Positions 1 through 36,419 of a stretch of DNA of 36,419 nt are shown here, one piece after another. A program made the position numbers and the translations under genes. Location of the stretch: positions 1-36,419 of the forward strand of contig CATLEM010000010.1 of NCBI GenBank assembly GCA_949916155.1, in the 5' to 3' direction. The notes below the pieces were generated by a model. The model made no database searches, had not been told where the DNA came from, and saw only the letters and a program-made list of their open reading frames with translations. The stretch is from an uncultured Dorea sp. (GTDB lineage Bacteria > Bacillota > Clostridia > Lachnospirales > Lachnospiraceae). Positions within the stretch are counted from its first letter, which is position 1. Each line of letters begins with the position of its first letter.

Positions 1-369
1 TATTATGTATCCACTTTATTGTACCCCCCCCCCTACCGCTCTGTCCAATCGATATAATCCATAAACCTCTCTATTTATTTTAATTATCTATATGTTTATA
101 TGATTTAACTTTTCATAAAATCATTTTACCTTCGTCTTAAAGCTCTGAACCCCGAATCCCGCCTTATTCCGGTTGCCTTTTCCCTTATTATTCAAATATG
201 GGAGACAGTTTATCAAATATACTCTTGCTTTTTCCTATGCTTTCCTCTATACTTGTAAACATCTGAAAATCTATATATTTTATGGCAAATCAGCCAACAG
301 CTTCCAACAAACTTTCATTATCTTATTGCAGCGAAAACCGATTTTGTATTATACTGAAAGGAGAAACTT
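1..369. other. gene-free left edge with 10-C homopolymer
   Basis: I see no convincing gene here. The 66-codon ORF of the track (173-373) has no ribosome binding site and an AT-rich, biased composition. A run of ten C residues lies at 24-33, just after an AAAGTGGATA-like motif read on the minus strand. A weak promoter for the next gene may lie at 326-355 (TTGCAG, 18 bases, TATACT). Confidence 0.5.
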
Positions 370-1209
370 ATGACAGATGGCCAATTACAATGGCATCCTG
401 CTTTTGTTGCTGTCCTCCATATCGAGTTTGAGGACGAACTTGATGCCTTAGAAATCAGATCAGAACACCTGCTCAGTAAAAAACCATTGCAGGTAGACGT
501 GCTGATCATTAAGAAAACAGACGATATACCGATTCATAAAAACATCGGAAAAATTTTCAGAAAACACAATATTATCGAATACAAATCACCGGATGCTTCT
601 CTGAATATTAACGATTTTTACAAAGTTTACGCTTATACCTGCCTATACCAGTCAGATACTAACAAAGTTGCTGAAATATCCCCTGGTGAATTAACGATTA
701 CATTCGTGTGTAATCATTACCCCCGTAAACTTCTAAATCATTTGAGGAGATCACGGCATCTTACAGTCACAAAGAAGGCTAAAGGCATCTACTACCTTAT
801 TGGCGATGAGTTTCCAATTCAGATCATTATTACCAAAGAACTGACTAAAGAAGAGAATTTCTGGCTGCAGAACTTAAGAAACGATTTAAAACCTGATTCC
901 GAAATTCAGGATATTCTCGAAAAATATGAAAACAAAAAACAGGATCTATACTATCAAGCTGTTATGAATTTAATTGTCCGGGCTAACCGGGAACAGATGA
1001 AGGAGGGCGCTGCTATGTGTGATGCTTTAAATGAACTTTTATATGAGATTTTTGCTGATAAATTGGAGGAAGAAAAGGATGAAGGCATTAAATTAGGTGA
1101 ATTCCGCACCAGAACTATCTTTAAACTGTCCCAGGCCGGCACTCCTATTGATCAGATTGCGGAAAAATGCGGGGTCTCTGTCGAAAAGGTTCAGCAGATA
1201 CTTAATTAA
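370..1209 (+). CDS. PD-(D/E)XK (Rpn-like) nuclease/transposase-family protein
   Basis: This 279-aa protein has a spaced acidic motif typical of the PD-(D/E)XK fold: Asp near residue 43 in QVDVLI, then IIEYKSP with Glu70 and Lys72. Its C-terminus (TPIDQIAEKCGVSVEKVQQI) is a short HTH-like tail often found on the Rpn/PDDEXK recombination-promoting nuclease family in Clostridia. These proteins are usually annotated as putative transposases or Rpn nucleases and are often multicopy. The middle part is lysine-rich. The start is set by GAAAGGAG eight bases upstream of ATG. No inverted repeats bounding an IS were recognised, so it is not clear that the gene is mobile. It converges on the LRR protein gene. 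The family call rests on motif recognition only, and the actual activity is unknown. Confidence 0.65.
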   Translation: MTDGQLQWHPAFVAVLHIEFEDELDALEIRSEHLLSKKPLQVDVLIIKKTDDIPIHKNIGKIFRKHNIIEYKSPDASLNINDFYKVYAYTCLYQSDTNKVAEISPGELTITFVCNHYPRKLLNHLRRSRHLTVTKKAKGIYYLIGDEFPIQIIITKELTKEENFWLQNLRNDLKPDSEIQDILEKYENKKQDLYYQAVMNLIVRANREQMKEGAAMCDALNELLYEIFADKLEEEKDEGIKLGEFRTRTIFKLSQAGTPIDQIAEKCGVSVEKVQQILN

Positions 1210-1233
1210 ATATGAAAAATGTATCCAAAAACA

Positions 1234-1274
1234 GAGCCAACAAACTGTGAATACTCTCACCCGTTCATTGGCTC
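1234..1274. terminator. weak inverted repeat between convergent genes
   Basis: GAGCCAA and TTGGCTC pair over a loop of about 27 bases between the stop at 1209 and the stop at 1290. The T-run is poor, so this is only a possible shared terminator. Confidence 0.25.
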
Positions 1275-1289
1275 CTTAATACATGGATA

Positions 1290-3260
1290 TTATTTGATTT
1301 TTACCTTAACTGTCTTACTATATTTTGTGTATACTTTTTTACCGTCAATCTTTTTATACCCTCTGACTTTGAAATAATACGTTTTCTTTCTCTTCAGCTT
1401 TTTGACCGTAAGTTTTTTTGATTTTGTCGTTTTGATCGCTTTAAATCCAGAGGATTTTTTAGTAGATCTGTATACCACATACTTATCAACAGATACAGCC
1501 GGGGCTTTCCATGTCACCGCAGCTTTTTTCTTTCCGGCTTTTACTTTCAATTTTTTTACTGAAGATGCCTTTATCTTAGACACTTTCTTTGCCTTGTCCG
1601 CCTGCTTCTTCAGATCTGCAATACGATTTTCCGCATCGGTCAGCTTCTTGTAATTATTCACATACCGTTTCTGATCATCGGTCAGTGCATCATATGCTTT
1701 CCTTACTTTTGCAACAGCACTGTCGCTGTTTACTGTCACATTCCCGATCGCTGCGATCATATCAATGACCGGCTGCGCTGCTTTTTTGTCAGCTTCAGCT
1801 TTTTCTTCCGCCTCTTCCTCAGGGGACTTCTTTTCAATGGAAACTGTTACCAGCATAGGACATTTGCCTTCGCCGTCAACATCATATGTATAGGTGAATG
1901 ACTTCTTATCTCCTTTTAATGTCACGATCCCCGTACTGCTGTCATACTCTGCATTTTCTATATCAGTGATGCTGACTCTCGCCGGATCTTTTACATATCT
2001 CCCCAGCTCAAAGCGATCTGCCGGAGCAGATGAGGATACTTTTAACGTACGGCTCTGCTCCCCGAATTTTGCTTCTTTTTGGAAGTCTTCGCTTACATTT
2101 TTCGGATACTCGAGCCAAAGCAACTCGTTACCGTCAACATGGATCAGCGTATATGCAGCACTTTCATTCAGCTTGATTGACTGAATACCTGCATTCTTTA
2201 CAGAAATCCGGTTAAGATTCGGCATCGCTGTAAGGTCAAGATCCTTAAGCTCCGCAATCTTAGTATTATCCGCCGCAAAATATACAAGTTCAGGTACTGC
2301 ATGGATATCCAGCGAAGTGACAGCCGAGCCGTCGATACGCAGTTTTTTAAGACCTTTGCATTTATTCAGGTTTAAAGATTTTACAGGCGCCGGCACGATG
2401 CTTATCTCGTCATCAAAGCCAGCCATCGGCCCGTCATGCTTAAACTTATTGTATGTCTGGGCATAGTTATAAAATTCTTCTAAAGCAGTATTTGCTTCAA
2501 GCGTCAGATCAGAGACTTGTGTTCCGGATATATCCAATACTTTAAGCCACGCATTGTTTGAAATATCCAACGTTTTGATTCCCTCATCGCCTATCAACTT
2601 CAATTCCTCAAGTTTTGTATTATTCGAAACATCAAGAGACTGAAACGGAACCATATTCAATTCAAGCTTCTTAAGCTCCCTGAGATTGCTAAAATCAGCG
2701 GATAAAACCTTTGTATTGGTGAGATTAACTTCCTCCAATGCAGGATTTTTTGAAAAATCCACCTTGTCAATATGCGTCCGTTCTGCATTGAATGTTACAA
2801 GGGCAGTATTGTTCGTAAGGTCTACCGCGCTGATGTCTGTCTGCATGATATTAAGAGAAACAAGCGCCGTATTTTTGCTTATGTCGATTTCCGCTATGTC
2901 ATAGCATCCGCTCATATTCAGGTCTTCAAGCTTTGTATTCCTGCTGACATCAACTTCCTGAACATAGGTAGAACCGATATCCAGTTTTTTCAGCGCTGTC
3001 AGATTCTCTATACCTGTCAGGTCCTCGACCCAACTGAAATTAAGGTCTATTTCTGCCGCAGCATCAATCTCTTCCCGGCTTAAGGCTCCGTCCCCGTCTT
3101 TATCAAAATTCTCCTGGACATATGCCTGCAGTTCCGCATCCGGAAATGCAGTTTCAATTATAATGCCAGGCTCTTCCGTCTCTGATGCGTAAGATATCAC
3201 TGCCGGACAGAATATCGCTGCGGCCATCCCGAACAATAATGCTATTATTTTCTTTTTCAT
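1290..3260 (-). CDS. secreted leucine-rich-repeat protein with C-terminal FN3-like domain
   Basis: This 656-aa exported protein starts with a classic signal peptide (MKKKIIALLFGMAAAIF, cleavage near SYASE). It is followed by an EF-hand-like loop (DKDGDGALSREE) as seen in many clostridial LRR proteins. A long array of irregular leucine-rich repeats follows over roughly residues 70-400 (repeated LxxLNxxxTxIxxxDxSxNxxL units). A Glu/Ala/Lys-rich linker then leads to a very basic FN3-like domain (about the last 85 residues, with VTWKAP and YYFKVRGYK). There is no LPXTG sorting signal, so the basic tail may hold it to the cell wall by charge. The start at 3260 is chosen over the track start (3281) because AGGAG lies eight bases upstream and the signal peptide begins there. 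It lies 10 bases after the stop of the upstream secreted protein, so the two are co-transcribed. A ligand-binding or adhesion role is inferred. Confidence 0.85.
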   Translation of the reverse strand: MKKKIIALLFGMAAAIFCPAVISYASETEEPGIIIETAFPDAELQAYVQENFDKDGDGALSREEIDAAAEIDLNFSWVEDLTGIENLTALKKLDIGSTYVQEVDVSRNTKLEDLNMSGCYDIAEIDISKNTALVSLNIMQTDISAVDLTNNTALVTFNAERTHIDKVDFSKNPALEEVNLTNTKVLSADFSNLRELKKLELNMVPFQSLDVSNNTKLEELKLIGDEGIKTLDISNNAWLKVLDISGTQVSDLTLEANTALEEFYNYAQTYNKFKHDGPMAGFDDEISIVPAPVKSLNLNKCKGLKKLRIDGSAVTSLDIHAVPELVYFAADNTKIAELKDLDLTAMPNLNRISVKNAGIQSIKLNESAAYTLIHVDGNELLWLEYPKNVSEDFQKEAKFGEQSRTLKVSSSAPADRFELGRYVKDPARVSITDIENAEYDSSTGIVTLKGDKKSFTYTYDVDGEGKCPMLVTVSIEKKSPEEEAEEKAEADKKAAQPVIDMIAAIGNVTVNSDSAVAKVRKAYDALTDDQKRYVNNYKKLTDAENRIADLKKQADKAKKVSKIKASSVKKLKVKAGKKKAAVTWKAPAVSVDKYVVYRSTKKSSGFKAIKTTKSKKLTVKKLKRKKTYYFKVRGYKKIDGKKVYTKYSKTVKVKIK

Positions 3261-3270
3261 AGATTTTCTC

Positions 3271-5763
3271 CTATCTGACATTTACTGACTTCACTAAAGA
3301 CCACTTTGAATATTTCTTTACTGTCTTTCCATTTTTCTTCACTGTCTTATATGTGCTGACCTTCACGTAATATTTCTTCTGTGATTTCAGTTTCTTGATT
3401 GTTGCCTTATTTACTTTAAGAGTCTTCGTCTTTGCACTTTTGAACTTTTTATTAGCCGAGTACCTGACCTGATAGCCTTTTACGCCTTTTACCTTCTTTA
3501 TATTTACCGTGAACTTCTTCTTCCCGGCTTTTAATTTAGCTATCTTAGTTGCCGGTACGGCAGTATTCTTGTCCGTATTCGTGATAGCCTGCGGCTTGGA
3601 TACCTGAGTGCCGGATGTCTGCTGCGCATACTCGATCACATTATTATACATGGACATCGTACTCATTTTGTAAATCAGCTGATTGTCTTTCTGCTCAAAA
3701 GGAACTGTCTGGAATTTGCCATTGTCATCTACATAGTAGACATTTTTAACCTTTTTCCCCTTTTTCAGTTCTCTTGTAACAGTAAAATCTCCTACGGCAA
3801 GCTTAGAGAGCTCTGCTCTGTACAGATTGATCACATCCACATCCAGGACATCATAATCTCCGCTCATACCAGTTACCGTATTTTTATTCAGGATCGTCCC
3901 AAGAGCGATATAGCGCCCCGATCCGAAATTCATCCCGCCGACCTTCGTCTGCTTTGACGGGCAGACAAGCGTTGTATCATGATCCCGTTCTGTACCTTTC
4001 CTGCATAGATATATCCCATTCACGGCATTGCAGCTTGTATGATTGTACGGATATTTCCCGGAGCCGTATTCTGATTTGTCCTTTATCGTCAGCGGAAACG
4101 ACTCAACACTGTATTCATCATCCTCAACAAGAACCACATAGTTGATATCTTCAATCAGATCCGCGGATATATTTCCGCTCACATCACTTGTACATTCTAC
4201 AGTCTCAAAGGGGCTGACCAGCTTTACTTTAATATTGGGAACATACTGAGCTGTATTATCTTTCTTATAGTATACAGGCAGCTCAGTGCGGACCTTGTTC
4301 GCTTCAGCCGGATCATCGGCCGGTGTTTCCCGCTCATAAAGGTAAAAACCATCTTCCTTCTGACCGCATTTTAAACAGGACGGCTTTCCTCCTGTAGAAC
4401 TCAAAGTGATATAATAGTTAGGCATCTCATATTTCGAATCTTCCGCATAGACAATATAATTATGCTTTTTTCTCATCTGTACATCCGGAAGCACCCCGTT
4501 TTCAGATGTTACCGCCGTCTCAACCGTCTGCGTAGAACTGTTATAAAATACAAACTTAACAGGCTCATCGACCGGCGTTGCTGCTGTATCTTTTGTCTCG
4601 CTGTCCGACGGTGCTTTATCATCTATCTTGCACACTTTCATACCGCTCAGCGTAACCTTCTCCGTACTGTAGAGAAATTCATATTCCTGCGGCGTACAGG
4701 AAGATCCTCCTATTTCCTCAGAGCCTCCGCCGCAGTCAGGGTCATCTTCTATCTTGTCTTTCCCTTTATTAGGATCTTCTTTGCCGTCGATCCTCTCCAG
4801 ATCGATGCGGGTAAGACGGGAATTCTCGTCCTCAATGTCTGTGCCTTCATAGATTGCCCAGGAGATTCCCTGTGAATCTGTCTTAATGATAAAGTCCACC
4901 TTTTCCTTCATTCGATAGACGGGATTATCGGATAATTCAATCGTGTAATGACGGTTCTCTTCTGCAGTAAAGGTCAGCTTTCCTTCATCACTGATGACAG
5001 TCTTTCCTTTTCCATTATCCCTGCACACTATTCGGAACGGACACCCTGCATCTGCATAATATCCGTCATGCGCGATAGTAAGCGCCATGATGCAGGATGT
5101 CGGCATCGGCTGCACGACACTCTCTCCATCAGGTACTTTCCGAATCACAATCTTCGGAACAGCGATCTCTTTTCCGTCTATTCCTTCAAAATAATCATAA
5201 TATAAGGGCGGACAGTTCTCATACCTTGCATAGATCCTCATCAGCTTTTTACTGTTGTATGCACCGACCATCTCTAACTTTTTCCAGTTTTCGTTCGAGA
5301 CATCAAAGCCAATCTTATACTCTTTCCCTGCGATCATCCTGATTCCTGACAATTTTCCGTCTTTTGTCGTATATTTCGTGCTTTCACTTCGGATTACCGT
5401 CATATTAAACAGATCAAAAGTAATTCCGTCTTCTGCAGGCGTCCCGTCCTCATAGACTACTTCTATATCTCCCACCTGAACATTCTTTCCATTTTCCACA
5501 TATTTGTCCTGATCAAAGACATACTCCGGATCCGCGCCCGGTATGGCTCCGGTATCTTCACTTTCGCTGAATGTTTCTATATGATCAATGTCTTCCATGG
5601 TTATACTGTCGGCATATGTTTCCCCGGAAATCTCTTCCTCCCCCATAATAGCTTCAGAGACCGGCTCTTCTGCCTGCACCTGCTCTGGTGTCATTACGGC
5701 AGTTATTCCAAGCACTACGATCACACAAATTGCTTTCTCGAGTATCTTCTTACTCCATTTCAT
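3271..5763 (-). CDS. large secreted protein with repeated beta domains and C-terminal FN3-like domain
   Basis: This 830-aa protein is exported: MKWSKKILEKAICVIVVLGI is a signal peptide with likely cleavage near VQAEE. An acidic N-terminal stretch is followed by at least three related beta-sandwich-like segments that I do not recognise as a named domain, though they recall Cna-B or carboxypeptidase-regulatory repeats. Several cysteine pairs occur (CLKC, CGGGSEEIGGSSC), unusual for a surface protein of an anaerobe. The last 100 residues form a lysine-rich FN3-like domain (GYQVRYSANKKFKSA, YYVKVSTYK) homologous to the tail of the next gene. The start at 5763 follows GGGAGGT by six bases; the track start at 5790 has none. 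It is first in the pair with the LRR protein. The function is unknown; a cell-surface role is inferred. Confidence 0.8.
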   Translation of the reverse strand: MKWSKKILEKAICVIVVLGITAVMTPEQVQAEEPVSEAIMGEEEISGETYADSITMEDIDHIETFSESEDTGAIPGADPEYVFDQDKYVENGKNVQVGDIEVVYEDGTPAEDGITFDLFNMTVIRSESTKYTTKDGKLSGIRMIAGKEYKIGFDVSNENWKKLEMVGAYNSKKLMRIYARYENCPPLYYDYFEGIDGKEIAVPKIVIRKVPDGESVVQPMPTSCIMALTIAHDGYYADAGCPFRIVCRDNGKGKTVISDEGKLTFTAEENRHYTIELSDNPVYRMKEKVDFIIKTDSQGISWAIYEGTDIEDENSRLTRIDLERIDGKEDPNKGKDKIEDDPDCGGGSEEIGGSSCTPQEYEFLYSTEKVTLSGMKVCKIDDKAPSDSETKDTAATPVDEPVKFVFYNSSTQTVETAVTSENGVLPDVQMRKKHNYIVYAEDSKYEMPNYYITLSSTGGKPSCLKCGQKEDGFYLYERETPADDPAEANKVRTELPVYYKKDNTAQYVPNIKVKLVSPFETVECTSDVSGNISADLIEDINYVVLVEDDEYSVESFPLTIKDKSEYGSGKYPYNHTSCNAVNGIYLCRKGTERDHDTTLVCPSKQTKVGGMNFGSGRYIALGTILNKNTVTGMSGDYDVLDVDVINLYRAELSKLAVGDFTVTRELKKGKKVKNVYYVDDNGKFQTVPFEQKDNQLIYKMSTMSMYNNVIEYAQQTSGTQVSKPQAITNTDKNTAVPATKIAKLKAGKKKFTVNIKKVKGVKGYQVRYSANKKFKSAKTKTLKVNKATIKKLKSQKKYYVKVSTYKTVKKNGKTVKKYSKWSLVKSVNVR

Positions 5764-5785
5764 CTTTTTACCTCCCATTTTGGTT

Positions 5786-5820
5786 ATCATAAATGTTTTT
5801 CACTACATTTTTATGATACC
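5786..5820 (-). promoter_or_regulatory. leader hairpin upstream of the secreted-protein operon
   Basis: TATCATAAATG and a near-complementary CATTTTTATGATA flank a short loop immediately 5' of the ribosome binding site. It could shape the 5' UTR or affect mRNA stability. This is an observation only. Confidence 0.35.
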
Positions 5821-5852
5821 CTCCCTCCTAATATTTTGTCTAATCAATAATT

Positions 5853-5877
5853 GCAATATATCGTGTGTATATATTGC
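5853..5877. promoter_or_regulatory. 9-bp perfect dyad, possible operator
   Basis: GCAATATAT and ATATATTGC form a perfect inverted repeat with a 7-base spacer in the divergent region between the secreted-protein operon and the pseudouridine synthase gene. On the minus strand a weak promoter (TTGCAA, 17 bases, TATTAG) overlaps its distal arm, so binding there could block transcription of the secreted-protein pair. Confidence 0.4.
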
Positions 5878-5885
5878 GTCTGTAA

Positions 5886-6020
5886 ATGCTTGATATAAAT
5901 CCAATTTCAGACTATAATACGCTTGTTAAGGAGTTGGTCAAGAAGTTGGTTAAAGAGCTGGCCTTCGCGGCCATCGAGATTGAGAATAAGATATGTCAGC
6001 AATATTTTTGTGCAGTATAA
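5886..6020 (+). other. 44-codon open frame with amphipathic helix, doubtful gene
   Basis: ATG at 5886 opens a 44-codon frame, too short for the track, with a markedly amphipathic stretch (LVKELVKKLVKELAFAAIEI). There is no ribosome binding site at that ATG, and a good promoter overlaps its 5' part, so the full frame is unlikely to be translated from that transcript. It may be a leader peptide, a gene remnant or chance. Confidence 0.25.
5890..5918 (+). promoter_or_regulatory. sigma-A type promoter for the pseudouridine synthase gene
   Basis: TTGATA, a 17-base spacer and a perfect TATAAT point toward the RluA-family gene. The leader of about 130 bases contains an AAGGAG sequence and a TGGCC/TTCGC/GGCCA hairpin at 5959-5973. 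Confidence 0.6.
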
Positions 6021-6053
6021 TATCCTTACATAACAAAACGCAGGGGAAATGCA

Positions 6054-6941
6054 ATGAACCGAACGATCCAATATCAGATAACAAAAGAAGACGACGGCCA
6101 CAAAGTTGAATGGTTTTTAAAAAGGAAAGGCTTTTCCTCACAGAATATCACAGTAATCAAACGGATGCCCCAAAGCATCCTCGTGAATGGATGCCACTAT
6201 TACATGCGGGATACTTTGTCAGCGGGGGACCTTCTGACAGTACGCATCCAGGAGTCCCAATGCTCTGAAAAGATACCGCCTGTCAAAATCCCGCTTGATA
6301 TCGTATATGAAGATGAAGATATCATTGTCGTGAACAAACCGGCCGGAATGCCTGTTCACCCTTCCATGAACAACTATACGAACTCGCTGGCCAACGGCCT
6401 GGCATGGTATTACAGCAGGCAGGAAAAGCCTTTTATCTTCCGCTGCTGCAACCGCCTCGACCGGGACACCTCCGGCCTTACCGTCGTTGCCAAACACCTT
6501 GTCAGCGGCAGCATCCTCTCCTCCATGACCCGCAGCCGTCAGATGCACCGGGAATACCTGGCAATCACAAGAGGGAGAGTAACTCCGGAAAAAGGTACGA
6601 TCACTGCACCGCTGGCCCGAAAGCCCGGTACGGTCATCGAGCGGACCGTGGACTTTGCCCGGGGAGAACATGCCGTCACACACTACCGGCTTATAGAATA
6701 CAAGAACGGACACAGCCTCGTAGCCCTCCGCCTCGAGACCGGGCGCACGCATCAGATACGCATCCACATGAAATATCTGGGCTATCCCCTGGTCGGCGAT
6801 TACCTCTACAACCCTGATATGGAACATATAAGCAGGCAGGCACTTCATTCCTGCAAGCTTTCCTTTCCCCATCCGATCACCGGGACGCCAATGGAATTTA
6901 CCGCACCTCTTCCGGAGGACATGAAAGTTTTGCTGTGCTAA
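6054..6941 (+). CDS. RluA/RluD-family RNA pseudouridine synthase
   Basis: This 295-aa protein carries the RluA-family hallmark NRLDRDTSGL, with the catalytic Asp at residue 136. The family core is seen around it: VNKPAGMPVHP near residue 93, REYLAI, and the C-terminal GRTHQIRIHMKYLGYPLVGD. The N-terminus (residues 1-70) resembles a degenerate S4 RNA-binding domain (QSILVNG). The enzyme isomerises specific uridines in rRNA or tRNA to pseudouridine; the target cannot be told from sequence. Length is normal for the family. The start is supported by AGGGGA seven bases upstream. It is a single-gene unit read from the promoter at 5890-5918 and converges on the esterase gene. Confidence 0.92.
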   Translation: MNRTIQYQITKEDDGHKVEWFLKRKGFSSQNITVIKRMPQSILVNGCHYYMRDTLSAGDLLTVRIQESQCSEKIPPVKIPLDIVYEDEDIIVVNKPAGMPVHPSMNNYTNSLANGLAWYYSRQEKPFIFRCCNRLDRDTSGLTVVAKHLVSGSILSSMTRSRQMHREYLAITRGRVTPEKGTITAPLARKPGTVIERTVDFARGEHAVTHYRLIEYKNGHSLVALRLETGRTHQIRIHMKYLGYPLVGDYLYNPDMEHISRQALHSCKLSFPHPITGTPMEFTAPLPEDMKVLLC

Positions 6942-6976
6942 TGCAGCCGGATACCGACAATCTCCAGTCCGCACTT

Positions 6977-7828
6977 CTACTCAAACTCCAGATCAGCGCC
7001 AAGCCACCAGCACAGCACATCCTTGATCTGGCTGTCCCAGTATTTCCACTGATGATTCCCGGAAGATGCCATGCAGGTTAGATCATATCCAAGCTTCTTT
7101 ACCCGCTCCCAGACCTTAAGATTCCCCTCGTACAGGAAATCTTCCGTCCCGCACCATGCGTAGAGCCTGGGCAGCCTGCCGTCCTTCGATGTGAAAGTAT
7201 TTACTTCTGCCGAAAACCCTGCGTTTTTCGCCGCAAGCTTTTCTGCCAGCGCCAGGATATCGTCGTCCGAACCTTCCAGCTGCGCCGGGCTTCCGAAGAT
7301 TCCCTTGAACAGCTGTGTTTTATCTTCTCCCGGCTCCTTTGCGTTGCGCTTATAATCATCCACGATATCCAGCGCGCCGGAAAGAGATGCCGCTGCGCCG
7401 AAAGTCCCGCTGGCCCGAAGCCCTAATTTCCAGGCGCCGTAACCGCCCATGGACAGCCCCGCCGCCAGCGTATCCTCCCGCCTGTCAGACATACGCGGGA
7501 AGAACTCCCGGCAGACCGCGGGCAGCTCCTCTGAGAGAAATGTCCAGTACCTCATGCCGTAAGTCGTATCCGTGTAAAATCCAAGATGGGTCGAGGGCAT
7601 CACCACCGCGATCCCAAGTCCGCTTGCGTAGCGCTCGATGGAAGTCCGGCGCTGCCAGGTCGTATGGTCGTCGCTCATACCGTGGAGCAGATACATCGTC
7701 TTGTACTGCCCGTTTCCCGCCGCCCCCTTCATGCCGATCTGCTTTTTCGTCTGCTGGGGCCAGATCACGTCCATATTCATGCTCATCCCGAGTACATCCG
7801 AGAAAAAGTCGATGTGCATCAGTGCCAT
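6977..7828 (-). CDS. alpha/beta-hydrolase esterase (tributyrin esterase-like)
   Basis: This 283-aa protein belongs to the esterase D/EstA-type group of alpha/beta hydrolases. The nucleophile elbow is GLSMGG (Ser126), and the rest of the triad is likely Asp230 in CGTEDF and His259 in SGNHQW. The N-terminus (MALMHIDFFSDVLGMSMNMD) is characteristic of putative tributyrin esterases, which hydrolyse short-chain acyl esters. No signal peptide is present, so it is cytoplasmic. The track start is a GTG at 7837; the ATG at 7828 is preferred because AGGAG is spaced eight bases from it. It is followed on the plus side by a convergent synthase gene and preceded by the Nudix gene 34 bases away, with which it may be co-transcribed. 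The natural substrate is unknown. Confidence 0.9.
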   Translation of the reverse strand: MALMHIDFFSDVLGMSMNMDVIWPQQTKKQIGMKGAAGNGQYKTMYLLHGMSDDHTTWQRRTSIERYASGLGIAVVMPSTHLGFYTDTTYGMRYWTFLSEELPAVCREFFPRMSDRREDTLAAGLSMGGYGAWKLGLRASGTFGAAASLSGALDIVDDYKRNAKEPGEDKTQLFKGIFGSPAQLEGSDDDILALAEKLAAKNAGFSAEVNTFTSKDGRLPRLYAWCGTEDFLYEGNLKVWERVKKLGYDLTCMASSGNHQWKYWDSQIKDVLCWWLGADLEFE

Positions 7829-7861
7829 TGTTATCACTCCTACTACTAATTTATTCTCTTA

Positions 7862-8350
7862 TCACCTAAACGTTTTTAAATCTAACTCTTCCCCATTTAA
7901 AGCCGCAGATATCAATCTGTCATGTCCGTCGTATACGAGCTTTAAAGAAAAAAATGCCGTTGTCTCTCTTAGCAGCCGAAAGAAGATCCGGTCTCCTTCC
8001 CAGATATTAAGCTCTTCTATCCTGTCGATATCTACCCATTCAAGCTGTCCTTCGTCACACGCAATCTGTTCCCCGTAAAATCCGTCCGCCGTAAATAAAG
8101 ACATATATTCTGTCACGCCATTACCAGAGACAAACGTCACTATGCCTCTGTACCGGAAAGACGTAAGCGTGTACCCTGTTTCCTCCTTCACTTCCCGCAA
8201 AAGACATTCCTCCGGGCTTTCATCTGCTTCAAAATGCCCGCCTACTCCTATCCATTTATCCTTGTTTACATCCTTTTCCTTTACTGTCCGGTGAAGCATC
8301 AGATATTTCCTGTCCTTTTCTATATAACACAATGTGCTTAATCCCTGCAT
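7862..8350 (-). CDS. Nudix hydrolase (MutT-like)
   Basis: This 162-aa protein has a complete Nudix box at residues 37-60 (GGHFEADESPEECLLREVKEETGY), matching G-x5-E-x7-REVxEExGY. Family members cleave nucleoside diphosphates linked to other groups, and MutT types remove 8-oxo-dGTP. The closest call by appearance is an 8-oxo-dGTP diphosphatase of clostridia, but the substrate is not provable. The start at 8350 (MQGLSTLCYIE) is chosen over the track start at 8398 because GGAGGAG lies just upstream and the fold begins there. The protein lies upstream of the esterase gene in the same direction with a 33-base gap, compatible with a two-gene unit. Confidence 0.9.
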   Translation of the reverse strand: MQGLSTLCYIEKDRKYLMLHRTVKEKDVNKDKWIGVGGHFEADESPEECLLREVKEETGYTLTSFRYRGIVTFVSGNGVTEYMSLFTADGFYGEQIACDEGQLEWVDIDRIEELNIWEGDRIFFRLLRETTAFFSLKLVYDGHDRLISAALNGEELDLKTFR

Positions 8351-8502
8351 ATGAATCTCCTCCTTCTTTCTCTGGACACATACTGCTGTAAACCACACAA
8401 AAAACCTTACACTATAGTCTTATCCCTATCATACCGAACCCGCCGGGAAATATCAACCGTACAGTTTATCAACGTTTACCCACGGGGCACCCCTACAGAG
8501 AA

Positions 8503-8560
8503 AAAGTGCAAAAGCCTTTCATGGTTTTTCATTCACAAAAAGCCTTTGCATTTTTTTATA
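8503..8560 (-). terminator. probable terminator after the DUF4179 gene
   Basis: Read on the minus strand, TGCAAAGGC and GGCTTTTGCA can pair, with an inner TTTTT/AAAAA stem, followed by CTTTTTCTC. The arms are imperfect, so this is a moderate call. Confidence 0.4.
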
Positions 8561-8596
8561 CAGGTTCTATGAAATTATCGCGTTACTGGAAAACCC

Positions 8597-9706
8597 TTAT
8601 TTCACCGCAAACTCAACCCCGTTCACCGCGATCTTCTCGATCTGATCCACGTCCACCAGCCGGTTGAATACGGTCTTGTAGTATGTCCCCGCCCCAAGCT
8701 GGTAGCTGCTGTTCTCCACGTTCTTCTCCTTATCACAGACAACATAGCTTTCCTTATCCTTATACGTTACCTCAATCTTCTCCAGATAATACGGATCTGC
8801 TGCCTCCTCCTTAGAAAGCCCCATGCCCTTCGCCATGTCAACGCTCATCGCGATGGGTGAATACTCCAGATACCCCTTATCTCCCATGTCGACCTTCTTA
8901 ACCGGAACCGGGTCCTTATCCGTCAGGCGAATCTTCTCCGTCTCGGTCTTCGTCTCTTCCTTCAGTTCCTTTCTGGTGCAGGGGTACGTCTCAAGCATAA
9001 GCTCCGGCACGTCCCCGTCCTTTAACGGCTCGCTCCACAGCATGTAGGAATAGCAGTAAAGCTTGTCGGCAGTGCTCTTTTTCGTGTCGATATAAGTGTT
9101 CTCCCCGGCAAACGCCCCGTTTTTCGTCTCACAGTTAAAGTAAAACTCTGCTTCGTCCGTAAAATACGCTCCCTTGGTCAGGTTCGTCTCCTTGTCCCCC
9201 GCGAGGGCTGTAACTCCCCCTTCCCTCTCCAGCGTAAAATACATCATCGCGCCGTTCTTATCGTAGACAAAGCTGCTCACGGTAAGGGTATGGCTTCCGA
9301 TCTTTTTCACGATCGGCTCTTCCGATACATATGCTCCGACTGCCCTCTCCGCCAGCTCCTCGTCCACAGGGACATATTCTTTCGATGGGAGCGTCACCGT
9401 AACCTTGGCGTCCTTCCCTTTCTTTCCGGTATCAACCTCGCGCTCGAGGATACCGTTAGACTCTCTTGTCTCATTGCCGAACATTGCCTGGAAAAATTCT
9501 GTCTTTGACGAAGCGTACACCACGCCTGGCACCGCGAGGCACACAGCCGCGATAGCCGCCGCGATCCGCTGAACGCGCCTTGCGCGGCGGCGGGATGTCT
9601 TCCTTCCAAGCTGTTTATATGTCTCCTGGATTCTGGTCTCCACCACGTCTGAAATCTGGATATCCTGGTTCAATATTTCTTTTATCTCTTTTTCTGATCT
9701 TTTCAT
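8597..9706 (-). CDS. DUF4179-type putative anti-sigma factor
   Basis: This 369-aa protein has a short cytoplasmic N-terminus (about 45 residues, ISDVVETRIQETYKQL), one basic-flanked membrane segment (RIAAAIAAVCLAVPGVVYAS) and a large extracellular domain starting SSKTEFFQAMFGNE. This matches DUF4179-type proteins, which are regularly encoded next to ECF sigma factors in Firmicutes. It would hold the sigma factor inactive at the membrane until an extracellular cue arrives. The start is firm: AAGGAGG precedes ATG, and the binding site overlaps the end of the upstream sigma gene, with a 12-base gap. The signal sensed is unknown. The anti-sigma role is inferred from topology and position. Confidence 0.8.
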   Translation of the reverse strand: MKRSEKEIKEILNQDIQISDVVETRIQETYKQLGRKTSRRRARRVQRIAAAIAAVCLAVPGVVYASSKTEFFQAMFGNETRESNGILEREVDTGKKGKDAKVTVTLPSKEYVPVDEELAERAVGAYVSEEPIVKKIGSHTLTVSSFVYDKNGAMMYFTLEREGGVTALAGDKETNLTKGAYFTDEAEFYFNCETKNGAFAGENTYIDTKKSTADKLYCYSYMLWSEPLKDGDVPELMLETYPCTRKELKEETKTETEKIRLTDKDPVPVKKVDMGDKGYLEYSPIAMSVDMAKGMGLSKEEAADPYYLEKIEVTYKDKESYVVCDKEKNVENSSYQLGAGTYYKTVFNRLVDVDQIEKIAVNGVEFAVK

Positions 9707-9718
9707 TTCAACGCCTCC

Positions 9719-10225
9719 TTAACAACAAAGTGCGGTTTTCAGTTTCTTTCTGCCTCTCATGAGCTTGCTCTTCACCGTATTCTCATTCATATCGAGAATC
9801 TGTGCCACTTCCTTTATGCTGAACCCTTCTCCGTAGTGCAGCAGAAAAATGGGCCGCACATCCTCCGAAAGCTCCGAGAGCAGCTCGTAAAATTCCCGGT
9901 CGCCGGACGGGGCGCTGCCCTGTTTGTCCTCCTCCCGCTCTTCCTCCCAGCCCGCTTTCACAAAATGCCTCTGCTGTCTTAATACATCGTTGCAATGATT
10001 CATCAGAATACGGGTGATCCACGTCTTAAAGTAAGCTGATTTTTTCAGCTCCCCGATGTGTTCATAAGCTGACAGTATCGTGTCCTGCATCGCATCCGCG
10101 ATGTCCTCCTCGCTCTTCAGATAGCTTTTCGCCACCTTGTAAAGCGCCATCTTGTGCATTTCCATCAGTTCCACGAAAGCGTCCGTATCGCCTTTTTGCG
10201 CTTTTTTCACCAGCAACAGCTCCAT
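9719..10225 (-). CDS. ECF-type RNA polymerase sigma factor
   Basis: This 168-aa protein has sigma-70 region 2 (ALYKVAKSYLKSEEDIADAMQDTILSAYEHI and FKTWITRILMNHCND) and region 4 (IFLLHYGEGFSIKEVAQILDMNENTVKSKLMRGRKKL). It lacks regions 1 and 3, as expected for the ECF group. ATG at 10225 is preferred to the track GTG at 10234, since GGAGG lies eight bases before it. It is the first gene of a two-gene unit with the DUF4179 anti-sigma candidate. A promoter of the ECF type (TGCAACC/GTCTAAT) lies about 45 bases upstream, so the unit is probably autoregulated. Target genes outside this unit are not known. Confidence 0.92.
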   Translation of the reverse strand: MELLLVKKAQKGDTDAFVELMEMHKMALYKVAKSYLKSEEDIADAMQDTILSAYEHIGELKKSAYFKTWITRILMNHCNDVLRQQRHFVKAGWEEEREEDKQGSAPSGDREFYELLSELSEDVRPIFLLHYGEGFSIKEVAQILDMNENTVKSKLMRGRKKLKTALCC

Positions 10226-10269
10226 GAACCTCACCTCCCCTTTCTCGTTTTCGTTTTTGCTTTACACTT

Positions 10270-10300
10270 ATTAGACTGGATCAGACCGTGTTTGGTTGCA
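10270..10300 (-). promoter_or_regulatory. ECF-type autoregulatory promoter
   Basis: On the minus strand TGCAACC is followed after 17 bases by GTCTAAT. This resembles the AAC...CGTCTA class of promoters used by several Gram-positive ECF sigma factors such as the SigV type. The distance to the sigma gene start fits a short 5' UTR. Confidence 0.6.
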
Positions 10301-10389
10301 TAGTTTTAAAAAAATTCTATCTGTGCAGTTTGTTCACATTATACACTACATTTCCTGAAATACACAGACAGAACCTGCTTAACTTTAAC

Positions 10390-10418
10390 TTTACACCTAA
10401 TGCGCTTATTGATATAAT
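10390..10418 (+). promoter_or_regulatory. near-consensus sigma-A promoter
   Basis: TTTACA, a 17-base spacer and perfect TATAAT lie 46 bases upstream of the small gene that starts at 10464. Confidence 0.7.
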
Positions 10419-10463
10419 GAAGATACCAAAGTGAACGGTGCTTATAGAAAGTAGGTGAAGAAT

Positions 10464-10652
10464 ATGCCATCTGCAGCAGATATTATCAGGGATTCTGTGA
10501 ATGAATTTTCAAGAATACAAAATTGGATGCTGATTGTAAAAGATACTTGTCCGGAAGCTTATGCTTCCATGCACGACAGATACATTGAATTAAAAGTAAC
10601 TCTTTCAAGTCTGGGAGTTAATCTAACAGAGATCGACAAGATTAAAGAATAA
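10464..10652 (+). CDS. small conserved-looking hypothetical protein (62 aa)
   Basis: I do not recognise this gene. The 62-aa product (MPSAADIIRDSVNEFSR...) is soluble, helix-rich and without a signal peptide or membrane segment. It has one Cys, in KDTCPEAY. Evidence that it is a real gene: a near-perfect promoter upstream, GTAGGTGA six bases before ATG (so I prefer 10464 to the track GTG at 10455), and a perfect terminator hairpin directly after the stop. It is a stand-alone transcript between the ECF sigma unit and the ABC transporter unit. The size and organisation recall regulatory or accessory small proteins, but no function is claimed. Confidence 0.7.
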   Translation: MPSAADIIRDSVNEFSRIQNWMLIVKDTCPEAYASMHDRYIELKVTLSSLGVNLTEIDKIKE

Positions 10653-10660
10653 TTTATCAA

Positions 10661-10705
10661 GGTGTAAAATCCCCGAATTCAGTCAGAGATTTTACACCTT
10701 GCTTT
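10661..10705. terminator. bidirectional intrinsic terminator
   Basis: GGTGTAAAATC and GATTTTACACC form a perfect 11-bp stem followed by TTGCTTTTT on the plus strand. It sits between the stop codons of the small gene and of the ABC permease and probably serves both. Confidence 0.85.
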
Positions 10706-13198
10706 TTATTCCGCAAACCGGATCCGGTCAATCAGGCTCAGTTTCTTAAAACTCCTGTTCACAAAGAAGGTAATGAGTATCTGCACTGCCAGCACGATTC
10801 CCGCCAGGCAGACCGCCGGCACCGCCGGATAATGGTACACCTTGATGGACATGATCCCTTCTTCCTTTGCCCACAGAAATGCCCCGTATCCAAGGATGCT
10901 CCCAATCCCCAGAGATACCGCCAGCGTCCCCGCGGTATAGAAGATTCCCTCAAGCTGCAGCATATACATGGTCTGCCGACCGGACATCCCGATGGCCTGC
11001 AGCATACCAAGTTCTTTCCTCCTGACATAGACGCTGTTGATCATCGTATTGATCAGGTTCAGGATACCGATGAGGCCAAAGACAGCCAAAAGCCCATAGC
11101 AGCCCACCAGCATGAACCGGATCGTGTCTTCGGCCTCCTCATACATCTCGCGGAAGGTTCCTATCTCAAGGACTTCCTCGTCAGCGATCAGCTCCCCGAT
11201 CCTCTCCGCCGTAGCGTCTTCCTTCCCTTCTTCCACGGAAATGTCCCAGAAAAAGGTAGTATCTGAGCTGCACATCTCCCTGAGGGCCTCCTCTGGCATA
11301 ATGACATAGTATCCCATCAGGCTCGTAGGCCCATTCGCCACAGCGGCCAGGGTTACCTTGCGCTCCCGGATCTCCTTTCCGTCCATAACCTGTAAAAACA
11401 GCTTATCTCCCACCTTCCAGCCTGGATGGTCCTGCTGAAGCGATGCCTTGGAAAAAATGATCCCGGTTCCGTCCTTAAGCGACGGATCGTCGATGGAGCC
11501 GTCTGTTATGAACGGTTCAAGCTCTTTCATGGCTGCGGCTCCAAGCCCCTTTACGTCACAGTTCATCTCCTCAGAATCCGCATTTTTTATCTCTCCTTGC
11601 TTTTCACTGATGTTTCCGGAGGTCAGAAGGCTGGTCTCAACAGAGGTCACGCCGTCGATGTTTTTGATCTCGTCTTTCAGTTCCTCCGTCATCGGATTAT
11701 CCTGCTGGATGGCGTCAAGCTCCCACTCCGGGTGCATCTCATCCTCCTGTTCGATGTCTATGGACACCACGATATCCTTTCGGATCGACTCCCTTGCCAT
11801 ATCCTCCGCCGCCATGCAGCCGCAGCATGTGGCCACCACCACGAAGAGCACGCCTGTCATCCCGAGGGATGCGATGGTCACCGCCGTCCTCTTTTTATTT
11901 CTCCCCAGATTGGACGCGGTAAGCCTTGGGATATTCAGCTCCCTATAGCCTTTCCGGGCAGTCTCTTTTCCTTTCCTGCCGCCCTGGTAGCGAAGCGCCT
12001 CCATAGCCGTGATCCGGCTGGCCTTGTGCATCGGGCGAAGGAGGGAGACGTATACCGTCAAAAGGCTTACTGCCGCCGCAAGGAGGATGATCCACCATTT
12101 TACGATCTTCGCTTCCCCGCTCTCAAGGATTGTTATCATCGCTTCTCCCAGAATCCGGTCAGAGCTTATGGACGCATGGATCATCGCTTTCACAAGCCCT
12201 GTCCCGGCGATCAGGCCAAGGATGATCCCTGCGGGGACCGCTATAGCGGCAACGGCAAAGCCCTCCCTGAACACCAGCTTTCGGATCTGCCTTTTCGTGG
12301 CCCCGATGGCCCTAAGCCTTCCGTACTCTTTAACCTTATCAAGCATGGATACATAGTAGATACTGTAAATGGTCAGAATCCCCGCCAGCACGATCACCGC
12401 CAGTAAAAGGCCAAGGCCCGTATAAAGCGCCACATCCACGTAATTGGCGGCAAGGTACTCTGCGTTTTCCACGATATCCTCTTTTGCCAGCCCGTACTGC
12501 TCTCCTGTGCGCTTTATCCGATCCTCAATCTCTTCCGTGACCATCCCCTCAATGTCCTTGAGCTGAAAATACGCCGTGTAGATGTGCTCCCCCTCCGGTA
12601 TGATTTCCTTTGCAAATGCCTCCGACACGATGAGTTCATAGACCCCTTTCTCCAGAGCCTCCGGCGTATCCTCCGTCATCCCGGTGATGGTAAATTCCTT
12701 CTCCGTCGCTTTGAGAAACCTGCCTTCCCTTGACGGCTGGTAAGGCACCCGGATCCGGTCGCCCACGCCGCCGGAAAGTCCCATGGCCTTAAGGCATCCT
12801 TCGGACACCACGATCTCGTCCGCTTTCTTCGGGAAATGCCCTTCCTTAAGCTTTATCCCTGACAGCCCCAGGACGGTTTTGTCATAGGCATACATGACGC
12901 CTTTTACATCCTTATCCCCGCTGTACATCCGCCCGGCCTGTTCTCTTAAGCCCACCGCCGCAAAGCTCTCGTCCGCTCGCATCTTCGCCGCCGTCTTTTC
13001 GTCCACATCCCGGTACGCGCCGTGAACCGGTGGGTACACTTCATTTACCGCCTGAAACTGGACGCTTATCTGGCCAATCACCACCGTGGGCAGCATCGTC
13101 ACGAGAAATGCGGTCAGCCCTATGGCGATCCCGATCAATATATTTCTGCTCTTATTTTTCTTAAAATTGGCAAGTGCTGTCGTCGTAATAATGTTCAT
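10706..13198 (-). CDS. ABC transporter permease with two FtsX domains
   Basis: This 830-aa membrane protein has an N-terminal membrane anchor (ILIGIAIGLTAFLVTML), a large extracellular MacB-like domain, and a first FtsX domain (about residues 260-400, GRLRAIGATKRQIRKLVFREG). A fifth membrane segment and a second extracellular region follow, then a second FtsX domain (about 690-825, KELGMLQAIGMSGRQTMYMLQLEG). FtsX/MacB permeases work by mechanotransmission and commonly export or detoxify peptides, antibiotics or lipid-linked compounds. Its ATG directly abuts the TAG stop of the ATPase gene (TAGATG), so translation is coupled. With the ATPase and the kinase upstream it forms a sensor-transporter module. 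The substrate is unknown. Confidence 0.92.
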   Translation of the reverse strand: MNIITTTALANFKKNKSRNILIGIAIGLTAFLVTMLPTVVIGQISVQFQAVNEVYPPVHGAYRDVDEKTAAKMRADESFAAVGLREQAGRMYSGDKDVKGVMYAYDKTVLGLSGIKLKEGHFPKKADEIVVSEGCLKAMGLSGGVGDRIRVPYQPSREGRFLKATEKEFTITGMTEDTPEALEKGVYELIVSEAFAKEIIPEGEHIYTAYFQLKDIEGMVTEEIEDRIKRTGEQYGLAKEDIVENAEYLAANYVDVALYTGLGLLLAVIVLAGILTIYSIYYVSMLDKVKEYGRLRAIGATKRQIRKLVFREGFAVAAIAVPAGIILGLIAGTGLVKAMIHASISSDRILGEAMITILESGEAKIVKWWIILLAAAVSLLTVYVSLLRPMHKASRITAMEALRYQGGRKGKETARKGYRELNIPRLTASNLGRNKKRTAVTIASLGMTGVLFVVVATCCGCMAAEDMARESIRKDIVVSIDIEQEDEMHPEWELDAIQQDNPMTEELKDEIKNIDGVTSVETSLLTSGNISEKQGEIKNADSEEMNCDVKGLGAAAMKELEPFITDGSIDDPSLKDGTGIIFSKASLQQDHPGWKVGDKLFLQVMDGKEIRERKVTLAAVANGPTSLMGYYVIMPEEALREMCSSDTTFFWDISVEEGKEDATAERIGELIADEEVLEIGTFREMYEEAEDTIRFMLVGCYGLLAVFGLIGILNLINTMINSVYVRRKELGMLQAIGMSGRQTMYMLQLEGIFYTAGTLAVSLGIGSILGYGAFLWAKEEGIMSIKVYHYPAVPAVCLAGIVLAVQILITFFVNRSFKKLSLIDRIRFAE

Positions 13199-13867
13199 CT
13201 ATCTCACCACCTTGCCGTCTTCAATGATCATCACCCGGTCTGCCATCTGGGCGATGGTCTCGTCGTGGGTGATCATCACCAGCGTCTGCCCGTATTTGCG
13301 GACGCACCGCTTTAAGATCGAGATAACTTCCATCTCCGTCTTGGAATCCAAGTTTCCCGTAGGCTCATCCGCAAGGATGATGGCCGGACGGGACGCCAGC
13401 GCCCTGGCGATCGCCACCCGCTGCTTCTGCCCGCCGGAAAGCTGGCTTGGCAGCGCCTTAAGCTTTTCTGCAAGACCGATATGATCTATGATGTCAAGGA
13501 CAAACTTCTGGTTCACTTTCTTTCCGTCAAGCCCCAGGGGAAGGACGATATTCTCCCACACATTAAGCGCCGGAATCAGGTTGAAATCCTGGAAGATAAA
13601 CCCGATCTTCCTCCGCCTGAACACCGCGAGCTGCTCATCCTTCAGGGAAAAAATATTCTCTCCCCCGATGATCACTTCCCCGCTGTCCGGCCGGTCAAGC
13701 CCGCCAAGCATATGAAGAAGGGTGCTCTTTCCCGAACCGGAGCGGCCCACGATAGCCACAAACTCCCCGTTCTCCACCTGGATGCTGGTGTGGTCGATGG
13801 CCCGCACCTGACTCTCTCCGTCGCCGTAATATTTTACCAGGTCTACTGTCTTTAAGATCGTTTCCAT
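13199..13867 (-). CDS. ABC transporter ATP-binding protein (LolD/MacB type)
   Basis: This 222-aa ATPase has Walker A GRSGSGKST (residues 41-49), Q-loop IFQDFNLIP, signature LSGGQKQR (143-150), Walker B AIILADEPTGNLD and H-loop MITHDE. It belongs to the subfamily that pairs with FtsX-type permeases, here the directly adjoining downstream gene. The start at 13867 (METILKTVDLVKYYG) is preferred to the track start at 13900 because AAAGGAG lies ten bases upstream and the domain begins there. The gene is separated by 95 bases from the upstream histidine kinase gene; that gap holds repeat elements that look like a regulated promoter. Confidence 0.95.
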   Translation of the reverse strand: METILKTVDLVKYYGDGESQVRAIDHTSIQVENGEFVAIVGRSGSGKSTLLHMLGGLDRPDSGEVIIGGENIFSLKDEQLAVFRRRKIGFIFQDFNLIPALNVWENIVLPLGLDGKKVNQKFVLDIIDHIGLAEKLKALPSQLSGGQKQRVAIARALASRPAIILADEPTGNLDSKTEMEVISILKRCVRKYGQTLVMITHDETIAQMADRVMIIEDGKVVR

Positions 13868-13887
13868 AGTCAAAAGGCTCCTTTCTG

Positions 13888-13946
13888 TGTACATGATCAA
13901 GTGATGTACATATCATATCCCCTTTTTCTTACAGGAGCCTTACAGG
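13888..13946 (-). promoter_or_regulatory. candidate regulated promoter of the ABC transporter
   Basis: The gap between kinase and ATPase genes holds two direct CTTACAGG repeats (13928 and 13939) spaced 11 bp, one helical turn, as for OmpR-family regulator sites. A TATGAT -10-like box follows at 13912-13917. A 7-bp perfect dyad TGTACAT/ATGTACA lies at 13888-13910. Binding is not shown. Confidence 0.45.
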
Positions 13947-13962
13947 AAAGATAACAGTTTTG

Positions 13963-15072
13963 TTATTTTTCTTCCGTCAATGCGTATTCCTTGGGCAGTG
14001 TCATCTGGATCACGGTCCCGCCGCCGGAACCCTTAAGCGCACGCACGCTCCCGCCCTGCTCTTCTAAGATCTTGCGCACGAGGTAAAGCCCCACCCCGGC
14101 GCCTTCCTGCTGCTCCACGTAAATATCCCTGCCCCGGTAGAACCGCTTGAAAACTTCCGTATACTCGGACTTCGGGATGCCGATCCCCTCATCCTCCACC
14201 TCGATGATCACATAGGAGACAAGGACATTTACCCGGATCTGTATCCTGGTCCGGGCGGGCGAGTATTTCACCCCGTTGTCGAGGACGTTTGAGATCGCCT
14301 CCGCCGTCCATTTTACATCGTGGACGAGCCTTACCGCCGGGAAATCCATAAGCTCGATCTCTATCCCCTTCTTTTCCGCTTTCATAATGACCCCGTTCAC
14401 CGCCCGGATCAGCGTCTCCTTAAGGTCCGCCTCCTTCGGTGTAAGCCTAACCATCCCCGTCTCAAGCCTTGAAAGGCTGGAGAGCGTCTCCACAAGCTGG
14501 CCGAGCCTTTTTGCCTCCCTCCGGCTGCGGGTGAAAAACTCCTGCCGCTCTTTTTCGTCAAGGCTCTCATCCTGCAAAAGCTCGTAGCTTAACTCAAGCG
14601 CCGCCACCGGCGTCTTAAGCTGGTGGGAGATATCCGTCACCAGCCCTTTCGTATTTTCCTTTTCCTCCACAAGTCTTTCCTTAAGCCCGCCGAAGGCCTC
14701 CCCCATGCGGACAAGCTGTTCCGCAAGCTGGGAGCAGATCCCCTCACCGGTTAGATCTTCCTCTCCCCGGTAGGCGTAATCTCCCGTCTCAAACGCCTCC
14801 AGATACCGGTAGATGGACTGGTACGTCCTGTACTCCCTCCGGTAATTCAGATAATTCCATAGGTTGACAAGAAGCGCCGCTGCCCCAAGAAACGCCGCCC
14901 ACAAAGCAAAGGCCGGGTGCAGGATGACATAGAGGAGGAGAAAGAATATCACGAGGATCGCGGAGCTGACGGCCAGATTCCGCTTAAGCTCACGCTCCAG
15001 CCAGATGTAGCCGCGCTCCCTGGCTCTTAAGTGGCTGCTGATGTATTGGCTGACTGTATGCTTCATTTCCAT
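13963..15072 (-). CDS. intramembrane-sensing histidine kinase
   Basis: This 369-aa kinase has two membrane segments (about 33-51 and 54-72) with almost no extracellular loop. That is the architecture of intramembrane-sensing kinases of the BceS type, which read the state of a partner ABC transporter. Next come a HisKA domain with phospho-acceptor His150 (DISHQLKTPVAAL) and a HATPase_c domain (N box ISNVLDNGVKYSP, G1 DEGIGIP, G2 GAGVGLYLVRKI). It lies immediately upstream of an FtsX-type ABC transporter, fitting a sensing and detoxification module. The usual response regulator gene is missing next to it; it has its own promoter instead. The ATG at 15072 follows AAGGAG by ten bases. Confidence 0.92.
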   Translation of the reverse strand: MEMKHTVSQYISSHLRARERGYIWLERELKRNLAVSSAILVIFFLLLYVILHPAFALWAAFLGAAALLVNLWNYLNYRREYRTYQSIYRYLEAFETGDYAYRGEEDLTGEGICSQLAEQLVRMGEAFGGLKERLVEEKENTKGLVTDISHQLKTPVAALELSYELLQDESLDEKERQEFFTRSRREAKRLGQLVETLSSLSRLETGMVRLTPKEADLKETLIRAVNGVIMKAEKKGIEIELMDFPAVRLVHDVKWTAEAISNVLDNGVKYSPARTRIQIRVNVLVSYVIIEVEDEGIGIPKSEYTEVFKRFYRGRDIYVEQQEGAGVGLYLVRKILEEQGGSVRALKGSGGGTVIQMTLPKEYALTEEK

Positions 15073-15145
15073 TTTACCGCTTCTCCTTCTTGTAAATCTT
15101 AGATTCCGTCAGTTCTGATCCCCTGTCGGGGTAAAAGATATCTGT

Positions 15146-15173
15146 ATTATACAAAATATAGGGGAAAATACAA
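15146..15173 (-). promoter_or_regulatory. promoter of the histidine kinase gene
   Basis: On the minus strand TTGTAT, 16 bases, then TATAAT (extended TGTATAAT). A CCCC/TGTC/GGGG dyad at 15120-15131 lies just downstream of the predicted start site. Confidence 0.5.
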
Positions 15174-15278
15174 CCTTAAACATACCTAAAAAGGCGTTCA
15201 CTTGTTGGATTTTTAATAAAAATCGGTTATACTGTAACTATTGAAGGAGGTGTTGCAGATGTCAGATCATCTACGTAT

Positions 15279-15587
15279 ATGTTAGAAAAATACAGAGACG
15301 CCATATCAGAGATATTTGAAGCAAAGCCGGTACGTATGATATTATATGGCTCCTATGCGCGTGGTGACTTTCATGTGGATTCAGATGTAGATATTATGAT
15401 TCTGGCAGATATAGCTTCCGAAAAAGTAAGCTGTTTCGCTGATAAAGTGTACGATGTTACCTACGATTTTGAATTGAAATATAACCTGGAAATAAATCCG
15501 AACGTCCAAAGTGAACAGATATATAATCAATGGAAGAGCACGTATCCTTTCTTTATCAATATCGAAAGAGAGGGGGTGATCGTATGA
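15279..15587 (+). CDS. MNT-type nucleotidyltransferase antitoxin, probably decaying
   Basis: This 102-aa protein carries the minimal nucleotidyltransferase signature GSYARG followed by DSDVDIMIL (catalytic Asp36 and Asp38). This is as in MntA antitoxins, which modify their HEPN-type HepT toxin partner. The strong GAAGGAGGTG site does not serve this ATG but one at 15259, whose frame stops after eight codons and overlaps the start at 15279. This suggests a frameshift near the N-terminus of an originally longer protein. The partner toxin that should follow is cut to ten codons. The cassette sits between two minus-strand transporter units. The protein could still be folded and active, but the module looks broken. 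Confidence 0.75.
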   Translation: MLEKYRDAISEIFEAKPVRMILYGSYARGDFHVDSDVDIMILADIASEKVSCFADKVYDVTYDFELKYNLEINPNVQSEQIYNQWKSTYPFFINIEREGVIV

Positions 15588-15616
15588 AAGAATTTTACGG
15601 AAAAGCAAAAATATAA
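15584..15616 (+). pseudogene. truncated HepT-like toxin remnant (10 codons)
   Basis: An ATG overlapping the antitoxin stop (ATGA) opens MKEFYGKAKI and then stops. The position, the overlap and the EFYGKAK-like beginning fit the N-terminus of a HepT/HEPN toxin, normally well over 100 residues. The rest appears deleted and is replaced by a terminator. Confidence 0.45.
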
Positions 15617-15629
15617 AATCATCTACAAA

Positions 15630-15657
15630 GTTATTTTCCCCAAAGAAAATAACTTTT
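15630..15657. terminator. AT-rich intrinsic terminator
   Basis: GTTATTTTC and GAAAATAAC form a perfect 9-bp stem over a 6-base loop, followed by TTTTAT. A third TTATTTTC copy follows at about 15671. It lies between convergent genes. Confidence 0.6.
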
Positions 15658-15695
15658 ATAAATTCTCATGTTATTTTCTTTAAGGAAATTAAATC

Positions 15696-16892
15696 TTACG
15701 CCAGCTCGCTTCTCCGATACCCCGCGTACAGCACCGGAAGCAAAAGGAGCGCCAGCAAAAGATACACCGGTATCAGCATCTCATACACGCCGAACACCTT
15801 CCCGCCGATCTCGTATATGATATTGTCCCTCAAAAATGCGCTGATCCGAAGCAGCATATCCGGGAAAAGGTTCATCGCCTTCGTAAGGCCCGGCACACGC
15901 CCCAAAAACATCGGCGCACAGGACAGAGCGAAGGGGATTGTGACCGCCACCACCACCGAGCGGCTCTTCGCCGACACGAGAAGGGCCAGAAACAGGATGA
16001 ACAGGTGTGCTGCGTACCCGCCGAACATCGTCAGAAGCCACTTCTGGGCATAGGTGAGATTGTACATGCAGTCCCAGTTCGCATAGTCGGTCTGTATCAT
16101 AAGCCCCGCCCCCTGGAAACCTAAGATCCCCAGCACCAGCACAGAAAAGATAACCATAGCTCCCCAGTAAACCGCTGTGATCACAAGAAAACAAGCCTCG
16201 ATCTTCGCCTGGACCGCCCGGTTCCGCCCGTAATTGGCAGAGAAAAAGACCGAGTCCGCGCCGAGCTGAAATTCGCTGGAAAATATCCCGGATACCAGAA
16301 ATCCGATGATCACGATGGTGATGGTCATCAGCGTCGGCAGATACTGGGAATCAAGGAGCGCTTTCCAGCCTTCCGCGTATTCGTAGTAGAGAGGTGCTTT
16401 GAACTTTGCGTACTTGCGGGTCAGGAATTTTTGTTCCTTTTTTGAATACCCCGGCGACGAGATTTCCTTTTTTATCATCTCCAGCCGTTTTTCATAGAGA
16501 GCGGCTGCTTCCTCTGCGGAAATGCTGTCGCACATATAGTAATCATAGTCGCCCGGCTCGGAAAATCCGCTGTTGATCCAGTCCCTGATGTCTGAGAAGC
16601 CCTGCCTCTTTATCAGCGCCCCGTCTTCGGTATCTGACTCGGCGCGCGCCCTCTTATTTTCCTCCACCACCTTTTTCAGCACATCCTCCGTCACATACCC
16701 TTTCCACGCGTTCTTCTCCCGCTTCAGTCTGCGGGCCGCCGCGAACCCGGATATCTTCGAGCCGTCCTCCCTGTAGTAGACCACATCCCGCGCCGCCAGC
16801 AGACTCCCGGCAAATACCACCGCCGCCAGCAGAAGGAACGCCGCCTTGTTCATCGGCTTTGACCAGATCTTCTTAAGTTCAAACCACAGCAT
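15696..16892 (-). CDS. ABC-2 type transporter permease
   Basis: This 398-aa membrane protein has an N-terminal signal-anchor-like segment (KAAFLLLAAVVFAGSLLAA), a long extracellular charged region of about 150 residues, and then five or six membrane helices. The layout is that of ABC-2 exporter permeases. The start at 16892 (MLWFELKKIWSKPM) is preferred to the track start at 16949: GGTGGG lies four bases upstream, and LWFELKKIWSKP is the usual cytoplasmic lead-in of this family. The ATG overlaps the end of the ATPase gene by 14 bases, so both are translationally coupled. It is the last gene of the sigma factor operon. The substrate is unknown. Confidence 0.9.
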   Translation of the reverse strand: MLWFELKKIWSKPMNKAAFLLLAAVVFAGSLLAARDVVYYREDGSKISGFAAARRLKREKNAWKGYVTEDVLKKVVEENKRARAESDTEDGALIKRQGFSDIRDWINSGFSEPGDYDYYMCDSISAEEAAALYEKRLEMIKKEISSPGYSKKEQKFLTRKYAKFKAPLYYEYAEGWKALLDSQYLPTLMTITIVIIGFLVSGIFSSEFQLGADSVFFSANYGRNRAVQAKIEACFLVITAVYWGAMVIFSVLVLGILGFQGAGLMIQTDYANWDCMYNLTYAQKWLLTMFGGYAAHLFILFLALLVSAKSRSVVVAVTIPFALSCAPMFLGRVPGLTKAMNLFPDMLLRISAFLRDNIIYEIGGKVFGVYEMLIPVYLLLALLLLPVLYAGYRRSELA

Positions 16893-17766
16893 CTTTCCCA
16901 CCTGCCTTTTCTCCAAAATAATATAAAAACACATCCTCCAGATTGGCATCCACTAAACCTGCATCCAGAACCGGAGGGCTCTTCGCGATGATCCGAAGCT
17001 CCACCCCGTCATGCATGGATTTCAGGTTGGACACCTTGTATTTCTTCATAAAATGCTGCACCTCATTTTTGCGGACAAATACGCTGAACACGCCCTCTTC
17101 CATAGAATCGATCAGCTCCCTCGCCTCCCCCGCAAGGACGATCTTCCCGTCCCGCATCAAAAGGATCTGGTTGGCGATGTACTCCACGTCCGACACTATG
17201 TGGGTGGACAAAAGCACCAGCCGGTCTTCCGCCAGCTCGCTGATCAGGTTGCGGAAACGGATGCGCTCGTTGGGGTCAAGCCCCGCCGTCGGCTCGTCAA
17301 GGATCAGGATCTTCGGGTTATTCAGCATCGCCTGGGCGATCCCCGCCCGCCGTTTCATGCCGCCGGAAAGCTTCTTCATCTTTTTCTTCGCTGCCTTCGT
17401 AAGCCCCGTCTTCTCAATCAGCTCCCGCACCCTTTTTCTCGCCACCGCCGGGCGAAGCCCCTTGATCGCCGCAATATACGACAGGTAATCCTGCACCGTG
17501 AACTCCGGGTAAAATCCAAAGTCCTGGGGAAGATATCCTAAAATCTTCCGGTAGTCCGCCCCCATCCCAAGGATCTCCCGCCCGTTGCAGGTGATCTCCC
17601 CTCCTGTGGGGGAAAGGAGCGTGCACAGCATCTTCATCAGCGTCGTCTTCCCCGCGCCGTTGACGCCCAAAAGCCCGTACACTCCATTTTCCATCGTAAA
17701 ATTCAGATGATCCACCGCCGTAAATCCTCCGAACTCTTTCGTCAGGTTTTTCATTTTCAGCTCCAT
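16879..17766 (-). CDS. ABC transporter ATP-binding protein (exporter type)
   Basis: This 295-aa ATPase has Walker A GVNGAGKTT (residues 34-42), Q-loop YLPQDFGFYPEFT, signature LSGGMKRR (133-140), Walker B ILILDEPTAGLD (153-164) and H-loop STHIVSD. A C-terminal 70-residue extension follows, typical of drug, lantibiotic or sodium exporters of the CcmA/NatA type. The track ORF starts far upstream at 18342, but that N-terminal part is only the shadow of the preceding gene. ATG at 17766 is the real start, behind GGGAGG, overlapping the upstream stop by about ten bases. It energises the ABC-2 permease encoded next. Confidence 0.93.
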   Translation of the reverse strand: MELKMKNLTKEFGGFTAVDHLNFTMENGVYGLLGVNGAGKTTLMKMLCTLLSPTGGEITCNGREILGMGADYRKILGYLPQDFGFYPEFTVQDYLSYIAAIKGLRPAVARKRVRELIEKTGLTKAAKKKMKKLSGGMKRRAGIAQAMLNNPKILILDEPTAGLDPNERIRFRNLISELAEDRLVLLSTHIVSDVEYIANQILLMRDGKIVLAGEARELIDSMEEGVFSVFVRKNEVQHFMKKYKVSNLKSMHDGVELRIIAKSPPVLDAGLVDANLEDVFLYYFGEKAGGKDAVV

Positions 17767-18530
17767 GAAACGTAACCTCCCATCTCCAGGAAGTTTCCAC
17801 AGTTTTTCACCGTCCTGCGCACGGCCGCCGCCAGAAAGACCACCGCCGCCAGAAAGAGTGCCATCCACACCGGAAACTGCACCGCCTCGTAAGCCTGCAC
17901 ATTCATCGTAAACAGCCACCACACCGCGCTCCACACCAGACAGACCGCGATGGATACCGTCTCGCTCACCGCGTATCTGTTGCACAGGATCCCAAAGCAG
18001 ATGCAGGCCGTCACTGCCATGGGGAACAAAAACTGCACCAGAAGCTCTTCCCCGGTAAAATGAAGCCGTCCCCGCAAACACACCCCAAAACCTGCCGCCA
18101 GGAAAAGATCCGCCGCCCCGAAAAGGAGCATCCGCGCCGCGTAGATCTGGCGCAATGAATAATAGGCCGCCGTCTCGATCTCCATGCTGTTGTACGTCCT
18201 GTTCTTCCACATTTCCGGAATGATGAGCACCACGAACAGCACGCTCACCACCCCCGCGCTCCTGTGGATATAAACATCCTCCCCAAGAAAGGGAAGTAAA
18301 AGCCCCGCTGCAAGAAGCAGCAGGCATTGATATACCCACCACCGCTTTCGTAGCACCAAAAACTGTGTCCTTAAAAATTCCCCGTAAGTGAGCATCCGCT
18401 CCTGCTCCCTCTTAAGGAACATCTCGCCGGACAGCCGGACCGTCTCCGATATCCGCTCCTCCCTGGGGCGAACGTCCATGTCCGATCTATACGCTCTAAG
18501 CATCATTTCCAGATTCCTGTCATCCTCCAT
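17757..18530 (-). CDS. six-TM membrane protein of the sigma-ABC operon
   Basis: I do not recognise the family by name. The 257-aa product has a charged cytoplasmic N-terminus of about 60 residues (MEDDRNLEMMLRAYRSDMDV...), then six predicted membrane helices (WWVYQCLLLLAAGLLLPFL, RSAGVVSVLFVVLIIP, ARMLLFGAADLFLAAGF and three more). It lies between an ECF sigma gene (93 bases upstream) and an ABC ATPase gene (overlapping). It may be a second transporter subunit, or an anti-sigma-like membrane protein whose N-terminus binds the sigma factor, since no other anti-sigma gene is present in the operon. The start has GGAGGG six bases upstream of ATG. Confidence 0.75.
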   Translation of the reverse strand: MEDDRNLEMMLRAYRSDMDVRPREERISETVRLSGEMFLKREQERMLTYGEFLRTQFLVLRKRWWVYQCLLLLAAGLLLPFLGEDVYIHRSAGVVSVLFVVLIIPEMWKNRTYNSMEIETAAYYSLRQIYAARMLLFGAADLFLAAGFGVCLRGRLHFTGEELLVQFLFPMAVTACICFGILCNRYAVSETVSIAVCLVWSAVWWLFTMNVQAYEAVQFPVWMALFLAAVVFLAAAVRRTVKNCGNFLEMGGYVSWS

Positions 18531-18623
18531 ATCATCCCTCCGTTCTATCTATACCCCTGTGTTTCTGATAAGTCAATCCTTACTGCAGGACGGCGCATAC
18601 CGCCACGATCCGGCGGGCAGAAT

Positions 18624-19142
18624 TTACTCAAGCAGGGATTTAAGCCGCACCTTCGCCTCCCTCAGCCTGTATTTCGCAAGGGGGACGCCGATACCGAGCA
18701 CCTTTGCCGCCTCCGAGATCTTCATCTCCTGAAAATAGTACAAGATGATCATCTCCCTGAACTCCTCCGGCAGCCGAAAAAGCGCCTCCCCGATGACCGC
18801 CCGGTCAAGCGCCGTTTTTAGGGAATCCGGGGCGGGCTTTGCCCGGGCTTCAAGGCTCTTCCCCTCCATCGGCACATCCTTTCTCTTTTTATGGAAATTC
18901 CGGCAGAGATTCCCGGCCACCGTGTACAGGAAATTCTTCGCCTTCCCCACGTGCCGGTATTCTGAAAAGCCCTCGAAGAACTTAAGAAATGTCTCCTGGG
19001 CCAGATCTTCGGCATACTCTGGGTCAATGCAGTGATACCGGCAGTATCTCAGTATCTCTTCGTAATATTTTCGGACGAAGGCATCAAAAGCGTCCTCGTC
19101 TCCCTGTCTCATCCTCCGGATCAAAAGAAAATCTGTGTCCAA
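18624..19142 (-). CDS. ECF-type RNA polymerase sigma factor
   Basis: This sigma factor of about 172 aa has region 2 (DAFDAFVRKYYEEILRYCRYHCIDPEYAEDLAQETFLKFFEGF, FLYTVAGNLCRN) and region 4 (LPEEFREMIILYYFQEMKISEAAKVLGIGVPLAKYRLREAKVRL). The start is uncertain. The track begins at a TTG at 19181, but that one and the internal ATG (19172) lack a binding site, whereas TTG at 19142 follows AAGGGGGG by five bases and directly precedes DTDFLLIRRMRQGDEDAFD, the normal domain start. A TTG start would lower translation. It heads an operon with a six-TM protein and an ABC exporter, probably its regulatory targets. Confidence 0.85.
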   Translation of the reverse strand: MDTDFLLIRRMRQGDEDAFDAFVRKYYEEILRYCRYHCIDPEYAEDLAQETFLKFFEGFSEYRHVGKAKNFLYTVAGNLCRNFHKKRKDVPMEGKSLEARAKPAPDSLKTALDRAVIGEALFRLPEEFREMIILYYFQEMKISEAAKVLGIGVPLAKYRLREAKVRLKSLLE

Positions 19143-19206
19143 AAAATCCCCCCTTCCCGGCAGTCTGTCCATGCCCGGCAAGCTGGCGGGGCAATCCGTG
19201 GCATCA

Positions 19207-19246
19207 TGGGGGCAAAATACCTTTTGCCCCCAACATCTTAATTATA
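19207..19246 (-). promoter_or_regulatory. -10 box and 11-bp dyad at the sigma gene start site
   Basis: A TATAAT box (minus strand, 19241-19246) is followed by TGGGGGCAAAA/TACC/TTTTGCCCCCA, a perfect 11-bp inverted repeat at 19207-19232 covering the predicted transcription start. It may be an operator or a hairpin at the 5' end of the mRNA. No good -35 is visible. Confidence 0.55.
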
Positions 19247-19401
19247 GAAGTAATCTCTGATATATATAACAGTTTCCATGGGGAAAAGGATAGGAGAAGA
19301 TCTGTTTTTCCAAAATTTCTCCTGAATTTCCCCATAAAATCCCATCTCCGCCCTAAAATATGATACAATATCCTTACATTCACGAAAGGAGAAATTTACC
19401 T

Positions 19402-20478
19402 ATGAACAATGAAAGAATTGTCCGCGTATTGACCAAGATGGATGAGAAAGGACTGACCCAGCTTATCGTATCCGACCCGTTAAGCATCCGTTTCCTCACC
19501 GGAATCATGGTCAATCCGGGAGAGCGGCTCTACGCCCTGATCCTCAAATCAAACGGCGAGCATGTGATGCTCTTAAACTACCTTTACTTCGTATCCAACA
19601 CCGGATTCAAAGAAGTGTGGTTCAGCGACATGGAAGATCAGATCTCCATAATTGCAGACCAGATCGATACGACAAAAACTCTGGGAATCGACAAGACCTG
19701 GCCGGCGCGCTTCCTCATTCCCTTACAGGAGAAATGCCCGAAGCTTAAGACGGTATGGGGTTCTGACTGCGTGGACGGGGTGCGCGCGGTGAAAAATGAA
19801 GAAGAGATCAAGATCATGAAAGAGGCATCTGCCATCAATGACCGGGTGATGGAGATGGTCAAGGAATATATCAAGGAAGGCATGACGGAAAAACAGATTG
19901 CCGACTTTATCGACAACGAATACTTAAAAGCCGGCGCCAGCGGGACAAGCTTTGACACTATCGTATGTTTCGGCCCCAATGCCGCTGACCAGCATCACGA
20001 GCCCAGCGATACGAGAACCCTTAAAACAGGCGAATGTATCCTCATCGACATGGGATGCGTGTGGAAAGGGTATTGCTCAGACATGACAAGAACCTTCTAC
20101 TGCAAGGAAGCCTCTGCTAAGGAGCAGGAGATCCACGACATTGTCCACGAGGCAGTGCTGCGCGCCGAGTCTGTGATAAAGCCCGGTGTCCGCTTCTGCG
20201 ACATCGACGCACAGGCGAGAGATTACATTGACGAAAAAGGCTACAGTGAATACTGGAAGATCCGCCTCGGCCACTTCATCGGCCAGGAAGACCACGAGTA
20301 CGGAGATGTCTCCCCGATCAACAAAAATGTGGCGGAACCGGGCATGATCTTCTCCATCGAGCCTGGCATCTATATCGAAGGGAAATACGGCGTCCGCATC
20401 GAAGATCTTGTCCTTGTGACGGAAGACGGCCACGAACTGCTCAATGCGGTTGAAAAGAAGTGGGAGATCATCGGCTGA
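19402..20478 (+). CDS. M24-family Xaa-Pro aminopeptidase-like protein
   Basis: This 358-aa protein has an N-terminal creatinase-type domain (residues 1-125) and a pita-bread M24 catalytic domain. The metal ligands are all visible: two Asp in LIDMGCVWKGYCSDMTRTF, His in LGHFIGQEDHEYG, Glu in FSIEPGIYIEG and Glu in GVRIEDLVLVTEDG. It would remove N-terminal residues before proline from peptides in the cytoplasm (PepQ/PepP group). The track start at 19360 is replaced by ATG at 19402, which follows AAAGGAG by about ten bases. It is a single-gene unit ending in a strong terminator. Dipeptidase and aminopeptidase members of this family cannot be separated here. Confidence 0.9.
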   Translation: MNNERIVRVLTKMDEKGLTQLIVSDPLSIRFLTGIMVNPGERLYALILKSNGEHVMLLNYLYFVSNTGFKEVWFSDMEDQISIIADQIDTTKTLGIDKTWPARFLIPLQEKCPKLKTVWGSDCVDGVRAVKNEEEIKIMKEASAINDRVMEMVKEYIKEGMTEKQIADFIDNEYLKAGASGTSFDTIVCFGPNAADQHHEPSDTRTLKTGECILIDMGCVWKGYCSDMTRTFYCKEASAKEQEIHDIVHEAVLRAESVIKPGVRFCDIDAQARDYIDEKGYSEYWKIRLGHFIGQEDHEYGDVSPINKNVAEPGMIFSIEPGIYIEGKYGVRIEDLVLVTEDGHELLNAVEKKWEIIG

Positions 20479-20500
20479 TAACCGAACATATAGAAAAGTC

Positions 20501-20543
20501 CTGCTCTGCGGCTGATCTCCCAGCCCAGAGCAGAACTTTTTCC
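20501..20543. terminator. strong bidirectional terminator
   Basis: CTGCTCTG-C-GGCTG and CAGCC-CAGAGCAG form a 13-bp stem with one bulge, with AACTTTTT on the plus side and GACTTTTC on the minus side. It separates the convergent peptidase and response regulator genes. Confidence 0.85.
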
Positions 20544-20594
20544 CTCTTCAAAATAATCTTTCCGCTTGTCGCGTATCAGACTCCATTTTCTTCG

Positions 20595-21299
20595 CTATAT
20601 TTCTTCATCCACATCCGCCGTCCAGAGATACCCCATCCCCCGGACATTCTTAATATACTCCCCAACCTTCTTTTTCAGCCGGCTTATCGTGACCGGCACC
20701 GTATTATCATCCACAAACTGCCCATCTATGTCCCACACTGCACTGAGGATCTGCTCCCTGGAAATGATCTGCCTGGGATTCTCAAGGAAATACAGAAGAA
20801 GCTGGAACTCTTTTTTACTCAGCAGGATCTCCTCCCCGGCTTTATACACTTTCATCTCACGGCAGTTCACTTTAAGATCCCCGGATCTTAAAGCTTTACC
20901 GCTTCCGCTGCCCTCGTCCCTCATTCCGATCCGGCGCATCAGTGCATTGACCTTGGAGATGAGCACCATCAGGCTGAAGGGTTTGGTGATATAATCGTCC
21001 GCCCCGGCATCGTATCCGTTTACGATATCAACTTCCTGGTCTAAGGCAGTCAGGAAGATAAAATGCACCTGGCTTTTCGCCCGGACGCTCCGGCAGAAGG
21101 CAAGGCCGTCCCCGTCCTCCACGGTGATATCGCTGATCACAAGCGCCACCTCATGTTCATCGAATAACTCTTCGGCCTCCCTTACCCCGGCTGCGCTTAA
21201 GATCTCGTACCCTTCTTTCCTGAGCTTTAAGCTGATGCCACGGTTCAAGCTCTCGTCATCCTCCAAAAGCAGGATCTCAGCTGCCTGACCGCTACTCAT
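20595..21299 (-). CDS. OmpR-family response regulator
   Basis: This 234-aa regulator has a complete receiver domain: acidic pair in LLEDDE, phospho-acceptor Asp57 in VISDIT, Thr in FLTALD and Lys106 in ITKPFS. A C-terminal winged-helix DNA-binding domain follows (about 138-228, FQLLLYFLENPRQIISREQIL, DDNTVPVTISRLKKKV). It is the last gene of a three-gene unit: its ATG overlaps the stop of the upstream TPR-like gene by eight bases, with GGAGAG as binding site. It presumably receives phosphate from the hybrid kinase of the same operon. Its DNA-binding domain resembles BceR/VirR-type regulators, so cross-talk with the partnerless kinase at 13963-15072 is possible. Confidence 0.93.
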   Translation of the reverse strand: MSSGQAAEILLLEDDESLNRGISLKLRKEGYEILSAAGVREAEELFDEHEVALVISDITVEDGDGLAFCRSVRAKSQVHFIFLTALDQEVDIVNGYDAGADDYITKPFSLMVLISKVNALMRRIGMRDEGSGSGKALRSGDLKVNCREMKVYKAGEEILLSKKEFQLLLYFLENPRQIISREQILSAVWDIDGQFVDDNTVPVTISRLKKKVGEYIKNVRGMGYLWTADVDEEI

Positions 21300-22137
21300 T
21301 TTTCATCTCTCCGTCCGTTGATGATGCATCCGTCCTGCCGCTGTCAAGAGTTTGCAAAAGCTCCTTCGCTTCTCTCACGTACACAAGCCTTCCACCCTCA
21401 GCGATCACATACTCCAGGTTCATCCTCGCGCTCTTTTCATCCCCAAGCCCTGCGCAGATCCTTGCCTCCCACAGGCTGTGGCCAATATGGGTCCATTTCC
21501 TGCATTTGCCGCTGTCAAGCGTTTTTCTCTCAGAGAGGAACCGGAATGCCGCCGGGTAATCCTTATTCTCCATCGCCCGGAACAGATTGTTGCTGGCGCA
21601 GAGCGTCCGGAAGAACATCTGCTCCTTCTTATCCTTCTTAAGGCTCCTTCGGTAAGACTGCTCAAGCTCTGCCGCCCGGAACCCTTCTCCCCTCTCAAAG
21701 CAGATCGCCGACATCAGGATGTAATAATTCAGCCTGTGCAGGCCCTTAAGCTTATACAGATTTACATTTCGGAAGATCTGTTCCGCGCTGCGACTGTCCC
21801 CTTCATAATACCTGGCCATGGCATGGAGAGCCGCGAACCGTTCTTTATAGAAAAAAGGATGGAGCTTATCCAGGCAGGCCTCATACACGAAAGGATCGCA
21901 CTCTTCGCAGAGCGCCTTGTCAATCTGGACCGCGCCCAGCCATTTGATCAGTATGGCAATGGCCGCTAACACTGCGTACAGCGCAAATACGCCCACCGTC
22001 AGCATAAATGACGCAAATCCCCCGACGATGTAATCAATCCGGTAATCCATCTTAAATACGACCATATAGATCAGTAAAATGATATCCGCCAGGACGATCA
22101 CGCTGCTGATCCACCTATGTTTCCGGTAGTTTTTCAT
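21292..22137 (-). CDS. membrane protein with TPR-like repeats
   Basis: I do not recognise a named family. The core product of about 281 aa has two membrane helices (WISSVIVLADIILLIYMVV and FMLTVGVFALYAVLAAIAILI) followed by a cytoplasmic domain of about 200 residues. That domain is helical, with spaced Ala/Tyr/Leu patterns like degenerate tetratricopeptide repeats (RFAALHAMARYYEGDSRSAEQIFR). The start is uncertain: the track start at 22326 is a GTG without a binding site that overlaps the kinase gene, and the extra 63 residues are Asn/Gly/Met-rich; ATG at 22137 follows GGGAG by five bases. Placed between a sensor kinase and a response regulator, it may be an accessory signalling or scaffold protein. 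Confidence 0.7.
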   Translation of the reverse strand: MKNYRKHRWISSVIVLADIILLIYMVVFKMDYRIDYIVGGFASFMLTVGVFALYAVLAAIAILIKWLGAVQIDKALCEECDPFVYEACLDKLHPFFYKERFAALHAMARYYEGDSRSAEQIFRNVNLYKLKGLHRLNYYILMSAICFERGEGFRAAELEQSYRRSLKKDKKEQMFFRTLCASNNLFRAMENKDYPAAFRFLSERKTLDSGKCRKWTHIGHSLWEARICAGLGDEKSARMNLEYVIAEGGRLVYVREAKELLQTLDSGRTDASSTDGEMKNE

Positions 22138-22300
22138 AATCTCTCCCGCCCTCATCTGCGTCCTGTCCTGGGGATTCATCCCATTTCCCATATTCATCCC
22201 ATAATCCGCACTATTTCCGTTCCTTATCTCCATCCTGTTGTCCACTCCATTTCCTGTATGATTGATATTCTCTCTTTCTGTTCTGCGCTTTTGCTCACCG

Positions 22301-25300
22301 TCAGCGGAGGAAACGCTGCAGAACACCCATCAGCAGCCCAATGTCAAGAGGCTTTGCGATATGGGCATCCATGCCGCTTTTCAGCGCGGTTTCCTTATCT
22401 TCCTCCATGGCATTGGCCGTCATGGCGATGATCGGCAGATTTTTCACATCCTCACGGCGCAGCGCCCGGATTGCCTTCGTCGCTTCGTAGCCGTTCATGA
22501 CCGGCATCTGCACGTCCATCAGCACTGCGTCATAATAGCCTTCCGCGGACTGTTTGATCATAGCAACCGCGTCTGTCCCATCCGGCGCAAGTTCGATCAC
22601 AAAGCCGGCTTCGCTTAAGATTACCTCCGCGATCTCCCTGTTCAGCTCAACGTCCTCCACCAGAAGGAGCCGCTTTCCGCTGTAATCCTCTTTGGTCCAG
22701 ACATTTTCCGTCTGAGACTGCACAGTGTCGCCCAGATTGTTGGCCGCCAAAAGCGCTGCCTTTAAGTCTGACATAAACAGCGGCTTTGCACAGAAGGCAG
22801 TCACTCCCGCCGCCTTCGCCTCCTCTTCGATATCCGACCAGTCATAGGCCGTCAGGATGACAATCGGCGCGTCATCGCCCACCACGCCGCGGATCCTTCT
22901 TGCCGTCTCGATCCCGCTGGTCTCCGGCATCTGCCAGTCGATGATATAGGTATGGTAAGGATCCCCCTCATCGTGGGCAGACCTGGCACGGTATACTGCC
23001 TCCCTGCCGGACGTGGTCCACTCGGAGCGAAGCCCGATACTTTTTAACATCCTGCTCACGCTGTCACAGACATTGAGGTCGTCGTCCACCACCAGAGAGC
23101 GGAGGCCCTCCAGCTCCTTGATCTGCTCCGCGCTCTTTTCTATATCCTGGAGCTTAAGCGAAAGCTTCACCGTGAATGTGCTCCCCTTTCCGACCTCGCT
23201 CTCTACCGTAATCTCCCCGCCCATCATGTCGATGATGTTCTTCGTGATCGCCATGCCGAGGCCGGCGCCTTGGATGCCGCTCCTTGTAGCCGTCGTCTCC
23301 CGCTCGAAAGGTTCAAAAATATGCTCCACGAACTCCCGCGACATACCGATCCCATTATCCTTGATGACAAACTGGTATTCTCCCCACCCGTGCTTAAACG
23401 TGGTGTGCTGGGTGATACGGAAGCTCACCGTTCCGCCTGCCGGCGTATATTTGACCGCATTGCCCATCAGATTGATAAAGATCTGATTAAGCTTCAGCGG
23501 ATCCGCGATCACATCCTCGTTGGCCACCTCGAAGGTATCGATGAACATCTCTAACTGCTTGGCTTTTACCTGCGGCTGGATGATATTGACCAGATTGTGC
23601 ATCAGCTCCGGAATATTACATTCCTGGTTGTGTATCTGCAGCTTCCCGCTCTCGATGCGGCTCATATCCAGGATATCGTTGATCAGACCAAGGAGATGGT
23701 TGCTGGAAGAGAGTATTTTCTGCAGGCAGTCCTTCACCTGTTCCTCACGGTCCATATGGCTGGCCGCGATCGTGGCAAACCCGATGATCGCATTCATCGG
23801 CGTGCGGATATCGTGGCTCATGTTGGAAAGGAACGTAGTCTTCGCCTGATTGGCATGTTGTGCCTGCATCAGGGCATCCTGCAGCGCCTGGGTCTGCTCC
23901 CTCTGCTTTTTCTCCTGTTCCGTGATGTCCTTGGACACTACCATGGCGATCAGATCACCGGTATCCTCGTCAGCCGTCATGATAAACGACTGGCGGAAGC
24001 ACATCAGCTCTTCTCCGCCTGCTCCTCCCCAGTAATCTACATCCACTTCCATATTTCCCTGGCTGTACTGGTCTTTCAGATAATCAACATTTACCGTCCG
24101 CTGATAATCCTCCCGTGATTCCGGCAGGACGAACTGCGTCCATTTTTCAAAACAATCCGAAGCACGGCACGGAGCCGACAGCCCGGCGCGTTCTAACAGA
24201 GAGATCTCTTTTCCATCTTTTATACGGATAACATCCTGCTCGATCCGGTCTCTGGTCAGATTACATTCAAATGTACTGAAAGAATTGGACATGATCGCAA
24301 TCTTGTACTGCCGCTCCTTCCGGTTGAGCACCGCCCTCTCCCTCTGCTGGCGCAGTTCTTTTTCTTTTAGCTCCGTGATATTCTGGCGTACATACAGAAC
24401 CCTGACCGGCTTCCCATCTTTTCGCTCCAGGCATGCCGCCAGCAGATACTCCCAGTCCTCCTTCCCCTGACGGGAGACATGGCATTCGTGCACCGCGGAG
24501 TCTTTCGTGGCAAGCATTTCCCGTAACGTTTCGATACGGACAAAATGGTCAAACTCCTCTTTTTCCTTCTCTCCGATGATATCCGCGGTGTGGTACTTGA
24601 TAAATTTACTGTATACGCCTTCCATCGGGATACTGGGATTTAACGGCTCGATCCCAGCCATATAAGTATAATAGTCTTCTTCCAGATCCACAATGAGATA
24701 CCGGGAGGAAAAAAGAATGTTCGCACCCCGGAGCACATCGCCGATCAGCTTATTCTCCGTAGCCAGTTCTTCCCGCTGCTTCTTCCCGCGGATCACCAGG
24801 AAAATGACATAGCAGACGAACAGGACAAGCAGACAGATCTCCAGTATCACACCCGCCATATTCGCTCTTCTCACCATGCCCTGGGTGATATTCTTCGGAA
24901 ATGCCTGGACAAGAACATAGTCATATCCCGGCAGGTTCATCACACACAGATTGTCTGTCTTGCTGCCGTCTTTGCACAGGTAAGCTGCCTCGCCGTTCTC
25001 CTCGAACATCCCCCGCGCCTCTTTGGCAATACCGGCGTCGATGACATTTTTCTCCGTTAGGTAGTCAAGCAGATGCCCCTCATAATTTCCCCCGGACGAA
25101 CTGGCGATCACCCTGCCTTCCCGGGTGCACAAAAACACATCGGCAGACTCCCCGAAATAGCTGGCCGAAAGCATGCTTTTCAGATAGTCTTCCGCAAAGT
25201 AAAGTCCTAAAAACATCCCGGCAATCTCACCTTTCTGATATACAGGCGCATAAAAGACCATCATAGGTTTCCCTGTAAGCCTGGACTGCTCCACGGTATC

Positions 25301-25702
25301 AAGGCCGCTGTCCCCCCGCATCCCGCTGGCAAAATAAGCTCTGTCCGAGCTGTCGTTGGTATCCCCGTTAGACGCTAGGTTCACCCCGTCCGTGCCGGTA
25401 AAGCGGACGGCGTCAAAGGTGACATTCTCCTCCATCTCCTTAAGCAGCCTCGGGCTGATCCCGGAGCTGTATTCACCGTTGCTGACAAGATAAGCGGTGT
25501 TCTGTATGCGCTGCAGCGCATTGTCAAACTCGCTCTCAATGCGGCTTACCGTCTGGCGGGCGCTGTCCTCTGCGTATATTCTGTTCTGCTCCTGGATGCG
25601 TGCCTTATTCTGTGTCGTATATATATAAAATAAAACGAGAACCACGGCCAGGAAAAGGATAGCGTATATTAACTGATGCCCTGTTTTCTTCTGCTGTTTC
25701 AT
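22301..25702 (-). CDS. hybrid sensor histidine kinase with two receiver domains
   Basis: This protein of about 1133 aa has a membrane helix near residues 10-30, an extracellular dCache-like sensor (about 30-290), and a second membrane helix (GVILEICLLVLFVCYVIFLVI). PAS-like regions with coiled coil follow, then HisKA (SNMSHDIRTPMNAIIGF), HATPase_c (NAVKYTP, DNGIGM, GAGLGMAITKNIIDMMGG) and two receiver domains with Asp in YIIDWQMPETSG and VLMDVQMPVMNGYEA. It senses an extracellular small ligand and starts a phosphorelay. ATG at 25702 (MKQQKKTGHQLIY) is preferred to the track start at 25774 because it directly precedes the membrane anchor, although the binding site (GAGTGAT) is weak. It heads the operon with the TPR-like protein and the OmpR regulator. 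Confidence 0.9.
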   Translation of the reverse strand: MKQQKKTGHQLIYAILFLAVVLVLFYIYTTQNKARIQEQNRIYAEDSARQTVSRIESEFDNALQRIQNTAYLVSNGEYSSGISPRLLKEMEENVTFDAVRFTGTDGVNLASNGDTNDSSDRAYFASGMRGDSGLDTVEQSRLTGKPMMVFYAPVYQKGEIAGMFLGLYFAEDYLKSMLSASYFGESADVFLCTREGRVIASSSGGNYEGHLLDYLTEKNVIDAGIAKEARGMFEENGEAAYLCKDGSKTDNLCVMNLPGYDYVLVQAFPKNITQGMVRRANMAGVILEICLLVLFVCYVIFLVIRGKKQREELATENKLIGDVLRGANILFSSRYLIVDLEEDYYTYMAGIEPLNPSIPMEGVYSKFIKYHTADIIGEKEKEEFDHFVRIETLREMLATKDSAVHECHVSRQGKEDWEYLLAACLERKDGKPVRVLYVRQNITELKEKELRQQRERAVLNRKERQYKIAIMSNSFSTFECNLTRDRIEQDVIRIKDGKEISLLERAGLSAPCRASDCFEKWTQFVLPESREDYQRTVNVDYLKDQYSQGNMEVDVDYWGGAGGEELMCFRQSFIMTADEDTGDLIAMVVSKDITEQEKKQREQTQALQDALMQAQHANQAKTTFLSNMSHDIRTPMNAIIGFATIAASHMDREEQVKDCLQKILSSSNHLLGLINDILDMSRIESGKLQIHNQECNIPELMHNLVNIIQPQVKAKQLEMFIDTFEVANEDVIADPLKLNQIFINLMGNAVKYTPAGGTVSFRITQHTTFKHGWGEYQFVIKDNGIGMSREFVEHIFEPFERETTATRSGIQGAGLGMAITKNIIDMMGGEITVESEVGKGSTFTVKLSLKLQDIEKSAEQIKELEGLRSLVVDDDLNVCDSVSRMLKSIGLRSEWTTSGREAVYRARSAHDEGDPYHTYIIDWQMPETSGIETARRIRGVVGDDAPIVILTAYDWSDIEEEAKAAGVTAFCAKPLFMSDLKAALLAANNLGDTVQSQTENVWTKEDYSGKRLLLVEDVELNREIAEVILSEAGFVIELAPDGTDAVAMIKQSAEGYYDAVLMDVQMPVMNGYEATKAIRALRREDVKNLPIIAMTANAMEEDKETALKSGMDAHIAKPLDIGLLMGVLQRFLR

Positions 25703-25792
25703 CTGATCACTCACACTTTCATTAATCCGGGGTCCAGCCCCACGTCTAAATGTTCCGCACCCTCTCATTTCCATTGCTCTTGCCTAGAAAAC

Positions 25793-25821
25793 AGTATACC
25801 GTAAAAATGCAGTGTTATCAA
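25793..25821 (-). promoter_or_regulatory. sigma-A promoter of the hybrid kinase operon
   Basis: On the minus strand TTGATA, a 17-base spacer and TATACT lie about 90 bases upstream of the kinase start. The leader has a GGGG/CTGGA/CCCC hairpin just before the start codon. Confidence 0.6.
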
Positions 25822-25981
25822 GCTTCTCTTCCGCACCCCCCTGTTTATAAAAAAGCGATTCTTAACCAACTGCCCCGAAAAATTTATATACATTTTTTGT
25901 CTTATAAGGGATTTTTAAAAGGATTCTATAGTTTAGAAATGCAGATTGACCAAACCGCTTTTCAGAAAAAACTCGGTCAAA

Positions 25982-26011
25982 TAAAAAAAAATTACCTGTT
26001 TTCCAGGTAAT
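25982..26011 (-). terminator. intrinsic terminator of the tRNA unit
   Basis: On the minus strand ATTACCTG-GAAAA-CAGGTAAT is followed directly by a run of eight or more T residues. It is a textbook terminator, 40 bases after tRNA-Pro. Confidence 0.9.
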
Positions 26012-26050
26012 CTCTTAATTGCCGAAAGCCTGCAATCAAGGCTTTTCAAG

Positions 26051-26124
<74 letters not shown>

Positions 26125-26174
26125 TTATATGACCGGATACTTAGTATAACATATCCGGTGCCCCTGCCAAGGAA

Positions 26175-26245
26175 CTACGGATAGAGGACTCGAACCTCTA
26201 CTAACAGAGTCAGAGTCTGCTGTGCTGCCATTACACCAATCCGCA
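26175..26245 (-). tRNA. tRNA-Gln (CTG anticodon)
   Basis: The 71-base cloverleaf has acceptor TGCGGAT/ATCCGTA with discriminator G, anticodon stem GCAGA/TCTGT with loop CTCTGAC (anticodon CTG, reads CAG), and T arm AGAGG-TTCGAGT-CCTCT. It is read with tRNA-Pro, 50 bases apart. CCA is not encoded. Confidence 0.93.
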
Positions 26246-26353
26246 TTGCTTGTTCCAGCGAACAAATATTATTATAACAAGTTTTTTCAAAAAATCAAGC
26301 CTTTTTTTTATTTTTTTCTATTTTTTTCTAAATCCCAAAATTTCTTATATTTT

Positions 26354-26382
26354 TTGACATTCCGTTCAAAAAGGTCTATTAT
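26354..26382 (+). promoter_or_regulatory. consensus sigma-A promoter of the ligase gene
   Basis: Perfect TTGACA, a 17-base spacer and TATTAT lie about 85 bases upstream of the ATG at 26468. Confidence 0.75.
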
Positions 26383-26467
26383 ACTTTTAGTTACAATTCT
26401 GCCATCTATTCATAAGACACAGCATATATTTATGAAGAAGCGGCATTACACAAGAAAGGAAAATTAT

Positions 26468-27535
26468 ATGGCAAAAAAGAAAATAGCTGTGCTGTTCGGC
26501 GGACAGTCATCCGAGCATATCGTATCCTGCATGTCGGCAGCCAATGTAATTGAACAAATAGACACTGCCTGTTATGATCTTCTGCTCATAGGAATCACAG
26601 AAGACGGTCACTGGCTCAAAGCGGATTGTTTAGAAGATGTCCGTTCCGGTTCGTGGAAAGACAGCCGGACAGAAGCCGTTATCTCTCCGGATGCTACAAA
26701 AAAATGTGTCATTCTGAACGATGGCTTAAAAATTACAACAGAAAAAATTGACGCCGCATTTCCTGTTCTCCACGGGCCTTACGGAGAAGACGGGACGATT
26801 CAGGGACTTTTTGAATTAGCACAGATTCCGTACGTAGGCTGCGGTGTTCTTTCCTCCGCTGTATCTATGGATAAACTCTACACAAAGATTATTGTGGACG
26901 ACCTTGGTATCCGCCAGGCGGATTATGTCCCTGTCATGAGCTGGCGCATGAGGGATGATATGGAAAGCATCATTCAAAAGATTGAGGATAAATTTAATTA
27001 CCCGGTATTTATAAAACCATCTAACGCGGGTTCTTCAAGAGGGGTCAGCAAAGCAGACAACCAGGATGAATTAGTTGCCGGCCTGAAAGAAGCTGCCCGC
27101 CATGACCGAAAGATCCTTGTGGAAGAGATGATCTGCGGACATGAGATCGAATGTGCTGTACTCGGAGGCGGCCAGAAACCTGTTCTTTCCTCCGGCGTTG
27201 GCGAAATTCTTGCTGCGGCAGAATTCTATGACTTTGAAGCAAAGTATTTCAACGAAGAATCCCGCACCGTGATAGATCCGGACCTCCCGGGAGATTCTGC
27301 AGTGCAGGTAAAAAAAGCCGCCGAAAAAATCTTCAATGCAGTAGACGGCTATGGTCTTGCCCGCGTGGACTTCTTTGTATCCGAAGACGGGGAAGTCATT
27401 TTTAATGAGATCAACACCCTGCCGGGCTTTACTGCCATCAGTATGTATCCCATGCTTTGGGAAGCTGCGGGGATTTCCAAAAAGGAACTCATCGGCAAGC
27501 TGATCTCGCTCTCATTTGAAAGGAGTTTTGTATAA
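26468..27535 (+). CDS. ddl: D-alanine--D-alanine ligase
   Basis: This 355-aa ATP-grasp enzyme joins two D-alanines for peptidoglycan precursor synthesis in the cytoplasm. The N-terminal signature VLFGGQSSEHIVS is clear. So are HGPYGEDGTIQG, the ATP-grasp lid region FIKPSNAGSSRGVSKA, VEEMICGHEIECAVLG, the ligase motif EFYDFEAKY and the metal-binding FNEINTLPGFT. The FYDFEAKY motif favours an ordinary D-Ala-D-Ala ligase over a D-lactate-type Van ligase; a D-Ser variant cannot be excluded by eye. The track start at 26222 runs through the tRNA and is wrong; ATG at 26468 follows AAAGGA by seven bases. It is a monocistronic unit facing the lysine/glutamine operon, whose DapL and DapF also feed peptidoglycan synthesis. 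Confidence 0.95.
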   Translation: MAKKKIAVLFGGQSSEHIVSCMSAANVIEQIDTACYDLLLIGITEDGHWLKADCLEDVRSGSWKDSRTEAVISPDATKKCVILNDGLKITTEKIDAAFPVLHGPYGEDGTIQGLFELAQIPYVGCGVLSSAVSMDKLYTKIIVDDLGIRQADYVPVMSWRMRDDMESIIQKIEDKFNYPVFIKPSNAGSSRGVSKADNQDELVAGLKEAARHDRKILVEEMICGHEIECAVLGGGQKPVLSSGVGEILAAAEFYDFEAKYFNEESRTVIDPDLPGDSAVQVKKAAEKIFNAVDGYGLARVDFFVSEDGEVIFNEINTLPGFTAISMYPMLWEAAGISKKELIGKLISLSFERSFV

Positions 27536-27621
27536 TTCAATACACATCCTTTTTGCACGAATACACATTTTCCAAAAAAAATTATGTCGTACAGAGAACG
27601 ATGCTTTCTGTATGACTAAAA

Positions 27622-27672
27622 GCAGACCGGCACACAGGAACCTGATCCGTCCCCATGTACTGGTCTGCCGTT
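27622..27672. terminator. bidirectional terminator between ddl and the dap operon
   Basis: GCAGACC and GGTCTGC pair around an inner CAGG/AA/CCTG hairpin. On the minus strand the stem is followed by TTTTAG, on the plus strand by CGTTTTC. A separate dyad ATGTAAC/CGT/GTTACAT lies at 27693-27709. Confidence 0.55.
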
Positions 27673-27731
27673 TTCAATAACTCTTTTTCCTCATGTAACC
27701 GTGTTACATTTACACTGCACTCTTCCTGTTC

Positions 27732-28133
27732 TTATATAGGCAGTTCCAGATAAATATCTTTCCCTTCTTTAATAGAGATCACTACCTTCCCGGTCTTTAC
27801 TGCTGCTACAACACCTTCCACGCTTCCGCTTACTGCCGGCACTTCCTCTGTCTCTTCTGCTTCCGGCTCTTCCGGCGCTGCCTCTTTGATTCCATCTACA
27901 TTGTCTGCAGTCAGCGGACAAAGTGAATCGCTTGTCTTTGTTAATTTAGCTCCGAGGACCTGAGAAATCGTCAGACATCCATCCAGGCTCAACAAGCCAG
28001 AATCTACTAATTCATCAAAAATAGCCGGATCTTCAAGATTTGCCGGTTCGATCGTAATACCTGCTTCTGCTCTGCAGCATAGTACGGCAGGATCATTTGC
28101 ATGCGCTTTCGCGGTTTCCGCTGTAATGGACAT
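27732..28133 (-). CDS. acidic hypothetical protein of the dap operon (133 aa)
   Basis: I cannot assign a family. The product has an N-terminal region of about 80 residues with two adjacent Cys (VLCCRAEAG) and one further on (LDGCLTISQVLGAKL), then LCPLTADN. A Glu/Pro-rich linker (AAPEEPEAEETEEVPA) follows, and then a short C-terminal beta-rich domain (SVEGVVAAVKTGKVVISIKEGKDIYLEL). No signal peptide or membrane helix is seen. ATG at 28133 follows GGAGG by eight bases; the track ATG six bases earlier is too close to that site. It is the last gene after dapL, 110 bases away, with its own likely promoter at 28169-28198. The domain-linker-domain layout suggests a carrier or scaffold protein, which is a guess. 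Confidence 0.7.
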   Translation of the reverse strand: MSITAETAKAHANDPAVLCCRAEAGITIEPANLEDPAIFDELVDSGLLSLDGCLTISQVLGAKLTKTSDSLCPLTADNVDGIKEAAPEEPEAEETEEVPAVSGSVEGVVAAVKTGKVVISIKEGKDIYLELPI

Positions 28134-28168
28134 ACTCATTACCTCCTCTTAATATATACGTTACTTTC

Positions 28169-28198
28169 AGTATATCCCCCGCTATGTATAATTTCCAA
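28169..28198 (-). promoter_or_regulatory. possible promoter of the 133-aa gene
   Basis: On the minus strand TTGGAA, an 18-base spacer and TATACT precede the gene by about 35 bases, within the gap after dapL. Confidence 0.45.
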
Positions 28199-28243
28199 TT
28201 GATTTTCGCCATGAAGATATAGATACCTTCTATCAGCGCACGA

Positions 28244-29458
28244 TCATAATGCCTTGATCCGTTCAATCGCTGCCGCTGTGTTCTCGTAGCTTCCAAAAGC
28301 AGTCAGCCTGAAATATCCTTCGCCACTGGGTCCAAAGCCTGAACCCGGCGTACCGACTACATTGGCTTTTTCAAGCAGATAGTCAAAAAATTCCCAGGAA
28401 GTCATGCCTTTTGGTGTTTCCAGCCAGATATAGGGCGCGTTGACGCCTCCGGACACATTGTACCCGGCATCTTTAAGACCTTTGTATATTACACCTGCAT
28501 TTCTCATATAATAATCGATCTGCTCCTGAAGCTGTACCTTTCCAGCTTCAGAATAAACTGCCTCTCCTGCCCTCTGCACAATGTAGGGAGCTCCGTTATA
28601 CTTAGTTCCGTGCCTTCTCGCCCAAAGAGAATGAAGCATTACATCTCCTGCCTTCAGATCTTTCGGGATCACCGTTGCTCCAAGCCTCACTCCGGTAAAG
28701 CCTGCGTTTTTAGAAAAGCTTCGGAGTTCTATGGCACAAGTTCTCGCGCCCACGCACTCATATATAGTATGCGGCACATTTTTTTCAGTAATATAAGCCT
28801 CATAAGCGGCATCGTAAATAATCACTGCACCCACTTTATTCGCATAGTCCACCCACTCCTGAAGCTGTGGTTTTGTAATTGTTGAACCTGTAGGATTGTT
28901 AGGGAAACACAGGTAGATAATGTCGGGTGTCTCCTTCGGAAGTTCCGGTGCAAAATCCGTCTCCTTCGTACACGGCATATAGATCACATCGCTCCATGTC
29001 TCTGTGCCGGCATCATAGCTGCCGGTACGTCCGGCCATGACATTGGTATCCACATATACCGGATAGACAGGGTCACAGACTGCGATCTTATTATCCTTCG
29101 CAAATATCTCCTGAATATTTCCGGAATCACATTTTGCCCCGTCAGAGATGAATATCTCATCTGCTTTTATCTCGCATCCCTTACTTTGATAATCATTCTC
29201 CGCCATAGCTTTTCTTAAAAATTCATAGCCGAGATCCGGCGCATATCCGCGGAAAGTCTCTGCATGTGCCATCTCGTCCACCGCACTGTGCAGACTCTCG
29301 ATGATTGCCGGAGCCAGCGGCTGTGTCACATCGCCGATTCCCAGCCGGATAATTTTTTTATCCGGATTTGCCTGTGTAAATGCTGCCACCTTCCTGCCGA
29401 TCATTGAGAAGAGGTAACTTCCTGGCAGTTTCAAATAATCTTCGTTCACTCTAAACAT
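28244..29458 (-). CDS. dapL: LL-diaminopimelate aminotransferase
   Basis: This 404-aa PLP-dependent class I/II aminotransferase converts tetrahydrodipicolinate directly to LL-diaminopimelate, bypassing the succinylase and acetylase routes. The DapL start MFRVNEDYLKLPGSYLFS is highly characteristic, as are LGIGDVTQPLAP, FISDGAKCDSGNIQE and CFPNNPTGS. The PLP lysine is Lys250 in SFSKNAGFTG. Length matches the family (about 400-410). AGGAGG lies eleven bases upstream of ATG. It follows dapF by 45 bases, so both act in succession: DapL makes LL-DAP and DapF epimerises it to meso-DAP for lysine and the cell wall. Confidence 0.97.
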   Translation of the reverse strand: MFRVNEDYLKLPGSYLFSMIGRKVAAFTQANPDKKIIRLGIGDVTQPLAPAIIESLHSAVDEMAHAETFRGYAPDLGYEFLRKAMAENDYQSKGCEIKADEIFISDGAKCDSGNIQEIFAKDNKIAVCDPVYPVYVDTNVMAGRTGSYDAGTETWSDVIYMPCTKETDFAPELPKETPDIIYLCFPNNPTGSTITKPQLQEWVDYANKVGAVIIYDAAYEAYITEKNVPHTIYECVGARTCAIELRSFSKNAGFTGVRLGATVIPKDLKAGDVMLHSLWARRHGTKYNGAPYIVQRAGEAVYSEAGKVQLQEQIDYYMRNAGVIYKGLKDAGYNVSGGVNAPYIWLETPKGMTSWEFFDYLLEKANVVGTPGSGFGPSGEGYFRLTAFGSYENTAAAIERIKAL

Positions 29459-29503
29459 CTTTTTTCAATCCTCCTGCTGTTCCATCTATTGCTAATCTAT
29501 CGT

Positions 29504-30346
29504 TTATATGTCAATCTCACCGTCAAACACAACCGCCGCCGGTCCCGTCATATAGACCACGTTCTCTTCTCTGTCCCAGGAAATCCTGAGATCTCCTCCC
29601 AGGAGTTTAACGGTTACCGTATCTTCCGTCAGCCCGTTCAATATGCAAGCTACCGCCGCCGCACATGCTCCCGTACCGCAGGCAAGTGTTTCTCCCGAAC
29701 CTCTCTCCCACACGCGCATCTGAACTGTATGGCGGTCTAGCACTTTTACAAATTCCGTGTTGATACGGTTAGGAAATCTCTTATGCTGCTCAAACTCCGG
29801 CCCGATTGCTTCAATATCAAGTTCCATAACATCATCCATATAGACAACGGCATGCGGATTCCCCATAGATACGCCTGTCATGCGGTATTCCCGTCCATCC
29901 ACCAGAATAGGCGCATCGATCACTGCCTCATCCTCCGGGTTATCCGGCACGATGGGGATAAGCCCCGGCATAAGCTCTGGCTTTCCCATATTTACCTTTA
30001 CAAGCTCTGTTTTGCCATTTTTCACCGTCAGATCAAGATATTTTATCCCGCCAAGTGTTTCTACCGATATGCTCGTCTTATCGGTCAGCCCGTAATCGTA
30101 CACATACTTTGCCACGCAGCGGATACCATTGCCGCACATCTCCCCCCTGGAGCCGTCTGCATTGTACATCTCCATCTCAAAGTCCGCCTTATCTGACGGA
30201 TTGATCATGATCAGCCCGTCAGAACCAATGCCAAAATGTCTGTCACTGACAAATTTCGCTGTTTCCTGCGGATTTTCTATATGCTCCTTAAAACAATCCA
30301 CATACACGTAATCATTTCCGAGTCCATGCATCTTTGTAAATCTCAT
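29504..30346 (-). CDS. dapF: diaminopimelate epimerase
   Basis: This 280-aa cofactor-free epimerase interconverts LL- and meso-diaminopimelate. Both catalytic cysteines are in place: Cys71 in GEMCGNGIRC and Cys223 in LACGTGACAA. The start MRFTKMHGLGNDYVY is the family standard, and length is normal. GGAGGAAG lies six bases upstream of ATG. It lies after the ANTAR regulator gene with a gap of about 100 bases and before dapL, in the same direction. The gap contains a GTTATATT/AATATAAC dyad with a long loop. Operon membership with glnA would tie meso-DAP supply to nitrogen control; this is inferred from order only. Confidence 0.97.
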   Translation of the reverse strand: MRFTKMHGLGNDYVYVDCFKEHIENPQETAKFVSDRHFGIGSDGLIMINPSDKADFEMEMYNADGSRGEMCGNGIRCVAKYVYDYGLTDKTSISVETLGGIKYLDLTVKNGKTELVKVNMGKPELMPGLIPIVPDNPEDEAVIDAPILVDGREYRMTGVSMGNPHAVVYMDDVMELDIEAIGPEFEQHKRFPNRINTEFVKVLDRHTVQMRVWERGSGETLACGTGACAAAVACILNGLTEDTVTVKLLGGDLRISWDREENVVYMTGPAAVVFDGEIDI

Positions 30347-30448
30347 GTATCTTCCTCCAACATTCTATGTTATATTTTACGATCATTACTGACCTTGATT
30401 GCCCAATATAACCGATATCGCCATAACAGTCCTCTTCCTCACATCCGG

Positions 30449-30994
30449 TTATGACATCACGCTGAGCACCATCTGAGCTGTCTCTGCCATATTTGTACCG
30501 CTGTCCATACTGCACTTCTGTATATATCTGTGCGCTTCCTCCTCAGTCATATGGTTTCGTTCCATAAGAAGTTCTTTCGCCTTTTTGATCAGTGCCTGCT
30601 GCTTTGGATCGCGCTTTTTTATCTCCTGCCTTTTCTTTTTCCTGCGCCGTTCCAGATTCGTGAGCATCATTTCCATCGTATTGATGAAATCATATGCCTT
30701 AAGAGGCATGGAAAGCCTGATCACACCTTCCTCCTCACCGCCGTTCCATTTATCCGGCGATGCCAGTACCAGCATGTCAAACTCTCCGGGAAGATATTCC
30801 CGCAGATCCGTATACATCATATCCTTTAGCCTGCAGCCGCAGACCACGATCCCCTCGTCAACCGTATCTGCATAATGGATCGCCTGCGCGCCGCCTGTAC
30901 ATACTCCAGTGACATTCATCCCGTTTCTCACCAACAGATTCCGGATATTGGCGGCGTTGTCTTTATTCGGAAATACAACGATGATCCCAACCAA
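30449..30994 (-). CDS. ANTAR-domain antitermination regulator with degenerate receiver
   Basis: This 181-aa protein has an N-terminal receiver-like domain (residues 1-110) and a coiled, basic linker (ERRRKKKRQEIKKRD). The C-terminal ANTAR RNA-binding domain spans about 120-178 (IKKAKELLMERNHMTEEEAHRYIQKCSM). The usual phospho-acceptor Asp is absent: the strand reads GIVVCGCRL, so signalling by phosphate is doubtful. ANTAR proteins prevent terminator formation in leader RNAs, and this gene lies directly after glnA, whose leader has a terminator with an overlapping ANTAR-type hairpin. The start codon is TTG at 30994, well placed behind AGGAGG. It is 44 bases downstream of glnA and probably co-transcribed. 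Confidence 0.9.
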   Translation of the reverse strand: MVGIIVVFPNKDNAANIRNLLVRNGMNVTGVCTGGAQAIHYADTVDEGIVVCGCRLKDMMYTDLREYLPGEFDMLVLASPDKWNGGEEEGVIRLSMPLKAYDFINTMEMMLTNLERRRKKKRQEIKKRDPKQQALIKKAKELLMERNHMTEEEAHRYIQKCSMDSGTNMAETAQMVLSVMS

Positions 30995-31038
30995 TTTCCC
31001 ACCTCCTGTTCTCTATCCCGCCGCAGTCTGGAGATAGT

Positions 31039-32370
31039 TCAGATCCTCTGCAGATATCTTGAAATCTCCCATTCTGTAACCTGCGAACTGTACTCGGCAT
31101 ATTCCTTCTGTTTTGCCCTCAGATACTTCTTTGACAGATCTTCACCGAGAACATTCTGGATAAACGGATCCTTCTGAAATTCTCCCGCCGCTTCCCTAAG
31201 ACTCCCCGGAAGCTTCTCAATTCCCGCTGTCCTTCGCTCCCCCTCAGTCATATCATATATACTGCGGTCTATACTGTCCGGCGGCATAATCTTTCTTTTA
31301 ATCCCGTCAAGCCCTGCCGCAAGGCAGACCGCCAGTGCCAGATACGGATTAGCTGAAGGATCCGGACTTCTAAGCTCAATCCTTGCAGAATCGCCCCTCG
31401 TGCCCGGTATACGGATCAGCGGCGTACGGTTCTTCGCGGACCATGCGATATAGACTGGCGCTTCATACCCTGGTATCAGCCGCTTATAAGAATTAACTAC
31501 CGGGTTGGTGATGAAACTGACTGCTTTCATATGCTTCATGATCCCCCCGATAAAATAATAAGCTTCCTGGCTGATTCCATTGGGATCCTCCTCATTCTGG
31601 AACACATTGATCCCGTCTCTGCTCAGAGACATATTAATATGCATACCAGAGCCATTGATCCCGTATTTCGGCTTCGGCATAAATGTGGCATGCAGTCCGT
31701 GACGCTTGGCAATCGTCTTGACGACCAGCTTAAAAGTCATGATATTATCCGCCGTTGCCAGCGCTTCATCATAACGGAAGTCAATCTCATGCTGGGCAGG
31801 CGCCACCTCATGATGCGATGCTTCAATCTCAAATCCCATATCCTCAAGAGTCAGCACCATGTCACGTCTTGCATTCTCTCCCAGATCCAGCGGCCCCAGA
31901 TCAAAATATCCTGCATGTTCATGGGATATTGTTGTCGGCTGCCCGTCTTCGTCCGTGTGGAACATGAAAAACTCACACTCCGGCCCCACATCGAAAATAT
32001 ATCCCATCTCCTTTGCTTCCCTGAGAACCTTTTTCAGAATATACCTCGGGTCACTCTCAAACGCCGTCCTGTCTGCCTTATACACATCACAGATCAGTCT
32101 CGCCACCTTACCCTGCTGTGGGCGCCACGGAAATATTTCAAAGGTATTTAAATCCGGATACAGATACATATCTGAATCCTCAACTCTGGCAAAACCCTCG
32201 ATGGAAGAGCCGTCAAATATGACCTGGTTATCCAACGCCCGCTCAAGCTGATTGGCCGTCACCGCGATATTTTTCATCATACCGAAGATATCTGTAAACT
32301 GCAGGCGGATAAACCCAACATCTTCCTCCTGCACCATGCGCAGAATATCTTCTCTTGTAAACTCATTCAT
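31039..32370 (-). CDS. glnA: glutamine synthetase type I
   Basis: This 443-aa enzyme makes glutamine from glutamate, ammonia and ATP and is the key step of nitrogen assimilation. The GSI signatures are clear: FDGSSIEGFARVEDSDM, the metal-binding GPECEFFMF, HHEVAPAQHEID, NGSGMHINMSLS, and RIPGTRGDSARIELRSPDPSANPYLA. Length fits the GSI-alpha group of Firmicutes, which are not adenylylated. ATG at 32370 is chosen over 32376 because GGAGG is seven bases away from it. The leader just upstream contains a strong terminator, and the ANTAR gene follows, so expression is probably set by antitermination. A small membrane protein gene lies upstream in the same direction. Confidence 0.97.
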   Translation of the reverse strand: MNEFTREDILRMVQEEDVGFIRLQFTDIFGMMKNIAVTANQLERALDNQVIFDGSSIEGFARVEDSDMYLYPDLNTFEIFPWRPQQGKVARLICDVYKADRTAFESDPRYILKKVLREAKEMGYIFDVGPECEFFMFHTDEDGQPTTISHEHAGYFDLGPLDLGENARRDMVLTLEDMGFEIEASHHEVAPAQHEIDFRYDEALATADNIMTFKLVVKTIAKRHGLHATFMPKPKYGINGSGMHINMSLSRDGINVFQNEEDPNGISQEAYYFIGGIMKHMKAVSFITNPVVNSYKRLIPGYEAPVYIAWSAKNRTPLIRIPGTRGDSARIELRSPDPSANPYLALAVCLAAGLDGIKRKIMPPDSIDRSIYDMTEGERRTAGIEKLPGSLREAAGEFQKDPFIQNVLGEDLSKKYLRAKQKEYAEYSSQVTEWEISRYLQRI

Positions 32371-32384
32371 CACCATTCCTCCTC

Positions 32385-32429
32385 AAAAAATGAGCGCTCT
32401 CATACAAGGATGAGAACGCCGTTGTCCAC
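32385..32429 (-). promoter_or_regulatory. glnA leader attenuator with ANTAR-type hairpin
   Basis: On the minus strand GCGTTCTCAT-CCTTGT-ATGAGAGCGC makes a 10-bp stem (one G-U pair) followed by TCATTTTTT, an intrinsic terminator only 15 bases before the glnA start codon. An alternative hairpin GTGGAC-AACGGC-GTTCTC (32412-32429) has a hexaloop with A1 and G4, as in ANTAR substrates, and uses part of the terminator's 5' arm. The two folds exclude each other. A second, upstream ANTAR hairpin (P1) was not found with confidence. Confidence 0.65.
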
Positions 32430-32450
32430 ATGTGTCAATTATTGTCTTTT

Positions 32451-32672
32451 TTATTCTTCATCATCAAGCCAGTATTCATCCTCAAGCTCGTTGTAGACAT
32501 TTCCATTATTATTGCCGCAGCTGATGCCTTTCTTGATCGGCGCCAGCAAGAATCCCTTGATCATTCCAAACATCACGCAGCATAACACTACCAGTATCTT
32601 TTCTGACATCGTCCAGTCTCTCTTAAAGAAATCCTTTACCGATGTACACATATTTCCCAAGCACTCTAACAT
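32451..32672 (-). CDS. small membrane protein upstream of glnA (73 aa)
   Basis: I do not recognise the family. The product has a short basic N-terminus (VKDFFKRDW), one membrane helix (KILVVLCCVMFGMIKGFLLAP) and an acidic C-terminal tail (NELEDEYWLDDEE). ATG at 32672 follows GGAGG by eight bases; the track start seven codons upstream has no site. A TATAAT box at 32716-32721 could drive it, and because no promoter is visible between its stop and glnA, both are probably on one transcript passing through the glnA leader terminator. It could be a nitrogen-related membrane peptide or unrelated; no function is claimed. Confidence 0.7.
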   Translation of the reverse strand: MLECLGNMCTSVKDFFKRDWTMSEKILVVLCCVMFGMIKGFLLAPIKKGISCGNNNGNVYNELEDEYWLDDEE

Positions 32673-32766
32673 ATACCTGTCCTCCTTCACCATTCGGATT
32701 GCTGTAACTTTTTTTATTATATACTAATTCTCTTTGAAATAAAAGTCTTTTTGTTACAAATTCAGA

Positions 32767-32795
32767 TTGAAAAACCGACCGCACTCTGTTACAAT
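32767..32795 (+). promoter_or_regulatory. sigma-A promoter of pduL
   Basis: TTGAAA, a 17-base spacer and TACAAT lie about 40 bases upstream of the ATG at 32837, divergent from the glnA unit. Confidence 0.65.
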
Positions 32796-32836
32796 GTAAA
32801 ATACTATGATTACAAACTTTAGAAAGGTGATTTTTC

Positions 32837-33481
32837 ATGGGACTCGCAATACCTATCGAGACAAGCGCGCGCCACATCCATGTGTGCCGCGAAGATTTTG
32901 AATTATTATTCGGCAAAGGAAAGAATCTTACCTTCAAAGCCGAACTAAGCCAGCCCGGACAGTATGTATGCGAAGAACGCCTGACCGTCAAAGGTCCGAA
33001 AGGTACTTTTGAAAATGTTGCCGTCCTCGGTCCCTTCCGTAAAGAGACACAGGTCGAGATCTCTGTAACGGACTGCCGTAAGCTGGGAATTGAAGGAGTC
33101 ATACGCCAGTCCGGCGATACCAAAGGTACTCCCGGCTGTATTCTGTCCGGTCCTGAGGGAGAGCTTGAGATCGATCACGGTGTGATCGTGGCAAAGCGCC
33201 ACATACATATGACACCGATACAGGCAATTCAACTGGGTGTCAAAGATAACGACGATGTATTCGTCATCACCAACAGCTTCGAACGCTCTCTCATCTTTGC
33301 AGATGTCATCGTCCGTGTAAGCCCGAGTTTTGCTTTGGCCATGCATGTAGATACAGATGAGGCAAATGCATTTGCCGGAATGGACAACCCTACCGGCGTA
33401 ATCCTCAAGCTGTTTAACGGGCAGACCTACAGTCTGCAGAAATGGGCGGAAGAATTGCAGAGCGGAATCAACCGCCTATAG
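32837..33481 (+). CDS. pduL: PduL-type phosphotransacylase
   Basis: This 214-aa enzyme exchanges CoA and phosphate on short acyl groups (acetyl- or propionyl-CoA to acyl phosphate), feeding ATP formation by acetate or propionate kinase. It has the two PduL domains with their zinc-binding motifs SARHIHV (His13, His15) and AKRHIHM, plus EGVIRQSGDTKGTPGC and GMDNPTGVI. No microcompartment shell genes are in the window, and the N-terminus has no long encapsulation helix, so a housekeeping, Pta-like role is more likely than a role in propanediol use. AAAGGTG lies seven bases before ATG. It is a single-gene unit with its own promoter and a strong terminator. Confidence 0.93.
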   Translation: MGLAIPIETSARHIHVCREDFELLFGKGKNLTFKAELSQPGQYVCEERLTVKGPKGTFENVAVLGPFRKETQVEISVTDCRKLGIEGVIRQSGDTKGTPGCILSGPEGELEIDHGVIVAKRHIHMTPIQAIQLGVKDNDDVFVITNSFERSLIFADVIVRVSPSFALAMHVDTDEANAFAGMDNPTGVILKLFNGQTYSLQKWAEELQSGINRL

Positions 33482-33510
33482 AAAACGCCCGCCGTTTTGC
33501 GCACCGCCGG

Positions 33511-33556
33511 AAACAGGCGGAATGTCGGGGATTTCCAAAACATTCCGCCTGTTTTA
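33511..33556. terminator. strong bidirectional terminator
   Basis: AAACAGGCGGAATGT and ACATTCCGCCTGTTT form a perfect 15-bp stem between the convergent pduL and TM1266-family genes, with T-runs on both sides. Confidence 0.9.
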
Positions 33557-33802
33557 TCACAGCTTTGCCGTCAGTGTTTTCGCGCTGACTCCCTTTATCA
33601 TCCCGAGCTTTCCGGACAGGGAGCTGGTGGCATCCCCCGGCGCGTCCAGCACAACGCTGATGATCGACACTTTTCTCTCCCGGTACGGGATACCCATGCG
33701 CCCCACAATATACTGCCGAAATTCATGGAGCAGGTCATTTACTGCCCCTGCCGCGTCCTCTTCCCTAATGATGATGCTGATCACTGACACTCTGTTATCC
33801 AT
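33557..33802 (-). CDS. TM1266-family iron-only hydrogenase system putative regulator
   Basis: This 81-aa protein matches the TM1266 family by its start (MDNRVSVISIIIREED), the core LLHEFRQYIVGRMGIPYRERKVSIISVVLDAP and the end LSGKLGMIKGVSAKT. The fold is ACT-like, as in the NikR C-terminal domain, and the family is linked to [FeFe]-hydrogenase maturation genes (HydE, HydF, HydG), none of which are in this window. It may sense a ligand or metal as a small dimeric regulator. ATG at 33802 follows GGGAGG by five bases; the track start at 33838 is out of frame with any site. A good promoter lies at 33935-33963, with a leader that contains short upstream frames. Confidence 0.88.
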   Translation of the reverse strand: MDNRVSVISIIIREEDAAGAVNDLLHEFRQYIVGRMGIPYRERKVSIISVVLDAPGDATSSLSGKLGMIKGVSAKTLTAKL

Positions 33803-33934
33803 ATATACCTCCCTTATAGAAGAAAAATCACCGTTCATTCGAAGTCATCTCAGACTCCTCCCTCAGAACCTCCTCTTTGCATCTGTGTATCTTACAATTC
33901 CACTTTACTTTCATACCAGCTATAACTACAATTC

Positions 33935-33963
33935 ATTATATCCGAAATTCATTTATCCCTCAA
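33935..33963 (-). promoter_or_regulatory. sigma-A promoter of the TM1266-family gene
   Basis: On the minus strand TTGAGG, a 17-base spacer and perfect TATAAT. The leader of about 125 bases has GGAGGAG followed by ATG and a six-codon frame before the real start. Confidence 0.6.
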
Positions 33964-34197
33964 CTTATTTATCATCCTGCCACCTCCCAATATGCAAGTA
34001 ACCTTCATGAACAAGTTTTTCGCAATATTAAGGAACTCTGATGAATGGGGTATAAATACAAACCTTTTTTGAAATAACAGTGAAGCTGCTCATGCAGAGC
34101 GTCAACAGTATCATTTCCCTTTTAGGGAAAGAAACAAACATCCAGGAGAAAAGAGACCTGTCTGTGAATTGAAAACCCTGCAGGCATCATTACTTAA

Positions 34198-34233
34198 AAA
34201 CGGGCCGTTTATCCGTAGATTGCCTGCCCGTTT
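34198..34233 (-). terminator. terminator after the deacetylase fragment
   Basis: AAACGGGC and GCCCGTTT form an 8-bp stem, followed on the minus strand by TTTAAG. It sits just after the stop of the deacetylase remnant. Confidence 0.6.
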
Positions 34234-34249
34234 GCTAAATCTTATAATT

Positions 34250-34498
34250 TTATTTTTCATCCTTTATCTGTCTTCCCGTTACATCCATATGGTAACCATC
34301 CTTGTAGATAAGTTCTGATACAGGAACTATCTCATACCCCTTCTCCTGAAGCCCCGTGATCAGGCTCTCCAATGCCTCCGCCGTATACTTTGCCCCATTA
34401 TGGCAGAGGATGATCGACCCGTTTCCCAGATTTTTATGGTTCAATACCGTGTTAATGATGCTGTCAACGCCGTAATCTTTCCAGTCCAGACTATCCAC
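34250..34498 (-). pseudogene. polysaccharide deacetylase, C-terminal fragment
   Basis: The 82-codon frame begins VDSLDWKDYGVDSIINTVLNH and continues with GSIILCHNGAKYTAEALESLI and GYEIVPVSELI. That is the last third of a NodB/PdaA-type polysaccharide deacetylase, acting on peptidoglycan or related sugars. The N-terminal catalytic Asp and metal-binding His motifs are missing, and an in-frame TAA lies five codons upstream of the GTG used by the track. The break lies near 34500, close to the fic fragment and the mobile element. The natural terminator is retained. The fragment cannot be active. Confidence 0.85.
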
Positions 34499-34568
34499 AG
34501 GCGATACAACTTACAGTCCGGCAAGCACAAGGGATTTCCGTTTTTTTAACTCCTCAATACATGCCTGT

Positions 34569-34790
34569 CTAATATCTGATCCTGAAATAATCAAGATATG
34601 CCTTATATCGATCCTGTGCCGTCAGACAGGTATCTGTCAGATATCCTTTTTCATTATCCCATTCTTTTAACCCCCGGTAATAGAACAGCTTTAAATTATC
34701 TTCAATAATAAACGGAACAATATTATATTTCAGGCACTCTTTGAACATAATCAATCTTCCAACGCGGCCATTGCCGTCAGGCAATACCAC
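34569..34790 (-). pseudogene. fic: Fic-family protein, C-terminal fragment cut by the recombinase element
   Basis: The frame encodes PDGNGRVGRLIMFKECL and FYYRGLKEWDNEKGYLTDTC up to YLDYFRIRY, the C-terminal part of a Fic-domain protein that would transfer AMP to target proteins. The conserved HPFxDGNGR motif is cut just before PDGNGR: the residues HPF are replaced by bases belonging to the recombinase gene end. The N-terminal part presumably lies beyond the other end of the element, outside this window. It cannot be active as it stands. Confidence 0.85.
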
Positions 34791-36390
34791 ATTGAGACCC
34801 CGCAAGAAAACGATAGTTAATTTCTACTTTTTGCTTACGATCTTTGCCGGTTCCCTCTGCCTGATACACATAAATGCTATCAATCAATTCTACCAGCATA
34901 GAACGGTTCAGCTCTGTTACAGTTTCATACTTGCGTATGGTTTCCAAAAATTGATTGGTGCTCTGGGTTTTCTTTTCCTCGGCTATGATCCTCGCTTTCA
35001 AGTCATTCCTCTTTTGGGTGAGCTCTTTCTGCTCGTTCTCATAAGCCGACGACATTTTCTCGAAACGTTCATCTGAAATCTTCCCCAAAGCATTCTGCTC
35101 AAAGAGCTTCATAATTACACTGTCAATTTCCGCAATCCGTTTTTCAGCTATTTCCAAGTCCTGCCTGAATTGCTTGATTTTCTGGCCGCCGCCTTTTTCG
35201 CTCAATTCGTGCATTTCTTCGATGAACTGATCGCCCAGGGCTTCCATGCTCTTAATGTGTTTCTGAATATCCCCCATAACAATCTGCTGTAATGCGTCAT
35301 ACGAAATTGCATGTGTCGTACAAAGATTGCTGTTTCTCGCATAGGTCCTGCAGCGGAACCGGGGCTCCCTTCCATTGGGATTGGAAAACGCCATATTGCG
35401 GCCGCAATCTGGGCATTTCACAAGTCCTACAAACATATTAGGGCGTCCTGTCTTGTTGGACCGTTTCTTCACGCTGATAAATTTCTGTACCAGTTCAAAG
35501 GTTTCCTCGTCTACGATAGCTTCATGGGTATTTCGGACTATGATCCATTCCTCTTTAGGAACCGATACCAGTTTTTTGTTCTTAAATGATTTTGTCTGTG
35601 TTTTATGGGACACCATGTGACCCAGGTACACTTGGTTCTCCAAAATCATTTTTACATTTTTTCCTACCCAGTCTGTCGGGAGCTTGAATCCGGTGCTTGT
35701 GTCCAGTGTTCCGTTCTTCATTGCCCTGTACGCTCGCGGGATTAAGATTCCATCCTCACATAGTGCCCTCGCAATCTGATGTACACTGTTTCCTTGCTTC
35801 GATAATTCAAAAATATGCTTGACGGTAGGCGCTGTTTCCGGGTCAACCAGTAACTGACGTTTGTTCTTTGGATCGACCATATAACCATATGGGGCAAAGG
35901 AACCGCAAAACCCGCCATTCAAAGCCATTGTTTTCTTGACGCTGCGGATTTTCTTTGATGTGTCACGGGCATAATACTCATTCATAATGGATTTGAACGG
36001 CATCATTTCGTTTTCATCGAATCTTGTGTCAACGTCGTCATTCAGGGCAATAAACAAAATGTCATTGTTGGGGAAGATTTCTTCCACATAGTACATGAAC
36101 ATGGCATTATTTCGCCCGAAACGCGACATATCCTTAACCATGATACCGGTTGGCCTTGTATCTTCCATAGCATCCTTAATCATACGGTTCAGGTCTGGCC
36201 GATCAAAGGTCGTACCGGAAATTCCGTCGTCCACATATTCGCCAATCACTTCAAAGCCTTTTTCCTTTGCGTGATACCTTAACATCTGCAACTGATTGGT
36301 AATGCTGTTGCTTTCCTTATCAGCATCCCCGTCATCTTTGGATAAACGTGCATATAATCTAACTGGAAGTTTTGTCTGCTGTTTTAACAT
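34777..36390 (-). CDS. large serine recombinase (TndX/TnpX-like)
   Basis: This 537-aa site-specific recombinase integrates and excises a mobile element. It has an N-terminal resolvase domain (about 1-160) with catalytic Ser17 in LYARLSKDD and the conserved RFGRN. A recombinase domain follows (about 180-290, GFCGSFAPYGYMVD), then a zinc ribbon (CPDCGRNM with later Cys), a coiled coil (about 400-480) and a short tail. Length and layout match TndX of Tn5397 (533 aa). AAAGGAG lies five bases upstream of ATG. The 3' end abuts the cut fic gene, so the element extends to the right beyond 36390. The last codons and the TGA stop overlap host fic sequence. Confidence 0.93.
   Translation of the reverse strand: MLKQQTKLPVRLYARLSKDDGDADKESNSITNQLQMLRYHAKEKGFEVIGEYVDDGISGTTFDRPDLNRMIKDAMEDTRPTGIMVKDMSRFGRNNAMFMYYVEEIFPNNDILFIALNDDVDTRFDENEMMPFKSIMNEYYARDTSKKIRSVKKTMALNGGFCGSFAPYGYMVDPKNKRQLLVDPETAPTVKHIFELSKQGNSVHQIARALCEDGILIPRAYRAMKNGTLDTSTGFKLPTDWVGKNVKMILENQVYLGHMVSHKTQTKSFKNKKLVSVPKEEWIIVRNTHEAIVDEETFELVQKFISVKKRSNKTGRPNMFVGLVKCPDCGRNMAFSNPNGREPRFRCRTYARNSNLCTTHAISYDALQQIVMGDIQKHIKSMEALGDQFIEEMHELSEKGGGQKIKQFRQDLEIAEKRIAEIDSVIMKLFEQNALGKISDERFEKMSSAYENEQKELTQKRNDLKARIIAEEKKTQSTNQFLETIRKYETVTELNRSMLVELIDSIYVYQAEGTGKDRKQKVEINYRFLAGSQCGIA
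34785..34800. other. putative attachment-site junction of the mobile element
   Basis: Fic coding homology ends and recombinase coding sequence begins here. A GA dinucleotide (34794-34797, GAGA) is available, as used for crossover by TndX-type recombinases. The exact crossover base cannot be fixed without the other end or an empty site. Confidence 0.5.
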
Positions 36391-36419
36391 TTCTGCTCCT
36401 TTCCAACAGCAAACAAACT

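Follow-up and report, generated by a model that had tools for sequence, protein, structure and literature searches.

A single hexaloop hairpin at the predicted 5' end of clostridial glnA transcripts as a probable ANTAR antiterminator

The glnA leader of an uncultured Dorea sp. is probably a one-hairpin ANTAR antiterminator, with its single hairpin at the predicted 5' terminus of the transcript. By "the window" we mean the whole stretch of DNA that was analysed, 36,419 nucleotides in length. The one-hairpin reading draws together sequence, conservation, covariation, position beside predicted promoters, gene linkage, and co-occurrence.

Two mutually exclusive structures in the glnA leader

The features of the leader and its surroundings are as follows.

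33557-33838, minus strand: TM1266-like iron-only hydrogenase regulator gene, upstream of the glnA region
32451-32693, minus strand: small 80-aa membrane-type ORF directly upstream of the glnA leader, with no Pfam match
32438..32467, minus strand: predicted weak sigma-70-like promoter, TTGATG, 18 nt, AATAAT, recognized from the sequence and from the TTGACA-N17/18-TATNAT found at the same place in relatives
32410..32431, minus strand: predicted antiterminator hexaloop hairpin (P2-type), from sequence, covariation, and folding energies
32393..32420, minus strand: intrinsic terminator stem-loop, from sequence and folding, its 5' arm overlapping the hexaloop hairpin
32385..32390, minus strand: terminator T-run, from sequence
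32378..32384, minus strand: glnA Shine-Dalgarno sequence GAGGAGG, from sequence, invariant in the window's genus
31039..32370, minus strand: glnA, encoding a type I glutamine synthetase, with 32370 as the revised start
30449..30994, minus strand: NitR-like ANTAR protein with a TTG start and a receiver-like N-terminal domain, the predicted hairpin binder

The terminator stem with T-tail that the first-pass annotation had placed before glnA is confirmed, with the T-run at 32390-32385. Its 5' arm, GGCGUUCUCAU (32420-32410, minus strand), and 3' arm, AUGAGAGCGCU (32403-32393, minus strand), form 11 pairs, G-U included, around the loop CCUUGU, at -15.8 kcal/mol and with z = -4.5 for the 32-nt terminator segment. 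The alternative hairpin that the same annotation had drawn over the terminator's 5' arm, with hexaloop AACGGC (A1 and G4), also stands, and it is conserved and covaries in relatives. Its core consists of GGAC (32427-32424), the loop (32423-32418), and GUUC (32417-32414); across one U-U mismatch, AUG/CAU lengthens it to AUGUGGAC/GUUCUCAU, taking the energy from -1.1 kcal/mol for 4 bp to -3.9 kcal/mol. Because the terminator 5' arm includes GGC GUUC, which is the second half of the hexaloop plus the hairpin 3' arm, the two structures are mutually exclusive. As long as the window RNA is a prefix of ~21-30 nt and the terminator 3' arm has yet to emerge, the hexaloop hairpin is its minimum-energy fold.

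The ATG listed for glnA, at 32376, is missing in four relatives of the same genus, all of which start at the equivalent of 32370, after the Shine-Dalgarno sequence GAGGAGG; the start is therefore taken as 32370, M3 of the listed ORF, which agrees with the earlier description of a T-tail 15 bases before the start. As had also been proposed, there is no space for a promoter after the terminator, the T-run directly adjoining the Shine-Dalgarno sequence.

When the upstream 30 nt were shuffled, 9.5% of the shuffles gave an A1/G4 hexaloop hairpin of at least 4 bp overlapping the terminator arm, so the window sequence by itself is not decisive. The hairpin is settled by the comparative data: across relatives it is conserved, covaries, and keeps its position.

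Conservation and covariation of the hairpin

We searched 299 genomes of the family for homologs of the ANTAR protein and compared the regions upstream of them. The gene order first seen in the window, with the ANTAR gene after glnA, holds in essentially every relative: of >100 family loci checked, essentially all have glutamine synthetase directly 5' of the ANTAR gene. Hairpin instances were selected by promoter and loop without using pairing, and about 57 glnA-ANTAR leaders selected in this way carry the hairpin. A1 is conserved in 57/61 leaders, A2 and G4 each in 61/61, and the closing C-G in 58/61.

Covariation in the alternative stem had been set beforehand as a refuting test, and the stem does covary. 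The alignment of 57 stems has 25 double-change cells against 9.6 +/- 2.3 expected (0/500 shuffles), and 91.9% of its cells are paired, versus 44-59% when the arms are slid by 1-3 columns. At pairs 2-4, departures are G-U in 41 cases versus A-C in 2, which therefore points to RNA pairing and not to a DNA operator or dyad. When 107 leaders are placed on a GlnA tree, pair 4 shows 12 changes in its 5' base and 14 in its 3' base, yet the two taken together change only 19 times, and approximately seven changes thus coincide; a test of independent pairs on the same tree goes in the same direction, with too few supported pairs for significance.

The 3' half of the hairpin pairs with the terminator 3' arm in most leaders. 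Counting against the one-hairpin reading, roughly 40% of the glnA leaders in the set have no clear cassette (promoter plus hairpin) within 260 nt. The Lacrimispora-type glnA leaders (L239, L241-L246, L251, L254, and L256) deviate (TGTTATATTTTACACATATGACGGGGTGGTGC) and lack the hexaloop A1. The window leader and 20 related loci gave no Rfam match over the gathering score.

Promoter position and the missing P1 hairpin

A typical leader promoter consists of TTGACA, 17-18 nt, and TATNAT, often TG-extended. In 53 of 55 leaders the -10 of the best promoter, chosen as the best site anywhere upstream, stops 5-13 nt short of the hairpin stem. Transcription initiates ~7 nt past the -10, and the transcript would therefore begin at the hairpin itself, so that a P1 hairpin has no room. 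Upstream A1/G4 hexaloop hairpins with 4-bp stems are present at shuffle level, in 8/117 leaders compared with 5.6 +/- 2.3 in shuffles. The first-pass annotation had found the P1 hairpin not evident and had offered two explanations, a divergent P1 or a system that needs only one hairpin. The absence is now confirmed, and with neither room for P1 nor an excess of upstream hairpins, the second explanation is the better one and applies to a whole class of leaders.

A normal two-hairpin ANTAR target, with a more distant upstream start site and a divergent P1 that has gone unrecognized, is an unlikely alternative but the strongest of those considered. It would accord with the requirement of EutV for P1 (PMC3369931), with the weakness of the window's own promoter, and with a 5-bp A-U hairpin with loop ACAGAA that lies just upstream in leaders L228 and L229 of the genus. 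That hairpin was rejected as a P1 candidate, no upstream hairpin being common to the members of the genus, and both the regular position of the best promoters and the shuffle-level frequency of upstream A1/G4 hairpins speak against a two-hairpin target.

The window's own start site, a prediction from sequence, is the weakest part of the anatomy. Its promoter's -10 lies 10 nt ahead of the hairpin stem, and because the -35 is degenerate in the window's genus, an upstream start that includes the 80-aa ORF is possible there. This ORF ends about 25-30 nt upstream and is conserved in the genus; it is also present in Faecalicatena (L230), where a TTGACA promoter lies between the ORF and the hairpin. 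The layout speaks against a glnA transcription start beyond the terminator, since the T-run abuts the Shine-Dalgarno sequence in five genus members and since the near-consensus promoter of most relatives lies directly upstream of the hairpin. The text of a C. phytofermentans TSS study (PMC5171806) makes no mention of glnA. Both the promoter geometry and the regulon described below had escaped the earlier annotation.

The ANTAR protein

The window ANTAR protein passes the curated cut-off of PF03861 with 61.9 bits versus 27.3. Its predicted fold (pLDDT 87.6) consists of a receiver-like domain, a long helix, and an ANTAR bundle; among PDB structures it matches those of EutV, Rv1626, and AmiR. In the alignment with EutV, glycine occupies the position of the phospho-acceptor Asp54, so activation by phosphorylation is unlikely; the protein shares the receiver-like fold of phosphorylated response regulators of the EutV type without their phospho-acceptor aspartate. 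Activation through a partner protein or a ligand is more likely, by analogy with AmiR.

Among 101 homologs, M163 (EutV M172) is invariant, and the position of the G4-stacking Tyr164 is histidine in 99. Relative to the RNA contacts of EutV, the subfamily carries Y164H, R168Q, N173D, R175G, and R177N, the changes from R168 to R177 applying to most members, and K143/K147 are not conserved; these differences count against the ANTAR antiterminator reading. A link between the loss of K143/K147 and the loss of P1 was considered and dropped, because residue 147 is mostly arginine in the cassette-bearing genomes of other families. The ANTAR proteins of those genomes share AHR[Y/F/H]I[E/Q]K-[A/S]MD.

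The cassette precedes other nitrogen genes

A covariance model (R1) of promoter and hairpin was run on 299 family, 295 order, and 291 class genomes, in draws that partly overlap. The strongest family matches are nearly all upstream of glnA-ANTAR. In genomes across Clostridia the cassette also precedes amt/PII (glnK), PII alone, glnN (GSIII), gltB-type glutamate synthase, asnB, a glutamine amidotransferase, gdhA, nadE, carA, glmS, and SAICAR synthetase, assigned with the help of Pfam. The short GltB-like proteins at L177 and L210 had no Pfam match and are presumed to be such from their resemblance to glutamate synthase subunits. One member of the window's genus (G057) carries the cassette 51 nt ahead of glnK-amt. 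In the window's own genome, an assembly that is 77% complete, neither a PII gene nor a second convincing cassette was found. The hairpins of 31 non-glnA leaders also covary strongly, with 31 double changes versus 11.4 +/- 2.2 expected (0/500 shuffles), a figure obtained with a search model that itself rewards pairing.

Outside the family, an ANTAR protein is encoded in 35 of 37 cassette-bearing genomes, versus 4/10 genomes without matches and 3/5 in which the only matches are false ones to LexA boxes. In many of these cassette-bearing genomes the ANTAR gene lies within the operon that the cassette heads; in several of them (for example G321, G596, G848, G806, G591, G367, G789, and G695) it is located ~7 kb past a gltB cassette on the same strand. 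Within the family, all cassette matches with E <= 0.001 are in ANTAR-positive genomes except that of G137, whose contig ends within glnA. Because other ammonium and glutamine genes in related genomes are headed by the same cassette, the ANTAR protein probably runs a nitrogen regulon.

Several matches fall outside this pattern. LexA/SOS boxes (GAACN4GTTC) beside sigma-70 promoters mimic the cassette, and searches must exclude them; the recA leader L166 and leaders L175, L181, L312, L318, L320, L322, and L326 were set aside on this account. Within the order, one family has a similar promoter-proximal hairpin ahead of pyruvate formate-lyase (L203, L215, and L218), and the terminator of L203 takes in the 5' arm of the hairpin; these matches, together with those before atpB (L331) and dapF (L313), may be false. 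In the window's genome, the ilvN leaders L182 and L183 (G000:C148) have a consensus promoter and an AAACAGA-ACGCAC-TCTGTTTTT hairpin. They match mainly through the promoter and were rejected as cassettes, and are possibly another short leader. L165 (G174:C50) is a complete promoter, hairpin, and terminator cassette with no co-directional gene directly downstream, and is possibly an orphan or decoy RNA.

A model for antitermination, and its alternatives

In the proposed mechanism, RNA polymerase would start at, or a few nucleotides before, the hexaloop hairpin (stem RAC/GUY, loop AANGGC, with A1 and G4). With the hairpin unbound, the terminator formed by its 3' half and the following sequence would stop transcription before glnA. 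When active, which we predict to be under nitrogen limitation, the ANTAR protein would bind and hold the hairpin, the terminator would not form, and glnA-ANTAR would be transcribed in a positive loop that uses no second "recruitment" hairpin P1. The interaction between protein and RNA is suggested by the conserved gene linkage, the co-occurrence, and the A1/G4 hexaloop; we infer binding, antitermination, and signal in general, and for the window itself the start site as well.

It is improbable that the cassette is instead a separate short terminated RNA, a decoy titrating the ANTAR protein, and that glnA has a promoter of its own. ANTAR-element sRNA decoys are known for eut, several relatives have 100-200 nt with weak promoter-like sites between terminator and glnA, and the cassette at L165 would suit such a role; but the T-run of the window, like that of four genus members, leaves no place for a promoter before the Shine-Dalgarno sequence, downstream promoter candidates score below the upstream promoter, and many different nitrogen genes are preceded by the cassette. 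Slightly less probable still is a GAAC-N6-GTTC dyad over the start site serving as a DNA operator for a repressor, with an incidental terminator, because, although the dyad lies just downstream of a strong promoter and the model picked up similar-looking LexA boxes, the excess of G-U over A-C departures is expected of RNA and not of DNA, the conserved loop AANGGC is asymmetric, the 3' half pairs with the terminator 3' arm in most leaders, and the cassette co-occurs with ANTAR proteins.

Extending one-hairpin antitermination to the whole group, we lean slightly towards a wider scenario in which a distinct ANTAR subfamily, with the recognition helix AHRYI[E/Q]K-[SA]MD and histidine in place of the G4-stacking aromatic residue, co-evolved in Clostridia with the one-hairpin 5'-terminal element. 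The result would be a global nitrogen regulon in which antitermination acts at consensus promoters that would otherwise be constitutive, with neither a recruitment hairpin nor phosphorylation.

Comparison with known ANTAR systems

In Clostridium saccharobutylicum, glnA and nitR are linked in a cluster, which the window resembles in its ANTAR regulator and its nitrogen genes. NitR is described as an ANTAR protein through which GS/GOGAT genes are induced by antitermination when nitrogen is limiting (PMC6316151, citing Stutz 2007), and the literature searched gave no account of a one-hairpin RNA element there. The Clo1313_2030-2036 glutamate synthase cluster of C. thermocellum includes an ANTAR gene, as do the cassette operons headed by gltB, and its authors suggested antitermination; the available portion of that paper was not found to describe an RNA element (PMC4676874). 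It is established that ANTAR proteins control nitrogen genes, among them those for GS/GOGAT (NitR, PMC6316151) and for glutamate and glutamine synthases (PMC3369931). The AmiR/NasR leaders are likewise a case of ANTAR antitermination of nitrogen genes, and AmiR also has a pseudo-receiver domain (PMC8934654), but Ramesh 2012 assigned two hairpins to these leaders (PMC3369931) and the sensing partners differ.

The published ANTAR RNA element is a dual hairpin, defined by Ramesh 2012 as P1 and P2 stem-loops with a short linker of 5-12 nt in E. faecalis eut, and the database searches demanded both (PMC3369931). The cassette has the hexaloop with A1 and G4 (57/61 and 61/61), a stem of at least 3 bp that is structural and not sequence-specific below the closing pairs, the overlap of P2 with an intrinsic terminator, and an ANTAR protein encoded in the same genome (the window, and 35/37 genomes outside the family), but it has one stem-loop and not two. 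Searches for dual hairpins would by construction miss a one-hairpin regulon, which offers an explanation of the control of ammonium assimilation in many gut Clostridia.

The EutV/EutW eut leaders of Enterococcus faecalis (PMC3369931, PMC8934654) share with the glnA leader the A1/G4 hexaloop, a short stem over the terminator 5' arm, and an ANTAR protein with an EutV-like fold. Unlike them, the glnA leader lacks P1 and has its hairpin at the predicted 5' end of the transcript, and the window protein, unlike EutV, lacks the phospho-acceptor aspartate and has histidine at the position of the G4-stacking Tyr164. Both hairpins are needed by EutV in vivo, and deletion of the second abolishes binding (PMC3369931); EutV also binds each isolated hexaloop with similar affinity, and from the structure of its RNA complex a single hexaloop emerged as the minimal binding motif, which leaves open the need for two when a dimer binds only one (PMC8934654). 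No one-hairpin 5'-terminal ANTAR element was found described in the mainly open-access literature searched. The element described here would work like an ANTAR antiterminator and yet falls outside the two-hairpin definition, and is apparently an undescribed, simpler version. A natural and widespread one-hairpin system would make the two-hairpin question raised for EutV (PMC8934654) directly testable by comparison.
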